The notes under the pieces were generated by a model. That model was not told the origin of the DNA. It saw only the letters and a program-made list of their open reading frames with translations, and did not search any database. Shown piece by piece: positions 1 to 64,000 of a DNA stretch of 64,000 nt. Each line of letters opens with the position of its first letter. Position 1 is the first letter of the stretch. A program made the translations under genes and the position numbers. Origin of the DNA: Streptomyces sp. NBC_00536 (GTDB lineage: Bacteria; Actinomycetota; Actinomycetes; Streptomycetales; Streptomycetaceae); NCBI RefSeq assembly GCF_036346295.1, contig NZ_CP107819.1, positions 434,001 through 498,000 on the forward strand, in the 5' to 3' direction.

Positions 1-265
1 TGCCCAGCTCCACGGTCGCCCGCCCGGGCACCGGCATGATCCAGGCCGCCCGGTGCGCGTCCCCGCTGACGCTGAACCGCATCACGATCTGCTCCGTGGC
101 GCCGTCCCAGCGCACCACGGAGCTCTCCCGGCCGACCCCGATCCGGGACCGGCCGTCGGGGATCATCGCGCCGCAACCGCAGGCGTAGGCCGGGCTGATG
201 AGCGAGCCGAGCTGGGTCGCGAGCAGGGCGAGCAGCACGGCGAGAATTCTTCGTTTCCTCCACAC
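1..265 (-). CDS. DUF2330-type secreted protein, 5' part only
   Basis: The gene runs off the left edge; 88 codons are visible. The GTG start at 265 is fixed by an in-frame TGA three codons upstream (272-274). The protein opens with a Sec signal peptide (MWRKRR, then a Leu/Ala-rich core, cleavage after SPAYA), followed directly by CGCGAMIPDG and a segment about bits such as RWDGATEQIVMRFSV and AWIMPVPG. A Cys-rich start just after cleavage, then a WDG..Q...MRF strand and a W(I)MPVP motif, is characteristic of DUF2330 proteins, which are exported, sometimes membrane-anchored, and of unknown function. Most of the domain and any C-terminal membrane helix lie outside the window. No strong ribosome site is seen (only TGAGA). 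Confidence 0.75.
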   Translation of the reverse strand, partial: MWRKRRILAVLLALLATQLGSLISPAYACGCGAMIPDGRSRIGVGRESSVVRWDGATEQIVMRFSVSGDAHRAAWIMPVPGRATVELG

Positions 266-358
266 GGGGTCTCAGACGGCAACCACCGTGATCCGGTTCC
301 GGTTCCGGTCGCGCGTCGCCGCGAGGCGGGCGGCGAAGCCGGTGGGGCCGGGGCCGAC

Positions 359-1648
359 CTAGCCGGCGGGACCTTCCGGAGCGGTCGGGGGCGAGACCGC
401 CCTGACGGTCGCGGCGCACGGCGCGCGGCACACCATGAAGTCGGCCCGCCCCAGCTCGTCCGCCACCTCACGGGCCAGCCGGACCAGGTCCTCGCCGCCC
501 GGACCGGACAGCGTCCACACAACGACCCGCCCCGCCCCGGCCGTTGCCGATCCGGCCGGGGGCGGGACGGCGGCGAAGCGGGCCCGGATGTCCGCCTCGG
601 CAGTCGCGGCGCGGGCCACGACCAGGGACTCGTAGCGCACCGGGGCCGTGTCCACGGCGCTCGCGGTCAGGGTCTCGCCGTCGATCAGCAGCTCGGTGTA
701 GCCGCGCCCGCCGTTCTCGGCGGGGCCGCGCGCGTGCGTGTTGCCCGGATACACGGCGAGGAAACCGCGCGCGGGCACCAGCCGATGGTGGACGTGCCCC
801 AGGGCCCAGTAGTCGTATCCCGCGGTCGCCAGCGTCCGCACGTCGGTCGGGGCACACGTCTTGCGGCTCCAGGCACCGTGCAGGCTGGTGTGCAGCAAGC
901 CGATGTTGGCGAGTCCCGGGATCCGGCGCGGATAGTCCGCCGCGAGGTCGCGGAGGTCATCGGCCTCCGCGATCGACTGGCCGTGCACGGCGGTCCCGAG
1001 GTGTTCCCAGTGGACGGTCTCCGGGGCGTGGGCGCCCAGCCAGCGCACGGAGGGCGGCAGGTGCAGTTTCTGCGGCAGCGGCGATTCCGCGTCGTGGTTG
1101 CCGGAGACGACGACGGTCACGAGCCCCTCGTCGTGGAAGCGGCCGAGCACGTCCTGAAAGGCCGTCAGGGCGGCGGCGTCGGCGTGATGCCGGTCGAAGA
1201 CGTCCCCGGCGACGAGGACCCCGTCGTAACGGCCGTCGGCGACCCGGCCCACGAGCGCGTCCAGGGCATCGTACGGAGCCTGCTCGGGGTCGATGGCGGG
1301 GGCGCCCGGATGGTCATCGAGCCCACGCAGCGGCGAGCCGATGTGCAGATCGGCAAGGTGGGCCAGCCGTATTCGCCCCGGGGCGGGGGGCACGGGAGCA
1401 GGGGCTTCGCCTCCGCCCTCGGCTCCGCTTCCGGGCCCGTCCGATCCGACCGAAACACGTCTGCCCGGGTTGACGTGTGGGTGCGGGTGCCCGGGGAGCG
1501 GTCGGTCCGGGAACGGCGGCGCGCCCGCCTCGGGCGGCTCTGCTGCGCGCGGCAGGACGGGGCCCGTACGTCCTGCGGGCTGCTCCGCGCGTCCTGCGTC
1601 CCGGACGGGGCCCGGCCGGGCGGGGGCCGGTACGAACGGCGTTGTCAT
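359..1648 (-). CDS. SbcD/YhaO-like metallophosphoesterase (putative DNA exonuclease)
   Basis: Calcineurin-like metallophosphoesterase of the DNA-repair exonuclease group. All metal-binding motifs are visible: DLHIG, AGDVFDR, SGNHD, a His in LLHTSLHG, and GHVHH. These coordinate two Mn ions for phosphodiester cleavage in SbcD, Mre11 and YhaO. The fold starts about 100 residues in; the N-terminal segment is a Pro/Arg/Ala-rich, low-complexity stretch without homology, so the start is uncertain. ATG at 1648 (MTTPFVPAP) is chosen over ATG 1660, and neither has a good ribosome site. Family members usually sit beside a SbcC/YhaN-like coiled-coil ATPase; none is found on either side here, so this one is an orphan. 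A role in DNA end processing is inferred from the family only. Confidence 0.85.
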   Translation of the reverse strand: MTTPFVPAPARPGPVRDAGRAEQPAGRTGPVLPRAAEPPEAGAPPFPDRPLPGHPHPHVNPGRRVSVGSDGPGSGAEGGGEAPAPVPPAPGRIRLAHLADLHIGSPLRGLDDHPGAPAIDPEQAPYDALDALVGRVADGRYDGVLVAGDVFDRHHADAAALTAFQDVLGRFHDEGLVTVVVSGNHDAESPLPQKLHLPPSVRWLGAHAPETVHWEHLGTAVHGQSIAEADDLRDLAADYPRRIPGLANIGLLHTSLHGAWSRKTCAPTDVRTLATAGYDYWALGHVHHRLVPARGFLAVYPGNTHARGPAENGGRGYTELLIDGETLTASAVDTAPVRYESLVVARAATAEADIRARFAAVPPPAGSATAGAGRVVVWTLSGPGGEDLVRLAREVADELGRADFMVCRAPCAATVRAVSPPTAPEGPAG

Positions 1649-1882
1649 GCTCGCCAGCATGCCGAGACGGGCGGCCCGACGGCACCCCCGCGGGCGGATC
1701 CAGGACATCGGAAAGGCGAACGGGTCGGCGACCGGCGAGCCCACCAGGAGCCTGCCGGGACGCGGGCCGGCCGAACCGCGGCTCCGGGCGCGCACACCGG
1801 GCCACCGGCCGGGCGGGCCAGGCGGGACGACCAGGCCGGGCAGGACGGCCCGCTGGGCGCTCGTACCGCGTCCGGACCGGAA

Positions 1883-2806
1883 TCAACCGGCACGGTGGTT
1901 GCCCAGGACGAGGTCGGTTTTGAACGCGTTGCGCTCCAGCAGCCAGCCCTCGGCGCGCAGCTTGCCCATCAGGTCGGCGCGCAGCCGCACCGCCTCGCCG
2001 AAGGTGTCCGCCTTGGCGGTGATCTCGGTGAACCAGGACTCCCGCCCGTCCCCGTCGCACAGCGGGGTGATCTGCATCTCCACCGCGTGACCGAGGATCT
2101 CGCCGGGGTAGTTGGTCTGCCGGACCGGCCCGTGGATCAGGGGTGCGGCCGCGACGGCCTCCGCCCAACCCGCGGGTTTGGCGGGCCACTTCCGCATCTT
2201 TCCGGGCAGCCGGTCGAGCGCGATGGCCCGGCACGCGACCGGATCCGGCAGCGCGCCCGGTGCGAGGTCCGGCGCGGGCTCGCGCTTCTTGTTGGAGAAG
2301 TCGAGCGTGGCCCGCGAGTAGCTGAGGTTGACCTGCGGGTCGTAGTTGGTGTCCCGGCAGTCGAAGCGGTGCGCGTTGGCCCGGTCGAGGGCCTCCTCGA
2401 CGGCGGCGAGGTCCGTCCCGTCGCCGACGATGTCGAACCGCGTCTTGTAGGTCAGCCGCAGCCGGTCCTCGGCACCGTCGTGGCGGAACCGGATGATCCA
2501 GCCCTGTCCGGCGAAGCTCAGCTCCGCGTCGTCCATGTACTGGGCCACCTCGAAGCCGCTCGACTCCCCGAGCCCGAGCGCGCCGGCGGCCCGGCCGAGG
2601 GGGGCGCCGTCGGCGCCCAGGATCCGGCGGGGGTCGACGAGCAGCTTGACCTGGTAGGTCGGCGCGGCATTGGGCGCGGTGGTGGGCTCGGCCTGGCCGA
2701 CGGCCGCTTCATCCGCCCCATCCACCCCATCCGCAACCGCTGCCTCACCCGTCGCCGCTTCACCGACCGCTGCCTCACCGACCGGCGCCCACGTGGCTGT
2801 CCCCAC
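1883..2806 (-). CDS. CYTH-like hypothetical protein
   Basis: The gene is credible: high third-position GC, and AGGGGG six bases before GTG 2806 (GTG 2809 is an alternative; a longer upstream reading is open but lacks an ATG and a site). The product is about 307 residues. The first 50 residues are Ala/Gly/Glu-rich with an imperfect GEAAVGEAATGEAAV repeat. The rest has alternating charged strands such as YQVKLLVDP, IIRFRHDG, RLRLTYKTRF, VEMQITPL and WFTEITAKAD, with paired E/R/K residues as in the tunnel enzymes of the CYTH/triphosphatase superfamily. The canonical N-terminal ExExK is not clear (QVKLL), so activity may differ or be lost. Family assignment is tentative. It may form a transcription unit with the phosphoesterase 234 bases downstream. 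Confidence 0.7.
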   Translation of the reverse strand: MGTATWAPVGEAAVGEAATGEAAVADGVDGADEAAVGQAEPTTAPNAAPTYQVKLLVDPRRILGADGAPLGRAAGALGLGESSGFEVAQYMDDAELSFAGQGWIIRFRHDGAEDRLRLTYKTRFDIVGDGTDLAAVEEALDRANAHRFDCRDTNYDPQVNLSYSRATLDFSNKKREPAPDLAPGALPDPVACRAIALDRLPGKMRKWPAKPAGWAEAVAAAPLIHGPVRQTNYPGEILGHAVEMQITPLCDGDGRESWFTEITAKADTFGEAVRLRADLMGKLRAEGWLLERNAFKTDLVLGNHRAG

Positions 2807-3024
2807 CACCGACCCCCTCGAACTCCCGCGAAACCAAACCCGTCGACCCCTCAACCCGTCACGTGGAACACACACCACCAGTCCGGACGAAAGCCGCGGA
2901 ACCGGACAGGTGAACGGCACGTGAATTGAGGCCGGGACCAATGTCCTGACCTGCGGGGTCGTCCGACCTTACGGGGTACGGGAAGTCGGCGCACGCTCCG
3001 TCGCCATCTCGTGACGCGGGCGCG

Positions 3025-3052
3025 CCCCCGCCCGGGCCCCGGCCCGCGGGGG
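3025..3052 (-). terminator. GC-rich hairpin after the A-T-R gene
   Basis: Immediately beyond the TGA of the A-T-R gene, CCCCCGC (3025-3031) pairs with GCGGGGG (3046-3052), with further G/C pairing possible inside. There is no U-tract, as is common for Streptomyces terminators. Assignment rests on position and symmetry only. Confidence 0.4.
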
Positions 3053-6000
3053 TCAGCCCGCGGGTGACGGGATGAATCCGGAGGCGTGGAAGTAGCCGAT
3101 GCACGCGTCGAGGAACGCGGCGTCGACGGGTGGGCAGCTCAGTCCGCTGCCCGCGAGGTCGGCGTCGATCCGCTCCCGGCCGAGGGCCGGGAAGTGATCG
3201 GTCGTGCAGAGTTCCTCAAGTGTGAGGTCGCTGCCGGCGGCCAGGGTGGTGAACCGGGGAGCGAACGGCGCGAAGGAGTGGCCCGGCCGCTCGGCCAGAT
3301 GGGCTTCCATCGCCCCGGTCCAGCGGTGGTAGCCGACGGTCTCGATCCGGTGCCCGTGGACGCGCAGCCGCTGGACGAGGTCGGCGAGGAGCGCCTCGCG
3401 CGGGTTCACGTGGTGGTACGTCTGCCCCTGGGCCTCCCGGTGCGTGGCGAGGTGGGTGATCGAGGCGGCCACGTGGTCCACGGGGACGAAGTTGAGGGCC
3501 ACGGGCAGGTCGGGGGCCAGCCCCAGCTCCGTGATCACCTTGAACAGTTCGCAGAGGGCGGCTCCGCTGTCCCAGGTGTGGCTGAGCGTGTCGCCGGTGA
3601 TCTCGTGCGGCCGGTGGACGGCCACCGGCAGCCCGGCGCGGGCGGCCTTGCGCAGCAGTTCCTCGGCGATCCACTTGCTCTCGGTGTACCCCATGGAGAG
3701 CAGCTCGACGTGGTCGAGCTGGGTGTCCTCGCTCACCTCGCGCACCCCGGCCGCGCCGAATCCGTGCACCACCCCGATGGTGGAGACGTAGTGCAGCGGT
3801 ACGGCCCGGCGCGCCGCGAGCGCGATCAGTTCCCCGGTGCCGTCGACGTTGGCGGGACGCAACTGCTCATAGGGATAGAGGAAGTTGACGTCGGCTCCGC
3901 AGTGGTGGATGACGTCCGCGCGGGCGGCCTGGTGGTCGAACTCGGCCTCCGTCAGCCCGAGGCGGGGCGCCGCCAGGTCGCCGAGCAGCGGGTGGATCCG
4001 TTCGGCGGGCAGCGGCCGGGTGATGCCGTGGCGCCGCTGCGCCCGGGCGATCCTGCGGTGGGCGTGCGCGAGGTCCCGGGCGCGGACCAGCAGGTGCAGC
4101 TCGGCGTCGGTGCGGTCGAGCAGGGTGCGCAGCAGGTGGGCGCCGAGGAAGCCGCTGGCCCCGGTGAGCAGTACGTGGCGCGGCACCCGCCAGTCGGGGC
4201 GGTCGTGCGCGGTGATGGGGACGGGGGTGACGCGCGGGACCGGCCGCTCCAGATCGGCGAGCCAGCGGCCCGCGACGGGCGCCCCGCGCGGGGTCGACCG
4301 GTCGTGGACGGTGGCCTCGACGGCGACGATGAAGGCCTTGAGGGTGGGCTGGTTCAGGAGGTCGCCGACCAGCCGGTAGCTGTGCGCGCCGCCGATGGAC
4401 AGGGCGGCCTGGACGGTGTTGACGAGCTGGGCGGCGATCAGGGAGTTCCCGCCGCGGACGAAGAAGTCGTCGTCGGGGGCGTGCGAAACGTCCTGCGGAA
4501 GGGTCTGTTCCCAGATCCGCGAGACGAGGGCGGCAATGGTCTCGGCCGTGGCCTCGCCCACGCCCTCGCCCACGCCCTCACCCTCGCCCTCGCCCTCGCC
4601 CGTGGCCGGGGACGGCGCCAGGGCGAGCAGCGCGGCCCGGTCCACCTTGCCGTTCGCGGCCAGGGGCAGCCGGTCGAGCACGGTGATCGTCGCCGGGACC
4701 ATGAACGCGGGCAGCCGCTCGGCGAGGTGGGCGCGCAGTTCCCGTACGTCCGGGTGGCGGCCGGGCCGGGTGGCGGCCGCGAACAGGGCGAGGTGGCGGG
4801 TGGCGCCGTCCTCGCGGGCGAGCACCACGGAGTCGGTGATCGCCGGGTGGGTCGCGACCGCGTCGCGGATCTCGTCGGGTTCGATCCGGAACCCGCGCAC
4901 CTTGACCTGGTCGTCACGGCGGCCGCAGAACTCCATCTCCCCGTCCGCGTGGCGGCGTACGAAGTCACCGGTGCGGTAGAAGCGCCCGCGCTCCGCACCG
5001 TACTCCGCACCGGACTCCGGGTTCCCGGAACCGGCCTCCAGGGTCACGAACCGGCGGGCGCTCTCGGCCGGGTTGCCCAGGTAGCCCGCGGCGACGGCGG
5101 GTCCGCCGATCCACAGCTCGCCCTCCTCCCCCGGCCCGGCCCGCGTGCCGTCCTCCCGGAGCACGAGGCAGACGGTGTCGGCGATGGGGCGGCCTATGGG
5201 TATGCCGGTGGCGCCCTCGGGAACGGCCTCCACCTGGTGGGCGACCGCGACGCACGCGGTCTCGGTGGGACCGTAGGCGTTGATCAGCCGCTCCGGCCGC
5301 CCCTGCTCCAGGACGCGGCGGGCCGCGTCCGGGCGCAGGGCCTCGCCGCCGGTCAGGACGTAGCGCAGGCCCGCGAAGGTCTCGGGGCGCTCGTGCGCGA
5401 TGTGGTGGAACACGCTGGTGGTGGCGAAGAGGACGGTGATCTCCTGCTCGCGCAGGAAGGCGGCGAGGGCGTACGGGGCGAGCAGCAGGGTCGAGTCGGC
5501 GGGGACCAGGCAGGCCCCGTTCAGCAGGGCGGGCCACATCTCCAGGACGGAGGCGTCGAAGGAGAGGGTGGCCGCGTGCAGCACCCGGTCGGTGGGCCGG
5601 ACGTCGAAGAAGCCGTTGCCGACGGAGAGCCGGACCAGCCCGCGCTGGGGCACGGGCACGGCCTTGGGGCGCCCGGTGGTGCCGGAGGTGAACATGACGT
5701 ACGCGGGCACGTCGGCCCGGATCCCGGCCCCGACCCCCTCCCCCTTACGGAGTTGCGCCCGGCCGGCGGCCAGGATCCGTTCGTGGTCCCAGGTCGGGGC
5801 GATCTCGGGATCCACCGAACCGGCACCGGGCAGCCGCACGACGGCGAGGGCCTCGGCGTCCTCCAGCATGCCGGTCACCCGGGCCGCGGGCAGGGTCGGA
5901 TCCAGCGGCAGATAGGTGGCTCCGGCGCACACCACGCCCAGCAGCGCGACGCAGGCCTGGGGACCGCGCGAGCCCGCCACCGCGACCACGGCTCCGGGAG

Positions 6001-6202
6001 TGACCCCCAGGGAGCGCAACCCGGACGCGAACTCCCGCACATGGAGCGCGAGTTCGGCGTAGGTGTAGCGCGTGCCGCCGGGCTCGTCCACGGCGAGGCG
6101 CTCCGCGTACCGCCGGGCCCGCTCGAAGAACAGCTCCGCCACCGGCCGTGCGTGGACGTTCTCGTCCGCCCGGCCCGCCGGGTCCACCACTGTCTCGGTC
6201 AT
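3053..6202 (-). CDS. One-module NRPS: adenylation, carrier, thioester reductase (A-T-R)
   Basis: The 1,049-residue start is set by ATG 6202, behind GAGGGGGAG. The adenylation domain (about 20-550) has FTSGTTGRPK near 170, NAYGPTE, YRTGD, GRRDDQVKVRGFRIEP and ANGKVDR. Aligned by eye to GrsA-type domains, the pocket reads roughly D-A-L-F-L-G-A-C-V-K, meaning a free alpha-amino group is likely bound (Asp first) but the amino acid is unclear. An acidic Gly-Glu/Val linker leads to a carrier domain with Ser587 in GGNSL. The C-terminal part (about 670-1049) is an NADPH-dependent SDR reductase with TGASGFLG and YTESK, which releases the thioester as an aldehyde or alcohol. No condensation domain is present, so it should reduce an amino acid, as Lys2 and carboxylic acid reductases do. 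A two-component pair lies directly upstream on the same strand. Confidence 0.93.
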   Translation of the reverse strand: MTETVVDPAGRADENVHARPVAELFFERARRYAERLAVDEPGGTRYTYAELALHVREFASGLRSLGVTPGAVVAVAGSRGPQACVALLGVVCAGATYLPLDPTLPAARVTGMLEDAEALAVVRLPGAGSVDPEIAPTWDHERILAAGRAQLRKGEGVGAGIRADVPAYVMFTSGTTGRPKAVPVPQRGLVRLSVGNGFFDVRPTDRVLHAATLSFDASVLEMWPALLNGACLVPADSTLLLAPYALAAFLREQEITVLFATTSVFHHIAHERPETFAGLRYVLTGGEALRPDAARRVLEQGRPERLINAYGPTETACVAVAHQVEAVPEGATGIPIGRPIADTVCLVLREDGTRAGPGEEGELWIGGPAVAAGYLGNPAESARRFVTLEAGSGNPESGAEYGAERGRFYRTGDFVRRHADGEMEFCGRRDDQVKVRGFRIEPDEIRDAVATHPAITDSVVLAREDGATRHLALFAAATRPGRHPDVRELRAHLAERLPAFMVPATITVLDRLPLAANGKVDRAALLALAPSPATGEGEGEGEGVGEGVGEATAETIAALVSRIWEQTLPQDVSHAPDDDFFVRGGNSLIAAQLVNTVQAALSIGGAHSYRLVGDLLNQPTLKAFIVAVEATVHDRSTPRGAPVAGRWLADLERPVPRVTPVPITAHDRPDWRVPRHVLLTGASGFLGAHLLRTLLDRTDAELHLLVRARDLAHAHRRIARAQRRHGITRPLPAERIHPLLGDLAAPRLGLTEAEFDHQAARADVIHHCGADVNFLYPYEQLRPANVDGTGELIALAARRAVPLHYVSTIGVVHGFGAAGVREVSEDTQLDHVELLSMGYTESKWIAEELLRKAARAGLPVAVHRPHEITGDTLSHTWDSGAALCELFKVITELGLAPDLPVALNFVPVDHVAASITHLATHREAQGQTYHHVNPREALLADLVQRLRVHGHRIETVGYHRWTGAMEAHLAERPGHSFAPFAPRFTTLAAGSDLTLEELCTTDHFPALGRERIDADLAGSGLSCPPVDAAFLDACIGYFHASGFIPSPAG

Positions 6203-6327
6203 CGACGCTCCCCCTCTTCCTCGGAGACGGAAACGTATCCTCCGCTCGGTTTCCCGGAAGCGGGCCGACGTCATCCGGCCACCGAAGAGGGTCAACACGG
6301 CGCGAATCCACCGGATCAGCGGGACAT

Positions 6328-7101
6328 CTAAGCCAAGTCCCCCGTACGGGCCGCCTCGACGAGCCCGGATTCGTAGGCGGCGATGACCGCTTGCGCACGG
6401 TCGCGCACGCCGAGTTTGCCGAAGACGTTCGTGATGTGGTTCTTGACGGTGGACCCGCTGATGTCCATCTCCCCGGCGATCTCCGCGTTGTCGAGGCCGG
6501 TGGCCATCAGCCGCCACACCTCGGCCTCCCGGGGCGTGAGGTCGCCGACGGCCGGTACGCGGTCGGTCGGCCGGGGCCGGGTCCGGGCAGGTGCGGTGAC
6601 GTAGGCGGAGAGCAGCCGGGTGAGCAGGCGTGGGGCGACGGCGGCCTCGCCCGTGTGGACCGTGCGGACCGCGGCGAGCAGTTCCTCGGGGGAGACGTCC
6701 TTCGGCAGGAAGCCGGAGGCGCCGGCGCGCAGGGCGGCCACGACGTACTCGTCCAGATCGAAGGTGCTCAGGGCGAGCACCCGGCACCCCGGCAGTTCCG
6801 CGGCGATCCGCCCGGTGGCCCCCACCCCGTCGAGGACCGGCATCCGGATGTCCATCACGATGACGTCGGGGTGGTGGCGGTGGGCGAGGGCCACGGCTTC
6901 CTCGCCGTCGCCCGCCTCGGCGACCACCCGGATGGCGGGGTCGGGCCCGAGGATCAGGGCCAGACCGCGCCGGACGAGCGGCTGGTCGTCGGCGATCAGC
7001 ACCCGGATCGGCTCCTGCGCCCCGCCGTTCCCGGCCATGCCCGCATCCGCCCTCGCCTCGGCGTTCATCGACGTGACCGGCCCGTTCATCGGCGTGTTCA
7101 T
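6328..7101 (-). CDS. NarL/LuxR-family response regulator
   Basis: A 257-residue response regulator. ATG 7101 has a perfect AGGAGG eight bases upstream. The receiver domain shows the acidic pair in IADDQ (38-39), the phosphoacceptor Asp84 in VMDIRMP and the Lys in FLPKD. The C-terminal LuxR helix-turn-helix runs from LTPREAEVWRLMATG through ISGSTVKNHITNVFGKLGV. The first 30 residues (two MNGP-like stretches) are an unconserved extension. It overlaps the upstream kinase stop by 4 nt (ATGA), so the two are translationally coupled and form a cognate pair. Likely targets are the divergent MMPL exporter and perhaps the A-T-R synthetase 125 bases downstream; this is inferred from position only. Confidence 0.95.
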   Translation of the reverse strand: MNTPMNGPVTSMNAEARADAGMAGNGGAQEPIRVLIADDQPLVRRGLALILGPDPAIRVVAEAGDGEEAVALAHRHHPDVIVMDIRMPVLDGVGATGRIAAELPGCRVLALSTFDLDEYVVAALRAGASGFLPKDVSPEELLAAVRTVHTGEAAVAPRLLTRLLSAYVTAPARTRPRPTDRVPAVGDLTPREAEVWRLMATGLDNAEIAGEMDISGSTVKNHITNVFGKLGVRDRAQAVIAAYESGLVEAARTGDLA

Positions 7102-8351
7102 CGGCGTACCTCCTCGCGTATCGACGTACCCACGCCCGGGCCCGTGGGCAGGTCGGCCGCCACCCGGAACCCGCCGTCGTCGAGCGCCCCCGCGTCCAGC
7201 GTGCCGCCCTGCAGCGCGACGCGTTCGCGCATGCCGGTCAGCCCGTAGCCGGAGCCGGGCCGCCCCGGCCGGGCCGCGCCGTCGTCGCGCACTTCGACGG
7301 TGATCCGGTCCGGGTGGTACGCGAGGCGTACGGACGCCCGCGCGTCCCCCGCGTGCTTGCGGGTGTTGGTGAGCCCCTCCTGGACGAGCCGGAACACGGT
7401 GAGGCCGACGGTCGGCGGCAGCGGGTACGGCTCGCCCCGGACGCTCAGTTCGGTCGGCAGCCCCGACTGCCGGGACTCGGTGACGAGCCGGTCCAGGTCG
7501 TCGGCGCCCGGCTGCGGCGCCTCGGGTCCGGCCGGGCGGGGCGGCGGACCGTCCGGGTGCCGCGTCGCGTCGTGGGGCGGGTCGTCGGCCCGCAGGACGT
7601 CGAGGAGCTGGCGCATCTCGCTCAAGGCGAGCCGTCCGGAGTCCTCCAGGGTGACCAGCGCCTCGCGCGCGGCGTCCGGGGCGTGCGCGAGATTGGCCCG
7701 GGCGCCGCCCGCCATCAGCTGCATGACGGTGATGTGGTGGGCCACGATGTCGTGCAGCTCCCGCGCGATGCGGCGGCGTTCCTCGGCGACGGCCCGTTCG
7801 GCCAGCAGCCCGCGGTTGGCGTCCACCTCCCGCTGCCAGCGGTTGACCAGCAGCGCGGCCACGACGACGAGCACGGTCGAGGTGGTGTACCCCAACGCGG
7901 CCCAGGCGAGTGACAGCCCGTGCACCGGGCCGAGCAGGGCCAGCGACGCGGTCGTGAGGCCCGCCGCCACGGTGGCCGCCGGGCGGCCGGTCCGGACGAC
8001 CGTGAACAGGGCCACCACCAGGCTGGTGTTGAGCCCCGGCGCGACCGGGAGTCCCAGCCGCAGCACCACTTCGAGGGCCATGACCACCGCGAAGACCGGG
8101 ACCGGGTGGCGGCGCCGTACGAGCAACGGGAGCGCGGCGACCACGAGGAGCAGCATGCCGCCCCCGGTGACGGGCCAGTCGCCGGACTGCTTCGCCATGC
8201 CGAAGCCGATCAGGTCCACCGCCAGCGCGCCGATGGTGACGAGCCCGTCCTCGCGCGTCCACAGCGGTGTCGCGGCATCGCTGCCCCGCGCATCGCTGCC
8301 CCTCGGATCGCGTCCCCCCAGGCCACGGCCCCTCGCGTCACGGCCCCTCAT
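7098..8351 (-). CDS. NarL-type sensor histidine kinase
   Basis: A 417-residue membrane histidine kinase of the HisKA_3 type. ATG 8351 follows GGGAGAGGA with a 4-base gap, preferred to the in-frame ATG 8426, which has a poorer site. After a charged Arg/Gly/Asp-rich N-terminus come four to five hydrophobic helices (about 45-165), then the dimerisation helix with His200 in RRRIARELHDIVAHH. The GHKL ATPase domain has the N-box region QEGLTNTRKHA, the G1 motif VRDDGAA and GYGLTGMRERV. The sensor part has almost no extracellular loops, as in intramembrane-sensing kinases that monitor envelope stress or membrane-active compounds. That fits the divergent MMPL exporter, but the signal is unknown. Confidence 0.94.
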   Translation of the reverse strand: MRGRDARGRGLGGRDPRGSDARGSDAATPLWTREDGLVTIGALAVDLIGFGMAKQSGDWPVTGGGMLLLVVAALPLLVRRRHPVPVFAVVMALEVVLRLGLPVAPGLNTSLVVALFTVVRTGRPAATVAAGLTTASLALLGPVHGLSLAWAALGYTTSTVLVVVAALLVNRWQREVDANRGLLAERAVAEERRRIARELHDIVAHHITVMQLMAGGARANLAHAPDAAREALVTLEDSGRLALSEMRQLLDVLRADDPPHDATRHPDGPPPRPAGPEAPQPGADDLDRLVTESRQSGLPTELSVRGEPYPLPPTVGLTVFRLVQEGLTNTRKHAGDARASVRLAYHPDRITVEVRDDGAARPGRPGSGYGLTGMRERVALQGGTLDAGALDDGGFRVAADLPTGPGVGTSIREEVRR

Positions 8352-8672
8352 GCGGTCCTCTCCCGGAGCCGCCACCCGTCCCTCCGGCCCGTGCCGGTGC
8401 GCCGCGACCACCACGCTGAGATCCATTCTCGCACCGGGGCCCGTACGGCGGCCACGGACCGTGGGGGGAGCCGCGGACCAGGAGCAGGGTCCTGGGTACC
8501 GGCCGCCGCCCCACCACGGTCCCCGTCCGCTTCTCATCCCGCGCCCGGACGACGGGGCCGCTTCCCGCTGATGGTCTGGAACCAGGCCGGAACGCACCCC
8601 GAGCCCCTGCCCTGCCCCGTGGCACCGCAGCCCCTCAACGGCCCTTCAACGCCGCACCACCGGAGGAATTTC
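8352..8672. promoter_or_regulatory. Divergent promoter region, kinase / MMPL
   Basis: These 321 bases separate the kinase (minus) and the MMPL gene (plus), so both promoters should lie here. I see no second gene and no unambiguous -35/-10 pair. The MMPL ribosome site GGAGG is at 8662-8666. The region is the best place to look for the response regulator's binding site. Confidence 0.4.
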
Positions 8673-10943
8673 GTGATCCGCGCCCTGACCGGCTTCTCCA
8701 CCAGGAACCCATGGAAGGTGATCGCCGTGTGGACGGTGCTGGGCCTGGCCCTGACCTTCCTCAACCAGGCGCTCGTCTACCGGGTCACCGGAGCCCAGCC
8801 GGGGGACTTCCTGCCCGCCACCTACGATTCGGCCGCCGCGCTGAAGGTCGCCGAGGAGCGGTTCGGGGTGAAACCGGACGCGAACACGGTGACCGTTCTG
8901 GTCGGCCGGTCCGACGGAGCGCCGCTGACCGCCGCGGACGAGCGGCGCATCGGCGCCGGGGCGCAGAAGCTGGGGCAGCGCCGGGTGGTCATGCCGCCGC
9001 CCAAGGACGACGCTCCGTCCTTCCTCCTCATCGACCACTCGCAGACCCCGAAGGTGGCTCCGGCCACCCTCGCCCCGGACCGGAGCTTCCAGCTGCTCTC
9101 CGTCCAGCTGACCGGCAATGCCATGGACCCCGGTCTGCTGGACGTCTTCCGCGCCTTCCGCGCGGACGCCCGGGCCGAATTCGCCGACGCGGGCCTGCGC
9201 ACCGGGTTCACCGGAGGAATCGCGTCCACCACCGACACCACCGACGCCGGGGCGACCAGGACCAAGGTGGTGGGCGCCCTCACCACGGCGCTGATCCTGC
9301 TGCTCAACGTGCTCGTCTTCCGCAGCGTCCTGGCGGCCCTGCTGCCGCTGCTCGCGATCACCTTCATCGGCGGCGCGGCGGGCGGCGCGGTGACGGGCAC
9401 CGCGCTGCTCACCGGCATCAAGCTCGACGGGTCCACCCCGAGCCTGATCGGGGTGGTGCTGCTGGGCATCGGGATCGACTACTTCCTGTTCCTGCTCTTC
9501 CGCTACCGCGAGCAGCTGCGGAAGCAGCCGGAGCGCGACGCCCGGGCCGTGGCCGCCGAGGTGTCGGGCCGGGTGGGTACGGCGATCACCTCGGCAGCGC
9601 TGACCATCGTCGCCGCCTTCGCCACGCTCGCCATCGCCTCCTTCGGGCAGTTCCGGGTGCTCGGCCCCGCCATCGCCGTGTCCGTCCTGGTGATGCTCTT
9701 CGGCAGCCTGACGCTGATGCCGGCCATGCTGGCGATGGCGGGGCGCCGGATGTTCTGGCCCTCGCGGGCCCTGAAGCGCGCGCCGCGCGAGGGTGCGGCG
9801 GGGCGGCTCGGTGAGCTGGTGGCACGGCGTCCCGTGGCCCTGGTCCTCGCCTCCGTGGCGCTGCTGGGCGCGCTGGCCACCGGGCTGGCCGGGATCGCCA
9901 TGGACTACGGCCAGGGCGGCGGGGGCGAGCGGACCGCGGCCTCCGCGACCGCGGACGAGATCGGCCGCGCGCTTCCGGCGGACGCGTGGGAGCCGACGAC
10001 GGTGTACGTGACGGCGCGGGACGGCGGCGCCCTCACCACCGGGCGGCTCGACGGGCTGTCCCGGGCGCTCGGCGCGGTGGACGGCGTCGGCCGGGTCGGG
10101 CCCGTCACCTTGAACGGGGACCACCGGGCCGCCCGCATCGACCTGTACCTGCGCGTCGATCCGCAGACGGAGCGGGCCCGCGCGCTGGTCGCCGGGCCGG
10201 TGCGCGGCGCGGTCGCCGCGCACTCCCCCGAGGGGACCGTGGCCCATGTGGGCGGTACCGCCGCGGTGTTCGTGGACGTGGCCACCGCCGTCGACCGGGA
10301 CCTGCGGATCGTGTTCCCGGTCGCGGCGGCGCTGATCGCCCTGATCCTGGTCGTCCTGCTGCGCAGTCTGCTCGCGCCGGTGATCCTGATGGTCTCGGTC
10401 GGGCTCGGTTTCGCGGCCACGCTGGGTGCTTCCGCGCTGGTCTTCCAGCACCTGCTGGACCGTCCCGGCGTCGCCTTCACCCTCCCGCTGGTGCTGTTCC
10501 TGTTCGTCGTGGCGCTCGGCACCGACTACAACATCCTGATCAGTGACCGGATCCGGGAGGAGATGGAGCTGCCTGGTCCGGCCCGGGCGGCCGTGGCGCG
10601 CGCCGTGCGCAGCACCGCGCCCGCCGTCGTCACGGCGGGCCTGGTGCTGGCGGGGTCCTTCGGCAGCCTCGCCGTCGCCCCGGATCCCGGGTCCCGGCAG
10701 GTCGGTTTCGCGACCGCGCTCGGCATCGTGCTCTCGGCCTCGGTCCTCTCGCTGGTGCTCGTGCCCGCGCTGGCCGCGCTGCTCGGCCGGGGCACCTGGT
10801 GGCCCGTACGCCCCGGGCGCCGCGCGCGGCCCCGTACGGAGGCCGGGCGCGACCCGTGGACCGGCCCGCGGACCGGCCCGTCGGCGGACCCGCTGAACGG
10901 CCCGCGGACCGGCCCGGAGCCGCACCGCGTTCCGGCCTCCTGA
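8673..10943 (+). CDS. MMPL-family (RND-type) membrane exporter
   Basis: A 756-residue transporter starting at GTG 8673, six bases after GGAGG. It has the duplicated MMPL plan: TM1 (NPWKVIAVWTVLGLAL), an extracytoplasmic domain, five to six helices ending in the GIGIDYFLFLLFRYRE motif, a basic linker, then a second copy whose helices carry the matching ALGTDYNILISDRIREE motif. The Asp-Tyr pairs are the proton-relay sites of RND/MMPL pumps. Streptomyces relatives such as ActII-3-like proteins export lipids, pigments or drugs. The C-terminal tail has four Gly-Pro-containing repeats (TGPRTGPS, NGPRTGPE). Divergent from a two-component system, which probably controls it. Confidence 0.95.
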   Translation: MIRALTGFSTRNPWKVIAVWTVLGLALTFLNQALVYRVTGAQPGDFLPATYDSAAALKVAEERFGVKPDANTVTVLVGRSDGAPLTAADERRIGAGAQKLGQRRVVMPPPKDDAPSFLLIDHSQTPKVAPATLAPDRSFQLLSVQLTGNAMDPGLLDVFRAFRADARAEFADAGLRTGFTGGIASTTDTTDAGATRTKVVGALTTALILLLNVLVFRSVLAALLPLLAITFIGGAAGGAVTGTALLTGIKLDGSTPSLIGVVLLGIGIDYFLFLLFRYREQLRKQPERDARAVAAEVSGRVGTAITSAALTIVAAFATLAIASFGQFRVLGPAIAVSVLVMLFGSLTLMPAMLAMAGRRMFWPSRALKRAPREGAAGRLGELVARRPVALVLASVALLGALATGLAGIAMDYGQGGGGERTAASATADEIGRALPADAWEPTTVYVTARDGGALTTGRLDGLSRALGAVDGVGRVGPVTLNGDHRAARIDLYLRVDPQTERARALVAGPVRGAVAAHSPEGTVAHVGGTAAVFVDVATAVDRDLRIVFPVAAALIALILVVLLRSLLAPVILMVSVGLGFAATLGASALVFQHLLDRPGVAFTLPLVLFLFVVALGTDYNILISDRIREEMELPGPARAAVARAVRSTAPAVVTAGLVLAGSFGSLAVAPDPGSRQVGFATALGIVLSASVLSLVLVPALAALLGRGTWWPVRPGRRARPRTEAGRDPWTGPRTGPSADPLNGPRTGPEPHRVPAS

Positions 10944-10953
10944 GCGACAGGCC

Positions 10954-11289
10954 CTAGGGCAGGGCGGGCGCGGCCGCCGGGCCGGGCACCCCGCGGGCGG
11001 CGACGCGGCAGCCGACGCACTGCGCGTGCCCGGCGTGCGCGGCGGTGTCGCGCACCCGCCAGTCGCGCTGGGAGTGCGGGCGGGGCCCGCTCGGTTTGCC
11101 CCATCCGGCGAGGTGCAGGACCCAGGTGGCGAGGACCGACAGGACGAGCAGGGCGAGGCCGAGCCAGAGGCCCGGGGTCCAGCCGAGGCAGAGCGCGCCG
11201 CCCGTGACGGTGGAGCCGAGGACGGCCACGACGGTTCCGGTCCAGCCGGCCACGGTGTGGCCCATGTCGACGTCTCCGTGCGCGCTCAT
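10954..11289 (-). CDS. Small HGxxPAAW-like membrane protein
   Basis: A 111-residue protein. ATG 11289 (MSAHGDVDMGHTVAGWTG) has GGGGAGA nine bases upstream. It has two hydrophobic helices (GTVVAVLGSTVTGGALCLG and LWLGLALLVLSVLATWVLH) separated by a short turn, then a polar Arg/Ala/Pro-rich tail. The His-Gly and GHTVAGWTG start resembles the HGxxPAAW family of small actinobacterial membrane proteins, though here the motif reads GHTVAGW. Function unknown. The tail contains HAQCVGC, a possible metal- or thiol-active pair, which I would not over-interpret. It ends 11 bases from the convergent MMPL gene and starts divergently from the MarR gene. Confidence 0.75.
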   Translation of the reverse strand: MSAHGDVDMGHTVAGWTGTVVAVLGSTVTGGALCLGWTPGLWLGLALLVLSVLATWVLHLAGWGKPSGPRPHSQRDWRVRDTAAHAGHAQCVGCRVAARGVPGPAAAPALP

Positions 11290-11345
11290 GATTCTCCCCG
11301 GGGCAGGCGGCAGTAGGCTCGGAGCAGGATCTTTCATCTCACGAG

Positions 11346-11366
11346 CTAAGTTACTTAGATGCTAAG
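11346..11366. promoter_or_regulatory. Probable MarR operator
   Basis: CTAAG (11346-11350), TTA, CTTAG (11354-11358) form a perfect palindrome, and CTAAG recurs at 11362-11366 just before the ribosome site. The AT-rich CTAAG/CTTAG dyad stands out from its surroundings. It lies 11 bases before the MarR start and in the shared divergent region, so autoregulation and control of the small membrane gene are both plausible. Confidence 0.6.
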
Positions 11367-11376
11367 GAGTATTCGC

Positions 11377-11871
11377 GTGGACGGCAAGCCCCGCCCCCCC
11401 GCCTCGGCCGGGGAGGCGATCCAGCGCATGGACGCCTACGTCAGCCTCGGCCTGGTCGGCCAGCAGGAGGTGGCCCAGCTGCTGGGGCTGAACGTCACGG
11501 ACCTGACCTGCCTCGGCCACATCCTGGGCGCCGGGGAGAACCCGCTCGGCGCGGGCGATCTGGCCGAGAGGGCCAACCTGACGACCGGGGCCGTCACCGG
11601 GGTGCTCAACCGGCTGGAGCGCGCCGGGTACGCCCGCCGGCAGCCGGACCCGTCGGACCGGCGCCGGGTGCGGGTGGTCGCCGATCCGACGGCCGCCGCG
11701 CGGGTGGTCTCGGTGTACGAGCCGTTCTACGCCCGGCTCGCCGCCCTCTTCGCCGACTACTCCCCCGACGAGATCGCCGTCATCGCCGACTGGTTCGGGC
11801 GCGCCACCGAGGAGGCCCGGGCCCACCTGGAGCACGTACGCTCCACCAGCGGCCGGTTCGCGGCGCCGTAG
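11377..11871 (+). CDS. MarR-family transcriptional regulator
   Basis: A 164-residue regulator. GTG 11377 is preferred because AAGGAG (11364-11369) sits seven bases before it. The winged helix-turn-helix is clear: LTCLGHIL, then AGDLAERANLTTGAVTGVLN as helix-turn-helix, then RLERAGYARRQPDPSDRR, the recognition helix and Asp-Arg-Arg wing typical of MarR. Flanking alpha-helical dimerisation segments complete the fold. The palindrome at 11346-11366 is a likely self-operator. The ligand is unknown. The divergent neighbour is a small membrane protein, and an MMPL exporter is next to that, so an efflux or stress role is possible. Confidence 0.93.
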   Translation: MDGKPRPPASAGEAIQRMDAYVSLGLVGQQEVAQLLGLNVTDLTCLGHILGAGENPLGAGDLAERANLTTGAVTGVLNRLERAGYARRQPDPSDRRRVRVVADPTAAARVVSVYEPFYARLAALFADYSPDEIAVIADWFGRATEEARAHLEHVRSTSGRFAAP

Positions 11872-11930
11872 CCACGGCCGGGACCGCGGGACCGCTCCGG
11901 ACCGGCCGCCGGGCGTCCGGTACCCGGTGG

Positions 11931-12021
11931 TAAAATGGGTTGGTTACTTGCGGCGCACGGCATTCGGACCGGTCGCCGACGCACGACGAAGCCGGGGCCC
12001 GTACCGCTGGGTACGGGCCCC
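11931..12021 (+). promoter_or_regulatory. Promoter and structured leader of the DEAD-box helicase
   Basis: A sharp TAAAAT at 11931-11936 is the best -10 box in the 250-base gap and would give a leader of roughly 180 nt before the TTG start at 12122. Inside it, GGGGCCCGTACC (11994-12005) pairs perfectly with GGTACGGGCCCC (12010-12021) around a GCTG tetraloop. There is no T-run after it. Helicase mRNAs in bacteria are often controlled through structured leaders in response to cold; here this is an inference from the structure. Confidence 0.55.
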
Positions 12022-12121
12022 CGTTCCGTTCCGGCTCGTTCTCGCGCATGCCCGCCCGGCCGTCCGTCGGCCGGTCCGGGACTCCTCGACGACGCGCTCC
12101 GTATCGAGGAAGGTTCTCCGT

Positions 12122-13624
12122 TTGAATCCGTCAGCTCGTGGCCGCTTCGGCGTCCAGCCCGGCAGGCCCCCCAAGACCGCGAAGTCCCCCAAGAAGTCCG
12201 CGCGGCCGCTCGCGCCGCAGGGCGAGTTCGCGATGCCGCAGACGATCGCCCCGGCACTGCCCGCGGTGGAGGCGTTCTCCGAGCTGGGGCTGCCGGAGGA
12301 GCTGATGGCGACGATGGCGGAGCTGGAGGTGCGCGAGCCGTTCCCGATCCAGGCCGCCACCCTGCCGAACGCCCTCGCCGGGCGGGACATCCTCGGCCGC
12401 GGCCGGACCGGCTCCGGCAAGACCCTCGCCTTCGGGCTCGCGATGATCGTCCGTACGGCCGGACGCCGGGCGGAGCCGAAGCGCCCGCTCGCGCTGGTCC
12501 TCGTACCGACCCGCGAACTCGCCCAGCAGGTGACCGAGGCGCTGACCCCGTACGCGCACGCCATGAAGCTGCGGATCGCCACGGTGGTCGGCGGACTCTC
12601 CATCGGCCGCCAGGTGGGCGCCCTCAAGACCGGCGCCGAGATCGTCGTGGCCACCCCGGGGCGGCTCAGCGACCTGGTCGGGCGGCGCGACTGCCACCTG
12701 GAACGCGTCAAGATCACGGTGCTCGACGAGGCCGACCAGATGACCGACATGGGCTTCATGCCGCAGGTCACCGAGATCCTCGACCAGGTGCACCACGACG
12801 GCCAGAAGATGCTCTTCTCGGCCACCCTCGACCGCAATGTCGACCAATTGGTCCGTACGTACCTCAAGGACCCGGTCGTCCACTCGGTGGACGCCTCGGT
12901 CGGCACGGTGACGACGATGGAGCACCACGTGCTCCACATCCACGCCGCCGACAAGTACGAGACCGCCACCGAGATCGCGGCCCGTGACGGGCGGGTGCTG
13001 ATGTTCCTCGACACCAAGCACGCCGTGGACCAGTTCACCCGGCACCTGCGGGCCAACGGCGTACGGGCCGAAGGCCTGCACAGCGGCAAGTCGCAGCCGC
13101 AGCGCACCCGCACGCTCGCCCAGTTCAAGACCGGCGCGGTGACCGTACTGGTCGCCACCAACGTCGCGGCGCGCGGACTGCACGTCGACGACCTCGACCT
13201 CGTCGTGAACGTCGACCCGCCCGCCGACCACAAGGACTACCTGCACCGCGGCGGCCGTACGGCGCGCGCGGGCGAGTCCGGCCGGGTCGTCACCCTCGTC
13301 ACGCCGAACCAGCGCCGCGACATGACCCGTCTGCTGGCCGACGCGAAGATCCGCCCCACCATCACCCAGGTGCGGTCCGGCGACTCCCTGCTGAGCAAGA
13401 TCACCGGGGCGAAGAAGCCGTCCGGGATCCCGCTGGCCGGCGCCGCGCCCGCCGAGGGCGGCAAGGACGGGAAGGGCGGCAAGGGCAACAGCACCCTCGC
13501 CTTCCGCGGCATCGGCACCCGGCCGGGACGGCCGGGCGGCAAGGCCAAGGAATCCCGCAAGACCACCGAGGCCCGGCAGGCCGCCGAAGCGCGGGCGGCC
13601 GCGCGGGTGCGCCGCGGGGTCTGA
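12122..13624 (+). CDS. DEAD-box ATP-dependent RNA helicase
   Basis: A 500-residue helicase. TTG 12122 (LNPSARGRFG) is chosen because GAGGAAGG lies eight bases before it. All core motifs are present: Q-motif (REPFPIQAATLP), I (GRTGSGKT), Ia (PTRELAQQ), Ib (TPGR), II (LDEAD), III (SAT), IV (LMFLDTK), V (VATNVAARGLHV) and VI (HRGGRTARAG). A basic, Gly-Pro-Lys-rich N-terminus and a Lys/Arg/Ala-rich C-terminal tail probably bind RNA. It should unwind structured mRNA or rRNA, in ribosome assembly or RNA decay. It is monocistronic, with a structured leader before it and a strong terminator after it. Confidence 0.96.
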   Translation: MNPSARGRFGVQPGRPPKTAKSPKKSARPLAPQGEFAMPQTIAPALPAVEAFSELGLPEELMATMAELEVREPFPIQAATLPNALAGRDILGRGRTGSGKTLAFGLAMIVRTAGRRAEPKRPLALVLVPTRELAQQVTEALTPYAHAMKLRIATVVGGLSIGRQVGALKTGAEIVVATPGRLSDLVGRRDCHLERVKITVLDEADQMTDMGFMPQVTEILDQVHHDGQKMLFSATLDRNVDQLVRTYLKDPVVHSVDASVGTVTTMEHHVLHIHAADKYETATEIAARDGRVLMFLDTKHAVDQFTRHLRANGVRAEGLHSGKSQPQRTRTLAQFKTGAVTVLVATNVAARGLHVDDLDLVVNVDPPADHKDYLHRGGRTARAGESGRVVTLVTPNQRRDMTRLLADAKIRPTITQVRSGDSLLSKITGAKKPSGIPLAGAAPAEGGKDGKGGKGNSTLAFRGIGTRPGRPGGKAKESRKTTEARQAAEARAAARVRRGV

Positions 13625-13642
13625 CCCCGCCGGGGTGCGAAG

Positions 13643-13680
13643 GGGGCCGGGTGCGCGCTGCGCACCCGGCCCCTTCTTTT
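13643..13680 (+). terminator. Rho-independent terminator of the helicase gene
   Basis: A perfect 14-bp stem, 13643-13656 with 13660-13673, closes a 3-base loop and is followed by TTCTTTT (13674-13680). It lies 18 bases after the stop codon and is among the strongest terminators in the window. It also separates the helicase from the convergent methyltransferase. Confidence 0.9.
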
Positions 13681-13698
13681 GACCCTGGAGCCCGTCGG

Positions 13699-14625
13699 TC
13701 AGCGGCGGCGGCCGGCCACTATCGCCCGCGTCACGATCGGCGGCAGCAGGTCCTTCGCGAGGCGGCGCACCCGCCGCGCACGCGGTACGGGCTTCTGCTG
13801 GGCCGGGACCGCCGAGAGGACGGGGACCTCGGGGGCCCGCAGCGGCCGCGGCTCCGGCGGCGCGATGGCCTTCTGGCCCCCTATCCGCACCAGCGGGGCG
13901 CCCGCGACCTGGTCGATCCCGTGCCAGAGGTCCTCGCGGGCCTCCAGCCACTCGCGCAGCGCCTTCTGCAGCGGCGCGGGGTCGCCCCAGGTCGCGTAGA
14001 GCTTCGTACCGGACACGCAGATCACGCGCAGCTCGGCGGAGGTGACCGCGCCCCACACGGCGGCGGCGACACCCGGGCAGTGCTCGGAACGGTAGTCGTC
14101 GAACACCACCACCGCGCCGGGCGCCGCGAGCAGGCGGGAGGCCTCGATGTCCCCGTGCACGTGCTCGTAGAGGTGGGATGCGTCCACGTGGATGAAACGG
14201 CAGCTGGCGGCGCGGACCCGGTCGCCGACCACGGAGGTCGGGGCCTGTATGACGGTCGGCAGCTCCTCGTGGAAGGCGAGGTAGTTCGCCTCGAAGGCCT
14301 GACGGGTCAGCGACGCGTAAGAGGACCGCGTCTCCGCGAGGTTGGACTCGTCCTCGGCGGGCGAGTCGAAGAGGTCACAGACCGTGAACTCCTCGCCGTC
14401 CCGCAGGTAACGACCCATGAATATCGCGCTCTTGCCCATGTACGCGCCGAGTTCCAGGAGATCGCCGCGGTGTTCGGCATCGGCGTTCTGGTGCTCCAGG
14501 AACCAGTCGAACAGCAGCTGATCGACGTTCCAGAACCATCCCTTCACGTCATTGAACCCCGTGGGAACCGGTGCTGCGGACAGCACTTCGGGGTCGGTGA
14601 GAGGGAGACGCGCAGCTTGCGACAT
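13699..14625 (-). CDS. Class I SAM-dependent methyltransferase
   Basis: A 308-residue protein. ATG 14625 is preceded by GGAGGAC. The Rossmann methyltransferase core is visible: motif I DLLELGAYMGKSAIF, an acidic strand end in FTVCDLFDSPAEDE, and RFIHVDASHLYEHVHGDIEA followed by VVVFDDY. The FIHVD.SH.Y...DI pattern and FDDY are features of the TylF/macrocin O-methyltransferase-like group, which acts on sugars or small metabolites. The substrate cannot be deduced. The C-terminal 60 residues are Pro/Arg-rich and probably disordered, ending in RAIVAGRRR. Upstream is the gene-free, repeat-rich GC block; downstream is the shared terminator. It stands alone, with no biosynthetic neighbours. Confidence 0.9.
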   Translation of the reverse strand: MSQAARLPLTDPEVLSAAPVPTGFNDVKGWFWNVDQLLFDWFLEHQNADAEHRGDLLELGAYMGKSAIFMGRYLRDGEEFTVCDLFDSPAEDESNLAETRSSYASLTRQAFEANYLAFHEELPTVIQAPTSVVGDRVRAASCRFIHVDASHLYEHVHGDIEASRLLAAPGAVVVFDDYRSEHCPGVAAAVWGAVTSAELRVICVSGTKLYATWGDPAPLQKALREWLEAREDLWHGIDQVAGAPLVRIGGQKAIAPPEPRPLRAPEVPVLSAVPAQQKPVPRARRVRRLAKDLLPPIVTRAIVAGRRR

Positions 14626-16077
14626 GGAGAGTCGTCCTCCGGGGATATGGCACGGAATCAGCACTGACACCTGGCCGGGTAGCCAGACCTTAGACCACGG
14701 GACGGGTACATGACGAGGCTGCGGAGGGCCCGAGGCGCAAGACGGAGGCCGAAGAGGGAACGGATCGCCCCACGTGGGGCGTTGCCGATGGCTGCCGCCG
14801 GGGGCGCTCCGGGGCCGCGCCCCGGGGGCGCGCCCCCGGCCCGGGGCCGCGTCTCTGCCCCCGGGGCCACGTCCCGGGGCCCGGGTGCCCGCCGGGGCCG
14901 CCCCGGGCGCGGGACCCGGGGTCCGGGGCTCGGGCGCGTCCCGGGGCCCGGGCGCATCCCGGGCCAGCACAGCCCGACTGGCTCCCGCCGCGCCCACCGC
15001 TCGGGAGCACGGCCCGGGGGGCGGGCACATGCCCCGGGGGCGCGGGCGGGGCGCGTGGCCGGGTCTCTGGCCCGGGGCCGAATCAGGGGGGGCCGGACGC
15101 ATGCCGGGACCGGACGCACGCCTCGCGTGGCAGCGCCCGGCCGGCTCCCGCACCGCCCACCGCTCGGGGGCACGTCCCGGGCCCGGGCGCACGCCGGGCC
15201 GCTCCGAGCCTGGGGCCCGGAGTCCCGGGCGCGGGCGCCGGACCCCGGGGGCGCGGGCGGGACCCGGGGCCGCGCCCCGGGGGCCCGGGCGCATGCCGGG
15301 CCCGGGCACACGCGGCGCCCACCGCTCGGGGGCGAGCCCCCGGCCCGGGCGCATGCCGGGCCGCTCCGGGCTCGGGACCCGGGACCGCGGGCGGACCCCG
15401 GGACCCCCGGGGTCCCGGGGCGCGGGCGGGGCGCGGGGGTCCCGGTACCCCGGGACGATGCGGGGGGCCGCTCCGGGTGCGGGACCCGGGACTGCGGGCG
15501 GGACCCTGAGGCGCGTCCTGGGGCCCCGGGGTCCCGGGCCCGGGCGCATGCCGCGCGTGGCAGCGCCCGGCCGACGCCCGCCGCGCCCACCGCTCGGGGC
15601 GGGCCCGGGGCGGGTGCCACTGCCGGTGCCGCGTCGGTGGCGCGCCGCGCCGATGCCGGAGCCGGTGCCATGCCCGTGCCCGGCCGGTGCCGGTCTCGGT
15701 GCCGTGCTGCGTCGCGTCGCGTCGCGGGGACGCCGCTCGGTGGGCTGCGGCGTTACGGGCGCCCCGAGCCGCGGCGCTGGCTGCGCGGGCAGGCAAGCCC
15801 GGGCCTGGCCGCACAAACCCGCCAGGCCGCCAGGCCGCAGGGCGCTGGTGCGTTCCCTTTGCCGCCGCGAAACATCCGTGTACGCACCGAGGCTCGCGCT
15901 TTCAGGGCTGGGCCGCAGGCGGGTGGTCGGGCAGGGGCGGGCGCGCCCCGCCCGGCGGGCGCTGGGCAGGGCGGAGGCTCGGGGCTCATGGTCCGGGGTT
16001 GGGGCCGGGCGGCCCGGCGGCATGGAGGGGAACGGGTAGCCGATGCTTCACGGAAGCGAAGGTGACCGGTCAGGCGG
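14626..16077. repeat. Gene-free, almost pure G/C block with degenerate direct repeats
   Basis: No credible gene lies in these 1.45 kb. Open frames exist on both strands, but they are low-complexity Arg/Pro/Gly/Ala text without starts or codon bias. The sequence is built from reiterated motifs. CACCGCTCGG occurs at 14995, 15158, 15320 and 15588. A 56-bp stretch from 15158 recurs at 15320 with few changes (offset 162). A 47-bp stretch at 15124-15170 recurs at 15554-15600. GGGCGCATGCCGGGCC-type and CCCGGGGG-type runs fill the rest. From about 15840 the composition drifts back to normal. It may be satellite DNA or the relic of a repeat-containing gene. Confidence 0.75.
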
Positions 16078-16719
16078 TCAGCGGGCGATCAGCAGGGCTT
16101 CCGAGCCGACCGGGCGGAAACCGGCGGCCTGGAAGGCGCGGATGCTACGGGCGTTGCCCGCGGCCTGCTGGGACCAGACGGGGGCGCCGTCGGGGACGAG
16201 GTGGCGGGCGGCGGTGGCCAGGGCGCGGCCCAGCCCCCGGTGCCGTACGTGCTCGTCCACCTCGATCGCGGTCTCCCAGCGGCCCGCGATCCCGCGGCCG
16301 AGGACGACGACCCCGCCGTCGGCGGCCCACACGCGGACGTCGTCGCGCCGGGCGCGGGCCCGGACCACGCGGGGGTGGTCCCGGTCGGCGAGTTCCCGCA
16401 GCGCGACCGGCGGCTCCCCCGGCAGCGGACCGGCGACCGTCATGAGGTCGATCGTGTCGTGCCGACGCCCGGTGCGGTCCATGAGGGCGGCCAGGAAGCG
16501 GGGGTTCATCGTGGCGGCCAGTCCGTCACATTCGATGCCCGCCAGGGTCGACCGTACCCACGCGGGGTCCTCGTCGGTGAAGACCACGGAGTGCGCGGTG
16601 AAGGCGATGACCCCGGCGTCCCGGTGGTTCTCCTGCGCGACCACGGTCGTCCCGCCGTCGGGCGGCGGGAACTGCCCCCGGGCCGCCGCGTCGAGTATCT
16701 CCCCCAGTGTCCGGCCCAT
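16078..16719 (-). CDS. GNAT-family acetyltransferase
   Basis: A 213-residue protein. ATG 16719 has GGAGAAGG about 14 bases upstream. The C-terminal half is a GNAT fold: WAADGGVVVLGRGI, WETAIEVDEHVRHRGLGRAL (the R-x-x-G-x-G/A acetyl-CoA loop, here RHRGLGRAL), then PVWSQQAAGNARSIRAFQAAGFRPVGSEAL, the usual last helix and strand. The N-terminal 90 residues, with ENHRDAGVIAFTAHSVVF and GIECDGLAATMNPRFL, form a second, shorter GNAT-like or capping domain seen in several Streptomyces acetyltransferases. The substrate is unknown. It has its own short promoter region, and its downstream side opens into the repeat block. Confidence 0.88.
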   Translation of the reverse strand: MGRTLGEILDAAARGQFPPPDGGTTVVAQENHRDAGVIAFTAHSVVFTDEDPAWVRSTLAGIECDGLAATMNPRFLAALMDRTGRRHDTIDLMTVAGPLPGEPPVALRELADRDHPRVVRARARRDDVRVWAADGGVVVLGRGIAGRWETAIEVDEHVRHRGLGRALATAARHLVPDGAPVWSQQAAGNARSIRAFQAAGFRPVGSEALLIAR

Positions 16720-16823
16720 GCCGTCGTCCCCGCCCTTCTCCCCGCACCGCGCCCGGACGGACGCGTGGCGGCTGAAACGATATACGGGCCGCCCGTACGG
16801 GGATGCACGGGATCACGACGGAA

Positions 16824-17966
16824 TCACCAGGTCAGGCCCTCTGCCGGGAGTTCCGTGGCGGGGCGGCGCGCGGGCCGGGGCAGGCCGAGACGGGCGCGGG
16901 CCGCGTGGACGGAGGTCAGCTGGTCCGCCGCGCCGGGGCCCCAGTCGCAGAGGTCCCGGACCTGTTCGGGGGTGGCCAGCAGGCGGGCGTGCGCCGGGTC
17001 GGCGGCCGGGCCGAGCGCGCGGAGCCGGGCTGCCGAGCGGATCCGTACGCCGTCCTCCTCGCGCACGTACCCCAGCGGCTCGGCTTCGGCGACGGCCGGT
17101 TCAGCGGCGGGCCGAGGGGCACCTCCCGGCAGCCGCGCGGCCCCGGTGGCGTGGGCGATCAGCACCAGCACCCGCCCGTCGGGGGCGAACAGCCAGGCCG
17201 CCCGGTCGTGGACGGGCAGGTCGGCCGGGGCGGGCCCCGCGCACCAGACCCCCCGCTCCGGGGTGCGGCGGGTGCGCAGCACCCCGAGCCGGTCGAGCGC
17301 GCCCGGCGCGGTGGGCCGCCCGTCCTCCAGGAGGGCGGGGCCGCCGCCGTCGATGCGGGCCCGCAGCGCGGACAGGGCGCGCCGCGCGTCTCCGGGGTGC
17401 ATCAGCCCGGGCAGGTCGGCCGGTTCGGCGAAGTGGACGCCGGTGATCTCCTGGGCGGGCAGCCGGATGGCCGAGATGCGGTCCGCGTCCCAGGTACCGC
17501 CGTCGAAGACGTGCAGGATCTCGCCGGGGAAGCGCATCTCCGGTTCGAAGCCGGGGGCGTCGGCGGGGATCCAGTCCACCGCGAGGCCGCGCGGGAAGTG
17601 GTCCCGGATGCCGAGTTCCTCGTACACCTCACGGGCGGCCGCCGCGGAGGGCGCCTCCCCCGCGTCCACCGCGCCGCCGGGCAGCAGCCGGTCGGGCCGG
17701 TAGTCCACGGTCTGGACGAGGACGCGCCCGTCGGGGTCGGTGACCAGGACGCACGCTCCGCTCCAGAGCGCGGCCCGCGAGGCCCCGTATGCGGCGGGGC
17801 TCATCCACGTGTCGGCGGCCGGTCCGTTCCGCTCCCCCGGGGCCGCGTGCTGCGGCGTCGCGGGCTGCGGCGTCTCGGGTTCCGAGGTCGCGGGTTCCGG
17901 GATGGCGTGGTCCGCGGTCGCGTGGTCCGTCCGGTCCGTGTGGTCCGTGTCGGTCAGCTGCGGCAT
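16824..17966 (-). CDS. NUDIX hydrolase with a second, degenerate NUDIX fold
   Basis: A 380-residue protein. ATG 17966 (MPQLTD) has GGAG five bases upstream; an in-frame GTG at 17981 is less likely. The first 50 residues are His/Asp/Pro/Thr-rich. A complete Nudix box follows: GGAVDAGEAPSAAAAREV then YEELGI, giving G-x5-E, REV and EELG, so a nucleoside-diphosphate-linked substrate should be hydrolysed with Mg. The second half repeats the fold's strands (AAWLFAPDGRVLVLIA and ARLPGGAPRP) but lacks the REXXEE helix, so it is probably structural. The C-terminal helices (LLATPEQVRDL, ARLGLPRPARR) are conserved-looking but unassigned. Divergent from the membrane genes at 18.2 kb. Confidence 0.88.
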   Translation of the reverse strand: MPQLTDTDHTDRTDHATADHAIPEPATSEPETPQPATPQHAAPGERNGPAADTWMSPAAYGASRAALWSGACVLVTDPDGRVLVQTVDYRPDRLLPGGAVDAGEAPSAAAAREVYEELGIRDHFPRGLAVDWIPADAPGFEPEMRFPGEILHVFDGGTWDADRISAIRLPAQEITGVHFAEPADLPGLMHPGDARRALSALRARIDGGGPALLEDGRPTAPGALDRLGVLRTRRTPERGVWCAGPAPADLPVHDRAAWLFAPDGRVLVLIAHATGAARLPGGAPRPAAEPAVAEAEPLGYVREEDGVRIRSAARLRALGPAADPAHARLLATPEQVRDLCDWGPGAADQLTSVHAARARLGLPRPARRPATELPAEGLTW

Positions 17967-18105
17967 CGGTACTCCGTTCACCGTGGATGGGAGAGGGCCG
18001 GGGCGGGCGCGTCACGCCGTTCCCGGCGCCTGTGCAACAGCGCGCACGGCCCCCGGGTTACGGCGCCGTGCACGAGGGGCGCGGGCGCGCGCCCGACCTG
18101 CGGGT

Positions 18106-18170
18106 TTTACCGGCCCTATGGCCGTTTATTACCTGGTTATGTACTCCTTGCTAGCTTTCGGGCGCGGGCC
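18106..18170. promoter_or_regulatory. AT-rich divergent promoter island
   Basis: The 258-base gap between the NUDIX gene and the next operon contains an unusually AT-rich stretch with TTTTAC, TTTATTACC, GGTTATGTACT and TTGCTAGCTTT. In this genome such islands usually mark promoters. Several -10-like hexamers (TTATGT, TGCTAG) compete, so I do not assign a start site. AGGGGGA at 18213-18219 is the downstream ribosome site. Confidence 0.45.
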
Positions 18171-18224
18171 GGTCGGCGTGAAAGCCCCCGGCCCGTCCAG
18201 ACGACCACCTTCAGGGGGACAGCT

Positions 18225-18686
18225 ATGCGACAGGCCGGCGGCACCGGGACCGGGAACGGGGACGGAACCGGGGCGGCCACCGGGGAGCGGCGACGGCGGC
18301 CTATGCGGCCGATGCGGCCGCTCGCCGTCACGGGCGGCACCCTGGCCCTCGGTTGCGCCGGTCTGTACGGCGCCGGTCTGCTCCTGGCCTCCGATGAGAT
18401 CACCGCGGGTACGAAGGTCCGCGGCGTGGACATCGGCGGGATGGACCGGGACCGGGCGCGCCAGGCCCTGGACCGCGCCTTCGGGCCCACGGCCCCGACC
18501 GCGTTCGCGATACGGATCGGCGAGCGCGTCGAGCGGGCCGAACCCCGCGACCTCGGCCTCTCCGTCGACTCCGGGTTCGACGTCGCCGTCGACCGGGTCT
18601 TCGAGCAGGGCGGCAAGGAGGTCAAGCGCGAGACCTTCACGACGCGTTACACCCCGCGCGACACCGTCACCTGCGGGAACCGATGA
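18225..18686 (+). CDS. Membrane-anchored protein with PG_binding_4 (VanW/YkuD-associated) domain
   Basis: A 153-residue protein. ATG 18225 follows AGGGGGA. A Gly/Thr/Arg-rich cytoplasmic start leads to one membrane helix (LAVTGGTLALGCAGLYGAGLLL), then ITAGTKVRGVDIGGMDRDRARQAL and strand-rich text to the end. The G..v.GVDIGG(M)....A...L signature is the start of the PG_binding_4 domain that precedes L,D-transpeptidase or VanW domains. Here it stops shortly after one such domain, so the protein is much shorter than full-length VanW-type or YkuD proteins. It may be a truncated remnant or a stand-alone wall-binding anchor. Its stop overlaps the next gene's start (ATGA), so it is coupled to the acyltransferase-like gene. 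Confidence 0.8.
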   Translation: MRQAGGTGTGNGDGTGAATGERRRRPMRPMRPLAVTGGTLALGCAGLYGAGLLLASDEITAGTKVRGVDIGGMDRDRARQALDRAFGPTAPTAFAIRIGERVERAEPRDLGLSVDSGFDVAVDRVFEQGGKEVKRETFTTRYTPRDTVTCGNR

Positions 18687-19921
18687 ACGTCACCGGCAGC
18701 CTGCCCGGAGCCGACAGACCGTCCGGAATCGACAGGCTTTCCGGAGTCGACGCCGCGCGCGGCCTCGCCGTGCTCGGGATGTTCGCGGTGCACGTCGGGC
18801 CCGGCGCGCGCCCCTCCGGCGCGAACTACCTGGTCCTCGCCGCGGACGGGCGCGCGCCCGCCGTCTTCACCCTCCTCGCCGGTTTCTCGCTGGCCCTCGC
18901 CCAGCGGCGGCGCGCGGGGAGCGGGGGCGCGTCGCCCACCCCCGGAGGGGCGCGTCCGCTGCTGATCCGCTCCGCGGTGCTCGGCGCGCTGGGGCTCTGC
19001 CTGGCCGCGCTCTGGCCCGGGATCCTGGTCATCCTGGCCTTCTTCGCGCTCTACTTCCTCGCCGCCGAGCCCTTCACCCGGCTCTCCACGAAGGCGCTCG
19101 CCGTGGTCGCGGGCGTGAGCGTGGCGGCCGGCCCGCTACTCTCGTACGTCCTCGGTCCGCTCTTCGGGGTCACGGCCTCGGGCCGCGGCGCGGTGCCCGG
19201 CCTTGCCGATCTGGCGCGCGGCTGGACCGGACTCGGCGAGATCCTGCGCGCCCTGCTGCTCACGGGCGCCTACCCGGTGGTCACCTACTTGCCTTACGTG
19301 CTCGTCGGCATGGCACTGGGGCGGCTGTGCGACGTCCACGCGAAGGCGGTCGCCCTGCGCATGGCGCTGTGGGGTTCGGCCGTCGCGGCCGTGGCGTACG
19401 GCTCCGCGTGGCTGGCCACCGAGGTGCTCGGCGGACGGCAGCGGCTGCTGGCCGCGATCGCCGCGCACCACCCGGAGGCCATGACCGCCACCGATCCGGT
19501 ACGGGCCGTACTCGCCCAGCAGTACGGGGCCGTCCCCAGCACCTCGTGGGACTGGCTGCTGCTCGCCTCCCCCTACAGCCAGACCCCGCTGGAGACCCTC
19601 GGCAACGCGGGCGTCGGCGCCGCGCTCATCGGCGGCCTCGTGCTGCTGACGCGCGAGCGGTGCGCCGCCCGGCTGCTGCGGCCGCTCACCGCGCTGGGCG
19701 CGATGGCGCTCAGCGCGTACGTCGTGCACGCACTGGTGCTGGCCGGTCCGGCGAAGGGGGCCGCTTCCTGGGCCGCGCTGGCCGCCTTCTCGGGCGTGGC
19801 CCTGGCCGCGGCCTGGGGCTGGCAGCGGGTGTGGGCCGGTTCCCCGCTGCGCCGCGGGCCGTTGGAGCACGTCCTCCGGCTGGCCACCGCTCCGCGCGCC
19901 CGCGCCCGCACCGGCGCGTGA
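18683..19921 (+). CDS. DUF418/DUF1624-like polytopic membrane protein
   Basis: A 412-residue protein with about nine to ten membrane helices, beginning in the 4-nt overlap with the preceding gene. The N-terminal signature RLSGVDAARGLAVLGMFAVH (R..G.D..RG.A..GM...H) is shared by heparan-alpha-glucosaminide acetyltransferase-like DUF1624 proteins and DUF418 proteins; the C-terminal RPLTALGAMALSAYVVHAL matches the DUF418 end. Such proteins are thought to move acyl groups across the membrane onto sugars or wall polymers, though this is not proven for DUF418. Coupling to a predicted wall-binding protein supports an envelope role. Confidence 0.88.
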   Translation: MNVTGSLPGADRPSGIDRLSGVDAARGLAVLGMFAVHVGPGARPSGANYLVLAADGRAPAVFTLLAGFSLALAQRRRAGSGGASPTPGGARPLLIRSAVLGALGLCLAALWPGILVILAFFALYFLAAEPFTRLSTKALAVVAGVSVAAGPLLSYVLGPLFGVTASGRGAVPGLADLARGWTGLGEILRALLLTGAYPVVTYLPYVLVGMALGRLCDVHAKAVALRMALWGSAVAAVAYGSAWLATEVLGGRQRLLAAIAAHHPEAMTATDPVRAVLAQQYGAVPSTSWDWLLLASPYSQTPLETLGNAGVGAALIGGLVLLTRERCAARLLRPLTALGAMALSAYVVHALVLAGPAKGAASWAALAAFSGVALAAAWGWQRVWAGSPLRRGPLEHVLRLATAPRARARTGA

Positions 19922-20036
19922 CCGCGGGCGCACGCCCGCATCAGACCCCGCACGCCCCCTCGGGACGGGCCGTGCGGACCACCCGTACGCGTGACGCGGC
20001 ACCGGTCCGGGTCCGCGCATGCGGCAGGGTGGGCGG

Positions 20037-20528
20037 ATGCAGCTGCGCCGGGTCCTGCCCCTGTCCCTTGCCGCGTTCCTCCTCGGTGCCGGGTGCACCG
20101 GATGCATGACCGTCGCGCCGTCGGTCCCGGCCGCACCGGCAGCGGACCCCGCGACCGTCCGCACGCACGCCCCGCATCCCGTACTGCCCCTGGGGCGGCT
20201 GCCGGAGGATCCCGCGCAGGCGGCCGCGTCCCCGGTGCCGGCCGCGCCGGCGGCGTCGGCAGCCGCGGCCCCGGCGGACGGGACGGACGGGCAGGAAGGC
20301 CAGGACGGGGAGGGCGCGGACGGCGCCCGGCGCGGGGCGCCGCACCGCTCCGGGAAGGTCCGCGCCCCCGCCCCGGCGAAGGCCCGTACGCCGCGCGCCC
20401 GGCCGCGCCCGCAGACCCGGCCCGGGGCGCCGGGGCGTTCGTATGACATGGCGGCGATCTGCGCGGCGGCCCACGGCACGGTGTCCCCGTCGATCGCCCA
20501 GCTGTGCTCAGACCAGTACGGCCGCTGA
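20037..20528 (+). CDS. Small putative lipoprotein (paralogue of the one at 50.2 kb)
   Basis: A 163-residue protein starting at ATG 20037 (weak site GGGTGGGCGG). The signal sequence MQLRRVLPLSLAAFLLGAGC has a lipobox ending at Cys20. A long disordered Ala/Pro/Thr- and then Arg/Pro-rich stretch follows, ending in a compact C-terminus, DMAAICAAAHGTVSPSIAQL CSDQYGR (split here), with two cysteines 17 residues apart. The gene at 50182 has the same start (MQLRR.(V/L)PLSLA), the same Cys20 and a matching tail (MDDLCTAAEGALPPSVLDLC). Function unknown; likely tethered at the outer membrane face. The paired tail cysteines could form a disulfide. Confidence 0.8.
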   Translation: MQLRRVLPLSLAAFLLGAGCTGCMTVAPSVPAAPAADPATVRTHAPHPVLPLGRLPEDPAQAAASPVPAAPAASAAAAPADGTDGQEGQDGEGADGARRGAPHRSGKVRAPAPAKARTPRARPRPQTRPGAPGRSYDMAAICAAAHGTVSPSIAQLCSDQYGR

Positions 20529-20614
20529 GCGGTACGGCCGGCCACATATTCGGTAGATCCGTCCGGTGCGCCTTCCTACAGTGGCGGTGACCACGTCATC
20601 GACCGGAGCGGATC

Positions 20615-22444
20615 ATGCGCACCCACTATCCCCGCACTCCGCACGTCCCGTGGTCCCCCGGGGCCACGCCCGACGACATCCGCGCCGGTGACCTGTCGGG
20701 GCTGCCGGGGCTCGCCGGGCGCGAGGTCGTGGTGACCGAGAAGCTGGACGGCGAGAACACGACCCTCTATGCCGACGGCCTGCACGCGCGCTCCCTGGAC
20801 TCCGCCCACCATCCCTCGCGCGCCTGGGTGAAGGCCCTCCAGGGACGCATCGGCCCGGGGATTCCCGCCGGTTGGCGGATCTGCGGCGAGAACCTCTACG
20901 CACGCCACTCCCTCGCCTACGACGCGCTCGACAGCTGGTTCTACGGCTTCTCCGTCTGGGACGGCGAGCACTGCCTCGACTGGGACCGGACGGTGCGGTT
21001 CCTGACCGGGCTGGGCGTGCCGGTTCCGCGCGTGCTGTGGCGGGGCGTCCTGGACGCCAAGGCCGAGCGCGCGCTGCGCAGGCTGAAGCTGGACACCAAC
21101 CGCCACGAGGGGTACGTCGTGCGCTCCGTGGCGGGCTTCGACCGTGCGGCCTTCGCGCGGCACGTGGCCAAATGGGTGCGCGGGGGTCATGTGCAGACCG
21201 GCACCCACTGGATGTTCGCGTCCGTGGTCGAGAACGGTCTCGGCCCGGCCGCCGCTCTGTGGGCGGTGCGCTCGGGCGCGGCGCCCGATGTCCCGGCCGT
21301 GCTGTCCGCCGCCGGTGTGCCGGACCCCGAGGGCACGGACGGCACGGAGACCCGGACCGCCGCCGAGACCACCGCGGAGACCGTGGCCGATGCCGTCGCC
21401 CGGCTCGACGGGCTGGGGCGGTCGGGGGACGCCCGGCTCGCGGGGGTGCTCGCCGCCGCACTGCACGGCGCGCACCGCGGGCTCCTCGCGCCCCGGCTCG
21501 CGGGGGCGCTCGGGCTGCCGCTCGCGCGCCGGGTGGCCGATCTCGTCGGGCTCCAGGGGCGGCTGCACCGGCCGTTCCCCGAGGAGGAGCGCCGGGCCGG
21601 GCTGGCGGGGATGACGGCCGCCGCCGACCTCGGGGTGCTGCACGCGGTGGCCGGGGCGGTCGCGGGCGCCCGCGCCGACGCGGAGGCGGCCGGGGCGCGC
21701 GAGTGCGTGGAGTGGTCCGCGCTGTGCGCCGAGGAGGCGGGGCTGCTCGACGCGGAGCCGTACGGCCCGCTGCGTTCGGGGCTGCGGGAGGCGCTGGCCG
21801 GGCTCGGCACGGAGGCCGCGGACCGGTGCTGGGCGCAGGCGCGCCGGGCCTGGGCCGAGGGCCGGGTCGGCGGGGTCGAGGAGGCGGTGGCGGCGACCTG
21901 GCGGTGGCGCGGCGGGGAGTTCCCGCGGCTGATCCAGCTGGTCGGGCCCTCGGGCAGCGGGAAGAGCACCTTCGGCCGGGCACTGGCCGGGGTGGACGCG
22001 TACGTCTCGCTGGACGACCTGCGCTCCGCGCGCGGCGCGCGTGCGGACCAGCGGGCCAACGGCGAGGTGCTGCGGGAGGGGCTGGACCGGCTCGACGCGG
22101 CGCTCGCGGCCGGGGGCACGGTGGTGTGGGACGCCACCTCGCTGGTGGCCCCGCAGCGCGCCCTGGTCGGGGCGGTCGCCCAGCGGCGTGACGCGCTGGT
22201 GACGCAGGCCGTCGTACTGGCCGACGAGGACACGCTGCGGCGGCGCAACGGCACCCGCGCGCACCCGGTGCCGGACGCCGTGCTGGACTCCCAGCTGCGC
22301 CGGTACAGTCCGCCGTATCCCGGTCAGGCGCACCGGACCTGGTACATCGGGGCGGGCGGCACGGTCGAGGACACGGCGGGAGGCCTGCGGTGCGACGCCA
22401 CCGGCCACGGCCACCAGGGCGGCCACGAGGGCGGGACGGCGTGA
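20615..22444 (+). CDS. RNA ligase fused to polynucleotide 5'-kinase
   Basis: A 609-residue bifunctional RNA repair enzyme. ATG 20615 follows GGAGCGG. The N-terminal nucleotidyltransferase has motif I TEKLDGEN with the adenylated Lys43, motif III ICGEN (Glu92), IIIa FYGFSVWD, IV HEGYVVR (Glu165) and V AKWVR (Lys186), the pattern of Rnl2-like RNA ligases. Residues 210-430 are an Ala/Arg-rich helical region of unknown role. The C-terminal P-loop kinase has GPSGSGKST (444-452), the SLDDLR motif (Asp467, matching the T4 Pnkp general base and its Arg), VVWDATSL, and a lid with RRRNGTR. It should phosphorylate RNA 5' ends and seal them to 3'-OH ends. The stop overlaps the next start (TGATG). Confidence 0.93.
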   Translation: MRTHYPRTPHVPWSPGATPDDIRAGDLSGLPGLAGREVVVTEKLDGENTTLYADGLHARSLDSAHHPSRAWVKALQGRIGPGIPAGWRICGENLYARHSLAYDALDSWFYGFSVWDGEHCLDWDRTVRFLTGLGVPVPRVLWRGVLDAKAERALRRLKLDTNRHEGYVVRSVAGFDRAAFARHVAKWVRGGHVQTGTHWMFASVVENGLGPAAALWAVRSGAAPDVPAVLSAAGVPDPEGTDGTETRTAAETTAETVADAVARLDGLGRSGDARLAGVLAAALHGAHRGLLAPRLAGALGLPLARRVADLVGLQGRLHRPFPEEERRAGLAGMTAAADLGVLHAVAGAVAGARADAEAAGARECVEWSALCAEEAGLLDAEPYGPLRSGLREALAGLGTEAADRCWAQARRAWAEGRVGGVEEAVAATWRWRGGEFPRLIQLVGPSGSGKSTFGRALAGVDAYVSLDDLRSARGARADQRANGEVLREGLDRLDAALAAGGTVVWDATSLVAPQRALVGAVAQRRDALVTQAVVLADEDTLRRRNGTRAHPVPDAVLDSQLRRYSPPYPGQAHRTWYIGAGGTVEDTAGGLRCDATGHGHQGGHEGGTA

Positions 22445-25380
22445 TGCGGACCAGTGAAGAGCTGTACCACCAGGTCCGCTGGGACCCCCGGTTCGATCCG
22501 GCCCGGTTCGTGCTGGGGCTGCTCCAGCGCGGGGCCGCGCCCAAGCGCGTCGCGCTGCCCTCGTTCGTGCCGGGCGGTGACGTGCCCTGGCACCGGGTGC
22601 TGTTCGTCGAGGCGGACGGCGAGCTGGTGTGGGACCGGGCCACCGGCGTGGACCGGGTCGAGTCCTCGGGTGCCGGGCGGGCGCGCGCCCCCCGGCTGCT
22701 TCGCGCGCCGTTCTTCACGGCGCGCACGGCGCACTCCTGGGATCCGGCGCGGGGCTGGGTCCCGGCCGTGGACGACGCGCGCCCCGGGCGCCCCGCGCAC
22801 GCCGTACCCACGACGGCCGCGACGGCGGCGGTGGTGCGCGTGCTCACCTGGAACACGCTGTGGGACCGCTACGACGGCCCGCTCATCGAGACCGCGCGGC
22901 GGCGCCCGCTGCTGCTCGCCGGGCTGGCGGCGGCCGACGCCGACGTGATCGCCCTCCAGGAGGTCGAGCGGCCGCTGCTCGACCTGATCCTCGCCGAGCC
23001 CTGGGTACGGTCCTCCTACACGGTGGGCACCTCGCCGGGCGGCCGGGACGTGGCCGACACCGGACTGCTGCTGCTCAGCCGGCTTCCCGTGCGGGAGGCG
23101 GGAGTTCACGCCCTGGGGCCGCACAAGGGGGTCACCGCCCTCACGGTGGAGACGGCCGCGGGTCCGCTCGTGGTGGCCGCCACCCATCTCAGCAGCGACC
23201 ACTCGGCGGACGGCGCGGGGCGGCGGACGGCCGAACTGGCCCGGCTCACCGATGGGTTGGCCGGGATCGACGGCGAGGTCGTGCTGATGGGCGACTTCAA
23301 CGACGGGCGCGGGGGCGCCGGGGGTCCTGCCGCGGTGCTGGGCCTGCGGGACGCGTGGGCCGACGTCCACGGGGAGGGGGACACCACCCCGACCTTCGAT
23401 CCGGCGGTCAATCCGCTGGCCGCCGTGGGCTCGCTGACCGGGCGCGCCGCCCGGCTGGACCGGATCCTGCTGCGGGGGCGGGCCCGGGTGGCCCGGGCGG
23501 CGCTGATCGGGGACCGTCCCGCCACCGCCGACGGGCTGTTCGTATCGGACCACTTCGGGGTGGAGGCGGAGCTGGACCTCGGCGCGCCCGGGACCGCGGC
23601 CGCCCTGAGCGACGTACCGGAGGCGGCGGACGGACCGGACGCCCTCGACCTGGCACCGACGGCGCGCACCGCCGTGGCCTGGATCCCGCCCGGCGAGTGG
23701 TGGCCGGCCGTCCAGGAGCTGCGCCGGAACCTCGACCCGCGGGTGGACCGCTGGCCGCCGCACGTGAACCTGCTGTTCGGGTTCGTACCCGAGTCCGTCT
23801 TCGAGCGGGCCGCCGAGCTGCTGGCCGGGGCCGCCGCCGAGGTGCCCGCCTTCACGGCGCGGCCGGGCGGGGTGCACACCTTCGGGCACCGCGAGGACGC
23901 GACGCTGTGGCTGGACCCGGCGGCGGACGGCGAGGCGCCGTGGCAGGAGCTGCGGGCGGCGCTGGTCCGCCGGTTCCCCGGGTGCCGGGGGCGCGCCGAT
24001 GGCTTCACCCCGCACCTGACACTGGGCCGGAGTACGGACCCCGAGCGCGCGGCGGCCCGGTGCGCGGCCGCGCTCGCCGGGGCCCCGGAGGCCATGGAAC
24101 CGGCCCCGGTCGGGTCGCTCGCCGTGCTGTCCCGGCGCGGCGGGGAACCGATGCGGGTGCGGTTCACCGTGGCGCTGGGGACGGGCGAGGTCCGGTGGCT
24201 GCCGGAGGCCCGGGAGGAGGGCACCCCGGGGCCGCCGGACGGGGATCTGGACGACCTGGCGCGGTCCGTCACCGGGCGGCTGGCGCGGGCGCTGCCCGAG
24301 GGGGTCGTGGAGGTCGCCGGATCGCGCCGGATGGGGTGCGCGCTGCCCGGGGCCGACCTGGACCTGGTCGCGGCGCTGGCGGGACCGGTGGACCCCGCGC
24401 GGCTGCGCGAGCGGGTGGTGGCCGCGCTCCCGGAGGCGGTCCGGGTCCGGGAGGTGCGCGGCGCCCGGGTCCCCGGACTGCGGCTGCGGGTCGGCGCGTT
24501 GGACGTGGACCTCGCCGTCGTGGCGAGCGCGGGGGTCGATCCCGGGCAGGCGGTGGCCCGGCGGACCGAGCTGGGCGGGGGTGCGGCGCTCGCGCTGAGC
24601 GCGGTGAGCGACGCCGAGGCGGTACGGGCGGCCGTGGCGCCCGAGCGGCGCGCCGCGTTCGCGGAGCTGGCCCGGCGGGTCAAGGAATGGGCACGGGCCC
24701 GGGGGCTGGACTCCGCCCCGTTCGGCGGGCTGCCCGGGCTGGCCTGGTCGGTGCTCGCCGCGCGCACGGTGGGCGGCGCGGGCGCGGCGGAGCTGTCGCA
24801 TGACGCGCTGCTGCGGGAGTTCTTCGGCCACTGGGCGGCCTGGGACTGGCGCCTGCCGGTGGCCCTGTGGGACGGGGAGGACGCGCTTCGCGCGGGGGAG
24901 GCGCCGGTGACGGTGCTGACCCCGTCCGCGCCGGTGCGTACGTGTACGGCCCAGGTGGGGGCGGGGTTCCGTGACCTGCTGGTGCGGGAGCTGTACCGGG
25001 GCTGGGAGATCACCGGGAGCGGCGTCGGGCCCTGGCCCGCCCTGCTCGGCCCGCCGCCGCTGCACCGGCGGCACGCGGCCTGGGCGCAGGTCACCGTCCG
25101 CGCGGAGCGCGCTCCGCGGGCCGGGGCGGCGCCGGGCCGGGTCCGCGGCCGGATGCGGGCGCTGCTCACCGCGCTGGAGGAGGCGGGGGCGGTGGACGCG
25201 CACGCCTGGCCGCGCCCCTTCGCCGCGGAGCCGGGGAGCACCCGGTACGCGATCGGGCTGGGCGCGGCCCCGCCGGACGCGGCGCGGCTCGCGGTGATCG
25301 CCGGGCGGTGGGCCGCGGGGCTGCCGGGCGTGGAGGTGTCCTGGGTGGCGGGCGGGGACGTACCGAGCCCGGCCCCGTAG
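22444..25380 (+). CDS. Four-domain RNA repair protein: MJ1316-EEP-2H-nucleotidyltransferase
   Basis: A 978-residue protein, translationally coupled to the ligase-kinase. Domain 1 (1-80) is MJ1316/DUF504, with VPWHRVLFVEADGELVWDR; it is predicted in the literature to recognise cyclic-phosphate RNA ends. Domain 2 (about 130-378) is an endonuclease/exonuclease/phosphatase fold with WNTLW (Asn138), LQEVE (Glu173), THLS (His248), GDFND (284-288) and SDH (368-370). Domain 3 (about 410-580) is a 2H (LigT-like) phosphoesterase with paired HVN (440) and HLT (524), which opens 2',3'-cyclic phosphates. Domain 4 (about 600-978) is a CCA/poly(A)-polymerase-type nucleotidyltransferase with GS (626), ADLDL (638/640) and a third Asp near 687-689. 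With its partner it provides end recognition, end healing, nucleotide addition and sealing. Confidence 0.93.
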   Translation: MRTSEELYHQVRWDPRFDPARFVLGLLQRGAAPKRVALPSFVPGGDVPWHRVLFVEADGELVWDRATGVDRVESSGAGRARAPRLLRAPFFTARTAHSWDPARGWVPAVDDARPGRPAHAVPTTAATAAVVRVLTWNTLWDRYDGPLIETARRRPLLLAGLAAADADVIALQEVERPLLDLILAEPWVRSSYTVGTSPGGRDVADTGLLLLSRLPVREAGVHALGPHKGVTALTVETAAGPLVVAATHLSSDHSADGAGRRTAELARLTDGLAGIDGEVVLMGDFNDGRGGAGGPAAVLGLRDAWADVHGEGDTTPTFDPAVNPLAAVGSLTGRAARLDRILLRGRARVARAALIGDRPATADGLFVSDHFGVEAELDLGAPGTAAALSDVPEAADGPDALDLAPTARTAVAWIPPGEWWPAVQELRRNLDPRVDRWPPHVNLLFGFVPESVFERAAELLAGAAAEVPAFTARPGGVHTFGHREDATLWLDPAADGEAPWQELRAALVRRFPGCRGRADGFTPHLTLGRSTDPERAAARCAAALAGAPEAMEPAPVGSLAVLSRRGGEPMRVRFTVALGTGEVRWLPEAREEGTPGPPDGDLDDLARSVTGRLARALPEGVVEVAGSRRMGCALPGADLDLVAALAGPVDPARLRERVVAALPEAVRVREVRGARVPGLRLRVGALDVDLAVVASAGVDPGQAVARRTELGGGAALALSAVSDAEAVRAAVAPERRAAFAELARRVKEWARARGLDSAPFGGLPGLAWSVLAARTVGGAGAAELSHDALLREFFGHWAAWDWRLPVALWDGEDALRAGEAPVTVLTPSAPVRTCTAQVGAGFRDLLVRELYRGWEITGSGVGPWPALLGPPPLHRRHAAWAQVTVRAERAPRAGAAPGRVRGRMRALLTALEEAGAVDAHAWPRPFAAEPGSTRYAIGLGAAPPDAARLAVIAGRWAAGLPGVEVSWVAGGDVPSPAP

Positions 25381-25759
25381 CAGAGTCGGCACCGGCACGG
25401 GCACGGGCACGGGCACCGGTCGGACAAGTAGCGAAGGCACTGTTCCACGGAAACGGGACAGTGCCGCCATTTCCCGAACACACTGCACACAGCGGGCCTC
25501 CCGGGTCTCCTCGGGGCAGGGCCGGACGGATCCGCCGGGATCCGTTGAGAGCCGTTGGGATCCTCAGCCAAGCGCCGGTGACTTTTTTCGTCAACACTTT
25601 TCACAAGGATTGAAGAAACCCCAAGTTCACAGGCCTGGCACGCTTTTGACGCTTCGGCGGATCTTCAGTTCATGAACGCTGAACCTCTTGACGGCCCCAC
25701 CCGGGGGCAGTTCACTCACGCTTCGATCCCCCCGGATCCCCGACGTCAGGAGTACCCCC
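25381..25759. other. Intergenic region before the discoidin gene
   Basis: The 379 bases hold no gene. They begin with a GGCACG/GGCACC hexamer repeat (25388-25417), then the terminator hairpin, then an AT-rich stretch (25576-25620, with TTTTTTCGTCAACACTTTTC). TTGACG at 25646-25651 is followed 17 bases later by TTCATG, a weak candidate promoter. CAGGAG at 25747-25752 is the ribosome site of the next gene. Confidence 0.5.
25436..25465 (+). terminator. Hairpin after the RNA repair operon
   Basis: GGCACTGT (25436-25443) pairs with ACAGTGCC (25458-25465), and three more pairs including one G-U extend the stem to 11 around an 8-base loop. It sits 55 bases after the operon's stop. There is no real T-run, but position and symmetry support a terminator. 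Confidence 0.6.
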
Positions 25760-27919
<2,160 letters not shown>

Positions 27920-27924
27920 CCACC

Positions 27925-27984
27925 CCTGATCCACCCCTGTTCCACGCCTGTTCCACGCCTGATCCACGCCTGATCCACGCCTGA
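27925..27984. repeat. 11-bp tandem repeat, CCTG(A/T)TCCAC(G/C)
   Basis: Five complete units start at 27925, 27936, 27947, 27958 and 27969, with a partial sixth at 27980, exactly 11 bp apart. The array begins six bases after the stop of the discoidin gene and lies upstream of a LacI-type palindrome and the DUF1996 gene. A period close to one helical turn would present each unit on the same DNA face. Confidence 0.85.
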
Positions 27985-28040
27985 CTCCCGCGGGACGCGG
28001 GGCGGCCCGGTGGCCGTCCCGCGTTTTCCGGGCCATCCGA

Positions 28041-28052
28041 GAGAGCGCTCTC
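28041..28052. promoter_or_regulatory. LacI-type operator before the DUF1996 gene
   Basis: GAGAGCGCTCTC is a perfect 12-bp palindrome with the central CG step typical of LacI-family sites. It lies 36 bases before the DUF1996 start and matches the core of the 16-bp site at 43768-43783 in front of the GH3 gene. Confidence 0.65.
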
Positions 28053-28088
28053 CCATCTCTTCCATCCCTTCCAAGGAGCTGTGAACCG

Positions 28089-29165
28089 ATGAAACTGCAC
28101 CCGCGGGCCCTGTCCGCCTTACTGGTGTGGGTCGCCTGCGCCGTGACCGCCGCCGCCGGTCTCGGCCTGACCACCCTGACCGCACAGGCCTCACCCGACC
28201 CGGGCACCTCCGTCCACCTGGGCATGGACCACTCCCAGGTGGCCCCGCTCGCCGGAGGCGACGACCCGGACGGTGACGGCTACATCCCCGCCGTACCGCA
28301 GGTCACGGGCGTCACCCCGTCCTGGAACAACCCACCGGACCGGTACTTCCACGAGTTCCAGGCCAACTGCGCGGTCAGCAGGACCGCCCCGGACGACCCG
28401 ATCGTCTTCGCGGGCCGCCCCGGCGCCTCGCACGACCACACCTTCCTCGGCAACACCACGACGAACGCCTTCAGCACCACCGCCTCCCTGAGCGCCGGCG
28501 GCACCGCCTGCAACGCGCCCGGCGACCTGTCCGGGTACTGGATGCCGACGCTCTACAACGGCAGCCAACCGGTCCTGCCCACCGGCCCGCAGGTGATCTA
28601 CTACAAGACGGGGGTCACCGACTACACGAGCGTGCGCCCCTTCCCCAAGGGCCTGCGGTTCGTCGTCGGCAGCCCGGCCCAGACGGCGGCCGAGTTCCGG
28701 GCGCACAAGGGCTGGGTCGAGGGCTGGGAGTGCGGCGACAGCTTCAAGAACGTCGAGTTCCCGGCGAACTGCCCCGCGGGCACCCAGCTCAACATCCGCA
28801 TGCAGGCTCCCAGTTGCTGGGACGGCAAGTACCTCGACACCCCGGACCACAAGGCGCACATGGCCTACCCGGTGATAAAGCCCGGCAACAACGACAACGT
28901 CTGCCCCGCCGACCACCCGGTCGCACTGCCGATGGTCGAGTTCAAGATGGCCTTCCCGGTCAGCGGCGACATGTCGCAGGTGAGGCTCTCCAGCGGGGCC
29001 GGTCACACCTTCCACTTCGACTTCTTCAACGCGTGGGACGACCGCACCCTGAACGCCATGGTCGAGCACTGCGTCAAGGGCGGCCTCCAGTGCAACGCCC
29101 GGGGCTACGACGAGACCCACCCCGAGGCCGGCGGCGTACTCGGCCCGGACTACCGCCTCCCCTAG
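28089..29165 (+). CDS. Secreted DUF1996 protein, with a TTA codon
   Basis: A 358-residue exported protein. ATG 28089 follows AAGGAG (28073-28078). A signal peptide (cleavage near LTAQASP) is followed by the DUF1996 domain: FHEFQANCAVSRTAPDDPIV, SHDHTFLGN (metal-like HDH), SGYWMPTLYN, YYKTG, RFVVGSP, WEGWECGD-like text and SCWDGKYLDTPDHKAHMAYP. The conserved His residues and SCWDG are hallmarks of this fungal and actinobacterial family, which is of unknown function and often linked to polysaccharide breakdown. Codon 11 (28119-28121) is TTA, so translation should need the bldA tRNA and be delayed to development. A LacI-type palindrome lies just upstream. Expressed probably with the GH gene 44 bases downstream. 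Confidence 0.92.
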   Translation: MKLHPRALSALLVWVACAVTAAAGLGLTTLTAQASPDPGTSVHLGMDHSQVAPLAGGDDPDGDGYIPAVPQVTGVTPSWNNPPDRYFHEFQANCAVSRTAPDDPIVFAGRPGASHDHTFLGNTTTNAFSTTASLSAGGTACNAPGDLSGYWMPTLYNGSQPVLPTGPQVIYYKTGVTDYTSVRPFPKGLRFVVGSPAQTAAEFRAHKGWVEGWECGDSFKNVEFPANCPAGTQLNIRMQAPSCWDGKYLDTPDHKAHMAYPVIKPGNNDNVCPADHPVALPMVEFKMAFPVSGDMSQVRLSSGAGHTFHFDFFNAWDDRTLNAMVEHCVKGGLQCNARGYDETHPEAGGVLGPDYRLP

Positions 29166-29208
29166 CTCTCGACTCCCCTCCCCCCACCCCCTCCAAGGAG
29201 GTTCCGGC

Positions 29209-30939
29209 ATGCTCACCCGCATGCGCACCCTCACCGCGGCAGCCGTGCTCGCGGGAGCCGTCACCGCCTTGCCCGCCCTTCCCGCGCACGCCGCGGGCAG
29301 CGTGGTCAAGGTGACCGGCTCCCAGGGCAACTGGCAGCTCCAGGTGGACGGTTCGCCGTACCAGGTCAAGGGCGTCACCTGGGGTCCTTCCCCGGCCGAC
29401 GCGGCGCGCCTGCTGCCCGACGTGAGATCGCTGGGCGCCAACACCATCCGCACCTGGGGCACCGACGCGAGCAGCCGTCCGCTGTTCGACGCGGCGGCGG
29501 CCAACGGGATCAAGGTCGTCGCGGGCTTCTGGCTCCAGCCCGGCGGCGGCCCGGGCAGCGGCGGCTGCACCGACTACGTGACGGACACGACGTACAAGAG
29601 CACCATGCTGGCCGAGTTCACCCGGTGGGTGCAGACCTACAAGGACCACCCGGGCGTGCTGATGTGGAACGTCGGCAACGAATCGGTGCTCGGCCTGCAG
29701 AACTGCTACGCGGGCACCGAGCTGGAGAACCAGCGGGGTGCCTACACCACCTTCGTGAACGACGTGGCGAAGGCCATCCACCGGATCGACGCCAACCACC
29801 CGGTGACCTCCACCGACGCGTGGGTCGGCGCCTGGACGTACTACAAACGCAACTCCCCCGACCTCGACCTGTACGCGGTCAACTCCTACAAGGAGGTCTG
29901 CGGGGTCAAGCAGGCCTGGGAGCAGGGCGGTTACACCAAGCCGTACATCGTCACCGAGACCGGCCCGGCCGGTGAATGGGAAGTGCCGAACGACGCGAAC
30001 GGGGTGCCGCGGCAGGTCGGCGACCAGGCCATGGCCGATGGCTACACCAACGCGTGGAACTGCGTCACGGGCCACCGGGGGGTGGCGCTGGGCGCGACCG
30101 TGTTCCACTACGGCACCGAGTACGACTTCGGCGGGCACTGGTTCAACCTGACCCCCGCGGGCGAGCGCCGCAAGGCCTACTACGCGGTGAAGCGGATGTA
30201 CGGCGGGAACACGGCCGGGGACAACCTGCCGCCGACCGTGTCCGTGCCCTCTGTGGCCGACGCCTCGGCGGTTCCGGCCGGGAAAGAGATCACCATCCAG
30301 GCTCCGGCGACCGACCCGGAGGGCGACGCGCTGTCGTACGAGGTGCTCTGGGGCGGCAAGTACGTCGACGGGGGCGGCGGGCTGCTCTCGGTGGCCTCGG
30401 GCGCCCTCGGCAACGGCACCGTCAAGGCCACGGCCCCGGCCAGGACGGGTGTGTGGATCCTGTACGTGAAGGTCAAGGACGGCCGGGGCAACGTGGGCGT
30501 GGAGCAGCGCTCGGTGAAGGTCGTCCCGCCGCCGGTGTCCGGCACGAACGTGGCGCTGAACCGGCCGACCACCGCCTCCACCTTCCAGAAGGACACCTGG
30601 GGCGGCTGCCCGTGCGGCGCGGCGCTGGCCACGGACGGCCGCGACGACACGCGGTGGGCGAGCAGTTGGGCCGATCCGCAGTGGCTCCAGGTGGACCTGG
30701 GCGCGGTGAAACAGCTGAGGCACGCGCAGTTGGTGTGGGAGACGGCGTACGGGAAGGCGTACACCGTCCAGGTCTCCGACGACGGCCGGAACTGGCGCAC
30801 GGCGTACGCCACGTCCACCGGGGACGGCGGTGTCGACGACTTCGACATCGCGGCTTCGGGGCGGTACGTACGCCTGGACATGACCCAACGGGGCACCGGC
30901 TACGGATACTCGCTGTTCCACTTCGGCGTGTATTCCTGA
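29209..30939 (+). CDS. Secreted GH2-type glycoside hydrolase with C-terminal discoidin module
   Basis: A 576-residue enzyme. ATG 29209 follows AAGGAGG. The signal peptide ends near LPAHA. The TIM barrel (about 30-330) has GVTWGPSPAD, NTIRTWGT, MWNVGNES with Glu158 as likely acid/base, and VTETGPAGEW with Glu250 as likely nucleophile, the arrangement of clan GH-A (GH2/GH5-like). A beta-sandwich (about 345-440, PPTVSVPSVADASAVPAGKE onward) links to an F5/8C module (about 445-576). That module is closely similar to the discoidin domain of the gene at 25760: ADPQWLQVDLG, ETAYGKAYTVQVS and GTGYGYSLFHFGVYS. Shared binding modules suggest the two target the same polymer. The substrate is unknown. 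Confidence 0.92.
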   Translation: MLTRMRTLTAAAVLAGAVTALPALPAHAAGSVVKVTGSQGNWQLQVDGSPYQVKGVTWGPSPADAARLLPDVRSLGANTIRTWGTDASSRPLFDAAAANGIKVVAGFWLQPGGGPGSGGCTDYVTDTTYKSTMLAEFTRWVQTYKDHPGVLMWNVGNESVLGLQNCYAGTELENQRGAYTTFVNDVAKAIHRIDANHPVTSTDAWVGAWTYYKRNSPDLDLYAVNSYKEVCGVKQAWEQGGYTKPYIVTETGPAGEWEVPNDANGVPRQVGDQAMADGYTNAWNCVTGHRGVALGATVFHYGTEYDFGGHWFNLTPAGERRKAYYAVKRMYGGNTAGDNLPPTVSVPSVADASAVPAGKEITIQAPATDPEGDALSYEVLWGGKYVDGGGGLLSVASGALGNGTVKATAPARTGVWILYVKVKDGRGNVGVEQRSVKVVPPPVSGTNVALNRPTTASTFQKDTWGGCPCGAALATDGRDDTRWASSWADPQWLQVDLGAVKQLRHAQLVWETAYGKAYTVQVSDDGRNWRTAYATSTGDGGVDDFDIAASGRYVRLDMTQRGTGYGYSLFHFGVYS

Positions 30940-30959
30940 CCGGCCCGGCCACCTGAACC

Positions 30960-30998
30960 CCGCGCGCCGCCCCCTTTCCCCGCCAGGGCGGCGCGCGG
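30960..30998 (+). terminator. Hairpin after the GH2-type gene
   Basis: A perfect 13-bp stem, 30960-30972 with 30986-30998, around a 13-base loop, 20 bases after the stop codon. No T-run, but likely ends the discoidin-DUF1996-GH2 transcript. Confidence 0.6.
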
Positions 30999-31073
30999 TC
31001 GGGTCCGCGGCGGCTTCGGCCGTTCGGGCAGCGCGGGCGGCGGGTCTGCGGCGAAGGGGGAAGGGGCGTCGCG

Positions 31074-31892
31074 ATGATCGGCCCAGGAGGTGGGCCCGTC
31101 GTGATCGTCATCATCGTGGTTCTCGTCGCGGCGCTGCTGGCTTCGGTCGCCGCGAACCGGTACCTGCGCCCGCGGCTCGTGGACGCGCAGGACCAGGGGA
31201 TGAAGGTGCAGGAGCTGATCGGCCCCATGCAGACCCTGACCATCCTGCTGCTGGCCTTCGTCCTGGTCACCGCTTCGGCCTCGTACGGCATGGCGGACAG
31301 CGCGGCCCGTCGTGAGGCCCACGAGCTGGCCCATCTGGCCGCCATGGCCACCTACGCCCCCGACCCGCAGCGGACCGAGCTGCTCAAGGACACCGTCTGC
31401 TACGCCCGTACCGTACGGACGGCCGAGTGGCCCGCCATGGCCGAGGTGCGGACCTCGGACGCCTCCGACCAGTGGAGCCGCGATTTCCGGCGGGTGTTCC
31501 AGGCGTTGCGGACCGAGCAGGCCTTCGGGATGCTCGTCGCGGCCGACGACCAGCGCTCGCTCGCGCGTGAGGAACGGATGGCGCAGGCCAGCCCCAGCGT
31601 CCCGGCGCCGATGTTCTGGTTCCTGCTCGCCGTGCTCACGGTGACGGTGATCGCCCTGGGCATCGCGGTGCCGCACCGGAGCAACCGCGGGCACATCGCG
31701 GCCCTCGTCGTCATCACCGTCCTGCTGGGCGGCGCGCTGGTCATCATCCGCGATGTCGACCGGCCGTTCGGCTGGCTCATCAACGTGCCGCCCACGTCGG
31801 TCCGGGCCGTCGAGAACCAGGTGCTGCGCGATCTCCAGGCCGGGCACGCCCAGGTCTCGCTCCCCTGCGGGGCCGACGGGAACAAGGTCTGA
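31074..31892 (+). CDS. DUF4239 (bestrophin-like) membrane protein
   Basis: A 272-residue protein. ATG 31074 follows AAGGGG. It has two N-terminal helices (VVIVIIVVLVAALLASVAA and TLTILLLAFVLVTASASYG), a polar 110-residue section with AARREAHELAHLAAMA and a conserved-type YARTVRTAEWPAM, and two C-terminal helices (FWFLLAVLTVTVIALGIAVP and IAALVVITVLLGGALVII) followed by DVDRPFGWLINVPP. The DxxRPFxG end and the E...L...A.Y pattern match DUF4239, a bestrophin-like family of unknown transport role. It stands alone between a terminator and a convergent oxidoreductase. Confidence 0.85.
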   Translation: MIGPGGGPVVIVIIVVLVAALLASVAANRYLRPRLVDAQDQGMKVQELIGPMQTLTILLLAFVLVTASASYGMADSAARREAHELAHLAAMATYAPDPQRTELLKDTVCYARTVRTAEWPAMAEVRTSDASDQWSRDFRRVFQALRTEQAFGMLVAADDQRSLAREERMAQASPSVPAPMFWFLLAVLTVTVIALGIAVPHRSNRGHIAALVVITVLLGGALVIIRDVDRPFGWLINVPPTSVRAVENQVLRDLQAGHAQVSLPCGADGNKV

Positions 31893-31902
31893 ACCCCGCG
31901 GC

Positions 31903-32844
31903 TCAGACCTCGATGACGATCTTGCCCGCGGTGTGTCCGTCCTGGCTGAGCGCGAAGGCGGCCGCCAGCTCGGACAGCGGGAAGGTTTCGGCGACGGTGA
32001 CGGTGAGCTTCCCGTCCTCGGCGAGACGGGCCAGTTCGGCGAGGTCCGTACCGACCGGGCGGACCCACATCCATTCGCCTCCGGCGCCCAGCACGGACGG
32101 GTCGGCGATCGAGGCGTGGCGGCCGCCGTCGGCCAGGACCGCCTCCGTGACCTCCAGGACCCCGCCGACGAAGTCGGCGGCCACGGTGACCCCGTCCGGG
32201 GCCAGGGCGCGGACCCGCTCGGCGAGGCCGTCCCCGTAGGCGACGGGTTCGGCGCCCAGCTCGCGCAGCCGGTCGTGGTTGCGGGGCGAGGCCGTGCCGA
32301 TGACACGGGCGCCCAGGGCGCGGGCGATCTGGACGCCGAAGGAGCCAACGCCGCCCGCCGCGCCGTGCACGAGGACGGTGTCGTCCTTGCCGGTGCCGAG
32401 CCGGGTGAGCAGCTGGTACGCGGTGAGCCCGGCCAGCGGGAGTCCGGCGGCCTCGGCCCAGCCGAGGGCGGCGGGCTTGTGCGCGAGGGCGCGGACGGGC
32501 ACGGTGACGAACTCGGCGAAGGTCCCGCCGTGCACGTAGTCCTTGCGGGCGTACGCCATGACCTCGTCGCCCGCGGTGAACTCGGGGGTGTCGATGCCGA
32601 CGACCTCGACGGTGCCGGCCACGTCCCAGCCGGGGACCACCGGGTAGACGACGTCCATGAGGCCGTCGAGGCCGCCCGCCATGATCTTCCAGTCGACCGG
32701 GTTGACCGCGGCGCACCTGACCCGGACCAGGACTTCGCCGGGCCCCACCTTGGGCACCGGCAGCCGGGTCTCGGCGAGCACCTCCGTCCCGCCGTACGTC
32801 TCGTACGCCATCGCCAGCATGGTGCCCTCGCTGTCCTCGGACAT
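31903..32844 (-). CDS. NADP-dependent zinc-less alcohol dehydrogenase / quinone oxidoreductase
   Basis: A 313-residue MDR-superfamily enzyme. ATG 32844 (MSEDSEG) has GAGAGGCGAGA upstream. The GroES-like N-terminal domain includes VRCAAVNPVDWKIMAG and VPGWDVAGTV. The Rossmann part has TVLVHGAAGGVGSFGVQIA (the AGGVG NADPH loop) and VIGTAS, with RNHDRL contributing a basic residue near the adenosine phosphate. Zinc ligands are absent, so it belongs to the quinone-reductase or enoyl-reductase-like group. It reduces an alkenal or quinone, substrate unknown. No partner genes. Convergent with DUF4239 and 110 bases from the GH1 stop. Confidence 0.93.
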   Translation of the reverse strand: MSEDSEGTMLAMAYETYGGTEVLAETRLPVPKVGPGEVLVRVRCAAVNPVDWKIMAGGLDGLMDVVYPVVPGWDVAGTVEVVGIDTPEFTAGDEVMAYARKDYVHGGTFAEFVTVPVRALAHKPAALGWAEAAGLPLAGLTAYQLLTRLGTGKDDTVLVHGAAGGVGSFGVQIARALGARVIGTASPRNHDRLRELGAEPVAYGDGLAERVRALAPDGVTVAADFVGGVLEVTEAVLADGGRHASIADPSVLGAGGEWMWVRPVGTDLAELARLAEDGKLTVTVAETFPLSELAAAFALSQDGHTAGKIVIEV

Positions 32845-32954
32845 GCGTCTCGCCTCTCCGTGAGCTGGTGGAACCGCCCCCGGGCCCATCCCACCACGAA
32901 ACGCCGCGCCCGTCCCCCGGGGCGGGGCGGGCACGGCGCGGTGTCACGGGCCGG

Positions 32955-34388
32955 TCAGCCGGCGCCGTGGGCGGCGCGGTGGGCGGCGCGGTGGGCGGCG
33001 CGGTGGGCCTCGATGACGGAGGCGTAGTGGTGGCCGCTGGCCTTGACGGTGCGCAGCTGGCTGGCGAAGTCGACGTGGACGAGGCCGAAGCGTTTGGCGT
33101 AGCCGTAGGCCCATTCGAAGTTGTCGAGCAGGGACCAGGCGTAGTAGCCGGCCAGGGGGGCGCCGCGGCGGGCGGCGCGGGCGCAGGCCGCGAGGTGGGA
33201 GTCGAGGTAGGCGGTCCGCTCGGGGTCCGTGACGCTCCCGTCGGGGGCGACGGTGTCGGGGTAGGCGGAGCCGTTCTCGGTGACGTAGAGGCGGCGGGCG
33301 CCGTACTCCTCGGTGAGCCGCATCAGCAGGGTCTCGATCCCGTCCGCGTCGATCTCCCAGTCCATGCCGGTGCGCGGGACGGCGGGGCGGTCGATCTGGC
33401 GGGCGTACGGGGCCGGGCCGCCGGGGTCGTCGGTGACGTACTGCGGGAAGTAGTAGTTCAGGCCGAGCCAGTCCAGGGGCGCCGCGATGGTGGCGGGGTC
33501 GCCGGGGCGTTCGGGCAGGTCCACGCCGTAGACCTCGCGCATGTCGGCGGGGAAGCCGCGGCCGTGGACCGGGTCGAGCCACCAGCGGTTGACGTGTCCG
33601 TCCATGCGCCGGGCGGCGGCGCGGTCGGCTTCGCTGTCGGTGGCGGGTGCGATGGTGGAGAGGTTGTTGACGATGCCGATCCGCGCGTGCGGGGCGGCGG
33701 CGCGGATGGCCCGGGTGGCCAGGCCGTGCCCGAGGAGCAGGTGGTAGGAGGTGCGTACGGCGACGGTCAGGTCGGTCAGGCCGGGGGCCATGGTGCCTTC
33801 GAGGTGTCCGATCCAGGCGGAGCACAGGGGTTCGTTGAGGGTGGCCCACTGGGTGACCCGGTCACCGAGCCGTTCGGCCACCTGGGCGGCGTAGGCGGCG
33901 AAGTGCTCGGCGGTGTCCCGTTCGGGCCAGCCGCCGCGGTCCTGGAGGGTCTGCGGCAGGTCCCAGTGGTAGAGGGTGACGCAGGGCTCGATGCCCGCGG
34001 CGAGCAGTGCGTCGGTCAGCTGGTCGTAGAAGTCGAGGCCCTTGGGGTTGGCCGGGCCGTCGCCGCCGGGGACCACCCGGGGCCAGGCCACCGAGAACCG
34101 GTAGGCGTTGGTGCCCAGGGCGCGCATCAGCGCGATGTCGCCCCGCCAGCGGTGGTAGTGGTCGCAGGCGGTGTCGCCGTGGTCGTTTCCCGCGGTGTTG
34201 CCGGGGGTGTGCGAGAAGGTGTCCCAGATCGACGGCGTACGGCCGTCCTCGTCGGCGGCGCCTTCGATCTGGTAGGCGGAGGTCGCGGTGCCCCAGGCGA
34301 AGTCGCGGGGCAGCGCGGCGAGGTCGATGGGCCGGGGCTCGGTCACGACGGTCCTTCCGGGTGCGGTGGGCGGGGGTGCGGCGCTCAT
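32955..34388 (-). CDS. GH1 beta-glucosidase
   Basis: A 477-residue cytoplasmic enzyme, last gene of the sugar ABC operon. Its ATG overlaps the permease stop (ATGA). GH1 signatures: [36 protein letters not shown] with acid/base Glu186, LGLNYY, and VTENG with nucleophile Glu371, then [13 protein letters not shown]. It should cleave imported beta-glucosides or cello-oligosaccharides to glucose. The C-terminus is extended by an [17 protein letters not shown] tail encoded by four 12-bp DNA repeats. That tail is outside the catalytic fold and appears to be a recent repeat expansion. Regulation is probably by the divergent ROK protein. Confidence 0.96.
32962..33009. repeat. 12-bp tandem repeat inside the GH1 3' end
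   Basis: Four units of GCGC(G/C)GTGGGC(G/C) at 32962, 32974, 32986 and 32998. They encode the His-Arg-Ala-Ala tail of the beta-glucosidase, so copy-number change would keep the frame. Confidence 0.9.
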
Positions 34389-35251
34389 TTGACGGCTCCC
34401 GCGGTGAGTCCGGCCACCAGATAGCGCTGGAGCAGCAGGAATCCGGCGACGACGGGGACGCTGACGACCAGTGAGGCGGCCATGATCTGGTTCCAGTACA
34501 CGTCGTTCTGGGTGGAGTAGCCCTGCAGGCCGACGGCCAGGGTGCGGGTCTGCTGGTTGGTCATGACCGAGGCGAAGAGGACCTCGCCCCAGGCGGTCAT
34601 GAAGGAGTACACGGCGACGGCGACGATGCCCGGGACCGCGGCCGGGACGACGACGCGAAAGAGCGCGCCGAGCGGGCCGCAGCCGTCGACGGTGGCGGCC
34701 TCGTCGAGGTCGCGGGGCACCGAGTCGAAGTAGCCGATGAGCATCCAGATGGAGAAGGGGAGCGAGAAGGTGAGGTAGGCGAGGATCAGCCCGGCGCGGG
34801 AGCCGTAGAGGGCGATCCCGGTGGCGTTGCCGACGTTCACGAAGATGAGGAAGAGCGGCAGCAGGAAGAGGATGCCGGGGAACATCTGGGTGGAGAGCAC
34901 CGTGACCGTGAACAGGCGCTTGCCGCGGAAGTGGTAGCGGCTGACGGCGTAGGCCGCGAAGACGGCGATGACCACGGAGGCGGCGGTCGCCGAGCCCGCC
35001 ACGATCAGGGAGTTCACGAAGTACTTCGCCAGCGGCACCGTGTGCCAGATGTCGGCGTACGGGCGGACGGTGAGCCCGCTGGGGATCCAGTGGAAGGCCC
35101 CGGCGACGTCCTTCAGCGGCTTGAGCGAGCTGGTGATCATCACGTAGACGGGCAGCACGACGAAGCCGGTGAGCAGGGTCAGGAAGACCGCCCGGACCAC
35201 CTGGAAGGAACGGGCCGGGGCGAGCGGGGACCTGCGCCGGGCCTCAGGCAT
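34385..35251 (-). CDS. Carbohydrate ABC transporter permease (MalG-type)
   Basis: A 288-residue inner-membrane permease with six helices. The cytoplasmic EAA loop is [20 protein letters not shown] near residues 185-205, which docks the ATPase. The N-terminal [19 protein letters not shown] and C-terminal [21 protein letters not shown] are typical of MalG/LacG partners. It overlaps the upstream permease by 8 nt and the GH1 gene by 4 nt. No ATP-binding subunit lies nearby; in Streptomyces such importers share the distant MsiK ATPase, so that is the likely partner. Confidence 0.95.
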
Positions 35252-36212
35252 CGGCCTTGCTCCTTCCGCGGCTGGTGACGAGCAGGTAGAGGGCGGTGAC
35301 CAGCAGCAGGAAGAGCAGCAGGAGGACGGACATCGCCGATCCGGTGCCGAAGTTCCAGGTGACGAAGCTGGCCTGGTAGATGTGAATGGAGATCAGGTCG
35401 GCGGCCTGCGGGGCCGACTTGCCGAACAGCACGAACGGCGTGTTGAAGTCGTTGAAGGTCCACAGGAACAGGACCAGCACCAGGACCTGGTTGACGGGCC
35501 CGATGGAGGGCAGGGTGATCCGGCGGATCTGCTGCCAGGTCCCCGCGCCGTCGAGGGCGGCGGCCTCGTACAGCTCCTTCGGGATGTTCTGCAGGGCGGC
35601 CATCACGATCAGGAAGGCGAAGGGCCAGCCCTTCCAGACGGACACGATGAGCAGCGCCCAGAAGCTGTTGTCGCCGAGTAGCCAGAAGGTGTGCTCGCCG
35701 CTCATGCCCAGCTGGTCGTGCAGGACATGGTTCACCAGGCCGTTGTCCCGCTGGAACATGAATCCCCAGGTGATGACGGCGGCGTAGACGGGGAGCGCGT
35801 ACGGGACGAGGAACAGTGCGCGCAGGACGCCGCGGCCGCGGAAGGTGTCCTGCATGAAGACGGCGGCCGAGGTGCCGATGAGCCAGCACAGGCCCACCGA
35901 GAGGAGGGTGAACTGGCAGGTGGTGAGGAACGATCGGAGCAGGTCGGCGCCGACGGGCGCGTTGACGTCGACGGCCAGGGAGTAGTTGTCGAAGCCCGTC
36001 CAGGGTGCGCGCGACCAGTGCCGGATGACGAACTGGGTCAGCTGCCGGAAGCTCATCAGGATGCCCATCACCATGGGGATCAGGTGGATGAGCAGTTCCA
36101 TCAGCAGGGCGGGCAGGAGCAGCAGGTAGGGCAGGGCGGTACGGCGCAGCCGTCCGGTGCGGCGCACTCGGGCGGTGGTGCGGCGTACCCGCCCCGCGGT
36201 GGCGGACGTCAT
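35244..36212 (-). CDS. Carbohydrate ABC transporter permease (MalF-type)
   Basis: A 322-residue permease. After a basic start (RVRRTTARVRRTGRLRR) come six helices, with the EAA loop IPKELYEAAALDGAGTWQQIRRITLP. A long first periplasmic loop (QFVIRHWSRAPWTGFDNYSL) is typical of the MalF-like member of the pair. The start at ATG 36212 has only a weak site and follows the binding-protein stop by 30 bases. It is paired with the overlapping MalG-type permease. Confidence 0.94.
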   Translation of the reverse strand: MTSATAGRVRRTTARVRRTGRLRRTALPYLLLLPALLMELLIHLIPMVMGILMSFRQLTQFVIRHWSRAPWTGFDNYSLAVDVNAPVGADLLRSFLTTCQFTLLSVGLCWLIGTSAAVFMQDTFRGRGVLRALFLVPYALPVYAAVITWGFMFQRDNGLVNHVLHDQLGMSGEHTFWLLGDNSFWALLIVSVWKGWPFAFLIVMAALQNIPKELYEAAALDGAGTWQQIRRITLPSIGPVNQVLVLVLFLWTFNDFNTPFVLFGKSAPQAADLISIHIYQASFVTWNFGTGSAMSVLLLLFLLLVTALYLLVTSRGRSKADA

Positions 36213-36242
36213 GGGGAGGGGCTCACTGTCATGGGTGGGGGC

Positions 36243-37562
36243 TCACTTCGCCATCTGCTGCTGGGCCTTGGACAGCTTGGCCTTCACGGATTCGGTGGTG
36301 ACGGCGCGCCCGGCGGCGGCGTCGGCGAAGAGTTCCTTGACGGCGGTGCCGACGGCCGTCTCGAACTGGGACTCCTCGGGGACCTGCGGGAGCGGGGCGG
36401 CGCTGGTGCCCAGGGTGGTGCGCAGGACGGTGAGGTCCTCGGTGGCGAAGGCCTGGTCCTGCTGGGCGGCCTTGACCGGCGGGATCGAGCCGTAGGTCTT
36501 GTTGAGCAGCTTCTGTTCCTCGTCGCTGGTCATGAACTTCACGAACCGCAGCGCGCCGTCGATGTTGTCGGTGTTCTTGAAGACGGCCATGTTGATGCCC
36601 GCGACCATGGAGTTGGTGTTCCTGCCCTGGCCGGGTGCGCCGCCCGCGGGGACCGGGACGGGGGCCACGCCCCAGTCGCCCTCCTTCATGCCGTGAGCCT
36701 TGAAGCTGCTGGCCGCGCTCTGCCAGAGCACCATGGCGGTCTTGTTGTTGGCGAAGTCCTGGAGGGACTGGTTCTTGTCGTACTCGGCGTTGCCGGGCGC
36801 GATGATCTTGTCCTTGGCCATCAGGTCGACGTACTGCTTGACCGCTTCGACGTTGGCCGGGGTGTCGAAGGTGGGCTTGCCCGCCTGGTCGAAGAACGCG
36901 GCGCCGTGCTGCCTGGACAGGACGAAGGCCTGGTGGATGTTGTTCGAAAGGTTCGAACCCTCCGCGCCCAGCGCCCACTTGCCGTCCTTGGACAGCTTCT
37001 GGCCGGTGGTGACCATCTCGTCCCAGGTGGCGGGCGGCTTCGCGATGCCCGCTTCCCGGAACATCTTCTTGTTGTAGTAGAGCGCGTACGACATGGAGTA
37101 CAGGGGGACGGCGGCCGGGTCCTGGCCGCTCGCCCCCGCGGAGCCGATCGCGGACTCGACGAAGCGGTCGCGCCCGCCGATCGCTTCGAAGTTCTCGGCG
37201 TTCCAGGGCAGCAGCGCGCCGGTGGCCTGGAGGGAGGAGGACCAGGTGTTGCCGATGTTGAGCACGTCCGGACCCTGGCCGGAGGCGGTGGCCGCCAGGA
37301 TACGGTTGAGAAGGTCGGCCCAGGGGACGACCTCCAGCTTGACCTTGATGCCGGTCCGCTCCTCGAACTTCTTCAGCTCCGGGCCGAGGGTCGCCTGGTC
37401 CGCCGCGATGTCGGGGCCCTGGTTGGAGGCCCAGTAGGTGAGTTCCTTGGGGGCGGTGTTGGAACCGCCCTCGTCGCCGGTGGAACCGCCGCCGCATGCG
37501 GTGGCGGCGGCCAGCAGGGAAGCGGTGACCACGGCGGCGGCCGCGGCTCGGGTTCTGCGCAT
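36243..37562 (-). CDS. Sugar ABC transporter substrate-binding lipoprotein
   Basis: A 439-residue family 1 solute-binding protein and first gene of the importer operon. ATG 37562 has GAAAGGGG upstream. The lipobox SLLAAATAC puts the lipidated Cys at 23. The mature part has the usual landmarks: ELTYWASNQGP, KKFEERTGIKVKLEVVPWADL, GQGPDVLNIGNTW, YYNKKMFREAGI..PPATWDEM and ALRFVKFMTSDEEQKLL. Several Trp and Asn residues (NTW, LPWN) are suited to stacking on sugar rings. Coupling to a GH1 enzyme implies a beta-linked disaccharide or oligosaccharide as substrate. Confidence 0.95.
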   Translation of the reverse strand: MRRTRAAAAAVVTASLLAAATACGGGSTGDEGGSNTAPKELTYWASNQGPDIAADQATLGPELKKFEERTGIKVKLEVVPWADLLNRILAATASGQGPDVLNIGNTWSSSLQATGALLPWNAENFEAIGGRDRFVESAIGSAGASGQDPAAVPLYSMSYALYYNKKMFREAGIAKPPATWDEMVTTGQKLSKDGKWALGAEGSNLSNNIHQAFVLSRQHGAAFFDQAGKPTFDTPANVEAVKQYVDLMAKDKIIAPGNAEYDKNQSLQDFANNKTAMVLWQSAASSFKAHGMKEGDWGVAPVPVPAGGAPGQGRNTNSMVAGINMAVFKNTDNIDGALRFVKFMTSDEEQKLLNKTYGSIPPVKAAQQDQAFATEDLTVLRTTLGTSAAPLPQVPEESQFETAVGTAVKELFADAAAGRAVTTESVKAKLSKAQQQMAK

Positions 37563-37645
37563 GGCGGATCGGCCCCTTTCAACAGGGTCGGGCGAGCGGC
37601 CTGTTGGAGGTCCGGGGGCCGCCTTTCGGCCGCCCCGTCGCTTCC

Positions 37646-37675
37646 AGGCCTTAATTTAGGACGTGAGTTAAGCCT
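37646..37675. promoter_or_regulatory. Candidate ROK-regulator operator
   Basis: AGGCCTTAA (37646-37654) and TTAAGCCT (37668-37675) form an inverted repeat around an AT-rich centre in the 183-base gap between the importer operon and the divergent ROK gene. It is the only such dyad in the gap and could control both directions. Confidence 0.55.
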
Positions 37676-37745
37676 CGGGAAAGGGTCGCGTCAAGGGGTC
37701 GCGCAAGGGTATGTTGCGAATCGTTGTCAGGGCGGAAGGAGCCAC

Positions 37746-39041
37746 ATGACGGGCAGTCACGGACGTACGGTGCGGGACCTGCGGCGCGGCAACCGCAGCG
37801 CCGTGCTGCAGCGGTTGTACTTCGGCGGACCCATGAGCCGCCAGGAGCTGGGCCCGGTCACCGGACTCAGCTCCGGATCCGTCAGCAACGTGGTCGGCGA
37901 ACTGGTCGCCGACGGCCTGCTGGAGGAAGCGGGCATCGTCGACTCCGACGGCGGCCGGCCGCGCACCCTGCTCCGGGTGGCGCCCGGCAGCGCCCACATG
38001 ATCGGGGTCGACGTCGGCGAAACCCGGGTCCGGGTCGAGCTGTTCGACCTGACCCTCACCGAACTCGCCCGCACCGAACTCCCGTTGCTGCCGCGCGGCT
38101 GCTACGACGTCGGGCCCATCGTCGACCACATCCGCACCGGCATCGCCGCCGTCCTCGCCGAGGCGGGCGTCGGTACGGACCGGCTCCTGGGCGTCGGCAT
38201 CGGCGTCCCCGGCATCATCGAGCGCGGCGCGCCCGGCGGCACCGTGGTGCACGGCCAGACCATCGGCTGGGACGCGGTCCCGTTGGAGGCCCTGCTGCGC
38301 GCCACCGGGGCCGTGCCCGAGGAGGTCCCGTACCTCATCGACAACGGCGCCCGCACCCTCGGCCAGGCGGAGATGTGGTTCGGGGCGGGGCGCGGGGCGC
38401 GCGAGGCCGTCGTCGTCCTGTTCGGCTCCGGCGTGGGCGCCAGCCTGGTCACCGACGGCTCCCCCGAGGGCGGTTCCACCGACGGCACCCCGCTGGAGTG
38501 GGGCCACCTGACGGTGTCGGTGCGCGGGCGGCGCTGCCGGTGCGGCGCCCTGGGCTGCCTGGAGGCGTACACCGGGGCCGAATCGCTGCTGGCCCGGTGG
38601 GCGGAGCGGGGCGGCGGCGCCGGGGAGGTCCAGGACGAGGAGGAGGCCCTCGCGGTGCTGCTCGCGCACTCCACGGCCGGGGACCCGGTGGCCGTGGACG
38701 TCCTGGAGGAGACCGCCGAGTACCTGGGCGCCGGACTGTCCGACCTCATCAACCTCTTCCAGCCCGAGCGGATCCTGATCGGCGGCTGGGCGGGGCTGAT
38801 GCTGGGCCCGCACATCCTGCCCTCGGTCCGCGCACACGCCCGGCGCCACTCGCTGCGCCACCCCGCCGACCGGGTCACCATCGACCTCGGCTCACTGGGC
38901 CCGGACGCGGTCACCGTGGGCGCCGCCACCCTGCCCCTGTCGGCCTTCTTCACCACGGGCGGCCGCCGCCCCGCCCCCGCTCCCCCGGCCGAACCCCCGG
39001 GCTGGCACGCCTCCCTGGCCACGCGGGGCGGGAGCCGCTGA
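37746..39041 (+). CDS. ROK-family transcriptional regulator
   Basis: A 431-residue NagC/XylR-type regulator. ATG 37746 follows GGAAGGAG. The N-terminal winged helix is visible: LRRGNRSAVLQRLYFGGPMS then GLSSGSVSNVVGELVADGLL and DSDGGRPRTLL. The C-terminal sugar-kinase-like domain has IGVDVGETRVRVELF, GVGIGVPG, DNGARTLGQAE, an EWGHLTV segment and the ROK zinc site CRCGALGCLEAYTG. Sugar binding would release it from DNA. It is divergent from the importer-GH1 operon and very likely represses it through the dyad at 37646-37675. Confidence 0.95.
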   Translation: MTGSHGRTVRDLRRGNRSAVLQRLYFGGPMSRQELGPVTGLSSGSVSNVVGELVADGLLEEAGIVDSDGGRPRTLLRVAPGSAHMIGVDVGETRVRVELFDLTLTELARTELPLLPRGCYDVGPIVDHIRTGIAAVLAEAGVGTDRLLGVGIGVPGIIERGAPGGTVVHGQTIGWDAVPLEALLRATGAVPEEVPYLIDNGARTLGQAEMWFGAGRGAREAVVVLFGSGVGASLVTDGSPEGGSTDGTPLEWGHLTVSVRGRRCRCGALGCLEAYTGAESLLARWAERGGGAGEVQDEEEALAVLLAHSTAGDPVAVDVLEETAEYLGAGLSDLINLFQPERILIGGWAGLMLGPHILPSVRAHARRHSLRHPADRVTIDLGSLGPDAVTVGAATLPLSAFFTTGGRRPAPAPPAEPPGWHASLATRGGSR

Positions 39042-39051
39042 CGGGCCTTCC

Positions 39052-39819
39052 TCAGGGCGCGGGACGGGCCCGGGGCGCCCGGGCCGCGCGGGTCGCCGCC
39101 AGGGCGACCACGAGCAGCAGCAGGGTCGCCAGTACGAGCGCCGGGCGCGGCCCGTGTCCGAGGGTGAGCGCGCCGCCCGTCAACGCCCCGGCGAGCAGGG
39201 TCAGTACGGTGACCAGACGGCGTACCGAGGCCGGACCCCAGCGGTCGGCGGCGAGCCCGGCCAGCGCCCGGGTGACGACCGTGGTGGTCAGGTCGGGCAC
39301 GCCGAGCCGGTGCACGACCCCGTTCTGCAGGCCCATGCCGAGGGCCAGCGGGACGATGACGGCGAGCTGCCCGGCGCCGCCCTCCCGGGTCGCGAGCGCC
39401 GCACCCACCAAGGCGGCCTGCACGGCCACCAACGGGCCGGCCAGACCCGCGGCCTCCCTCGTCCGGCGCAGCCTCCCGGCCACCAGCGCCCCGGCGAGGA
39501 AGGCGGCCAGGGCCACCGCGGAGGCCTCCGCGGACAGGGTGCGGTCCCCGGCGAGCGCGAAGCCGAGGAAGACGACGTTCCCGGTCATGTTCGCGACGAA
39601 GACGTGGTCGAGCCCGAGGAAGCTGACCGCGTCGACCAGTCCGCTGACGAAGGTCAGGACGATCAGCAGCGGGGGCAGCACCCCGTGCGGGTTCCCCGCG
39701 CCCGCGTCCCCTCCCGCCGGACCGGGGGCCGGGCCGGGCGGGAACAGCAGGTCGCCCAGTATGCGCAGCGCCCCGCGACGCGCGGTGGCGGTCGGGCGGG
39801 GCGGCGGATCGGATTCCAT
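39052..39819 (-). CDS. DUF1275 (YoaK-like) membrane protein
   Basis: A 255-residue protein with about six helices. ATG 39819 has GGGAG upstream. The family signature is clear: LTFVSGLVDAVSFLGLDHVF then VANMTGNVVFLGFAL, and later LALGMGLQNGVVHRLGVPDL with TTVVTRALAGLAAD, matching DUF1275. These are thought to be integral transport-like proteins of unknown substrate. The N-terminus is Pro/Gly-rich. Convergent with the ROK gene, 10 bases between stops. Confidence 0.92.
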   Translation of the reverse strand: MESDPPPRPTATARRGALRILGDLLFPPGPAPGPAGGDAGAGNPHGVLPPLLIVLTFVSGLVDAVSFLGLDHVFVANMTGNVVFLGFALAGDRTLSAEASAVALAAFLAGALVAGRLRRTREAAGLAGPLVAVQAALVGAALATREGGAGQLAVIVPLALGMGLQNGVVHRLGVPDLTTTVVTRALAGLAADRWGPASVRRLVTVLTLLAGALTGGALTLGHGPRPALVLATLLLLVVALAATRAARAPRARPAP

Positions 39820-39873
39820 GCGCGCACTCCCTCAGGATCTGCGGCCGAGCCGCCGACGGGGGAATCGTACTGA

Positions 39874-40056
39874 TCAGCGGTGCGCTCCGGGGTCAGCGAC
39901 TCCCGGCGGGGATTGCCGACGCGGTGCGGGCCGCCTCGCTGGCGGAGCGTTGGCGCCCCTGACAGAGTCCCCGTTCTCATGGTGTTCCGGGTCACGGTTG
40001 AAGTCGCCCATGACGGTCCACGCGCGGCCCGCTGAGGTCGCTTGGTGAGCATGCAC
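39874..40056 (-). pseudogene. Possible remnant of an endonuclease/exonuclease/phosphatase gene
   Basis: A 60-codon frame reads RAWTVMGDFNRDPEHHENG. V(M)GDFNRDP is the catalytic metal-binding motif of EEP-fold (DNase I-like) secreted nucleases common in Streptomyces. Nothing upstream or downstream in any frame supplies the other motifs, and there is no ribosome site. It looks like a decayed fragment in the 281-base gap between the DUF1275 and LacI genes. A chance match cannot be excluded. Confidence 0.35.
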
Positions 40057-40100
40057 GACCTCGCCGCGGGTCTGGGCGCCCGGGATCGGCCGTCGCCAGG

Positions 40101-41207
40101 TCAGGCCGAATCCCGGACGACCAGCCGCGGCTCGAACAGCACCGGCGTGGCGGCTTCCACCGCGGTCCCGACCGCCGGCGCAGCCGCCACGGGAGCCGCC
40201 ACGGCGTCGAGCAGCAGCCGGACCATCTCCGCCGCCATGTCCTCCACCGGCTGGCGTACGGTCGTCAGCCGCGGGCGGCAGGACAGGGCGGCGCTGGAGT
40301 CGTCGAAGCCGACGACGGCCACGTCGTCCGGGATCCGCCGGCCGTGCTCGCGCAGCACCAGGCAGGCGCCCTGGGCCATCAGGTCGTTGGCCGCGAACAC
40401 CCCGTCCAGGTCCGGGTGTTCGGCGAGCAGCCGGAGCATGGCCCCTTCACCGCCCTCGACCGTGAAGTCCGCCCCGGCGACCGCGAGCGGCGGCCGCCCG
40501 GTCGCCCCGAGGGCCTCCGCGCAGCCCGCCACCCGCTCCCGGCTCGCCGGTACGCCGGCGGGCCCCGCGATGACCGCGATGCGGCGGCGGCCGCCCGCCA
40601 GCAGGTGCCCGGCCGCGAGCGCGCCGCCGTCCCGGTGCCGCAGGTCCACCGACGGCAGGGGCACGTCCGGTTCGGGCCGCGCGAACAGGACGGCGGGCAG
40701 TCCGGCCCGCGCGAGCAGTCCCGGCAGCGGGTCGTGCGGGTGGGTGGAGACCAACAGGGCTCCGTCCGCGCCACCTTGGGCGAGGTAAGCGACCAACTCT
40801 GCCCGGTCCGCGTCCGTTTCGGCGCACATCAGTACCGGATGCACCCCGCGCGGGCGCAGCGCGCGCACCACGCCGCTGACCACCCGGCCGAAGAAGGGGT
40901 CCTGGAAGACCCGGGCCGCGAACTCGTCCGGTGTGTCCGTGCCCGCCCCGGAGACCACCAGCGCGACCGCCCCGGCCCGCCGGGTCACCAGGGAGCGGGC
41001 GGCCCGGTTGGGCACGTACCCGGTGGCGTCCACCGCGCGCTGGACGGCCTGCCGGATCGCGGGATCCACGTTGCGGATGCCGTTGACCACGCGGGACACG
41101 GTGGCGCGGGACACCCCGGCGGCCCGGGCGACGTCCTCCAGGGTCGGCGCGGCGCCCGCGCCCGACCCCGCGCCACCGCTCCCGCCCGTGTGCCGCCCCG
41201 TGTCCAT
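40101..41207 (-). CDS. LacI-family transcriptional regulator
   Basis: A 368-residue repressor. The N-terminal headpiece reads TLEDVARAAGVSRATVSRVV then NGIRNVDPAIRQAVQRA and GYVPNRAARSL, the usual LacI helix-turn-helix plus hinge helix. The sugar-binding core follows, with DPFFGRVVSGV, DGALLVSTHP, DGVFAANDLMAQGA and DDVAVVGFDDS. Upstream of the headpiece is a Gly/Ala/Thr linker of about 20 residues. It lies 37 bases after the GH3 gene on the same strand, so it is probably cotranscribed, and both should be controlled by the palindrome at 43768-43783. The related site at 28041 may be a second target. Confidence 0.95.
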   Translation of the reverse strand: MDTGRHTGGSGGAGSGAGAAPTLEDVARAAGVSRATVSRVVNGIRNVDPAIRQAVQRAVDATGYVPNRAARSLVTRRAGAVALVVSGAGTDTPDEFAARVFQDPFFGRVVSGVVRALRPRGVHPVLMCAETDADRAELVAYLAQGGADGALLVSTHPHDPLPGLLARAGLPAVLFARPEPDVPLPSVDLRHRDGGALAAGHLLAGGRRRIAVIAGPAGVPASRERVAGCAEALGATGRPPLAVAGADFTVEGGEGAMLRLLAEHPDLDGVFAANDLMAQGACLVLREHGRRIPDDVAVVGFDDSSAALSCRPRLTTVRQPVEDMAAEMVRLLLDAVAAPVAAAPAVGTAVEAATPVLFEPRLVVRDSA

Positions 41208-41244
41208 GGCGGCACTGTATCTCCCGGTCCGGGCCGGCCCGCGC

Positions 41245-43734
41245 CTACACCTCCAGCACGGTCCGGAGCGGCAGGTCGCCCGCCGTCGGTCCGGCGAGCA
41301 CCTCGTACCCGCCCGGTTCCGTGACCCAGGTCCCGGCCGCCGGGGACCAGTACTGGAGGGCGCGCTCGGGGATCCGTACCACCGCCGTCACCCGCTCCCC
41401 CGGGCCGGCCTCGGCGGCGGCCCAGCCCGCGAGCCAGCGCGCCGGGCGGTCCACGGCCGAGCCGGGGCGGGCCAGGTACAGCTGGACCACCTGACGGCCG
41501 TACCGCGCCCCGGTGTTGCGCAGGGTCACCATGAACTCGACGGTGTCCGTGGCCTGTTCGGCCGGGGAACGGTCCAGACTCTCGAAGTTCCAGTCCGTGT
41601 AGCCGAGTCCGTGCCCGAACCAGTACACGGGCGCGCGGCCGGTGCGCAGCCAGGCGCGGTGGCCGATGTGCAGCCCCTCGGCGTACGGGAGTCGGCCGTC
41701 GGCGTCGGGGCGGGTGTCCCGGACCGGGGCGTCGGCGAGGACGGCGGGCCAGGTGGTCGGGAGGCGGCCGCCCGGTTCGCGCCGGCCGAGGAGGACGTCG
41801 GCGAGCCCGCCGCCCGCCTCCTGCCCCGGGAACCAGGACAGCAGCACGGCGCCCGCGTCCGCGCGCCAGGGCAGCTCGACGGGCCCGCCCGCCTGGACGA
41901 CGACCGCCGTGCGCGGGTTGGCGCGCAGCACCGCCCGCACCAACTCGTCCTGGGGCGGCGGGAGTCGCAGGTCGCCGCGGTCGCGTCCCTCGCACTCGGT
42001 GCCGTCGGTGGTGCCGACGACCACGACCACGGCGTCGGCCGCGCGCGCCGCGGCCCGCGCCGCCGCGAGCGCCTCGACCGGGTCCCGGGCGGGCGGCGCG
42101 GCGGCCAGGACGGTGGCCCGGCCGGTGCCGGGCGCGAGCCGACGGCGTGCGGACACCCGCACGTCCCGGCCTTCGGTGAGGTGGATCCGGGCGGTGTGGA
42201 GCGGGGGCCGGACGTGCACGACGGCCGGGTCGTCCGTCTCGGCCGGGAACTCGCCGTCGAGCAGATCCACTCCGTCCACGGTCAGCCGCATCCGCCCGAA
42301 GCCGCCCAGCCCGAGCGTCCAGACGCCGCTCACCGCAGGACGGAGTACGACGGCCAGCTCGACGGTGTCGGATCCGGGAGGGAGTTCGGGCTCCAGCACC
42401 CGGCCCGAGGGCACGCACACCGAGTGCAGGGTGACCCCCCGGGCGTCCAGGACGCGCGTGCGCACTCCCGGCTCACCCGTCTCCGGATCGCGGGAGAGCC
42501 CCCGCCCCACGGGCACCGGTCCCCCGTCGTGCGGGGCCGGGCCCGGGGCGTGCAGGACCCGCACCTGCGGGGGCAGCGCGGCCCGGATACCGTCGAGCGG
42601 GCTCACCACGGAGTGCGGGAACACCTCGGCGCTGCCGCCCCCTTGGACCCGCGGGTCCCCGGCGTGGGCGCCGATGACCGCGAGGGTGCGCAGCCGCCCC
42701 GCGTCGAACGGCAGTACCCCCCGGTTCTCCAGCAGCACGGCGCTGGCCGCCACGGCATCCCGCAACACCGCGGCCGCTCCCGTCGCCGCGGCCGCTTCCG
42801 TCGCCGCGGCCGATCCCGTCTCCGCGGGGCCCTGCGCTGCCGCACGGCCCCCGGGTGGGTTCAGGGCGCCGACCCGGGCCGCCAGGCGCAGCAGGCGGCG
42901 GGTCTTGTCGGCCACGGCCTCCTCCCGGACCCGGCCGGACCGTACCGCCCGGACCAGTTCCTCGCCCCACGGACCGCAGGGCCCCGGCATCGCGAGGTCC
43001 TGGGCGGCCGCCCCGGCGGCGGCCGTCGAGCGGACCGCGCCCCAGTCGGAGACCACGGCCCCGTCGAATCCCCACTCCCCCTTCAACGGCTCGGCGAGCA
43101 GGCAACTCTCGCTCATGGTGGTGCCGTTGACCCCGTTGTACGCCGACATCACCAGCCAGACCCCGGCCCGCACGGCCAGCTCGAACGGCGCCAGGTACAG
43201 CTCGCGCAGCACGCGCTCGTCGATCCGGGCGTCCAGGGTCAGCCGGCCGGTCTCCGAGTCGTTGGCGACGTAGTGCTTCGCGGTGGCCGCGACACCCCGG
43301 GACTGGATGCCCCGGATCAGCGCGGCTCCGGTGCGACCGGCCAGTAGCGGATCCTCGGAGAAGCACTCGAAGTGCCGTCCGGCGAGGGGGCCGCGGTGCA
43401 GGTTGAGCGTGGGGGCGAGCAGGACGTGGACGCCCTTGCGCCGGGCCTCGTCGCCGAGGAGCGCGCCGAGGCGGCGTACCCGGTCCTCGTCCCAGAGCGC
43501 GGCGAGCGCACTCGCCGAGGGCAGCAGGGCGGAGGTGTCGCGCTCGTCCCAGCCGGGGCCGCGCACTCCGGCCGGTCCGTCCGAGAAGACCATCTCCCGC
43601 AGCCCGACGGCGGGTTCGGCGGCGGTCCGCCAGGTGTCCGCGCCGGTCAGCAGCCGCACCTTCTGCCGCAGGTCCAGCTTGTCCGCCAGCAGTCGCACGC
43701 ATTCCTCGCCGTCACCACCACCACCGCCGCGCAT
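41245..43734 (-). CDS. GH3 beta-glucosidase with PA14 insertion
   Basis: An 829-residue enzyme. ATG 43734 (MRGGGGG) has GAAGGGG upstream; a longer reading to 43815 would include the operator. Domain 1 is a TIM barrel with VLLAPTLNLHRGPLAGRHFE, AKHYVANDSE and the nucleophile Asp230 in VVSDWGA. Domain 2 follows, interrupted by a PA14 module (about 430-560, TLGLGGFGRMRLTVDGVDLL) that shapes substrate choice. The second half carries VVVVGTTDGTECEGRDR, LSWFPGQEAGGGLADVL and the fibronectin III-like end (TVEFMVTLRNTGARYGRQVV). There is no signal peptide, so it is cytoplasmic and degrades imported glucosides. An Ala/Thr-repeat linker (ATEAAAATGAAA) precedes domain 2. Shares an operon with the LacI gene. 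Confidence 0.95.
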   Translation of the reverse strand: MRGGGGGDGEECVRLLADKLDLRQKVRLLTGADTWRTAAEPAVGLREMVFSDGPAGVRGPGWDERDTSALLPSASALAALWDEDRVRRLGALLGDEARRKGVHVLLAPTLNLHRGPLAGRHFECFSEDPLLAGRTGAALIRGIQSRGVAATAKHYVANDSETGRLTLDARIDERVLRELYLAPFELAVRAGVWLVMSAYNGVNGTTMSESCLLAEPLKGEWGFDGAVVSDWGAVRSTAAAGAAAQDLAMPGPCGPWGEELVRAVRSGRVREEAVADKTRRLLRLAARVGALNPPGGRAAAQGPAETGSAAATEAAAATGAAAVLRDAVAASAVLLENRGVLPFDAGRLRTLAVIGAHAGDPRVQGGGSAEVFPHSVVSPLDGIRAALPPQVRVLHAPGPAPHDGGPVPVGRGLSRDPETGEPGVRTRVLDARGVTLHSVCVPSGRVLEPELPPGSDTVELAVVLRPAVSGVWTLGLGGFGRMRLTVDGVDLLDGEFPAETDDPAVVHVRPPLHTARIHLTEGRDVRVSARRRLAPGTGRATVLAAAPPARDPVEALAAARAAARAADAVVVVVGTTDGTECEGRDRGDLRLPPPQDELVRAVLRANPRTAVVVQAGGPVELPWRADAGAVLLSWFPGQEAGGGLADVLLGRREPGGRLPTTWPAVLADAPVRDTRPDADGRLPYAEGLHIGHRAWLRTGRAPVYWFGHGLGYTDWNFESLDRSPAEQATDTVEFMVTLRNTGARYGRQVVQLYLARPGSAVDRPARWLAGWAAAEAGPGERVTAVVRIPERALQYWSPAAGTWVTEPGGYEVLAGPTAGDLPLRTVLEV

Positions 43735-43767
43735 GCGGGCCCCTTCACGTCGGATCGCCGGGTTCTC

Positions 43768-43783
43768 GGGAGAGCGCTCTCCC
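43768..43783. promoter_or_regulatory. LacI-type operator before the GH3 gene
   Basis: GGGAGAGCGCTCTCCC is a perfect 16-bp palindrome with a central CG, typical of LacI-family sites, 33 bases before the GH3 start. The LacI gene at 40101-41207 is downstream in the same unit, so negative autoregulation is likely. Confidence 0.75.
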
Positions 43784-43939
43784 AGATGATCCCGGGCCCC
43801 TCCGGAGCCTGTCAACGGTGGTGAACACTCGGCGAGTTCGGAACGCCATGCGAACCGAGCGGCACGCCTCGGCGGCCGCTCGGTTCCCGCGCTGTTCCGG
43901 ATGAAGAGGTTTTCCCGGCGAAGTGGTGCTCCCGGGCGG

Positions 43940-44401
43940 TCAGTTCACCGTCACGGTCACGGTGGGCGACACGGCATCGCCGACCATCACCCGCAGTTGT
44001 TCCTTGCCCTTGTCCCGGAAGGTGTTGTCCAGGGAGTAGCTACTGCCCTGTTTCACGGTCGTACTCGCGTGCAGCGTCGTCCACTTGGTGCCGTACTTGT
44101 GCTGCAGCACCACCTTGGCGCCGATCGGCACGCCCTTCGTCCGGCCGGTGAAGGTGACCTTCCCGCCCGCCTTGACCGTGGTCGGGGTCGCCGTGAGGGT
44201 CACGGTGGCGGTCGATGTGGAGGCCGAGGCGGAGGCGGAGGGGCTCGGCTTGGGACTCGCGGCGGCGGAGGCGAAGGTACCGGCGGCTCCGGCCGCCAGC
44301 AAGGCCGCGGACAGCGCGCCGACGGCGGCCATCCGGACGCGGCGACCGCGCGGGCCGTACGCGCCGCGCGGGCCGCGCAGGTCACTCGGTGTGGCGTTCA
44401 C
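43940..44401 (-). CDS. Secreted protein with one Ig-like beta domain
   Basis: A 153-residue exported protein. GTG 44401 has GGGAG six bases upstream. After a long basic N-region (RGPRGAYGPRGRRVR) comes a signal helix ending near TFASAAAS, then a Ser/Ala/Pro-Thr linker. The last 90 residues are an all-beta domain: VTLTATPTTVKAGGKVTFTG, VVLQHKYGTKWTTLHAST, SYSLDNTFRDKG, LRVMVGDAVSPTVTVTV. This is the pattern of bacterial Ig/fibronectin-type domains such as those in adhesins. No enzymatic motif. Probably a surface or matrix-associated protein; function unknown. Confidence 0.8.
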   Translation of the reverse strand: MNATPSDLRGPRGAYGPRGRRVRMAAVGALSAALLAAGAAGTFASAAASPKPSPSASASASTSTATVTLTATPTTVKAGGKVTFTGRTKGVPIGAKVVLQHKYGTKWTTLHASTTVKQGSSYSLDNTFRDKGKEQLRVMVGDAVSPTVTVTVN

Positions 44402-44510
44402 ATTGGACTCCCGTCGTGACGGTCTCCCCCATGTGGAGCGAAAACACCCACAATGGGGCGATTCATGCGGGTTCGATGCTACGGACCTCCGCCGACGCGT
44501 GTCGACTCGA

Positions 44511-45668
44511 TCATGGCCGCCGGGACGGTGAGCGCCGGTTCAGTGCCGCTCGGCTGATCCAGTACGTGAGGATCAGCCCCCAGAAGACCGGGAAGGCCAG
44601 CCCGCCGACCAGTCCGGCGCCGAGCCCCGGAAGGGCCAGGACGACCACCGAGCACAGGGCCATCACCGCCACCGGCACGGCCATCGCGACCACCGGCGGG
44701 CAGGCGCGCGCGGTGAGCAGCATCGGGCGCCGCAGCCTCGGGGAGATCTTGCCGCGCTGCCACAGCACCCAGCCCGCCCACAGCCCCACGAGCAGCACCG
44801 CCACGGTCGCGGTGACGGCGGTCCGGGCGGTGTCTCCGGCGTCCTGCGGAGCCCGGGAGCCGATGGCGAGCACGAATCCGATCAGGGCGGGCCAGCGGGC
44901 TCCGGCCGCGACCCCCCAGGCCATGGCCTCCAGGTTGTGCCGGGCGTGCCGGTCGTCCCGGTCGAGGGCGGCGGAATCGACGAACCCCTCGGCGGCGCGG
45001 GTCCAGGCGGCGCGGCTGAACCAGCTGCGCCGCATGTGGAGCGTGGCCAGGTTGTTGTGGGCCTCGCTGTTCTCCGGATCGAGGCGGAGGGTGGTCTCGT
45101 AGGCGAGCCGGGCGGTGGCCCGGTCGCCGAGGCGGTGGGCGAGCAGTCCGACCATGAAGTGGGCCGCCGGGGCCTGGGGTTCCAGCTCGGTGGCGCGCCG
45201 GGCGGCGTCGTACGCCTCCTTGCGGCGGCCGCGCTGTCCACCCTGTTCCAGGACGACCGCGAGGCAGTGGTGGCCACCCCAGAAGAGCGGGCTGAGCGCG
45301 ATGCAGCGGTGCGCGGCCTGTTCGGCCTCGGCGAACCGGCCCAGCTTGGTGAGGGTGTCGACCCGTACGAGCCATGCGTAGGTGTCGTCGGGTGCGACGC
45401 GCAGGGCTTCGTCGACGCATCGCAGCGCGCCGGCCGGATCTCCGAGCGAGCGGCGGCAGCGGGCGAGCAGGATCAACGCCCTTCCGTCGTCGGGGTGTTC
45501 GGCCAGATGGGCGCCGACGAGCGCCGCGGCCTGCGCGAAGCGGCCGAGGTCGTGCAGTGCCTCGGCGCGGTCGAGGCCGCCGTCGCCGTCGGCCCGCTCC
45601 GCGCGGGGCGGCTCGTCGTGGGGCGCCTCGTCGTGGGGCGGGTCGGCTCGGGGCGGCTCGGCGCTCAT
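44511..45668 (-). CDS. TPR membrane protein (third gene of AAA operon)
   Basis: A 385-residue protein starting in the 4-nt overlap with the preceding TPR gene. A Pro/Asp/His/Glu-rich start with DEAPHDEPPR-type repeats leads to five or six tetratricopeptide repeats (EALHDLGRFAQAAALVGAHL, RSLGDPAGALRCVDEALRVA, LTKLGRFAEAEQAAHRCIAL, AYDAARRATELEPQAPAAHF, TARLAYETTLRLDPENSEAH). Three or four C-terminal helices (ALIGFVLAIGS, TVAVLLVGLWAGWVLW, VVAMAVPVAVMALCSVVVLA, GGLAFPVFWGLILTYWI) anchor it. TPRs probably face the cytoplasm as a scaffold for the AAA ATPase. Confidence 0.92.
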   Translation of the reverse strand: MSAEPPRADPPHDEAPHDEPPRAERADGDGGLDRAEALHDLGRFAQAAALVGAHLAEHPDDGRALILLARCRRSLGDPAGALRCVDEALRVAPDDTYAWLVRVDTLTKLGRFAEAEQAAHRCIALSPLFWGGHHCLAVVLEQGGQRGRRKEAYDAARRATELEPQAPAAHFMVGLLAHRLGDRATARLAYETTLRLDPENSEAHNNLATLHMRRSWFSRAAWTRAAEGFVDSAALDRDDRHARHNLEAMAWGVAAGARWPALIGFVLAIGSRAPQDAGDTARTAVTATVAVLLVGLWAGWVLWQRGKISPRLRRPMLLTARACPPVVAMAVPVAVMALCSVVVLALPGLGAGLVGGLAFPVFWGLILTYWISRAALNRRSPSRRP

Positions 45669-46762
45669 TTGATCTTCTTCCGGTCGTGGAGGACGGTCAC
45701 CAGGGCCGGGACGAGTCCGGTCCAGAACACCACCTGCGGAACGCCGCGAGCGGTCCACGGGACGACGGCGAGCAGCACTCCGGCGAGCGTCGCCCAGGCC
45801 GCCTGGCCGAGCACCACCCGGGCCCACGGCTCGCGGGCGATCAGCGGGCGCACGCTCAGGCGCGCGCCGAGCCGCATCCGCCGGTAGCGGCGCCAGGCGC
45901 CGAAGCCCCAGACGGCGCTCATCAGGGCGAGCGCCCACAGCCGCATGCCGATCGGCAGCGGCAGGGCCTTGGGCACCTCGCCCTCGGTCGGGAAGACGTC
46001 GAGGGCGGCCGCGGCGATGGCCAGGCAGGCGAGGGCGAGCCAGCGGGTGCCGCGCAGCATCCGGTAGACGGCGGCGTCAAGCCCGGAGCGCAGGTCGGCC
46101 GAGCCGGGTACGGCGGCCAGCGCGGCGGCGAAGGTGTCGGCGGCCCGGGCCGCGCTGGTCCCGGGTTTGTCGGCCTCGCGGCGGGCGAGGTAGGGCACGG
46201 CGAAGGTGTTGCCCGGGTCCGTGCCGAGCAGGGTCTTGCGGGCTTCCTCGGCGGCCTCCGCGCGTCCCGTCTCGGTGGCGACGTAGAGCAGCACTTCGAG
46301 GACCCACCGCTCCTCGGGGCCGAGGCGGGCGGCGGCGCGCGCCTCCTCCCAGGCCTCGTCGGGGCGCTGCGGGTCGGCGAGCATGAGGAGTTCGGCGCGT
46401 CCGGCGCGTGCGAGCCAGTTGTCCGGGTCGATCCGGACGGCGCGTTCCATCATGTCCAGCGCGTCGGCGTAGCGGCCGACCCGGCGCAGGCAGAAGGAGC
46501 GGACGAAGTAGGCGTCGTAGTGCTCGGGGTCGCGGACGAGCACCTCGGCGGTGGCGTCGTATGCCTGCTGGTAGTCCCGGAGCTGGAAGTGGGCGCGGGC
46601 GAACCAGACCCGGGCGAAGAGGTCTTCGGGGTCTTCGGCCAGCCGGCGCCCGAGCACCTCCAGGGCCCGGTCGGCGCGGCCCAGATCGACCAGGGCCATG
46701 CCCTGCTCGGCGAGCGGGTCCCGCCCGTGCCGCGGCGGCCTGACGGTGGGCTGCCCGGTCAC
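45665..46762 (-). CDS. TPR membrane protein (second gene of AAA operon)
   Basis: A 365-residue protein. Its GTG 46762 overlaps the AAA gene's stop (GTGA), and its own stop overlaps the next TPR gene. The N-terminal half has four to five TPRs (ALVDLGRADRALEVLGRRLA, AYDATAEVLVRDPEHYDAYF, RRVGRYADALDMMERAVRID, DEAWEEARAAARLGPEERWV), then four membrane helices (WLALACLAIAAAALDVF, MRLWALALMSAVWGFGAW, VVLGQAAWATLAGVLLAVV, VVFWTGLVPALVTVL). The layout is the same as in the following gene, so the two may be diverged duplicates or a heteromeric pair. Confidence 0.92.
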   Translation of the reverse strand: MTGQPTVRPPRHGRDPLAEQGMALVDLGRADRALEVLGRRLAEDPEDLFARVWFARAHFQLRDYQQAYDATAEVLVRDPEHYDAYFVRSFCLRRVGRYADALDMMERAVRIDPDNWLARAGRAELLMLADPQRPDEAWEEARAAARLGPEERWVLEVLLYVATETGRAEAAEEARKTLLGTDPGNTFAVPYLARREADKPGTSAARAADTFAAALAAVPGSADLRSGLDAAVYRMLRGTRWLALACLAIAAAALDVFPTEGEVPKALPLPIGMRLWALALMSAVWGFGAWRRYRRMRLGARLSVRPLIAREPWARVVLGQAAWATLAGVLLAVVPWTARGVPQVVFWTGLVPALVTVLHDRKKIK

Positions 46763-48069
46763 AGCTTGCGCTTCTTCTTCAGGTAGGCGAGCAGGTCGTC
46801 GTACATGCCGCCGTCGTTGGCGAACATGGCCACGTTGCGGGCGGAGGCGAACCAGGGCTCGCTGGAGGGGCGGATCTGCTTCGCGGCGGAGAGCAGGTCC
46901 TTCATGCCGATCATGCGGACGGTGCCGGTGCGTGCGGAGTCGAGCAGGGCGGTCTCGGCGGCCGTCTCGCAGACGTGGGCGAGGTCCGCGCCGGAGAAGT
47001 CCTCCGTGGCCTTGGCGAGTTTGCCCAGGTCGACGCCTTCGATGGGGCGTTCGCGCAGGTGGTAGTGGAGGATCGCCTCGCGGGCGGCGGCGTCCGGCGG
47101 CAGCACGAGCAGGGTGCGGTCGAGCCGGCCCGGGCGGCGCAGGGCGATGTCCACGTCCCAGGGGACGTTGGTGGCGGCGAGGACGAAGACCCCCTCGTGG
47201 GCGCCGCTGCCGACCCCGTCGAGTTCGGTGAGCAGCTGGTTCACGACATTGCGCAGACCGCTGTGGGCCGTGCGGCTGCGCTTGGCGCCGAGGGCGTCCA
47301 GTTCGTCGAGGAAGACCACGCAGGGCGCCTGACGGCGGGCGGTCTCGAAGATGTCGTGGACGTTCTTCTCGGACCGGCCGATCCACATGTCGAGGATGTC
47401 GGAGAGCGAGATGGACATGAAGCTCGCGCCGAGTTCGCCCGCCACGGCGCGGGCGATGAAGGTCTTGCCGCAGCCGGGCGGGCCGTAGAGGAGCAGGCCG
47501 CCGCGCAGGCTCTTGCCGTAGAGCTTGCGCAGTTCCGGGTTGCGCATGGGCGCGAGGAAGGCCGCTTCGAGCCGGTCCTTGACGTCCTGCATGCCGCCGA
47601 CGTCGGCGAGGCGTACGGTCCCGGGCGCGTCGATGTCCCAGGGGGAGTCGGCGTCGTCTCCGTCCGGGCCGCCCGCGCCGTCGCTGGTGAGGGGCCGTTC
47701 GCGGCCGTCCTCGGCACCGGCACCGGCACCGGAGTCCGCCACGAAGCGGGGGCCGACGACCCCGTCGAGGTCCTGTTCCGCGGCGGCCCAGTCGAAGCGG
47801 GGGGCGGCCGCGGGGGTCCCGGGGGTGGCCGGGGCGGCGGGCGGGGCCGCGGGTCCGGCGGGCGGGAGGCCCATCGCACGGACCATCAGGGCGCGGACGT
47901 CGGCGTCCGCGGGCGCGTACTGGAGGGCGACGGCGGCCTCCGCCACGGCGGCGTCGGGGCGGCCCGCGGCGAGCAGCATCTCGGCGAGGTGCAGGCGCAG
48001 GGGAACGTCCTCGGGCGCGGCGGCGACCGCCGTGCGCAGGCTCCGGATCAGGGGGGACTCGTCGGACAT
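46759..48069 (-). CDS. AAA+ ATPase (Cdc48/FtsH-like) with N-terminal TPR segment
   Basis: A 436-residue ATPase and first gene of a three-gene operon. ATG 48069 has only a weak GGGTGAAG site. About 50 residues of TPR-like helices (RLHLAEMLLAAGRPDAAVAE, ALQYAPADADVRAL) are followed by a low-complexity Pro/Ala/Gly linker, then the AAA module: ADVGGMQDVKDRLEAAFLAP, Walker A GPPGCGKTF, Walker B VVFLDELDAL, sensor 1 ATN, the second-region motif RRPGRLDRT, and the lid DFSGADLAHVC. It has no Zn-protease motif, so it is not FtsH; the pore loop region is MWIGRSEKN, without the usual aromatic pore motif. It probably remodels partners through the two membrane TPR proteins. Confidence 0.94.
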   Translation of the reverse strand: MSDESPLIRSLRTAVAAAPEDVPLRLHLAEMLLAAGRPDAAVAEAAVALQYAPADADVRALMVRAMGLPPAGPAAPPAAPATPGTPAAAPRFDWAAAEQDLDGVVGPRFVADSGAGAGAEDGRERPLTSDGAGGPDGDDADSPWDIDAPGTVRLADVGGMQDVKDRLEAAFLAPMRNPELRKLYGKSLRGGLLLYGPPGCGKTFIARAVAGELGASFMSISLSDILDMWIGRSEKNVHDIFETARRQAPCVVFLDELDALGAKRSRTAHSGLRNVVNQLLTELDGVGSGAHEGVFVLAATNVPWDVDIALRRPGRLDRTLLVLPPDAAAREAILHYHLRERPIEGVDLGKLAKATEDFSGADLAHVCETAAETALLDSARTGTVRMIGMKDLLSAAKQIRPSSEPWFASARNVAMFANDGGMYDDLLAYLKKKRKL

Positions 48070-48096
48070 GGCTTCACCCTATGGAGTGAACCCGAG

Positions 48097-48136
48097 GGGA
48101 CGAAACCCGGCCCCCGTCGGGACGAAACCCGGCCCC
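48097..48136. repeat. 18-bp direct repeat upstream of the SDR gene
   Basis: GGGACGAAACCCGGCCCC occurs identically at 48097-48114 and 48119-48136, a 22-bp step (about two helical turns). It lies in the divergent gap between the AAA operon and the SDR gene. TTGACT follows at 48139-48144. The pair could bind a regulator. Confidence 0.75.
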
Positions 48137-48252
48137 TGTTGACTGGCCGGCCGACAGGTGCTCCCGCAGCGCGACGGTGGATCATGGGTGTCCGGGCCGC
48201 GGACCAGCGGCTCGCGGAACCCCCCTGTCCCGCCAACCGTAGGAGAGAGCAC

Positions 48253-49017
48253 ATGGCAGTTCCGGCCAGCACCCCCGCCACCACTCCGGTCACCGTCGTC
48301 ACCGGGGGCAGCAGGGGCATCGGAGCGGCGACCTGCCTGCGCCTGGCCGCCGACGGACACCACCTGGCCCTCGGTTACGTCCACGACACCGTCGCCGCCG
48401 AAGCCACCGCGGCGAAGGTGCGGGCGGCCGGCGGACGGTGCGTGACCGTGCGCGTGGACACCTCCGAGGAGGCCGACGTGGACCGGCTGTTCGACCGGGC
48501 GCGGGCCGAACTCGGCACGGTGACCGGGCTGGTCAACAACGCGGGGGTGACGGGGCCGCTGGGCCGCCTCGCGGACGCGCGCACCGAGGACCTGCGGCGG
48601 GTGCTGGACGTGAACCTGCTCGGGTACCTGCTGTGCTGCCGCCGGGCCGCCCGCGACATGGCCGCCTCGGGCGGCGGGGCGATCGTCAACGTCTCCTCGG
48701 CCGCCGCCACGCTCGGGGCGCCCGGGGACTACGTCCACTACGCGGCCAGCAAGGCCGGTACCGACGCCCTGACCGTGGGCCTGTCCAAGGAACTCGGCGC
48801 GGACGGGATCCGGGTGAACGCGGTGGCGCCCGGCATCATCGACACCGACATGCACGCGGCGATGGGCGACCCGGACCGCGCGGCCCGCTCGGGCCCCGGG
48901 ATCCCCCTGGGACGTCCGGGCCGGCCCGGGGAGGTGGCGGCGGCGATCGCCTGGCTGCTGTCCGCCGACGCCTCGTACACGACGGGCACGGTCCTGCGCG
49001 TCTCCGGCGGCCGCTGA
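48253..49017 (+). CDS. Short-chain dehydrogenase/reductase
   Basis: A 254-residue classical SDR. ATG 48253 follows AGGAGAGAG. It has the cofactor loop VTGGSRGIGAA, VDTSEEADV (Asp near the adenine), the NNAGV motif, the catalytic Ser in NVSSAAATLG, YAASK (Tyr-x-x-x-Lys) and NAVAPGIIDTDM. The C-terminus ends in GTVLRVSGGR. The arginine in GGSRG favours NADP(H). It resembles FabG-type 3-oxoacyl reductases, but the substrate is unknown and no pathway neighbours exist. The protein is followed 21 bases on by a convergent peptidoglycan-binding protein. Confidence 0.94.
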   Translation: MAVPASTPATTPVTVVTGGSRGIGAATCLRLAADGHHLALGYVHDTVAAEATAAKVRAAGGRCVTVRVDTSEEADVDRLFDRARAELGTVTGLVNNAGVTGPLGRLADARTEDLRRVLDVNLLGYLLCCRRAARDMAASGGGAIVNVSSAAATLGAPGDYVHYAASKAGTDALTVGLSKELGADGIRVNAVAPGIIDTDMHAAMGDPDRAARSGPGIPLGRPGRPGEVAAAIAWLLSADASYTTGTVLRVSGGR

Positions 49018-49038
49018 CCCCCGCACACGTGCAGAGGC

Positions 49039-49815
49039 CTAGCTGCCGTCCATCGCGGCGCGGGTCCGGGGGCCGTAGATGCCCGAGGGGTCGCCGGTCA
49101 GGCCGCGGTCGCGCTGGAACTGCCTGACGCCGCGCCGGGTCTGCTCGTCGTACACGCCCGAGACGGAGACGTACGTGAACCCCTGCGCGAAGAGCCGTTC
49201 CTGCAGGGTGCGCACCTCGGCCCCGGAGTCGCCGGGCCGCAGGGTGCCGCCGCCCGTCGGGGCGGTCGGCGTCGGGGGCCGCTCGACGACGGGCCCCCCG
49301 GACGACGGGGAGCGGCCCGGTGACGGGCTGCCGGAAGCCGCCGGGGCGGAGGCCGACGGGGCGGGCGCGGAAGGGCGTACGGACCCGGTCGAGGACGCGG
49401 CGGGCTCCTCGGCGCCGGGGCTGCGGCCCAGCAGCCGGGGACCGGCCGCCGCGGGCGGGCTCACCGGGCGCGGCGGGTCGTCGGGCGGGGAGTGGAGCAG
49501 GGCCAGCAGGGTGCCCGTGGTGAGGAGCGCGAGGAGGGCGAGGACCACCAGCGAGTTGCGCGTGCCGTGTTCGCGCCGCCCGGCCGTGGGCGGTTCCGGT
49601 GCCGGTGCTGGTGCCGCTGTCGGCACGGCCGCGGTCGCCGCCTCGGCGCGCGGGGCGGGGGCCGGTGCGGGCTCCGGGGTGTGCCGCGGCCAGGGCGGGG
49701 CGCCCGTGCGGTGCGGGGCCGCCCGGCGGGACGGCCGCCCGCCGTGGGCGACGTAGGGGCGCACGAGGAGCCGGTCGTCGATGACGGGGCCGTTCTCATC
49801 GGGGTGGTGGGGCAC
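49039..49815 (-). CDS. Membrane-anchored peptidoglycan-binding protein
   Basis: A 258-residue protein. GTG 49815 follows CAGGAGA by six bases. A Pro/Ala-rich cytoplasmic region precedes a single helix (SLVVLALLALLTTGTLLALL), then an extracellular Pro/Ser/Ala linker of about 80 residues and one peptidoglycan-binding type 1 domain: LRPGDSGAEVRTLQERLFAQ, GVYDEQTRRGVRQFQRDRGL, GIYGPRTRAAM. The G..G..V..LQ..L and G.yG..T..A signatures are clear. It is type II-oriented and should tether to wall peptidoglycan. No catalytic domain is attached. Confidence 0.92.
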   Translation of the reverse strand: MPHHPDENGPVIDDRLLVRPYVAHGGRPSRRAAPHRTGAPPWPRHTPEPAPAPAPRAEAATAAVPTAAPAPAPEPPTAGRREHGTRNSLVVLALLALLTTGTLLALLHSPPDDPPRPVSPPAAAGPRLLGRSPGAEEPAASSTGSVRPSAPAPSASAPAASGSPSPGRSPSSGGPVVERPPTPTAPTGGGTLRPGDSGAEVRTLQERLFAQGFTYVSVSGVYDEQTRRGVRQFQRDRGLTGDPSGIYGPRTRAAMDGS

Positions 49816-49840
49816 GGTCGTCTCCTGGCAGGGACAGCGG

Positions 49841-50092
49841 TCAGGGGGCGGCCCCCGGCGTCAACGTAGCGCGAACCCGACGCCTCCCCGACGGCGGGGC
49901 CGGAACCGGCCGTTCCCCCCGGCCGGAAACGCCCGCCGGGACGGTGGCGGCGGGCGTGGAGAGGTGGTCGACCGCCGGCCCGCCGGTGAACGCCCCCGCG
50001 GCGACGGCCGGGTTGAACGGGGCGACCACCAGCGAGGTGGCCGCCTCCGCGGCGGCCGGTCCGGTCGGGGTCCCGATCAGAGCCAGTACCAC
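49841..50092 (-). CDS. Small hypothetical exported-type ORF (doubtful)
   Basis: An 83-codon frame in the 366-base gap. GTG 50092 is followed by ALIGTPTGPAAAEAATSLVV, and two more upstream codons (ITLALPVV) would extend a hydrophobic core, so it reads like a signal peptide. The tail is Pro/Arg-rich. There is no ribosome site, and the frame stops just upstream without an ATG/GTG that includes the whole hydrophobic segment. It may be a decayed gene or chance. The rest of the gap holds nothing recognisable apart from the start region of the lipoprotein gene. Confidence 0.3.
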   Translation of the reverse strand: MVLALIGTPTGPAAAEAATSLVVAPFNPAVAAGAFTGGPAVDHLSTPAATVPAGVSGRGERPVPAPPSGRRRVRATLTPGAAP

Positions 50093-50181
50093 CGGGAGCG
50101 CGAGCGTGATGACCAGCGGGCGTCACCCGTAAGCGGTACGGGACTCCGTCGTGCGGGCCGCGCATGGGGCATGGTGGAGGG

Positions 50182-50670
50182 ATGCAGTTGCGCCGGGCCG
50201 TTCCCCTGTCCCTCGCCGTGCTCCTCGCGAGCGCCGGATGCGGCTCCGTCGGTGACGGCGCCCCTGCTCCGGCCCCCGCCCGTCCCACCGTTCCGGCCGC
50301 CGATTCCCCCGCGCCGCCTCCGCTCGGCAGGCCCAACGGGCCGATGCGTGCCGGTACGCCCTCGGGCCCGCTGTTCGTGGAGAGCGACCCGGCGCCGGCC
50401 GTCCGGCCCGGCCCCGGCACCGACGCGTCCCCGCCCGCACCCGCACCCGCGGCCGGGGAATCGCGCCGGACCGGCGAGCGCGCCATGACGCCGTCGGCGC
50501 CCCGGCGGACCGCCCCCCGCAAGCCCGCGCCGTCGCACCCGCGCCGGTACGCGGCCCCGCCGCCCGCGCGGCTGCCCGCGCAGCCGGAGATGGACGACCT
50601 GTGCACGGCCGCCGAGGGCGCCCTCCCGCCGTCGGTCCTGGACCTGTGCGTGGGCCGGTCCGGCGGCTGA
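50182..50670 (+). CDS. Small putative lipoprotein (paralogue of the one at 20.0 kb)
   Basis: A 162-residue protein. ATG 50182 follows TGGAGGG directly. The signal sequence MQLRRAVPLSLAVLLASAGC has Cys20 as lipid acceptor, the same length as in the gene at 20037, and the DNA around the start is also similar. The middle is disordered (Pro/Ala/Asp/Arg-rich) with no homology, and the end carries MDDLCTAAEGALPPSVLDLC, matching the other copy's Cys-x17-Cys tail. The mirror-like conservation of both ends and divergence of the middle suggests a lipoprotein whose tail does the work. Function unknown. Confidence 0.8.
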   Translation: MQLRRAVPLSLAVLLASAGCGSVGDGAPAPAPARPTVPAADSPAPPPLGRPNGPMRAGTPSGPLFVESDPAPAVRPGPGTDASPPAPAPAAGESRRTGERAMTPSAPRRTAPRKPAPSHPRRYAAPPPARLPAQPEMDDLCTAAEGALPPSVLDLCVGRSGG

Positions 50671-50723
50671 ACGACAGCAGGTGAACGACCGCGGGTGAAC
50701 GACAGCAGGTGAACGACCGCACT
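50668..50723. repeat. 14-bp repeat, four units, overlapping a stop codon
   Basis: TGAACGAC(A/C)GC(A/G)GG-type units start at 50668, 50682, 50696 and 50710; units 1 and 3 match, as do 2 and 4 apart from the last bases. The lipoprotein's TGA is the first three bases of unit 1. They sit between the lipoprotein gene and the MerR promoter. Confidence 0.8.
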
Positions 50724-50755
50724 GGAGAACGCGCACCGGAAAGCGCGATCATCAC

Positions 50756-50786
50756 TTGACCCTCCCCCTGTGTGAGGCCCTGCACT
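50756..50786 (+). promoter_or_regulatory. MerR-type promoter with 19-bp spacer
   Basis: TTGACC (50756-50761) and TGCACT (50781-50786) are separated by 19 bp, the hallmark of MerR-activated promoters. Within the spacer CCTC (50761-50764) and GAGG (50774-50777) form a dyad. Transcription would start around 50793, only a few bases before the MerR ATG at 50797, so the mRNA may be leaderless. Confidence 0.8.
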
Positions 50787-50796
50787 GGAAGGCGTC

Positions 50797-51627
50797 ATGT
50801 TCACCATCGGAGACTTCGCCAAACACGGCCGGGTGTCGGTCCGCATGCTGCGTCACTACGACGCCATCGGGCTGCTGCGCCCCGCCCGTGTCGACCCCGG
50901 CAGTGGCTACCGCCACTACGAGGCCGCCCAGCTCTCGCGGCTCAACCGGATCATCGCGCTCAAGGAACTCGGCTTCAGCCTCCAGCAGGTGGGGTCGATC
51001 CTCGACGAGCGGGTGGGTCCGCAAGAGCTGCGCGGCATGCTGCGGCTGCGCCGGGCGGAACTGGAGAGCGCCATGGCCGCCGCGGCGGACCGGCTCGGCC
51101 AGGTCGAGACGAGGCTCCGGAGCATCGAGAGCGAGGGAACCATGTCCACCGACGACATCGTGGTCAAGAGCCTGCCCGCCGTGCGGCTGGCCGAGTTGAC
51201 CGGGATCGCCGCGAGTTACGCGCCGCAGGACATCGGGCCGGTCATCGGCCCGCTGTACGACGAACTGTGCGCCCGGCTGGAGGCGGCCCGGGTGACGCCC
51301 ACGGGGCCCGGCGTCGCGTACTACGAGGACGCGCCGGAGCCGGACGGCGGGGCGATCCTCGTCCACGCGGCCCTGCCGGTGGCGGCGGCGGTCCGCGCCG
51401 AGGACCTGGGCCCGGATACGGCGATCGTCGTGCTCCCGGCGGTGGAGCGCGCGGCCACCGTGGTGCACCGGGGCGCGATGGACGACGTACTGCCCAGTTC
51501 GCAGGCCCTGGCGCGGTGGATCGACGCGCGGGGCCTGCGATCGGCCGGTTACGCGCGCGAAGTGACCCTCGCGTGCCCGCCCGACCGGGCGGAGTGGGTC
51601 ACCGAGCTCCAGGAGCCGATCGCCTAG
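50797..51627 (+). CDS. MerR-family regulator with GyrI-like effector domain
   Basis: A 276-residue regulator. ATG 50797 is just after its own promoter. The N-terminal domain reads MFTIGDFAKHGRVSVRMLRH then YDAIGLLRPARVDPGSGYRH and LNRIIALKELGFSLQQVGSI, the standard MerR helix-turn-helix plus wing and coiled coil (RRAELESAMAAAADRLGQVE). The C-terminal 150 residues (VVKSLPAVRLAELTG, ARVTPTGPGVAYY, IVVLPAVERAATVVHRGAMD) are a GyrI/BmrR-type ligand-binding domain for hydrophobic cations or drugs. It should twist the 19-bp promoter to activate itself. No transporter target is adjacent, so the regulon is unknown. Confidence 0.95.
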   Translation: MFTIGDFAKHGRVSVRMLRHYDAIGLLRPARVDPGSGYRHYEAAQLSRLNRIIALKELGFSLQQVGSILDERVGPQELRGMLRLRRAELESAMAAAADRLGQVETRLRSIESEGTMSTDDIVVKSLPAVRLAELTGIAASYAPQDIGPVIGPLYDELCARLEAARVTPTGPGVAYYEDAPEPDGGAILVHAALPVAAAVRAEDLGPDTAIVVLPAVERAATVVHRGAMDDVLPSSQALARWIDARGLRSAGYAREVTLACPPDRAEWVTELQEPIA

Positions 51628-51919
51628 CCGCTCTTCCGCGGGTCCGCGCGGGCGGCGCAGGCAGCGCGGCGGGGCGCAGGCGGCGCAGGGTGGTACGAGC
51701 CTGGTGGCCGCGGCGGCGCCACTCGGCGCGCGGGATGCCCGCCCGCTGCCCGCCGCCGGTGATCAGGGCGTTGACCGGGGTGTGCGGGTCGGCGGCCATC
51801 CCCTTGGCCACCAGCACGCCGACGACCAGCGGGAGCAGGGCCACGGCGAGGGCGCTCCCGGCGGTGGTGACGTTCCGCAGGCTCGGGCGGCGGGTGCGGA
51901 GGGCGGCGTCGGATGTCAT
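51599..51919 (-). CDS. Small hypothetical membrane protein (doubtful)
   Basis: A 106-codon frame starting ATG 51919 (MTSDAALRTRRPSLRN), with one membrane helix (SALAVALLPLVVGVLVAKGM) followed by ADPHTPVNALITGGG and an Arg/Ala-rich tail. Its 3' end overlaps the MerR gene by 29 bases. No clear ribosome site. Third-position GC is fair and the helix is convincing, so a real small protein is possible. It accounts for most of the 398-base gap between MerR and the next gene. Confidence 0.45.
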   Translation of the reverse strand: MTSDAALRTRRPSLRNVTTAGSALAVALLPLVVGVLVAKGMAADPHTPVNALITGGGQRAGIPRAEWRRRGHQARTTLRRLRPAALPAPPARTRGRAARRSAPGAR

Positions 51920-52025
51920 GTGCTCATTCGACCAGCGGCGGCCGCGCGGGGAATCGGGCGGCGTACTCAGGTCGTTGGGTGGGTGGTACTCAGTCGGCGG
52001 CGCGAGCCGGGAGGGGCAGGACACC

Positions 52026-52511
52026 ATGGCGCACGGCGACAGCGGCGGGTTCGAGCCCGCGACGGGTGACGGACCGGCGCCCACGGGCGGTCCGGCGGCG
52101 GCGAAGGCCCGGGCCGCGGAGGTGCGTACGGCCTACGAGGGCCTGCTCACGATGCGCCGGATCCTGGGCGGCGGCTCCGCGGCGGCCGAGGGGCCGGACG
52201 CCGTCCCCGCGCCCTGGGAGCGGCAGCGGATGCCGCGCGCGGTGGCGCTCGTCCTGGAGGCGGCGGGCTTCGCGCCGTCGGCGCTGGACGCGGCGGGCGG
52301 GCGCACCGCCACCGGCTACCGGGTACGGCCCGGGGAAGCCCCGGAACGGGTCGAGGTGACCTGGGTGGGTCCCCCGGGCGGCGGGGCCGCCGGGGCGGAG
52401 GAGGAGCGGCTGACGGCCTGCGCCGAGACGCTCGGGCGGCACGGCTGGGAGTGCCTGCTCTACCGGGGCCCGCGCCGCCGCCGCTTCCTGGAGGTGGAAC
52501 CGCGGCACTGA
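52026..52511 (+). CDS. Hypothetical protein
   Basis: A 161-residue soluble protein. ATG 52026 is nine bases after GGGAGGGGC. A Gly/Pro/Ala-rich start leads to helical text (AKARAAEVRTAYEGLLTMRR), then PRAVALVLEAAGFAPSALDA, a beta stretch (GYRVRPGEAPERVEVTWVGP) and RLTACAETLGRHGWECLLYR with GPRRRRFLEVEP at the end. I do not recognise the family. The last strand-helix-strand pattern with WECLLYRG recalls small Streptomyces conserved proteins of unknown function. It may be cotranscribed with the acetyltransferase 77 bases downstream. Confidence 0.75.
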   Translation: MAHGDSGGFEPATGDGPAPTGGPAAAKARAAEVRTAYEGLLTMRRILGGGSAAAEGPDAVPAPWERQRMPRAVALVLEAAGFAPSALDAAGGRTATGYRVRPGEAPERVEVTWVGPPGGGAAGAEEERLTACAETLGRHGWECLLYRGPRRRRFLEVEPRH

Positions 52512-52588
52512 ACACGGCCCCCGGCCCGGCCCGTCCCCCGCGCCGAAATCCACTGTCGCTCCCGACGCCGTTCGTGCACGCTCGTCGG

Positions 52589-53182
52589 ATGAGCATGATG
52601 GACGCCTTCGCGACCCGGGTCACCGACGGCGAGACGGTGGGGCCCTCCGGGCCGCCGGGGCTGCCCGGGGTGATTCCGGCGGCGCGGGTGGAGTTGGTGC
52701 CGTTGGCCGTGGGGCATGCGGAGGAGATGGCCGGGGTGCTGGGTGACCCTGCGCTGTACCGCTTCACCGGTGGGGAACCGGAAGATGTCGACGCGCTGCG
52801 CGCACGCTACGCCCGGCAGAGTGCGGGTTCGCCCGACCCGGCGGTCCTGTGGGGCAACTGGGTGGTGCGGGTGCGCGGTGACGGGCGGCTGGTGGGGACC
52901 GTACAGGCCACCGTCGCGGACGGCGCCGCGGAGGTGGCCTGGGTGATCGGCACGGCCTGGCAGGGCCGGGGGTTCGCGCGGGAGGCCGCGTACGCGCTGG
53001 TGGCCCGGCTGACGGACGCCTCCGACGGCCGGGCCACCGTCGCGCACACGGTGGTCGCGCACGTCCATCCGGACCACCACGCCTCGGCGGCGGTGGCCGC
53101 CGCCTGCGGACTCGCCCCCACCTCCGAGGTGCAGGACGGCGAGGTCCGCTGGCGGCGGGGCGGGCCTCCCCGCGCGCGCTGA
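52589..53182 (+). CDS. GNAT-family N-acetyltransferase
   Basis: A 197-residue protein. Starts are ambiguous between ATG 52589, 52595 and 52598; no strong site precedes any. The fold reads VIPAARVELVPLAVGHAEEM, LYRFTGGEPEDVDALRARY, NWVVRVRGDGRLVGTVQATV, AEVAWVIGTAWQGRGFAREA (the Q-G-R-G-F-A acetyl-CoA loop), YALVARL and VVAHVHPDHHASAAVAAACG. This is the RimJ/RimL-like type that acetylates protein N-termini or small amines. It ends two bases from the convergent LysR gene's stop. Confidence 0.9.
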   Translation: MSMMDAFATRVTDGETVGPSGPPGLPGVIPAARVELVPLAVGHAEEMAGVLGDPALYRFTGGEPEDVDALRARYARQSAGSPDPAVLWGNWVVRVRGDGRLVGTVQATVADGAAEVAWVIGTAWQGRGFAREAAYALVARLTDASDGRATVAHTVVAHVHPDHHASAAVAAACGLAPTSEVQDGEVRWRRGGPPRAR

Positions 53183-53184
53183 TG

Positions 53185-54105
53185 TCACGCCTGGTCTGAA
53201 TCGGCTTCGAGCCGGGTCGTCTCGGCCCGCAGCCATGCCGTCAGCCGACGGACGCGTGCGTCCCGCTCGGGTGGTTGACGGCTGAGGAGGTGGTAGCCGG
53301 TGCCGTCGGGAACGAAACCGAAGGGTGCGACGAGTTGTCCTCGCTCCAGGTCGTCGCGGACGACGGCGTACGGGGCGATCGCGACCCCGACGCCTGCCAC
53401 GGCAGCCTGGAGAGTCAGGTAGAAGTGCTCCAGGGTCTGCTCGGAGGCGGGCTCCGCTGTCATGCCGGTGATGCGTCGCCAGTCGTCCCACGCCTGCGGC
53501 CGCGTGCCGGTGTGCAGGAGGGCGGCCCCCGTCAGGTCGGCAGCCCCCACCAGGTCGGCGGCGCCGGTCAGGCGGGCCGCGAGATCGGGCCGGCAGACGG
53601 GTCCGATCCGCTCCGCGAACAAGCGGGTCCGGCTCACCTCTTCGGGAAACGGGAAGTCGTCCCGGCGGATCGCGAGGTCGATGTCGTCCCGCTCGAAGAA
53701 GACGGGACCGCCGCCCGCGGACAGGTGGACCGTGACGCCCGGGACGTTCGCGGCCAGATCGGGCAGGCGGGGAATGAGCCACCGCATCAAGAGCGTGGGC
53801 TCGCACGAGAGGGTGAGCGGTCCTGCGGTGGTGCGGTGCGAGATCTGCCGGGCGGCCGCATCGATCTGATCGAGTGCGTCCCGGACGACGGCCGCCAGCT
53901 GACGAGCCTGCGGGGTCGGGCGCAGCGCGCGTGCCTGCCGCTCGAACAGTGTTGTCCCGAGGGACCGCTCCAGGTTCTGGATCTGTCGGCTCACCGCGCC
54001 GTGCGTCACGTGCAGTTCCTGCGCCGCCGCGGTCATGCTCGCGTGCCGGACGGTCGCTTCGAAGGGCAGCAGAGTGTTCAGAGGGGGCAGACCCGGCCAT
54101 CGCAT
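53185..54105 (-). CDS. LysR-family regulator (GcvA-like)
   Basis: A 306-residue regulator. The start is ATG 54105 (MRWPGLPPLNTLLPFEATVR). The winged helix reads HASMTAAAQELHVTHGAVSR then QIQNLERSLGTTLFERQARA, typical of LysR. The effector domain (GPLTLSCEPTLLMRWLIPRL, DIDLAIRRDDFPF, TLQAAVAGVGVAIAPYAVV) belongs to the GcvA-like group. A perfect dyad with T-N11-A, 54108-54122, sits three bases upstream. It is divergent from the acid-sugar kinase operon, which it very likely controls. The mRNA may be leaderless or start inside the dyad. Confidence 0.94.
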   Translation of the reverse strand: MRWPGLPPLNTLLPFEATVRHASMTAAAQELHVTHGAVSRQIQNLERSLGTTLFERQARALRPTPQARQLAAVVRDALDQIDAAARQISHRTTAGPLTLSCEPTLLMRWLIPRLPDLAANVPGVTVHLSAGGGPVFFERDDIDLAIRRDDFPFPEEVSRTRLFAERIGPVCRPDLAARLTGAADLVGAADLTGAALLHTGTRPQAWDDWRRITGMTAEPASEQTLEHFYLTLQAAVAGVGVAIAPYAVVRDDLERGQLVAPFGFVPDGTGYHLLSRQPPERDARVRRLTAWLRAETTRLEADSDQA

Positions 54106-54107
54106 GC

Positions 54108-54122
54108 GTGAATTTTATTCAC
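54108..54122. promoter_or_regulatory. LysR-type operator
   Basis: GTGAAT TTT ATTCAC is a perfect 6-3-6 inverted repeat containing T-N11-A, the LysR consensus core, and is AT-rich in a GC-rich genome. It lies in the 115-base gap between the LysR gene and the kinase gene. Confidence 0.75.
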
Positions 54123-54220
54123 AGGTCCCGTGAGAACGAATCGTTTGTCCAGCCCCTTTGCCTGAACGACCATCGATCCAGTCACAGAAAATGCTGGCCT
54201 GCGGAGAGGTGGAACATGAC

Positions 54221-55432
54221 ATGACATTCCGCGACGAGGTGCGGTCGGGCATCACCGTCCTGGCGGATGACCTCACCAGCGCCGGGGACGGTGCCGCACC
54301 GTTCCGCCGGACCGGCCACGAGGCCCGGATCCTGCTCGCCGCCCCGGCGGCGGTGCCGCGGCACGCCACGGGCGTGACCGCGGTCGACCTCGGGAGCCGC
54401 GTCCTGGACGAGGAGTCCGCCGCTCTGCACACGTGGCGCGCGGCGCGCCTGTTCGCCGGCTCCGAGCTGCTCTTCAAGACGGTGGATTCCACCCTGCGCG
54501 GTCATGTCGCGGCAGAGGTCCGGGCCGCGCGGGCGGGATCGCGGCGGCGGGCCGTCGTCATCGCTCCGGCCTTCCCGGCGGAGGGCAGGGTGACGGTGGC
54601 GGGAGTCCAGTACGTACGGGGTGTGCCGGTCCACGAGAGCGACTTCGCACGTGACCCGGTACACCCCGTGCGGTGCTCGGACCTCGTGACCCTGTTCCCG
54701 GAGGCCGTTCTCGCAGAGCCAGGGCCGGGGCCGGGGTTCGCGGCCGAGCTGCCCGGGCTGATCGGCAACGGTGACCTGATCGTCTGCTCCGCCGCCAGTG
54801 ACGGCGACCTCGACCGCCTGGTGGCGGCGGTGCCACGCCTCGACGACGTGCTGTGGGTCGGCTCCCCGGGTCTGGCGGCCGCCCTCGCCCGACGGTGCGC
54901 ACGCGCTGCCGGCAGCGCTGCTCCGGTGCCCGCGCCGGCCCGGCGCCCACTGATCGTCGTAGGAAGCGCCAACCCCACGAGCCGGGCTCAGCTGGCCGCG
55001 CTCCGTGCCCGGGCGGATGTCCAGGGGATCACCGTCAGCGGCGATCCGGCCACGGCAGTGGAGACGCTGCGCGGCCTGACGGCCCCCGTCCTCACCCTGC
55101 GGACACCCGATGAGCGCCACGCGCCACACACCGCGCGAGCACTCGCCCGCTCGCTGGCAGCGGTCGTCCAGGCGCTGATCGAAGAGGGCTTGGTCGACGC
55201 GCTCGTCGTCACCGGGGGAGAAACGGCCGCGACCGTGCTCCGGACCCTCGATGCCACCGGCATCGGCCTGGTCGACGAACCCGAACCCGGCGTCGCCCGC
55301 GGAACCCTGCTCGGGCGGCTCCCCCTCCCCGTGCTGATCAAGGCGGGCGGCTTCGGCGACGACGCCATGCTCCTGCGCCTGTGCCATCTCATCCGACATC
55401 CCTGCGACCCCGACCCGGGAGACCACCCATGA
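54221..55432 (+). CDS. Four-carbon acid-sugar kinase (DUF1537, DtnK/OtnK-like)
   Basis: A 403-residue kinase. ATG 54221 (MTFRDEVRSG) is preferred, with GGAGAGG at 54202-54208 rather far upstream (12 bases) but a poorer choice at 54191. The N-terminal substrate domain opens with ITVLADDLTSAGDGAAPFRR, the DUF1537 signature, and contains FKTVDSTLRGH. The C-terminal ATP-binding domain has IVVGSANPTSRAQL, DALVVTGGETAATVLRTLDA and KAGGFGDDAMLLRL. Characterised relatives phosphorylate D-threonate, L-threonate or erythronate at C4. The following PdxA-like gene (ATGA overlap) would oxidise and decarboxylate the product. The substrate here is inferred as an aldonic C4 acid, stereochemistry unknown. Confidence 0.93.
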   Translation: MTFRDEVRSGITVLADDLTSAGDGAAPFRRTGHEARILLAAPAAVPRHATGVTAVDLGSRVLDEESAALHTWRAARLFAGSELLFKTVDSTLRGHVAAEVRAARAGSRRRAVVIAPAFPAEGRVTVAGVQYVRGVPVHESDFARDPVHPVRCSDLVTLFPEAVLAEPGPGPGFAAELPGLIGNGDLIVCSAASDGDLDRLVAAVPRLDDVLWVGSPGLAAALARRCARAAGSAAPVPAPARRPLIVVGSANPTSRAQLAALRARADVQGITVSGDPATAVETLRGLTAPVLTLRTPDERHAPHTARALARSLAAVVQALIEEGLVDALVVTGGETAATVLRTLDATGIGLVDEPEPGVARGTLLGRLPLPVLIKAGGFGDDAMLLRLCHLIRHPCDPDPGDHP

Positions 55433-56418
55433 CCCCGATCGCCATCACCATGGGCGACCCCTGCGGCATCGGCCCCGAGATCACCCTCAAAGCGTGTGCC
55501 GATCCCCGGCGCACGGTGCCCGTCGTCGTCATCGGCGACGCGGACGTCCTCGCCCGCGCCGACAGGATCGCCGGCACACAGCTCACCATCCGCCCCATCA
55601 CATCCGTCGGCCACGCGACGTTCGCACCCGGCACGGTGGACGTCCTCACCGAGAACGGCCTTCCGGTCGACCTGCCCTGGGGCACGCTCGACGCCCGTGC
55701 CGGAGCGGCGTCCTTCCAGTACGTCCGCCGCGGTATCCAGCTCGCCATGGCCGGCGAGGTACGGGCCCTGGTGACCGCTCCGATCAACAAGGAAGCACTG
55801 CGCATGTCCGGCGTCCCCCACCCCGGGCACACCGAGATCCTCGCCGACCTGTCCGGCACCACGGACTACGCGATGATGATGGCCACCGACGAGCTGCGGG
55901 TCGTCCTGGTCACCGTGCACCAGTCCCTCCGCACCGCGATCGACGCGATCACCACCGCCCGCGAACTCGACGTCATCCGCCTCACCCACCGCACGCTCCA
56001 GCGCGGCGGTCTGCCCGCCCCGCGCATCGCCGTGGCCGGCCTCAACCCCCACGCGGGGGAGAACGGCCTGTTCGGCCGCGAGGACCTGGACGTCATCACC
56101 CCCGCCATCCATGCCGCGCAGAGCGAAGGCATCCGGGCGAGCGGACCCTGGCCCGCCGACACGGTCTTCATGCGAGCCCGCGCCGGAGCCTTCGACGCCG
56201 TGGTCGCCCAGTACCACGACCAGGGCCTGATCCCCGTCAAGTACCTCGGGATCGAGCACGGCGTCAACATCACCATCGGCCTGCCCTTCGTCCGCACGAG
56301 CGTCGACCACGGCACCGCCTTCGACATCGCGGGTCTCGGCACGGCCGACCACACCAGTCTGCTGACCGCCTTGCGCCACGCCGACCGCCTGTCCTCAGGG
56401 GCACCGGACCGCCCCTGA
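55429..56418 (+). CDS. PdxA-family 4-phosphate dehydrogenase (catabolic PdxA2-like)
   Basis: A 329-residue enzyme, coupled to the kinase by a 4-nt overlap. PdxA signatures: AITMGDPCGIGPEITLKA, LVTAPINKEAL, PHPGHTEILADL, GLNPHAGENGLFG, YHDQGLIPVKYLG and VDHGTAFDIAG; the three His metal ligands are in GHTE, YHDQ and DHGT contexts. Genuine PdxA acts in vitamin B6 synthesis, but next to a DUF1537 kinase this type oxidises 4-phospho-threonate (or erythronate) and releases CO2, giving dihydroxyacetone phosphate. The NAD-dependent catabolic role is inferred from context. Confidence 0.93.
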   Translation: MTPIAITMGDPCGIGPEITLKACADPRRTVPVVVIGDADVLARADRIAGTQLTIRPITSVGHATFAPGTVDVLTENGLPVDLPWGTLDARAGAASFQYVRRGIQLAMAGEVRALVTAPINKEALRMSGVPHPGHTEILADLSGTTDYAMMMATDELRVVLVTVHQSLRTAIDAITTARELDVIRLTHRTLQRGGLPAPRIAVAGLNPHAGENGLFGREDLDVITPAIHAAQSEGIRASGPWPADTVFMRARAGAFDAVVAQYHDQGLIPVKYLGIEHGVNITIGLPFVRTSVDHGTAFDIAGLGTADHTSLLTALRHADRLSSGAPDRP

Positions 56419-56466
56419 CCGATGACCGACTCACATCAACCCCGCGACAGAGGGCCGGAGGACACC

Positions 56467-57138
56467 GTGGACTTCATCTTCATGCTGACCCGCGACGATC
56501 GCACCGTCACCGACTGCCTTGAGGTCCTCGACACCATCGAGGACCTCGGCATCACCCACATCGGATTCAAGGACATCGGCGTCGACCGCGACACCCTTGG
56601 CCGGCTCCACGCCCGCATCAAGGACAGGGGCGCCACCACGTACCTCGAAGTCGTCAGCACCGACCGGAGCCAGGCCCTCGCCTCGGTGAGGACGGCCGCC
56701 GAACTCGGCGTCGACTGGCTGATGGGCGGTACCTGGACCGAGGAGACCCTCAGCCTCCTGCACGGCACGTCCATCGGCTACCTGCCCTTCGCCGGAGAAC
56801 CCTTCGGGCACCCCACCCGCCTCGCCGGCACACCGGACCGCATCGCCGACGACTGCCGACGCGCGGAAGCCGCGGGCTGCGCCGGCATTGACCTTCTCGC
56901 CTACCGCGCCACCGATGCCGACCCCCTCGACCTGGTCCGCGCCGCCCGCGCCGCCACCACCGGCCGCCTCGTCGTCGCCGGCTCCATCACCGGCACCGAT
57001 CAGATACAGGAACTCGCATCAGCCGGAGCCGACGCCTTCACCATCGGATCCGCCGCCTTCGACGGCTCCCTCCAGCCCCACGCCGGAACCATCCGGTCCC
57101 AACTGGCACCCGTGGTCGGTCTGTCAGCAAGCATGTGA
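56467..57138 (+). CDS. Phosphate-binding TIM-barrel enzyme of the acid-sugar operon
   Basis: A 223-residue protein. GTG 56467 is chosen because GGAGG (56457-56461) lies five bases before it; ATG 56422 gives 15 extra residues without a site. It is a (beta/alpha)8 barrel in repeats: DFIFMLTRDDRTVTDCLEVL, GITHIGFKDIGVD, TTYLEVVSTD, VDWLMGGTWTEE, GIDLLAYRAT, then VVAGSITGTDQIQELASAGA and DAFTIGSAAF. The last two blocks are the standard phosphate-binding motif of ribulose-phosphate-type barrels. I do not recognise a named family. Given the operon, it could act on a phosphorylated C3-C4 product or intermediate. It is the least explained step of the pathway. Confidence 0.85.
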   Translation: MDFIFMLTRDDRTVTDCLEVLDTIEDLGITHIGFKDIGVDRDTLGRLHARIKDRGATTYLEVVSTDRSQALASVRTAAELGVDWLMGGTWTEETLSLLHGTSIGYLPFAGEPFGHPTRLAGTPDRIADDCRRAEAAGCAGIDLLAYRATDADPLDLVRAARAATTGRLVVAGSITGTDQIQELASAGADAFTIGSAAFDGSLQPHAGTIRSQLAPVVGLSASM

Positions 57139-57139
57139 A

Positions 57140-57170
57140 GGGGGCGCGGGCCACCTCGGCCCGCGCCCCC
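57140..57170. terminator. Perfect hairpin between convergent genes
   Basis: GGGGGCGCGGGCC (57140-57152) pairs with GGCCCGCGCCCCC (57158-57170), 13 bp, around ACCTC, starting one base after the barrel gene's stop. It can serve both the acid-sugar operon and the convergent secreted-protein gene. No T-run. Confidence 0.75.
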
Positions 57171-57200
57171 TCGACCAGCATCGCCGCTACGGCACCGCCG

Positions 57201-59942
57201 CTACTGCGGTCCGAAGGTCAGGGTCAGCTGCGGGGTCCCCTCGTTCGCGCCCGCTTCCGAGGACCACAGCCACGCCGGGTCGGTGCCCGGGTCGGTCAGC
57301 GCCAGGCTGTACGAGCCGTTCAGGGCCGCCGCGACGGTGGCCACGTCGAGCGTGGTCGTGGCGACCGCGGAACCGTCCGCGATCCCCGCGAAGCTCCCGA
57401 GGGGCGTGCCGCCGAGGGCCGGGCGGTTGTTGTAGGTCGTGCCCGTCTCCGTCCACGCCCCGGTGACGGGGACCACGGACACGGTGTCCGTCGTTCCCGC
57501 TCCGCTCATCGTGCTGGTCTTCACGCTCAGCGTGGCCGACTTCAAGGCCGTACCGGCGGGCGCCGCGGGCAGGTTGAAGCGCAGGTAGCTCTGGTAGAGC
57601 GCGCTGCCGCCCACCGCCAGCGAACCGGAGGTGCCGAAGTTGCTGCCGGGCGCGCCCGCGTTGGCGTAGGTGTCCTCGGCGGCCTGGACCTGGACCACCG
57701 AGTCCGCCGGGGCGGTGGCGAGAGCGAAGTGGTTCTGCACCTGCGCGGGGGTGAGCACCGTCGGGTAGACGGCGGTCTCGTCGAGCTGGCCCGCCCAGTA
57801 GTCGCTCGTGGGCCGCTCCGGCCAGCCGTTGAGGTTGTCGCCGCCCGCGTGCCAGTAGCCGGCGAAGTTCTCGTTGGTGGTGACGTTCAGAGTGCCCTTC
57901 TGTGCGCCGTCGACGTACAGGACCATGCCGCCCGCGCCCTGGGTCGCGACGACGTGGTGCCACTGGTTGTCGTTGTAGCGGGCGGTCCCGCCGGTGGTGA
58001 TGGTGCGGGTGGCGCCGGTGTAGACGCCGTAGGTCAGGCGGCCGTCGTTGGTCATGTAGAGGTGCTTGTCGTACTGGTTGCTGTTGTTCGACTGGTTGCT
58101 GCCGAACCCGAACAGCTTGCCGCCGCGCGTGGTGTTCGTCTTGAACCAGGTCTCCAGCGTGTACGTGTTCCCGACCGTCGTGCGGCGGTCGCCGTACACC
58201 TGGGTGTTCGTGCCGTTGAAGCCGATCGCCGTGCTCGCGCCGGTGACCGCGCCGGGCGTCTGGCGCAGCGCCGGGGCGTTCAGGTGCACGCCGCTGGAGT
58301 TGCCGCCGTCCGAGGAGTCGGCGACGAAGGGGAGCACGCTCTCGTCGTAGCGCCAGTACTGCGTGGCGCCGTCCGTGCGCACCTGGTTCGGGTAGGCGTC
58401 CACGGTGGCCGGGACGGTCACCGAGGCGGTCGCGGAGAGGGCGCTGGTGTTGCCCGCGCCGTCGGTCGCGGTCACCCGGTAGCTGTAGGACTGGCCCGCC
58501 GAGACGGTGGTGTCGGTCCAGGACGCCTGCGGGCGCCGGAAGAACAGCGAGTCGGCGTCGACCGTGGCGATGGGCGTGGCCGAGCCGTTGCGGTAGATCT
58601 TGTACGTGAGCGTGCTGTCGTCGAGGTCGAGGCTGGTGCGCCAGCGGACCTGCGCCTGGCCGGGTTTGTAGCTGACCGCGCTCGCGACCGGGACGGTCGG
58701 CGCCCCGGTGTCCCCGGTGGAGGCGAAGCGGGTCAGGCTCTGCTGCGCCGCGCCGTTGACGGCGGTGAACTCGCCGCCGACCCACAGGTATTGGACCCCG
58801 GCCTTGGAGCCGACCGTCATCACGCGCGGGCCGATGCCCTCGCCGATGCCGTCGTTGGTGTCGGGCGCCCAGCCCAGCTTCGCGGTGCCGGTGGTGGGCT
58901 CGGCAAGCAGGTGGTGGCGCTGTCCGTCGGGGTATTCGCCGACGCTGGAGCAGTCGTGCGCGTGCGAGGCGCTGTAGAGCACGTTCTGGTAGGGCAGTAC
59001 GGCCTGGGTGGCGCCGAGGCAGGTGTCGCGCCACCGCTGGTTGAAGTCGCTGAGGTTGAGCGCGATCCGGCCGTCGAACACCCCGCCGCCGGTGCCTTCG
59101 TTGCCGGTGTAGAAGCCGGTGGCGTCCACCGCGATGTCCTTGACGACCGAGTTGGTCTCGATGAAGCCCGGGTAGGACTTGGTGAGCGCGCCGCTGGTGG
59201 CGTCCACGACGGCGAGCGCGTGGGTGTTCGTGCCGTTGACGGTGAAGAAGTCGCCGCCGAGCAGCACGTTGTGGCCGTCTGGGGTGATCTCGACCGCGCG
59301 GCCCGGTTCGTCGGCGTCGGCCGTGAAGGGCGTGAGCGCGCCGTCGGTGGTGGTGACGGCGGCGAAGCGCTGGCGGGGCTGGCCCTGGACGGTCAGGAAG
59401 TCGCCGCCCGCGTAGACGGTGTCGTCGGTGACGGCGAGTGCGCGGACGGTGGCCGCGAAGGACGGGTGGAAGGAGGCCTTCGGGGTGCAGGTCGCCACGT
59501 CGATCGCGGCGAGGCTGGAGACCGGGGTGCCGTTGACGGCGCCGAAGTAGCCGCCCGCGTACAGGGTCTGCTTGTCCGGGGACAGGACCAGCGTACGGAC
59601 GGTGGCGGTGCCGCCACCGCCGAGGGTGAAGGAGAGCTTGCAGGCGGTCGGCGCGCCGGTCGCCGCGTCGAGGGCGACGAAGTTGACCGCCGACTGTTCG
59701 GCTCCGGCGCCGCCCTCGGGCGGCCGGACGGCCGAAAAGGTACCACCGGCGAAGATGGTGCCGCCCGCCTCCGCGAGCGCCCAGACGACGCCGTTGGGCT
59801 GCCAGGTCGACAGCGCGTCGGCCGTGAAGGCCACGGGCGGCGTGAGCGCCGCCGCCTGTGGCACCAGGCCGAGTCCGACGGCGGCGGCGCCGCCGGAAAG
59901 GGCCAGGGCGAGCGCGGTCGCCAGGCCTTTGGATCTGTGCAT
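57201..59942 (-). CDS. Large secreted protein: beta-propeller, fibronectin III, LamG, DNRLRE
   Basis: A 913-residue exported protein. ATG 59942 follows GGGGGG. The signal peptide ends near PQAAALT. Residues 35-430 are propeller-like strands with recurring GGxF..V.G (IFAGGTFSAVR, LYAGGYFGAVNG, VYAGGDFLTVQG, LLGGDFFTVNG, LWVGGEFTAVNG). One fibronectin III domain (about 430-520) has TYKIYRNGS and SYSYRVTATDGAGNTS. A LamG/concanavalin-like module (about 530-740) shows TLETWFKTN, WHHVVATQG, MVLYVDGAQKG, AGQLDETAVYP. The C-terminal DNRLRE module (about 745-913) has QAAEDTYANAGAPGSNFGTS, SYLRFNLP and GTTYNNRPALGG. Probably binds extracellular polysaccharide; no catalytic site identified. Confidence 0.92.
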   Translation of the reverse strand: MHRSKGLATALALALSGGAAAVGLGLVPQAAALTPPVAFTADALSTWQPNGVVWALAEAGGTIFAGGTFSAVRPPEGGAGAEQSAVNFVALDAATGAPTACKLSFTLGGGGTATVRTLVLSPDKQTLYAGGYFGAVNGTPVSSLAAIDVATCTPKASFHPSFAATVRALAVTDDTVYAGGDFLTVQGQPRQRFAAVTTTDGALTPFTADADEPGRAVEITPDGHNVLLGGDFFTVNGTNTHALAVVDATSGALTKSYPGFIETNSVVKDIAVDATGFYTGNEGTGGGVFDGRIALNLSDFNQRWRDTCLGATQAVLPYQNVLYSASHAHDCSSVGEYPDGQRHHLLAEPTTGTAKLGWAPDTNDGIGEGIGPRVMTVGSKAGVQYLWVGGEFTAVNGAAQQSLTRFASTGDTGAPTVPVASAVSYKPGQAQVRWRTSLDLDDSTLTYKIYRNGSATPIATVDADSLFFRRPQASWTDTTVSAGQSYSYRVTATDGAGNTSALSATASVTVPATVDAYPNQVRTDGATQYWRYDESVLPFVADSSDGGNSSGVHLNAPALRQTPGAVTGASTAIGFNGTNTQVYGDRRTTVGNTYTLETWFKTNTTRGGKLFGFGSNQSNNSNQYDKHLYMTNDGRLTYGVYTGATRTITTGGTARYNDNQWHHVVATQGAGGMVLYVDGAQKGTLNVTTNENFAGYWHAGGDNLNGWPERPTSDYWAGQLDETAVYPTVLTPAQVQNHFALATAPADSVVQVQAAEDTYANAGAPGSNFGTSGSLAVGGSALYQSYLRFNLPAAPAGTALKSATLSVKTSTMSGAGTTDTVSVVPVTGAWTETGTTYNNRPALGGTPLGSFAGIADGSAVATTTLDVATVAAALNGSYSLALTDPGTDPAWLWSSEAGANEGTPQLTLTFGPQ

Positions 59943-60114
59943 GAACCCCCCAGTTCAGTGTGCGGGCACGGTGTGCGCATGGCCGGAAACAGCTGATCCG
60001 GAACATGCGTACGGGCGCACCTTAGGGGGAATTCGCCGTCCATTCATCACACTTGACCCATCGGATGCCGAACGGGATACGCCGGCCCGTACGCCCGTCC
60101 GTGCGCCCGCCCCC

Positions 60115-62091
60115 TCAGCCGCCCGCCGTGGCGCGGCACAGCAGCGCGGCCGCGGAGGGCCGGGATCCGGCCCGGGTCGTGAAGGCGATGCCCGCCGCGT
60201 ACTCGGTGGGCAGGCACTGGCCCTTGTAGGCGCCGTAGGCGAACTCCCCGCCCGGCGCGCCCGGCGGCCGGTTGTCTCCCCGGTCGAACCAGACCGTGCG
60301 GCCCGCCCCCGCCAGCGCGGCGCGGCCGGGTGCGCACAGGGCCGCGGAGACCCGCTCGCCGCGCACGCTGTACCCGATCAGGAACTGGCCCGCCGGGCAC
60401 TGGAACTTGGTGTAGCCGCTCGCCCAGTCGCCGCCAGCGGGCACGTACCGTTCGTCGCTCACCACGCTCTGGGCGCCCGCCGGAGCCCGCAGGTCCGAGC
60501 CGACGCACAGGCCCCGGCCACCGGTGTGGCTCAGCCCGGCCAGCCCGGAGCCATCGGGGCAGACCGCCTTGCGGGCCCCGCCGTCCCAGTCGCCGCCGGC
60601 CCGGGTGAGCAGCGAGGCGACCTGGTCGCGGTGGTCGGTGGTGAGCATCGACCAGCGGGTGACGGGGGCGACCGGGCCGCTGCGCCCGGCGGAGGCGGCG
60701 AGGCCGGACCAGGGCGCCGTGCGCCAGTCCCCCGGGTCCAGGACGCCCGAGCGGCGGCCCGTCGCGTCGTAGCGGAGCAGGGCCCAGCTGTCGCCGCCCG
60801 GCGCTCCCTGGGCGGTGGTGCTCCAGCCGACCAGCGGCCAGTACGCGAAGTCGGCGTCGGAGGTGGCCAGGTACGAGGTCATGCGCGTGAACCAGGTGCG
60901 CGGCGCGGCGCCGCCCTCGTCGGCTCCGATGCCGAACTCGCTGACCCACACCGGGGCGGTGAAGTGGTTGCCGGTCTCCGCGGAGACGTAGAAGGCCTGG
61001 TCGTACAGGGCCTGTTCGAGTTCGGCGGCCGTCATGTCCTGGTAGCGCGGGTCATGGGTCTCGCCGAGGCCGGTCGCGCCGCTGTGGTGGGGGCCGGTGT
61101 ACCCGTAGAAGTGGGCGGAGTAGACCAGCTTGCCGGAGACGACGAGCGTGTGGGACAGCGTCCGTACGGGGCTCAGCGCGGGGCGGCCGTGCGGCAGGCC
61201 GTCCAGCGGGATGCCGGTCCAGTTGATGCCCTCGATGACGATGAGCAGGTCCGGGTTGGCCTCGGCGAGGATCCGGTCGGCGGCCTCCTCGGCGGCCGCG
61301 TACCAGTCGTGGCCGTCCCCCAGGCCCCAGTTGGGGTCGTCGAGGGTGTCGCGGCGCACCTCGTTGTAGAGGTCGGCGCCGACCACGCGCGGGTTGTCGC
61401 GGTAGTGGCGGGCGAGGAACACCCAGTCGTCGGCCCACTGGGCGGTGGTGCGGCCGCTGTTCCAGCGCTCGTTGCCGTCCAGGCCGCAGCACCAACGGGT
61501 GGTGTTGGTGTGGTTGTTGAGGATGACCGCGAACCCGTCGGCGGTCAGCGCCGCCACGACCGCGTCGTACACCTGGAACGGGGTCTTGCCACGCAGCGCC
61601 GGATTGGCGGCGACCGCGGCGTCCGGGACGGGGGCGGTGGTGCGGAGCATCTCGCCGGAGAAGGGCAGCCGGATGCTGTTGAGGCCCAGCCGGTGGAAGT
61701 CGGCGAGCAGGGCGGGGAGCGGGGTGCGGTCCAGGCCGAGCGGGATCCCGTGGGAATCCTGGCCGGCGTGGTGGGTGGCGGGGTCGGCCGCGTCTCCGGA
61801 GCCGTTCCAGGAGCCCTGGGCGCCGTCCCAGTTCCCGGAGCGCAGCCGGAACCGGTCGCCCTTCGCGTCCACGATGTAGCGGCCGCGGGTGGACAGCGGC
61901 GGGGTCCAGTCGGCCGCGGCGTCCTGCGCGGAGGCTCCCGCCGCCGCGTCCCGCGGCCCTTGCGGTACGGCGGCCCGCGCGGGTCCGGCCGGTACGGCGA
62001 GGGCCGCCAACAGTGCGCACAGCAGCAGCGCGCACAGCAGCGGCGCGCATCGCAGGAGGGCGTGGCGGGCCACGCGTAGGGGGCTCTGCAT
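60115..62091 (-). CDS. Secreted GH5 glycoside hydrolase with three Cys-rich C-terminal repeats
   Basis: A 658-residue enzyme. ATG 62091 (MQSPLRVARH) has AGGTG upstream. A long signal core (LLCALLLCALLAALAV) ends near GPARA. The GH5 barrel (about 60-470) shows GLNSIRLPFSGEML, VILNNHTNTTRWCCGLDGNE, DLYNEVR with acid/base Glu244, and WVSEFGIG with nucleophile Glu385. Residues 498-655 are three repeats of about 45 residues: GGDWDGGARKAVCP, GGDWASGYTKFQCP and GGEFAYGAYKGQCLP, each with a downstream G..(x)n..LC. The repeats carry pairs of cysteines and probably bind substrate or wall. Endoglucanase or mannanase activity is likely, substrate uncertain. Confidence 0.94.
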   Translation of the reverse strand: MQSPLRVARHALLRCAPLLCALLLCALLAALAVPAGPARAAVPQGPRDAAAGASAQDAAADWTPPLSTRGRYIVDAKGDRFRLRSGNWDGAQGSWNGSGDAADPATHHAGQDSHGIPLGLDRTPLPALLADFHRLGLNSIRLPFSGEMLRTTAPVPDAAVAANPALRGKTPFQVYDAVVAALTADGFAVILNNHTNTTRWCCGLDGNERWNSGRTTAQWADDWVFLARHYRDNPRVVGADLYNEVRRDTLDDPNWGLGDGHDWYAAAEEAADRILAEANPDLLIVIEGINWTGIPLDGLPHGRPALSPVRTLSHTLVVSGKLVYSAHFYGYTGPHHSGATGLGETHDPRYQDMTAAELEQALYDQAFYVSAETGNHFTAPVWVSEFGIGADEGGAAPRTWFTRMTSYLATSDADFAYWPLVGWSTTAQGAPGGDSWALLRYDATGRRSGVLDPGDWRTAPWSGLAASAGRSGPVAPVTRWSMLTTDHRDQVASLLTRAGGDWDGGARKAVCPDGSGLAGLSHTGGRGLCVGSDLRAPAGAQSVVSDERYVPAGGDWASGYTKFQCPAGQFLIGYSVRGERVSAALCAPGRAALAGAGRTVWFDRGDNRPPGAPGGEFAYGAYKGQCLPTEYAAGIAFTTRAGSRPSAAALLCRATAGG

Positions 62092-62363
62092 CTGGCACCT
62101 GCCGGGTCCGGTCGTGTGTCCGTCGTCGGCCCGTCGTCGGACCGCCGCATGTCCGACGTGAAGGGACGCGGTCAAGTTACCGGCCGGTCGCACACAGTGG
62201 AAGGGCGAGCGGGGGTGCGGGTGGGAAGGCGTGGGGCGGCACGGGGAAGCACGGGGGCGGTCGTACGGCGGGAACCCACCCTGGCGAAAGCGCCACGCCG
62301 TGGGCCCGGCCCCTCTACGGTGCCTCCAGGGGGCTCCTCTCGGTCGGCGGAAGGCGGGGGCGG

Positions 62364-62666
62364 ATGGACAGGGAAGAAGACATGCGGCTGGCGAGGATCA
62401 CCCCGGAGATCTCGCGCCGCACCATCACCCTGCTGCGGGAGCTGGCCGGGCTGGAGCCGCCGGAGCGGGTGCCGGAGGACGCGATGGTCCTGGCGGACGC
62501 GATCCTCGCCGAGCACGGCACGGACGGGCTCCGGGTCCTGGTCATGACCCTGTCGGCGTGGGCGACCGCCCAGATAGAGAACGTCGCGGAGCTGAGCCAG
62601 CGCAGTTACGAGGCGGTGCTCGACGCGATGGAGCTGGCCTGCATGGAGGCCAACGGCGACGAATAA
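62364..62666 (+). CDS. Small helical hypothetical protein
   Basis: A 100-residue soluble protein. The start is either ATG 62364 or 62382, the latter with GGGAAGAAG upstream. It is entirely helical: ISRRTITLLRELAGLEPPER, PEDAMVLADAILAEHGTDGL, RVLVMTLSAWATAQIENVAE, SYEAVLDAMELACMEANGDE. No motif is recognised. The 272 bases before it, back to the GH5 start, show no gene. Confidence 0.75.
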   Translation: MDREEDMRLARITPEISRRTITLLRELAGLEPPERVPEDAMVLADAILAEHGTDGLRVLVMTLSAWATAQIENVAELSQRSYEAVLDAMELACMEANGDE

Positions 62667-62769
62667 CACCGGTACGGGACCGGTATGACACCGGTTCGCG
62701 ACGGGGTACGGCCATCCGGCCGCCGTTCGGCGACACTGGTGGAGCGGGGGGTCCCGAACGGAGGCCGTC

Positions 62770-63216
62770 GTGAGCAACCCTTCCCCCATCCGGCTCGCTG
62801 CAGCCCTGTCCACCGAACACCGTGGACGGCTGATGAGTCACGCCCGTGAGGTCAATTTCCCCGAGGGTACGCGGATCTTCGACGAAGGAAACCGCGCCGA
62901 AACCTTCTGGATCGTCCGCTCCGGCACCGTCACCCTGGAGATCCCGGTCCCCGGCCGCCGCCCCGCCCCGGTGGAGAACCTCGGTCCCGGTGAGCTGGTG
63001 GGCTGGTCATGGCTGTTCCCGCCGTACGTCTGGCAGCTCGGCGCCGAGGCGATGACCCCGGTCCGCGCGTACGAGTTCGACGGCATGACCGTGCGGATGC
63101 TCATGGACGCCGATCCCGCTTTCGGCTCGGCCGTGGGGCAGTGGGTGGGCCGGGTTCTGGCTCACCGGCTGCACCAGACCCGCACCCGCCTGCTCGACCT
63201 GTACGCCCCCCACTAG
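62770..63216 (+). CDS. Cyclic-nucleotide-binding (cNMP) domain protein
   Basis: A 148-residue protein. GTG 62770 lies six bases after GGAGG. It is a lone Crp-like beta-roll: SHAREVNFPEGTRIFDEGNR, ETFWIVRSGTVTLEIPVP, VENLGPGELVGWSWLFPP (phosphate-binding cassette position, here GELVGWSWL), AYEFDGMTVRMLMDADP. No helix-turn-helix follows, so it is not a full transcription factor. The cassette lacks the canonical GE(L)ALL-R-R-A pattern, so nucleotide binding is doubtful. It might pair with another protein as a sensor domain. Confidence 0.88.
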   Translation: MSNPSPIRLAAALSTEHRGRLMSHAREVNFPEGTRIFDEGNRAETFWIVRSGTVTLEIPVPGRRPAPVENLGPGELVGWSWLFPPYVWQLGAEAMTPVRAYEFDGMTVRMLMDADPAFGSAVGQWVGRVLAHRLHQTRTRLLDLYAPH

Positions 63217-63489
63217 GGCGTTTGCGGGTCGTACCGGCCCCCGCACCGGCCGGGTACCGGCCGCGCGCGGGTCCGTGGTGGCCCGATGTCGACGGACCGA
63301 TCTTCGGCCGTTTCGTATACACGTTCCATACCGCTCTTCCTCCAGGTCACAGGAGCCCGGACCGGCACAACCTGCAATCATGCGGTCGCTTTCGGTGACG
63401 CGAAATGGGGGTGGGCGTACGCGGTCATGCCCTGGGTGGGCAACACTCGTGTCCGTTATCCGAAACAACCACCCAAGGGAGTGTTCGAA

Positions 63490-63933
63490 ATGCGGTCCAT
63501 CGCAAGGGGTATGGGTCTCGCTTCAGCGGCCATGGCGCTCACCGCGCTCACCGCACTGGCCGGGTCGGGGGCGGCCGACGCCGCCCCGTCCGGCGCCGAG
63601 AGCCTCTACGCGCCGTCCGCGCTGGTGCTCGGGGTCACGGCGGGCGACGACGCCCGCCACGGGACGGTCCTGCGCGCCGTGACGCTCGTCTGCGCGCCCC
63701 GGCCGAGCGGGACGCACCCGGACCCGGCCGCCGCGTGTACGGAGTTACTCGCGGCAGCGGGCCGGCCCGACATGATCACGGAAGGCGGTGCCGCAGCGGT
63801 CTGTACCAGGGAGTACGACCCGGTGACGGTGACGGCCGACGGGGTCTGGCAGGGCAAGCGGTTCACCTACGACCACACCTTCGCCAACCGGTGCGCGATG
63901 CGGGCCGGCAGCGGCGCCGTCTTCGCCTTCTGA
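63490..63933 (+). CDS. Streptomyces subtilisin inhibitor (SSI) family protein
   Basis: A 147-residue exported inhibitor. ATG 63490 is seven bases after AAGGGAG. The signal peptide ends near GAADA. The mature part has the family landmarks: SALVLGVTAGDDA, AVTLVCAPRPSGTHPDPAAA (Cys68 and Cys83), the reactive loop CTREYDPVTV (Cys105, P1 Arg107), GVWQGKRFTY and ANRC (Cys135), ending in GAVFAF. Four cysteines form two disulfides. Arg at P1 predicts inhibition of trypsin-like proteases more than subtilisin. Codon 86 (63745-63747) is TTA, so expression should depend on the bldA tRNA and morphological development. The 273-base region upstream contains the promoter but no clear dyad. Confidence 0.97.
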   Translation: MRSIARGMGLASAAMALTALTALAGSGAADAAPSGAESLYAPSALVLGVTAGDDARHGTVLRAVTLVCAPRPSGTHPDPAAACTELLAAAGRPDMITEGGAAAVCTREYDPVTVTADGVWQGKRFTYDHTFANRCAMRAGSGAVFAF

Positions 63934-63954
63934 CCTGCCGACTCCCGTGAGCCG

Positions 63955-64000
63955 TCAGCCCAGTTCGAGGCTGGTCACCCCGTAGAGACCGGGGAGATCG
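63955..64000 (-). CDS. 3' end of an unidentified gene
   Basis: The last 46 bases encode, on the minus strand, DLPGLYGVTSLELG and a stop at 63955-63957. Codon use is normal. Too short to assign a family. The gene is convergent with the inhibitor gene. Confidence 0.6.
   Translation of the reverse strand, partial: DLPGLYGVTSLELG

Follow-up and report, generated by a model that had tools for sequence, protein, structure and literature searches.

RNA-repair systems of the ATP-grasp kind were reportedly surveyed by Burroughs and Aravind in 2016, in a study that is said to discuss the MJ1316 domain; such systems unite a ligase, end-healing enzymes and a nucleotidyltransferase, with MJ1316 assigned to cyclic ends, and the locus described here resembles them in these respects. 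The survey is cited in PMC6514570 (excerpt). In yeast and plant tRNA ligases, 2H chemistry converts a 2',3'-cyclic phosphate to a 2'-phosphate (PMC3400036, excerpt). A repair scheme for jumbo phages comprises a 2H enzyme, a phosphatase mostly of the HAD type, a kinase and a ligase, together with a nucleotidyltransferase whose predicted task is to replace missing nucleotides (PMC7824862, excerpt). The present locus shares with Trl1/AtRNL and Tpt1 a ligase and P-loop kinase in one chain, a 2H cyclic phosphodiesterase and a 2'-phosphotransferase homologue of Tpt1 (KptA) encoded elsewhere in the genome. Unlike Trl1/AtRNL, it carries 2H on a separate polypeptide, alongside MJ1316, EEP and poly(A) polymerase domains, and its kinase is nearest to bacterial Pnkp. 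The kinase domain is shared, by sequence and by fold, with the bacterial Pnkp/Rnl/Hen1 system (CthPnkp, Pnkp1), whereas a calcineurin, HAD or methylase domain was found in neither protein by Pfam. The kind is already known and annotated, with relatives labelled 'RNA repair domain-containing protein' and 'poly(A) polymerase'. Among systems of this known kind, the locus stands out by one unexpected part, and its nuclear-type polymerase and the natural dissection of its domains pose good, testable questions.

The operon was found in a 64,000-nucleotide window of high-GC DNA from Streptomyces sp. NBC_00536 (positions 434001-498000 of an 8.66-Mb contig; genome, 9.15 Mb). Its two genes follow one another on the same strand and share a single base (Table 1). 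A preliminary description of this DNA had given coordinates and a coupled two-gene operon that proved exact; the motifs it named are present in the sequence, and its domains were recovered as six Pfam matches above the curated cut-offs across both proteins. The order was RNA ligase, helical segment and P-loop kinase in protein 1, and MJ1316, EEP, 2H and a poly(A)-polymerase-type nucleotidyltransferase in protein 2, for which a mechanical ORF list offers an alternative start, an in-frame GTG at 22390. The dN/dS ratio was approximately 0.28-0.38 for both genes (NG86, against three relatives), which points to purifying selection, and the nearest named relatives of each protein were from Streptomyces. 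The operon is real, intact and conserved.

The earlier statement that no toxin gene adjoins the operon agrees with a Pfam scan of five neighbours, which were acyltransferase-like, F5/8 type C, DUF1996, glycosidase-like and bestrophin-like. A PADLOC defence search returned mad3 as its sole match (E 2.5e-4, over 39 residues at the P-loop). Two small lipoprotein-like genes of the window, one just upstream of the operon (20019-20528) and the other at 50164-50670, form a similar pair when compared by eye; a family resembling the former, again by eye, occurs in 10 of the 80 related loci described below.

Table 1. Features of the operon, with positions in the window.
Feature	Position	Strand	Basis
Protein 1 gene	20615-22444	+	ORF, 609 aa
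RNA ligase domain, residues 1-209	20615..21241	+	PF09414 RNA_ligase, E 6.8e-33
All-helical segment between ligase and kinase, residues 210-430	21242..21904	+	AlphaFold model
Pnkp-type polynucleotide 5'-kinase domain, residues 435-590	21917..22384	+	AAA_33 PF13671, E 1.8e-21
TGATG stop/start overlap joining the two genes	22442..22446	+	Sequence
Protein 2 gene	22444-25380	+	ATG start, 978 aa
MJ1316 (DUF504) domain, residues 1-65, predicted RNA cyclic-end recognition	22444..22638	+	PF04457, E 8e-17
EEP phosphoesterase domain, residues 128-381	22825..23586	+	PF03372, E 8.9e-18
2H phosphoesterase domain, residues 402-590	23647..24213	+	PF13563, E 4.5e-34
Nuclear-type poly(A) polymerase domain, residues 593-974	24220..25365	+	PAP_central PF04928, E 4.5e-07

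Protein 1 was aligned from the window and the 70 copies in related loci that were long enough (n = 71). Its ligase domain has the KxDG nucleophile and the nucleotidyltransferase motifs of an ATP-grasp (PF09414) ligase, namely K43 in KLDG, GEN (91-93), EGYVVR (165-170) and KW (186-187). K43 was present in 70 of the 71 copies, with a gap in the other, and E92, E165 and K186 in all. The ligase part gave no PDB sequence match at E ≤ 0.1 and matched phrog_34045 at E 1.6e-65. The helical segment, in which no Pfam match was found, comprises 12 helices of at least four residues in the AlphaFold model, with a block of pLDDT ≥ 89 over residues 251-430. The matches listed in the fold comparison of protein 1 span residues 433-606 only. 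The ligase part of the model is weak. The kinase domain has a P-loop (444-452), the catalytic D467 and R470 and the Pnkp fold, as judged by sequence and fold comparison; K450, D467 and R470 were unvarying in the 71 copies.

The ligase domain also resembles phage minimal RNA ligases, many of them from jumbo phages (XacN1, CcrBL9 and IMG/VR contigs), with identities of up to 55% in 35 viral contigs and of 28-51% in 32 phage records. The viral ligases differ in lacking the helical segment: 34 of the 35 ORFs end at most 30 residues past the ligase match, and L124 ends after 86. Since this C-terminal extension never exceeds 86 residues, it leaves no room for a kinase. An N-terminal part of 130-149 residues was seen in 15 of the 35 viral relatives (e.g., L104, L111 and L124), and in the three that were scanned (L104, L124 and L139) this part gave no Pfam match, to a kinase or otherwise. 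In a ligase tree, which leaves out L063 and L134 because their matches are too short, the bacterial ligase domains, 19 in all with that of the window and those of 18 loci, formed one group (92/89, not starred, the bootstrap not being settled); the root is unsure, and the direction of transfer between phages and bacteria is therefore left open. A pattern-limited scan for viral copies of protein 2 gave 16 stretches that fit a pattern, none of them a relative.

Protein 2 was aligned from the window and the best 80 of 227 related loci (n = 81). W13, R21, R35, W49, H50 and R51 of the MJ1316 domain, which has low pLDDT in the model, were unvarying in all 81 copies, as were all eight EEP residues considered (N137, E173, H248, D284, N286, D339, D369 and H370), so that the metal and catalytic residues N, E, H, D-N, D and D-H of an EEP phosphoesterase are in place. 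The nearest solved relative of the EEP domain in a PDB profile search was TDP2 (E 6.5e-12). ANGEL2, which also has the EEP fold, matched a short stretch at E 0.036 and was absent among the 50 fold matches listed. As the profile favours TDP2 by more than nine orders of magnitude, homology to ANGEL2 is not favoured, and ANGEL2 is kept as a functional analogy only. PDE12 matched the domain weakly (E 0.08-0.1).

The 2H domain carries the expected two HxTx-type motifs, HVNL (440-443) and HLTL (524-527), and H440 and H524 were found in all 81 copies; the first motif reads HxN in 77 and HxT in four, and the second reads HxT in 57 and HxS in 24. It matches PDB 2d4g (BSU11850, which we take to be YjcG) at E 8.2e-6. 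A stand-alone 2H protein, 55% identical to this domain, is encoded elsewhere on the window's own chromosome (L140:7117-7746; C1:8419143-8419724). Mutation of all catalytic residues in close homologues, which the preliminary description had named as an argument against its assignments, was not seen: apart from the gap at K43, the ligase, kinase, EEP and 2H sites were kept in the 71 and 81 copies of the respective proteins. The structure-based search it had proposed led from the EEP domain to TDP2 and from the nucleotidyltransferase to nuclear poly(A) polymerases.

This last domain had been described as a poly(A)/CCA-type nucleotidyltransferase. The nucleotidyltransferase stands, and PDB profile and fold comparison correct its type to that of the canonical nuclear poly(A) polymerase. 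All parts of such an enzyme are present: a palm with G626 S627 and the three carboxylates D638, D640 and D689, a central domain with K747, and a C-terminal part that is read as the RRM-like end of nuclear poly(A) polymerases. D638 and D689 were unvarying in the 81 copies, and D640 varied once. The domain aligns with PAPOLG, Pap1 and Pla1 over 373 residues, metal carboxylates included, and has the stretch VKxWAxxRG...G.LpG..W in common with them. It differs from them in that identity is approximately 20% in fold alignments and in that the bacterial domain is fused behind three RNA-end domains. Neither Pfam and NCBIfam (E ≤ 1) nor the search of PDB profiles (E ≤ 0.1) listed a match to PcnB or CCA-adding enzymes, and a bacterial CdnC matched the domain weakly (E 0.0014).

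We consider that the operon probably encodes a host healing-and-sealing RNA-repair system acting on cut RNA, with a rough probability of 0.6. This reading builds on six domains whose active sites are intact, a gene coupling that is conserved, a polymerase akin to nuclear enzymes, and relatives that have lost some of the modules. Metal-independent ribonucleases leave a 2',3'-cyclic phosphate and a 5'-OH, and MJ1316 would dock protein 2 on the cyclic end. The 2H domain would then open this end to a 2'-phosphate, which the EEP domain would take off; alternatively, the EEP domain would perform both opening and phosphate removal, as does ANGEL2, which converts a cyclic phosphate to a 2'-phosphate and then to plain hydroxyls (PMC13247085, excerpt). 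The polymerase domain may re-add nucleotides lost at the 3' fragment end or at the 3' end of tRNA, which is the most likely substrate. From family chemistry, the kinase of protein 1 would phosphorylate the 5'-OH and the ligase would seal the ends through a K43-AMP intermediate.

Within the operon, the EEP domain is the sole candidate phosphatase and the polymerase domain the sole candidate for nucleotide restoration. The preliminary description had stated that every step of repair is encoded. The coupled operon, the six domains with intact catalytic residues and the RNA-repair anatomy are supported, but a complete set of steps is not established: Pfam (E ≤ 1) shows in neither protein the HAD or calcineurin 3'-phosphatase of a bifunctional Pnkp. 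Phosphate removal therefore rests on the TDP2-like EEP domain or on the chromosomal KptA/Tpt1, and because the EEP domain is nearer to TDP2 than to ANGEL2, its role in this step is a guess from need and not from family. The host also has another way to seal RNA, as RtcB is encoded in the window's genome. No paper on the biochemistry of this protein pair was found among the papers listed from the literature searched, which largely leaves out subscription papers.

Protein searches (E ≤ 0.001, approximately 8000 candidates each) gave at least 1275 relatives of protein 2 and at least 1498 of protein 1. MJ1316, EEP, 2H and PAP_central were present in all 120 protein 2 relatives listed, the window's own included. 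The best 80 of the 227 places found in a scan of named bacterial genomes for protein 2 came from Streptomyces, Kitasatospora, Nonomuraea, Planomonospora, Streptosporangium, Dactylosporangium, Plantactinospora and other genera. A ligase match lay directly upstream of protein 2 in 78 of these 80 loci, the exceptions being L042 and L089; seven of the 78 ligases are cut by a contig end, and that of L063 is a kinase end only. The two genes overlapped by 1 nt in 46 of the 78 loci, and their spacing was between -14 and +7 nt in 77.

In a phylum sample of 296 genomes, strong protein 2 matches occurred in two, both of the window's genus, and a third, weaker match (E 2e-4) is confined to a portion of the 2H domain. 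Prevalence within the genus was gauged by an MJ1316 family search beside ligase matches in 199 genomes. A close ligase match (E below 1e-70; partial or in pieces in eight genomes) was found in 40, MJ1316 in 55 and both in 39, which places the operon in approximately one-fifth of the genomes. The MJ1316 site lay at most 400 nt behind the ligase in each of these 39, and the fortieth ligase genome (G344) is 82% complete, with its ligase match at a contig end. MJ1316 occurred in 16 of the 159 genomes without a close ligase match; the resulting Fisher p of 2.6e-27 overstates the association because species are not independent. In G307, the ligase gene is split between C1:8841893-8842948 and C1:6010883-6011737 of one contig, as if a rearrangement had broken inside it.

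A plasmid search with protein 2 gave eight records, of which three cover most of the query, all on replicons of 3.1-11.9 Mb. The four-domain protein is also present on a conjugative Calothrix plasmid of 208 kb, the single cyanobacterial context read; no RNA ligase was found on the whole of this plasmid, which was counted against the repair model. A search with the polymerase domain of the Calothrix protein gave 137 relatives, and approximately 40 of the 120 listed are named, with names that are apparently cyanobacterial.

The 199 genomes of the genus contain 17 MJ1316 sites away from a ligase. Fifteen of these are short proteins of 268-315 aa that consist of MJ1316 and 2H and retain both 2H motifs, and the joint of the MJ1316-2H protein L145 holds an apparent stump of an EEP domain. 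L151 is a piece of 402 residues that comprises MJ1316 and an EEP domain in which the EEP residues are altered, and L144, also among the 17, is a full-length protein 2. Two more MJ1316-2H proteins are encoded on Streptomyces linear plasmids. Sixteen sites were checked in each of 82 proteins, L144 included, and 80 keep all of them. A polymerase carboxylate was changed only in L042 (D640N) and L144 (D640N and D689G), with EEP and 2H residues intact in both. No ligase was found in the flanks of L042, nor a close ligase match in the whole genome of L144. The polymerase is linked to the ligase by the alteration of its site in these ligase-less loci, where EEP and 2H stay intact; the two loci have almost the same DNA upstream, so they possibly represent one event, and L089, which has no ligase in its flanks and yet keeps all sixteen sites, counts against this link.

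MJ1316-EEP-polymerase proteins without 2H made up nine of the 120 listed relatives of the Calothrix protein, the only one of the nine that is named being from a cyanobacterium. This count leaves out P0284 and P0298, which are without MJ1316, and relatives starting inside the 2H or EEP domain (P0268, P0273, P0282, P0288, P0291, P0299, P0300 and P0345) were read as cut gene models. To judge from these variants, not every system requires 2H, EEP and polymerase side by side. From this we infer a joint action of polymerase and ligase, a separate use for MJ1316-2H, and an ability of either EEP or 2H to serve in the 3'-end step.

The variants without 2H also bear on a rather unlikely alternative, in which the 2H domain leaves a 2'-phosphate and 3'-OH, the ends are ligated with this 2'-phosphate still in place, chromosomal KptA takes it off afterwards and the EEP domain has another task, such as cleaning blocked 5' ends like TDP2, its nearest relative. 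The tRNA ligases of yeast and plants are composed of three such parts, a ligase, a kinase and 2H, and their product bears a 2'-phosphate (PMC3400036, excerpt). KptA is encoded in the window's genome and in all nine genomes of the genus in the phylum sample. However, only two of these nine have the operon, and a linkage between KptA and the operon was rejected because KptA is equally present without it; moreover, EEP is kept where 2H is absent in the nine Calothrix-protein relatives.

It is still less probable that the polymerase domain tails unmendable RNA and so marks it for 3' decay instead of replacing lost nucleotides, as its nuclear poly(A) type and the promotion of decay by tails in bacteria (PMC5872136, excerpt) might suggest. 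The decay of the polymerase site in the two ligase-less loci, possibly one event, favours a role in ligation. It is highly improbable that EEP, 2H and a polymerase-beta-type enzyme make and break 2',5'-oligoadenylate-like signals, with the ligase gene as a bystander: 2H and EEP enzymes degrade 2-5A in animals, and PDE12 and CdnC match weakly, but the 373-residue alignment with nuclear poly(A) polymerases speaks against this, and it leaves no place for MJ1316 or the tight coupling to a ligase-kinase.

Under the healing-and-sealing reading, the operon is well suited to studying how bacteria repair cut RNA, and one of its parts is a polymerase of a type otherwise typical of animal and yeast nuclei. 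The two proteins could allow the full route to be rebuilt and its steps ordered, and they bear on which enzyme takes off the 2'-phosphate in systems that lack a fused Pnkp phosphatase. Streptomyces is described as lacking PAP I, with PNPase taken as the tailing enzyme on evidence called indirect (PMC5872136, excerpt). PNPase is also named as the likely tailing enzyme of S. coelicolor and cyanobacteria, and a horizontally gained pcnB is reported in one S. cavourensis strain (PMC8208693, excerpt). The excerpts of both papers make no mention of a nuclear-type poly(A) polymerase, and the word 'eukaryotic' is absent from that of PMC8208693. The present analysis places such a domain in both groups, which makes the source of nucleotide addition at their RNA 3' ends directly testable. 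We tentatively suggest that multicellular bacteria (streptomycetes, other actinomycetes and filamentous cyanobacteria) hold a nuclear-type poly(A) polymerase in an RNA-repair enzyme, where it would restore nucleotides at cut RNA ends before sealing and provide 3' nucleotide addition independent of PNPase in two groups whose tails are attributed to PNPase. The eukaryotic mRNA poly(A) polymerase may have been recruited from a repair role that this enzyme still keeps; alternatively, the bacterial domain may be a capture from eukaryotes.

Neighbour families were compiled from GC3-filtered ORFs of at least 90 aa in flanks of up to 7 kb, some flanks being shorter. A constant third gene was rejected, as the commonest family, an oxidoreductase by reading of its sequence, occurred in 26 of the 80 loci and the others in at most 11. 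Genes named by sequence reading include ribosomal-protein genes of the S10 kind upstream of the operon in 11 loci and a tuf-like gene downstream in eight; L044:330-4764 and L054:14062-16729 represent these families. A regulator-like family, presumably of the HTH/WYL type (e.g., L026:3393-4418), lay near the operon in seven loci. A second RNA ligase family was found near the operon in nine of the 80 loci; its member in L021 (L021:11046-12122), which bears an OB fold at the N-terminus (PF21189 and PF09414), lies downstream on the other strand.
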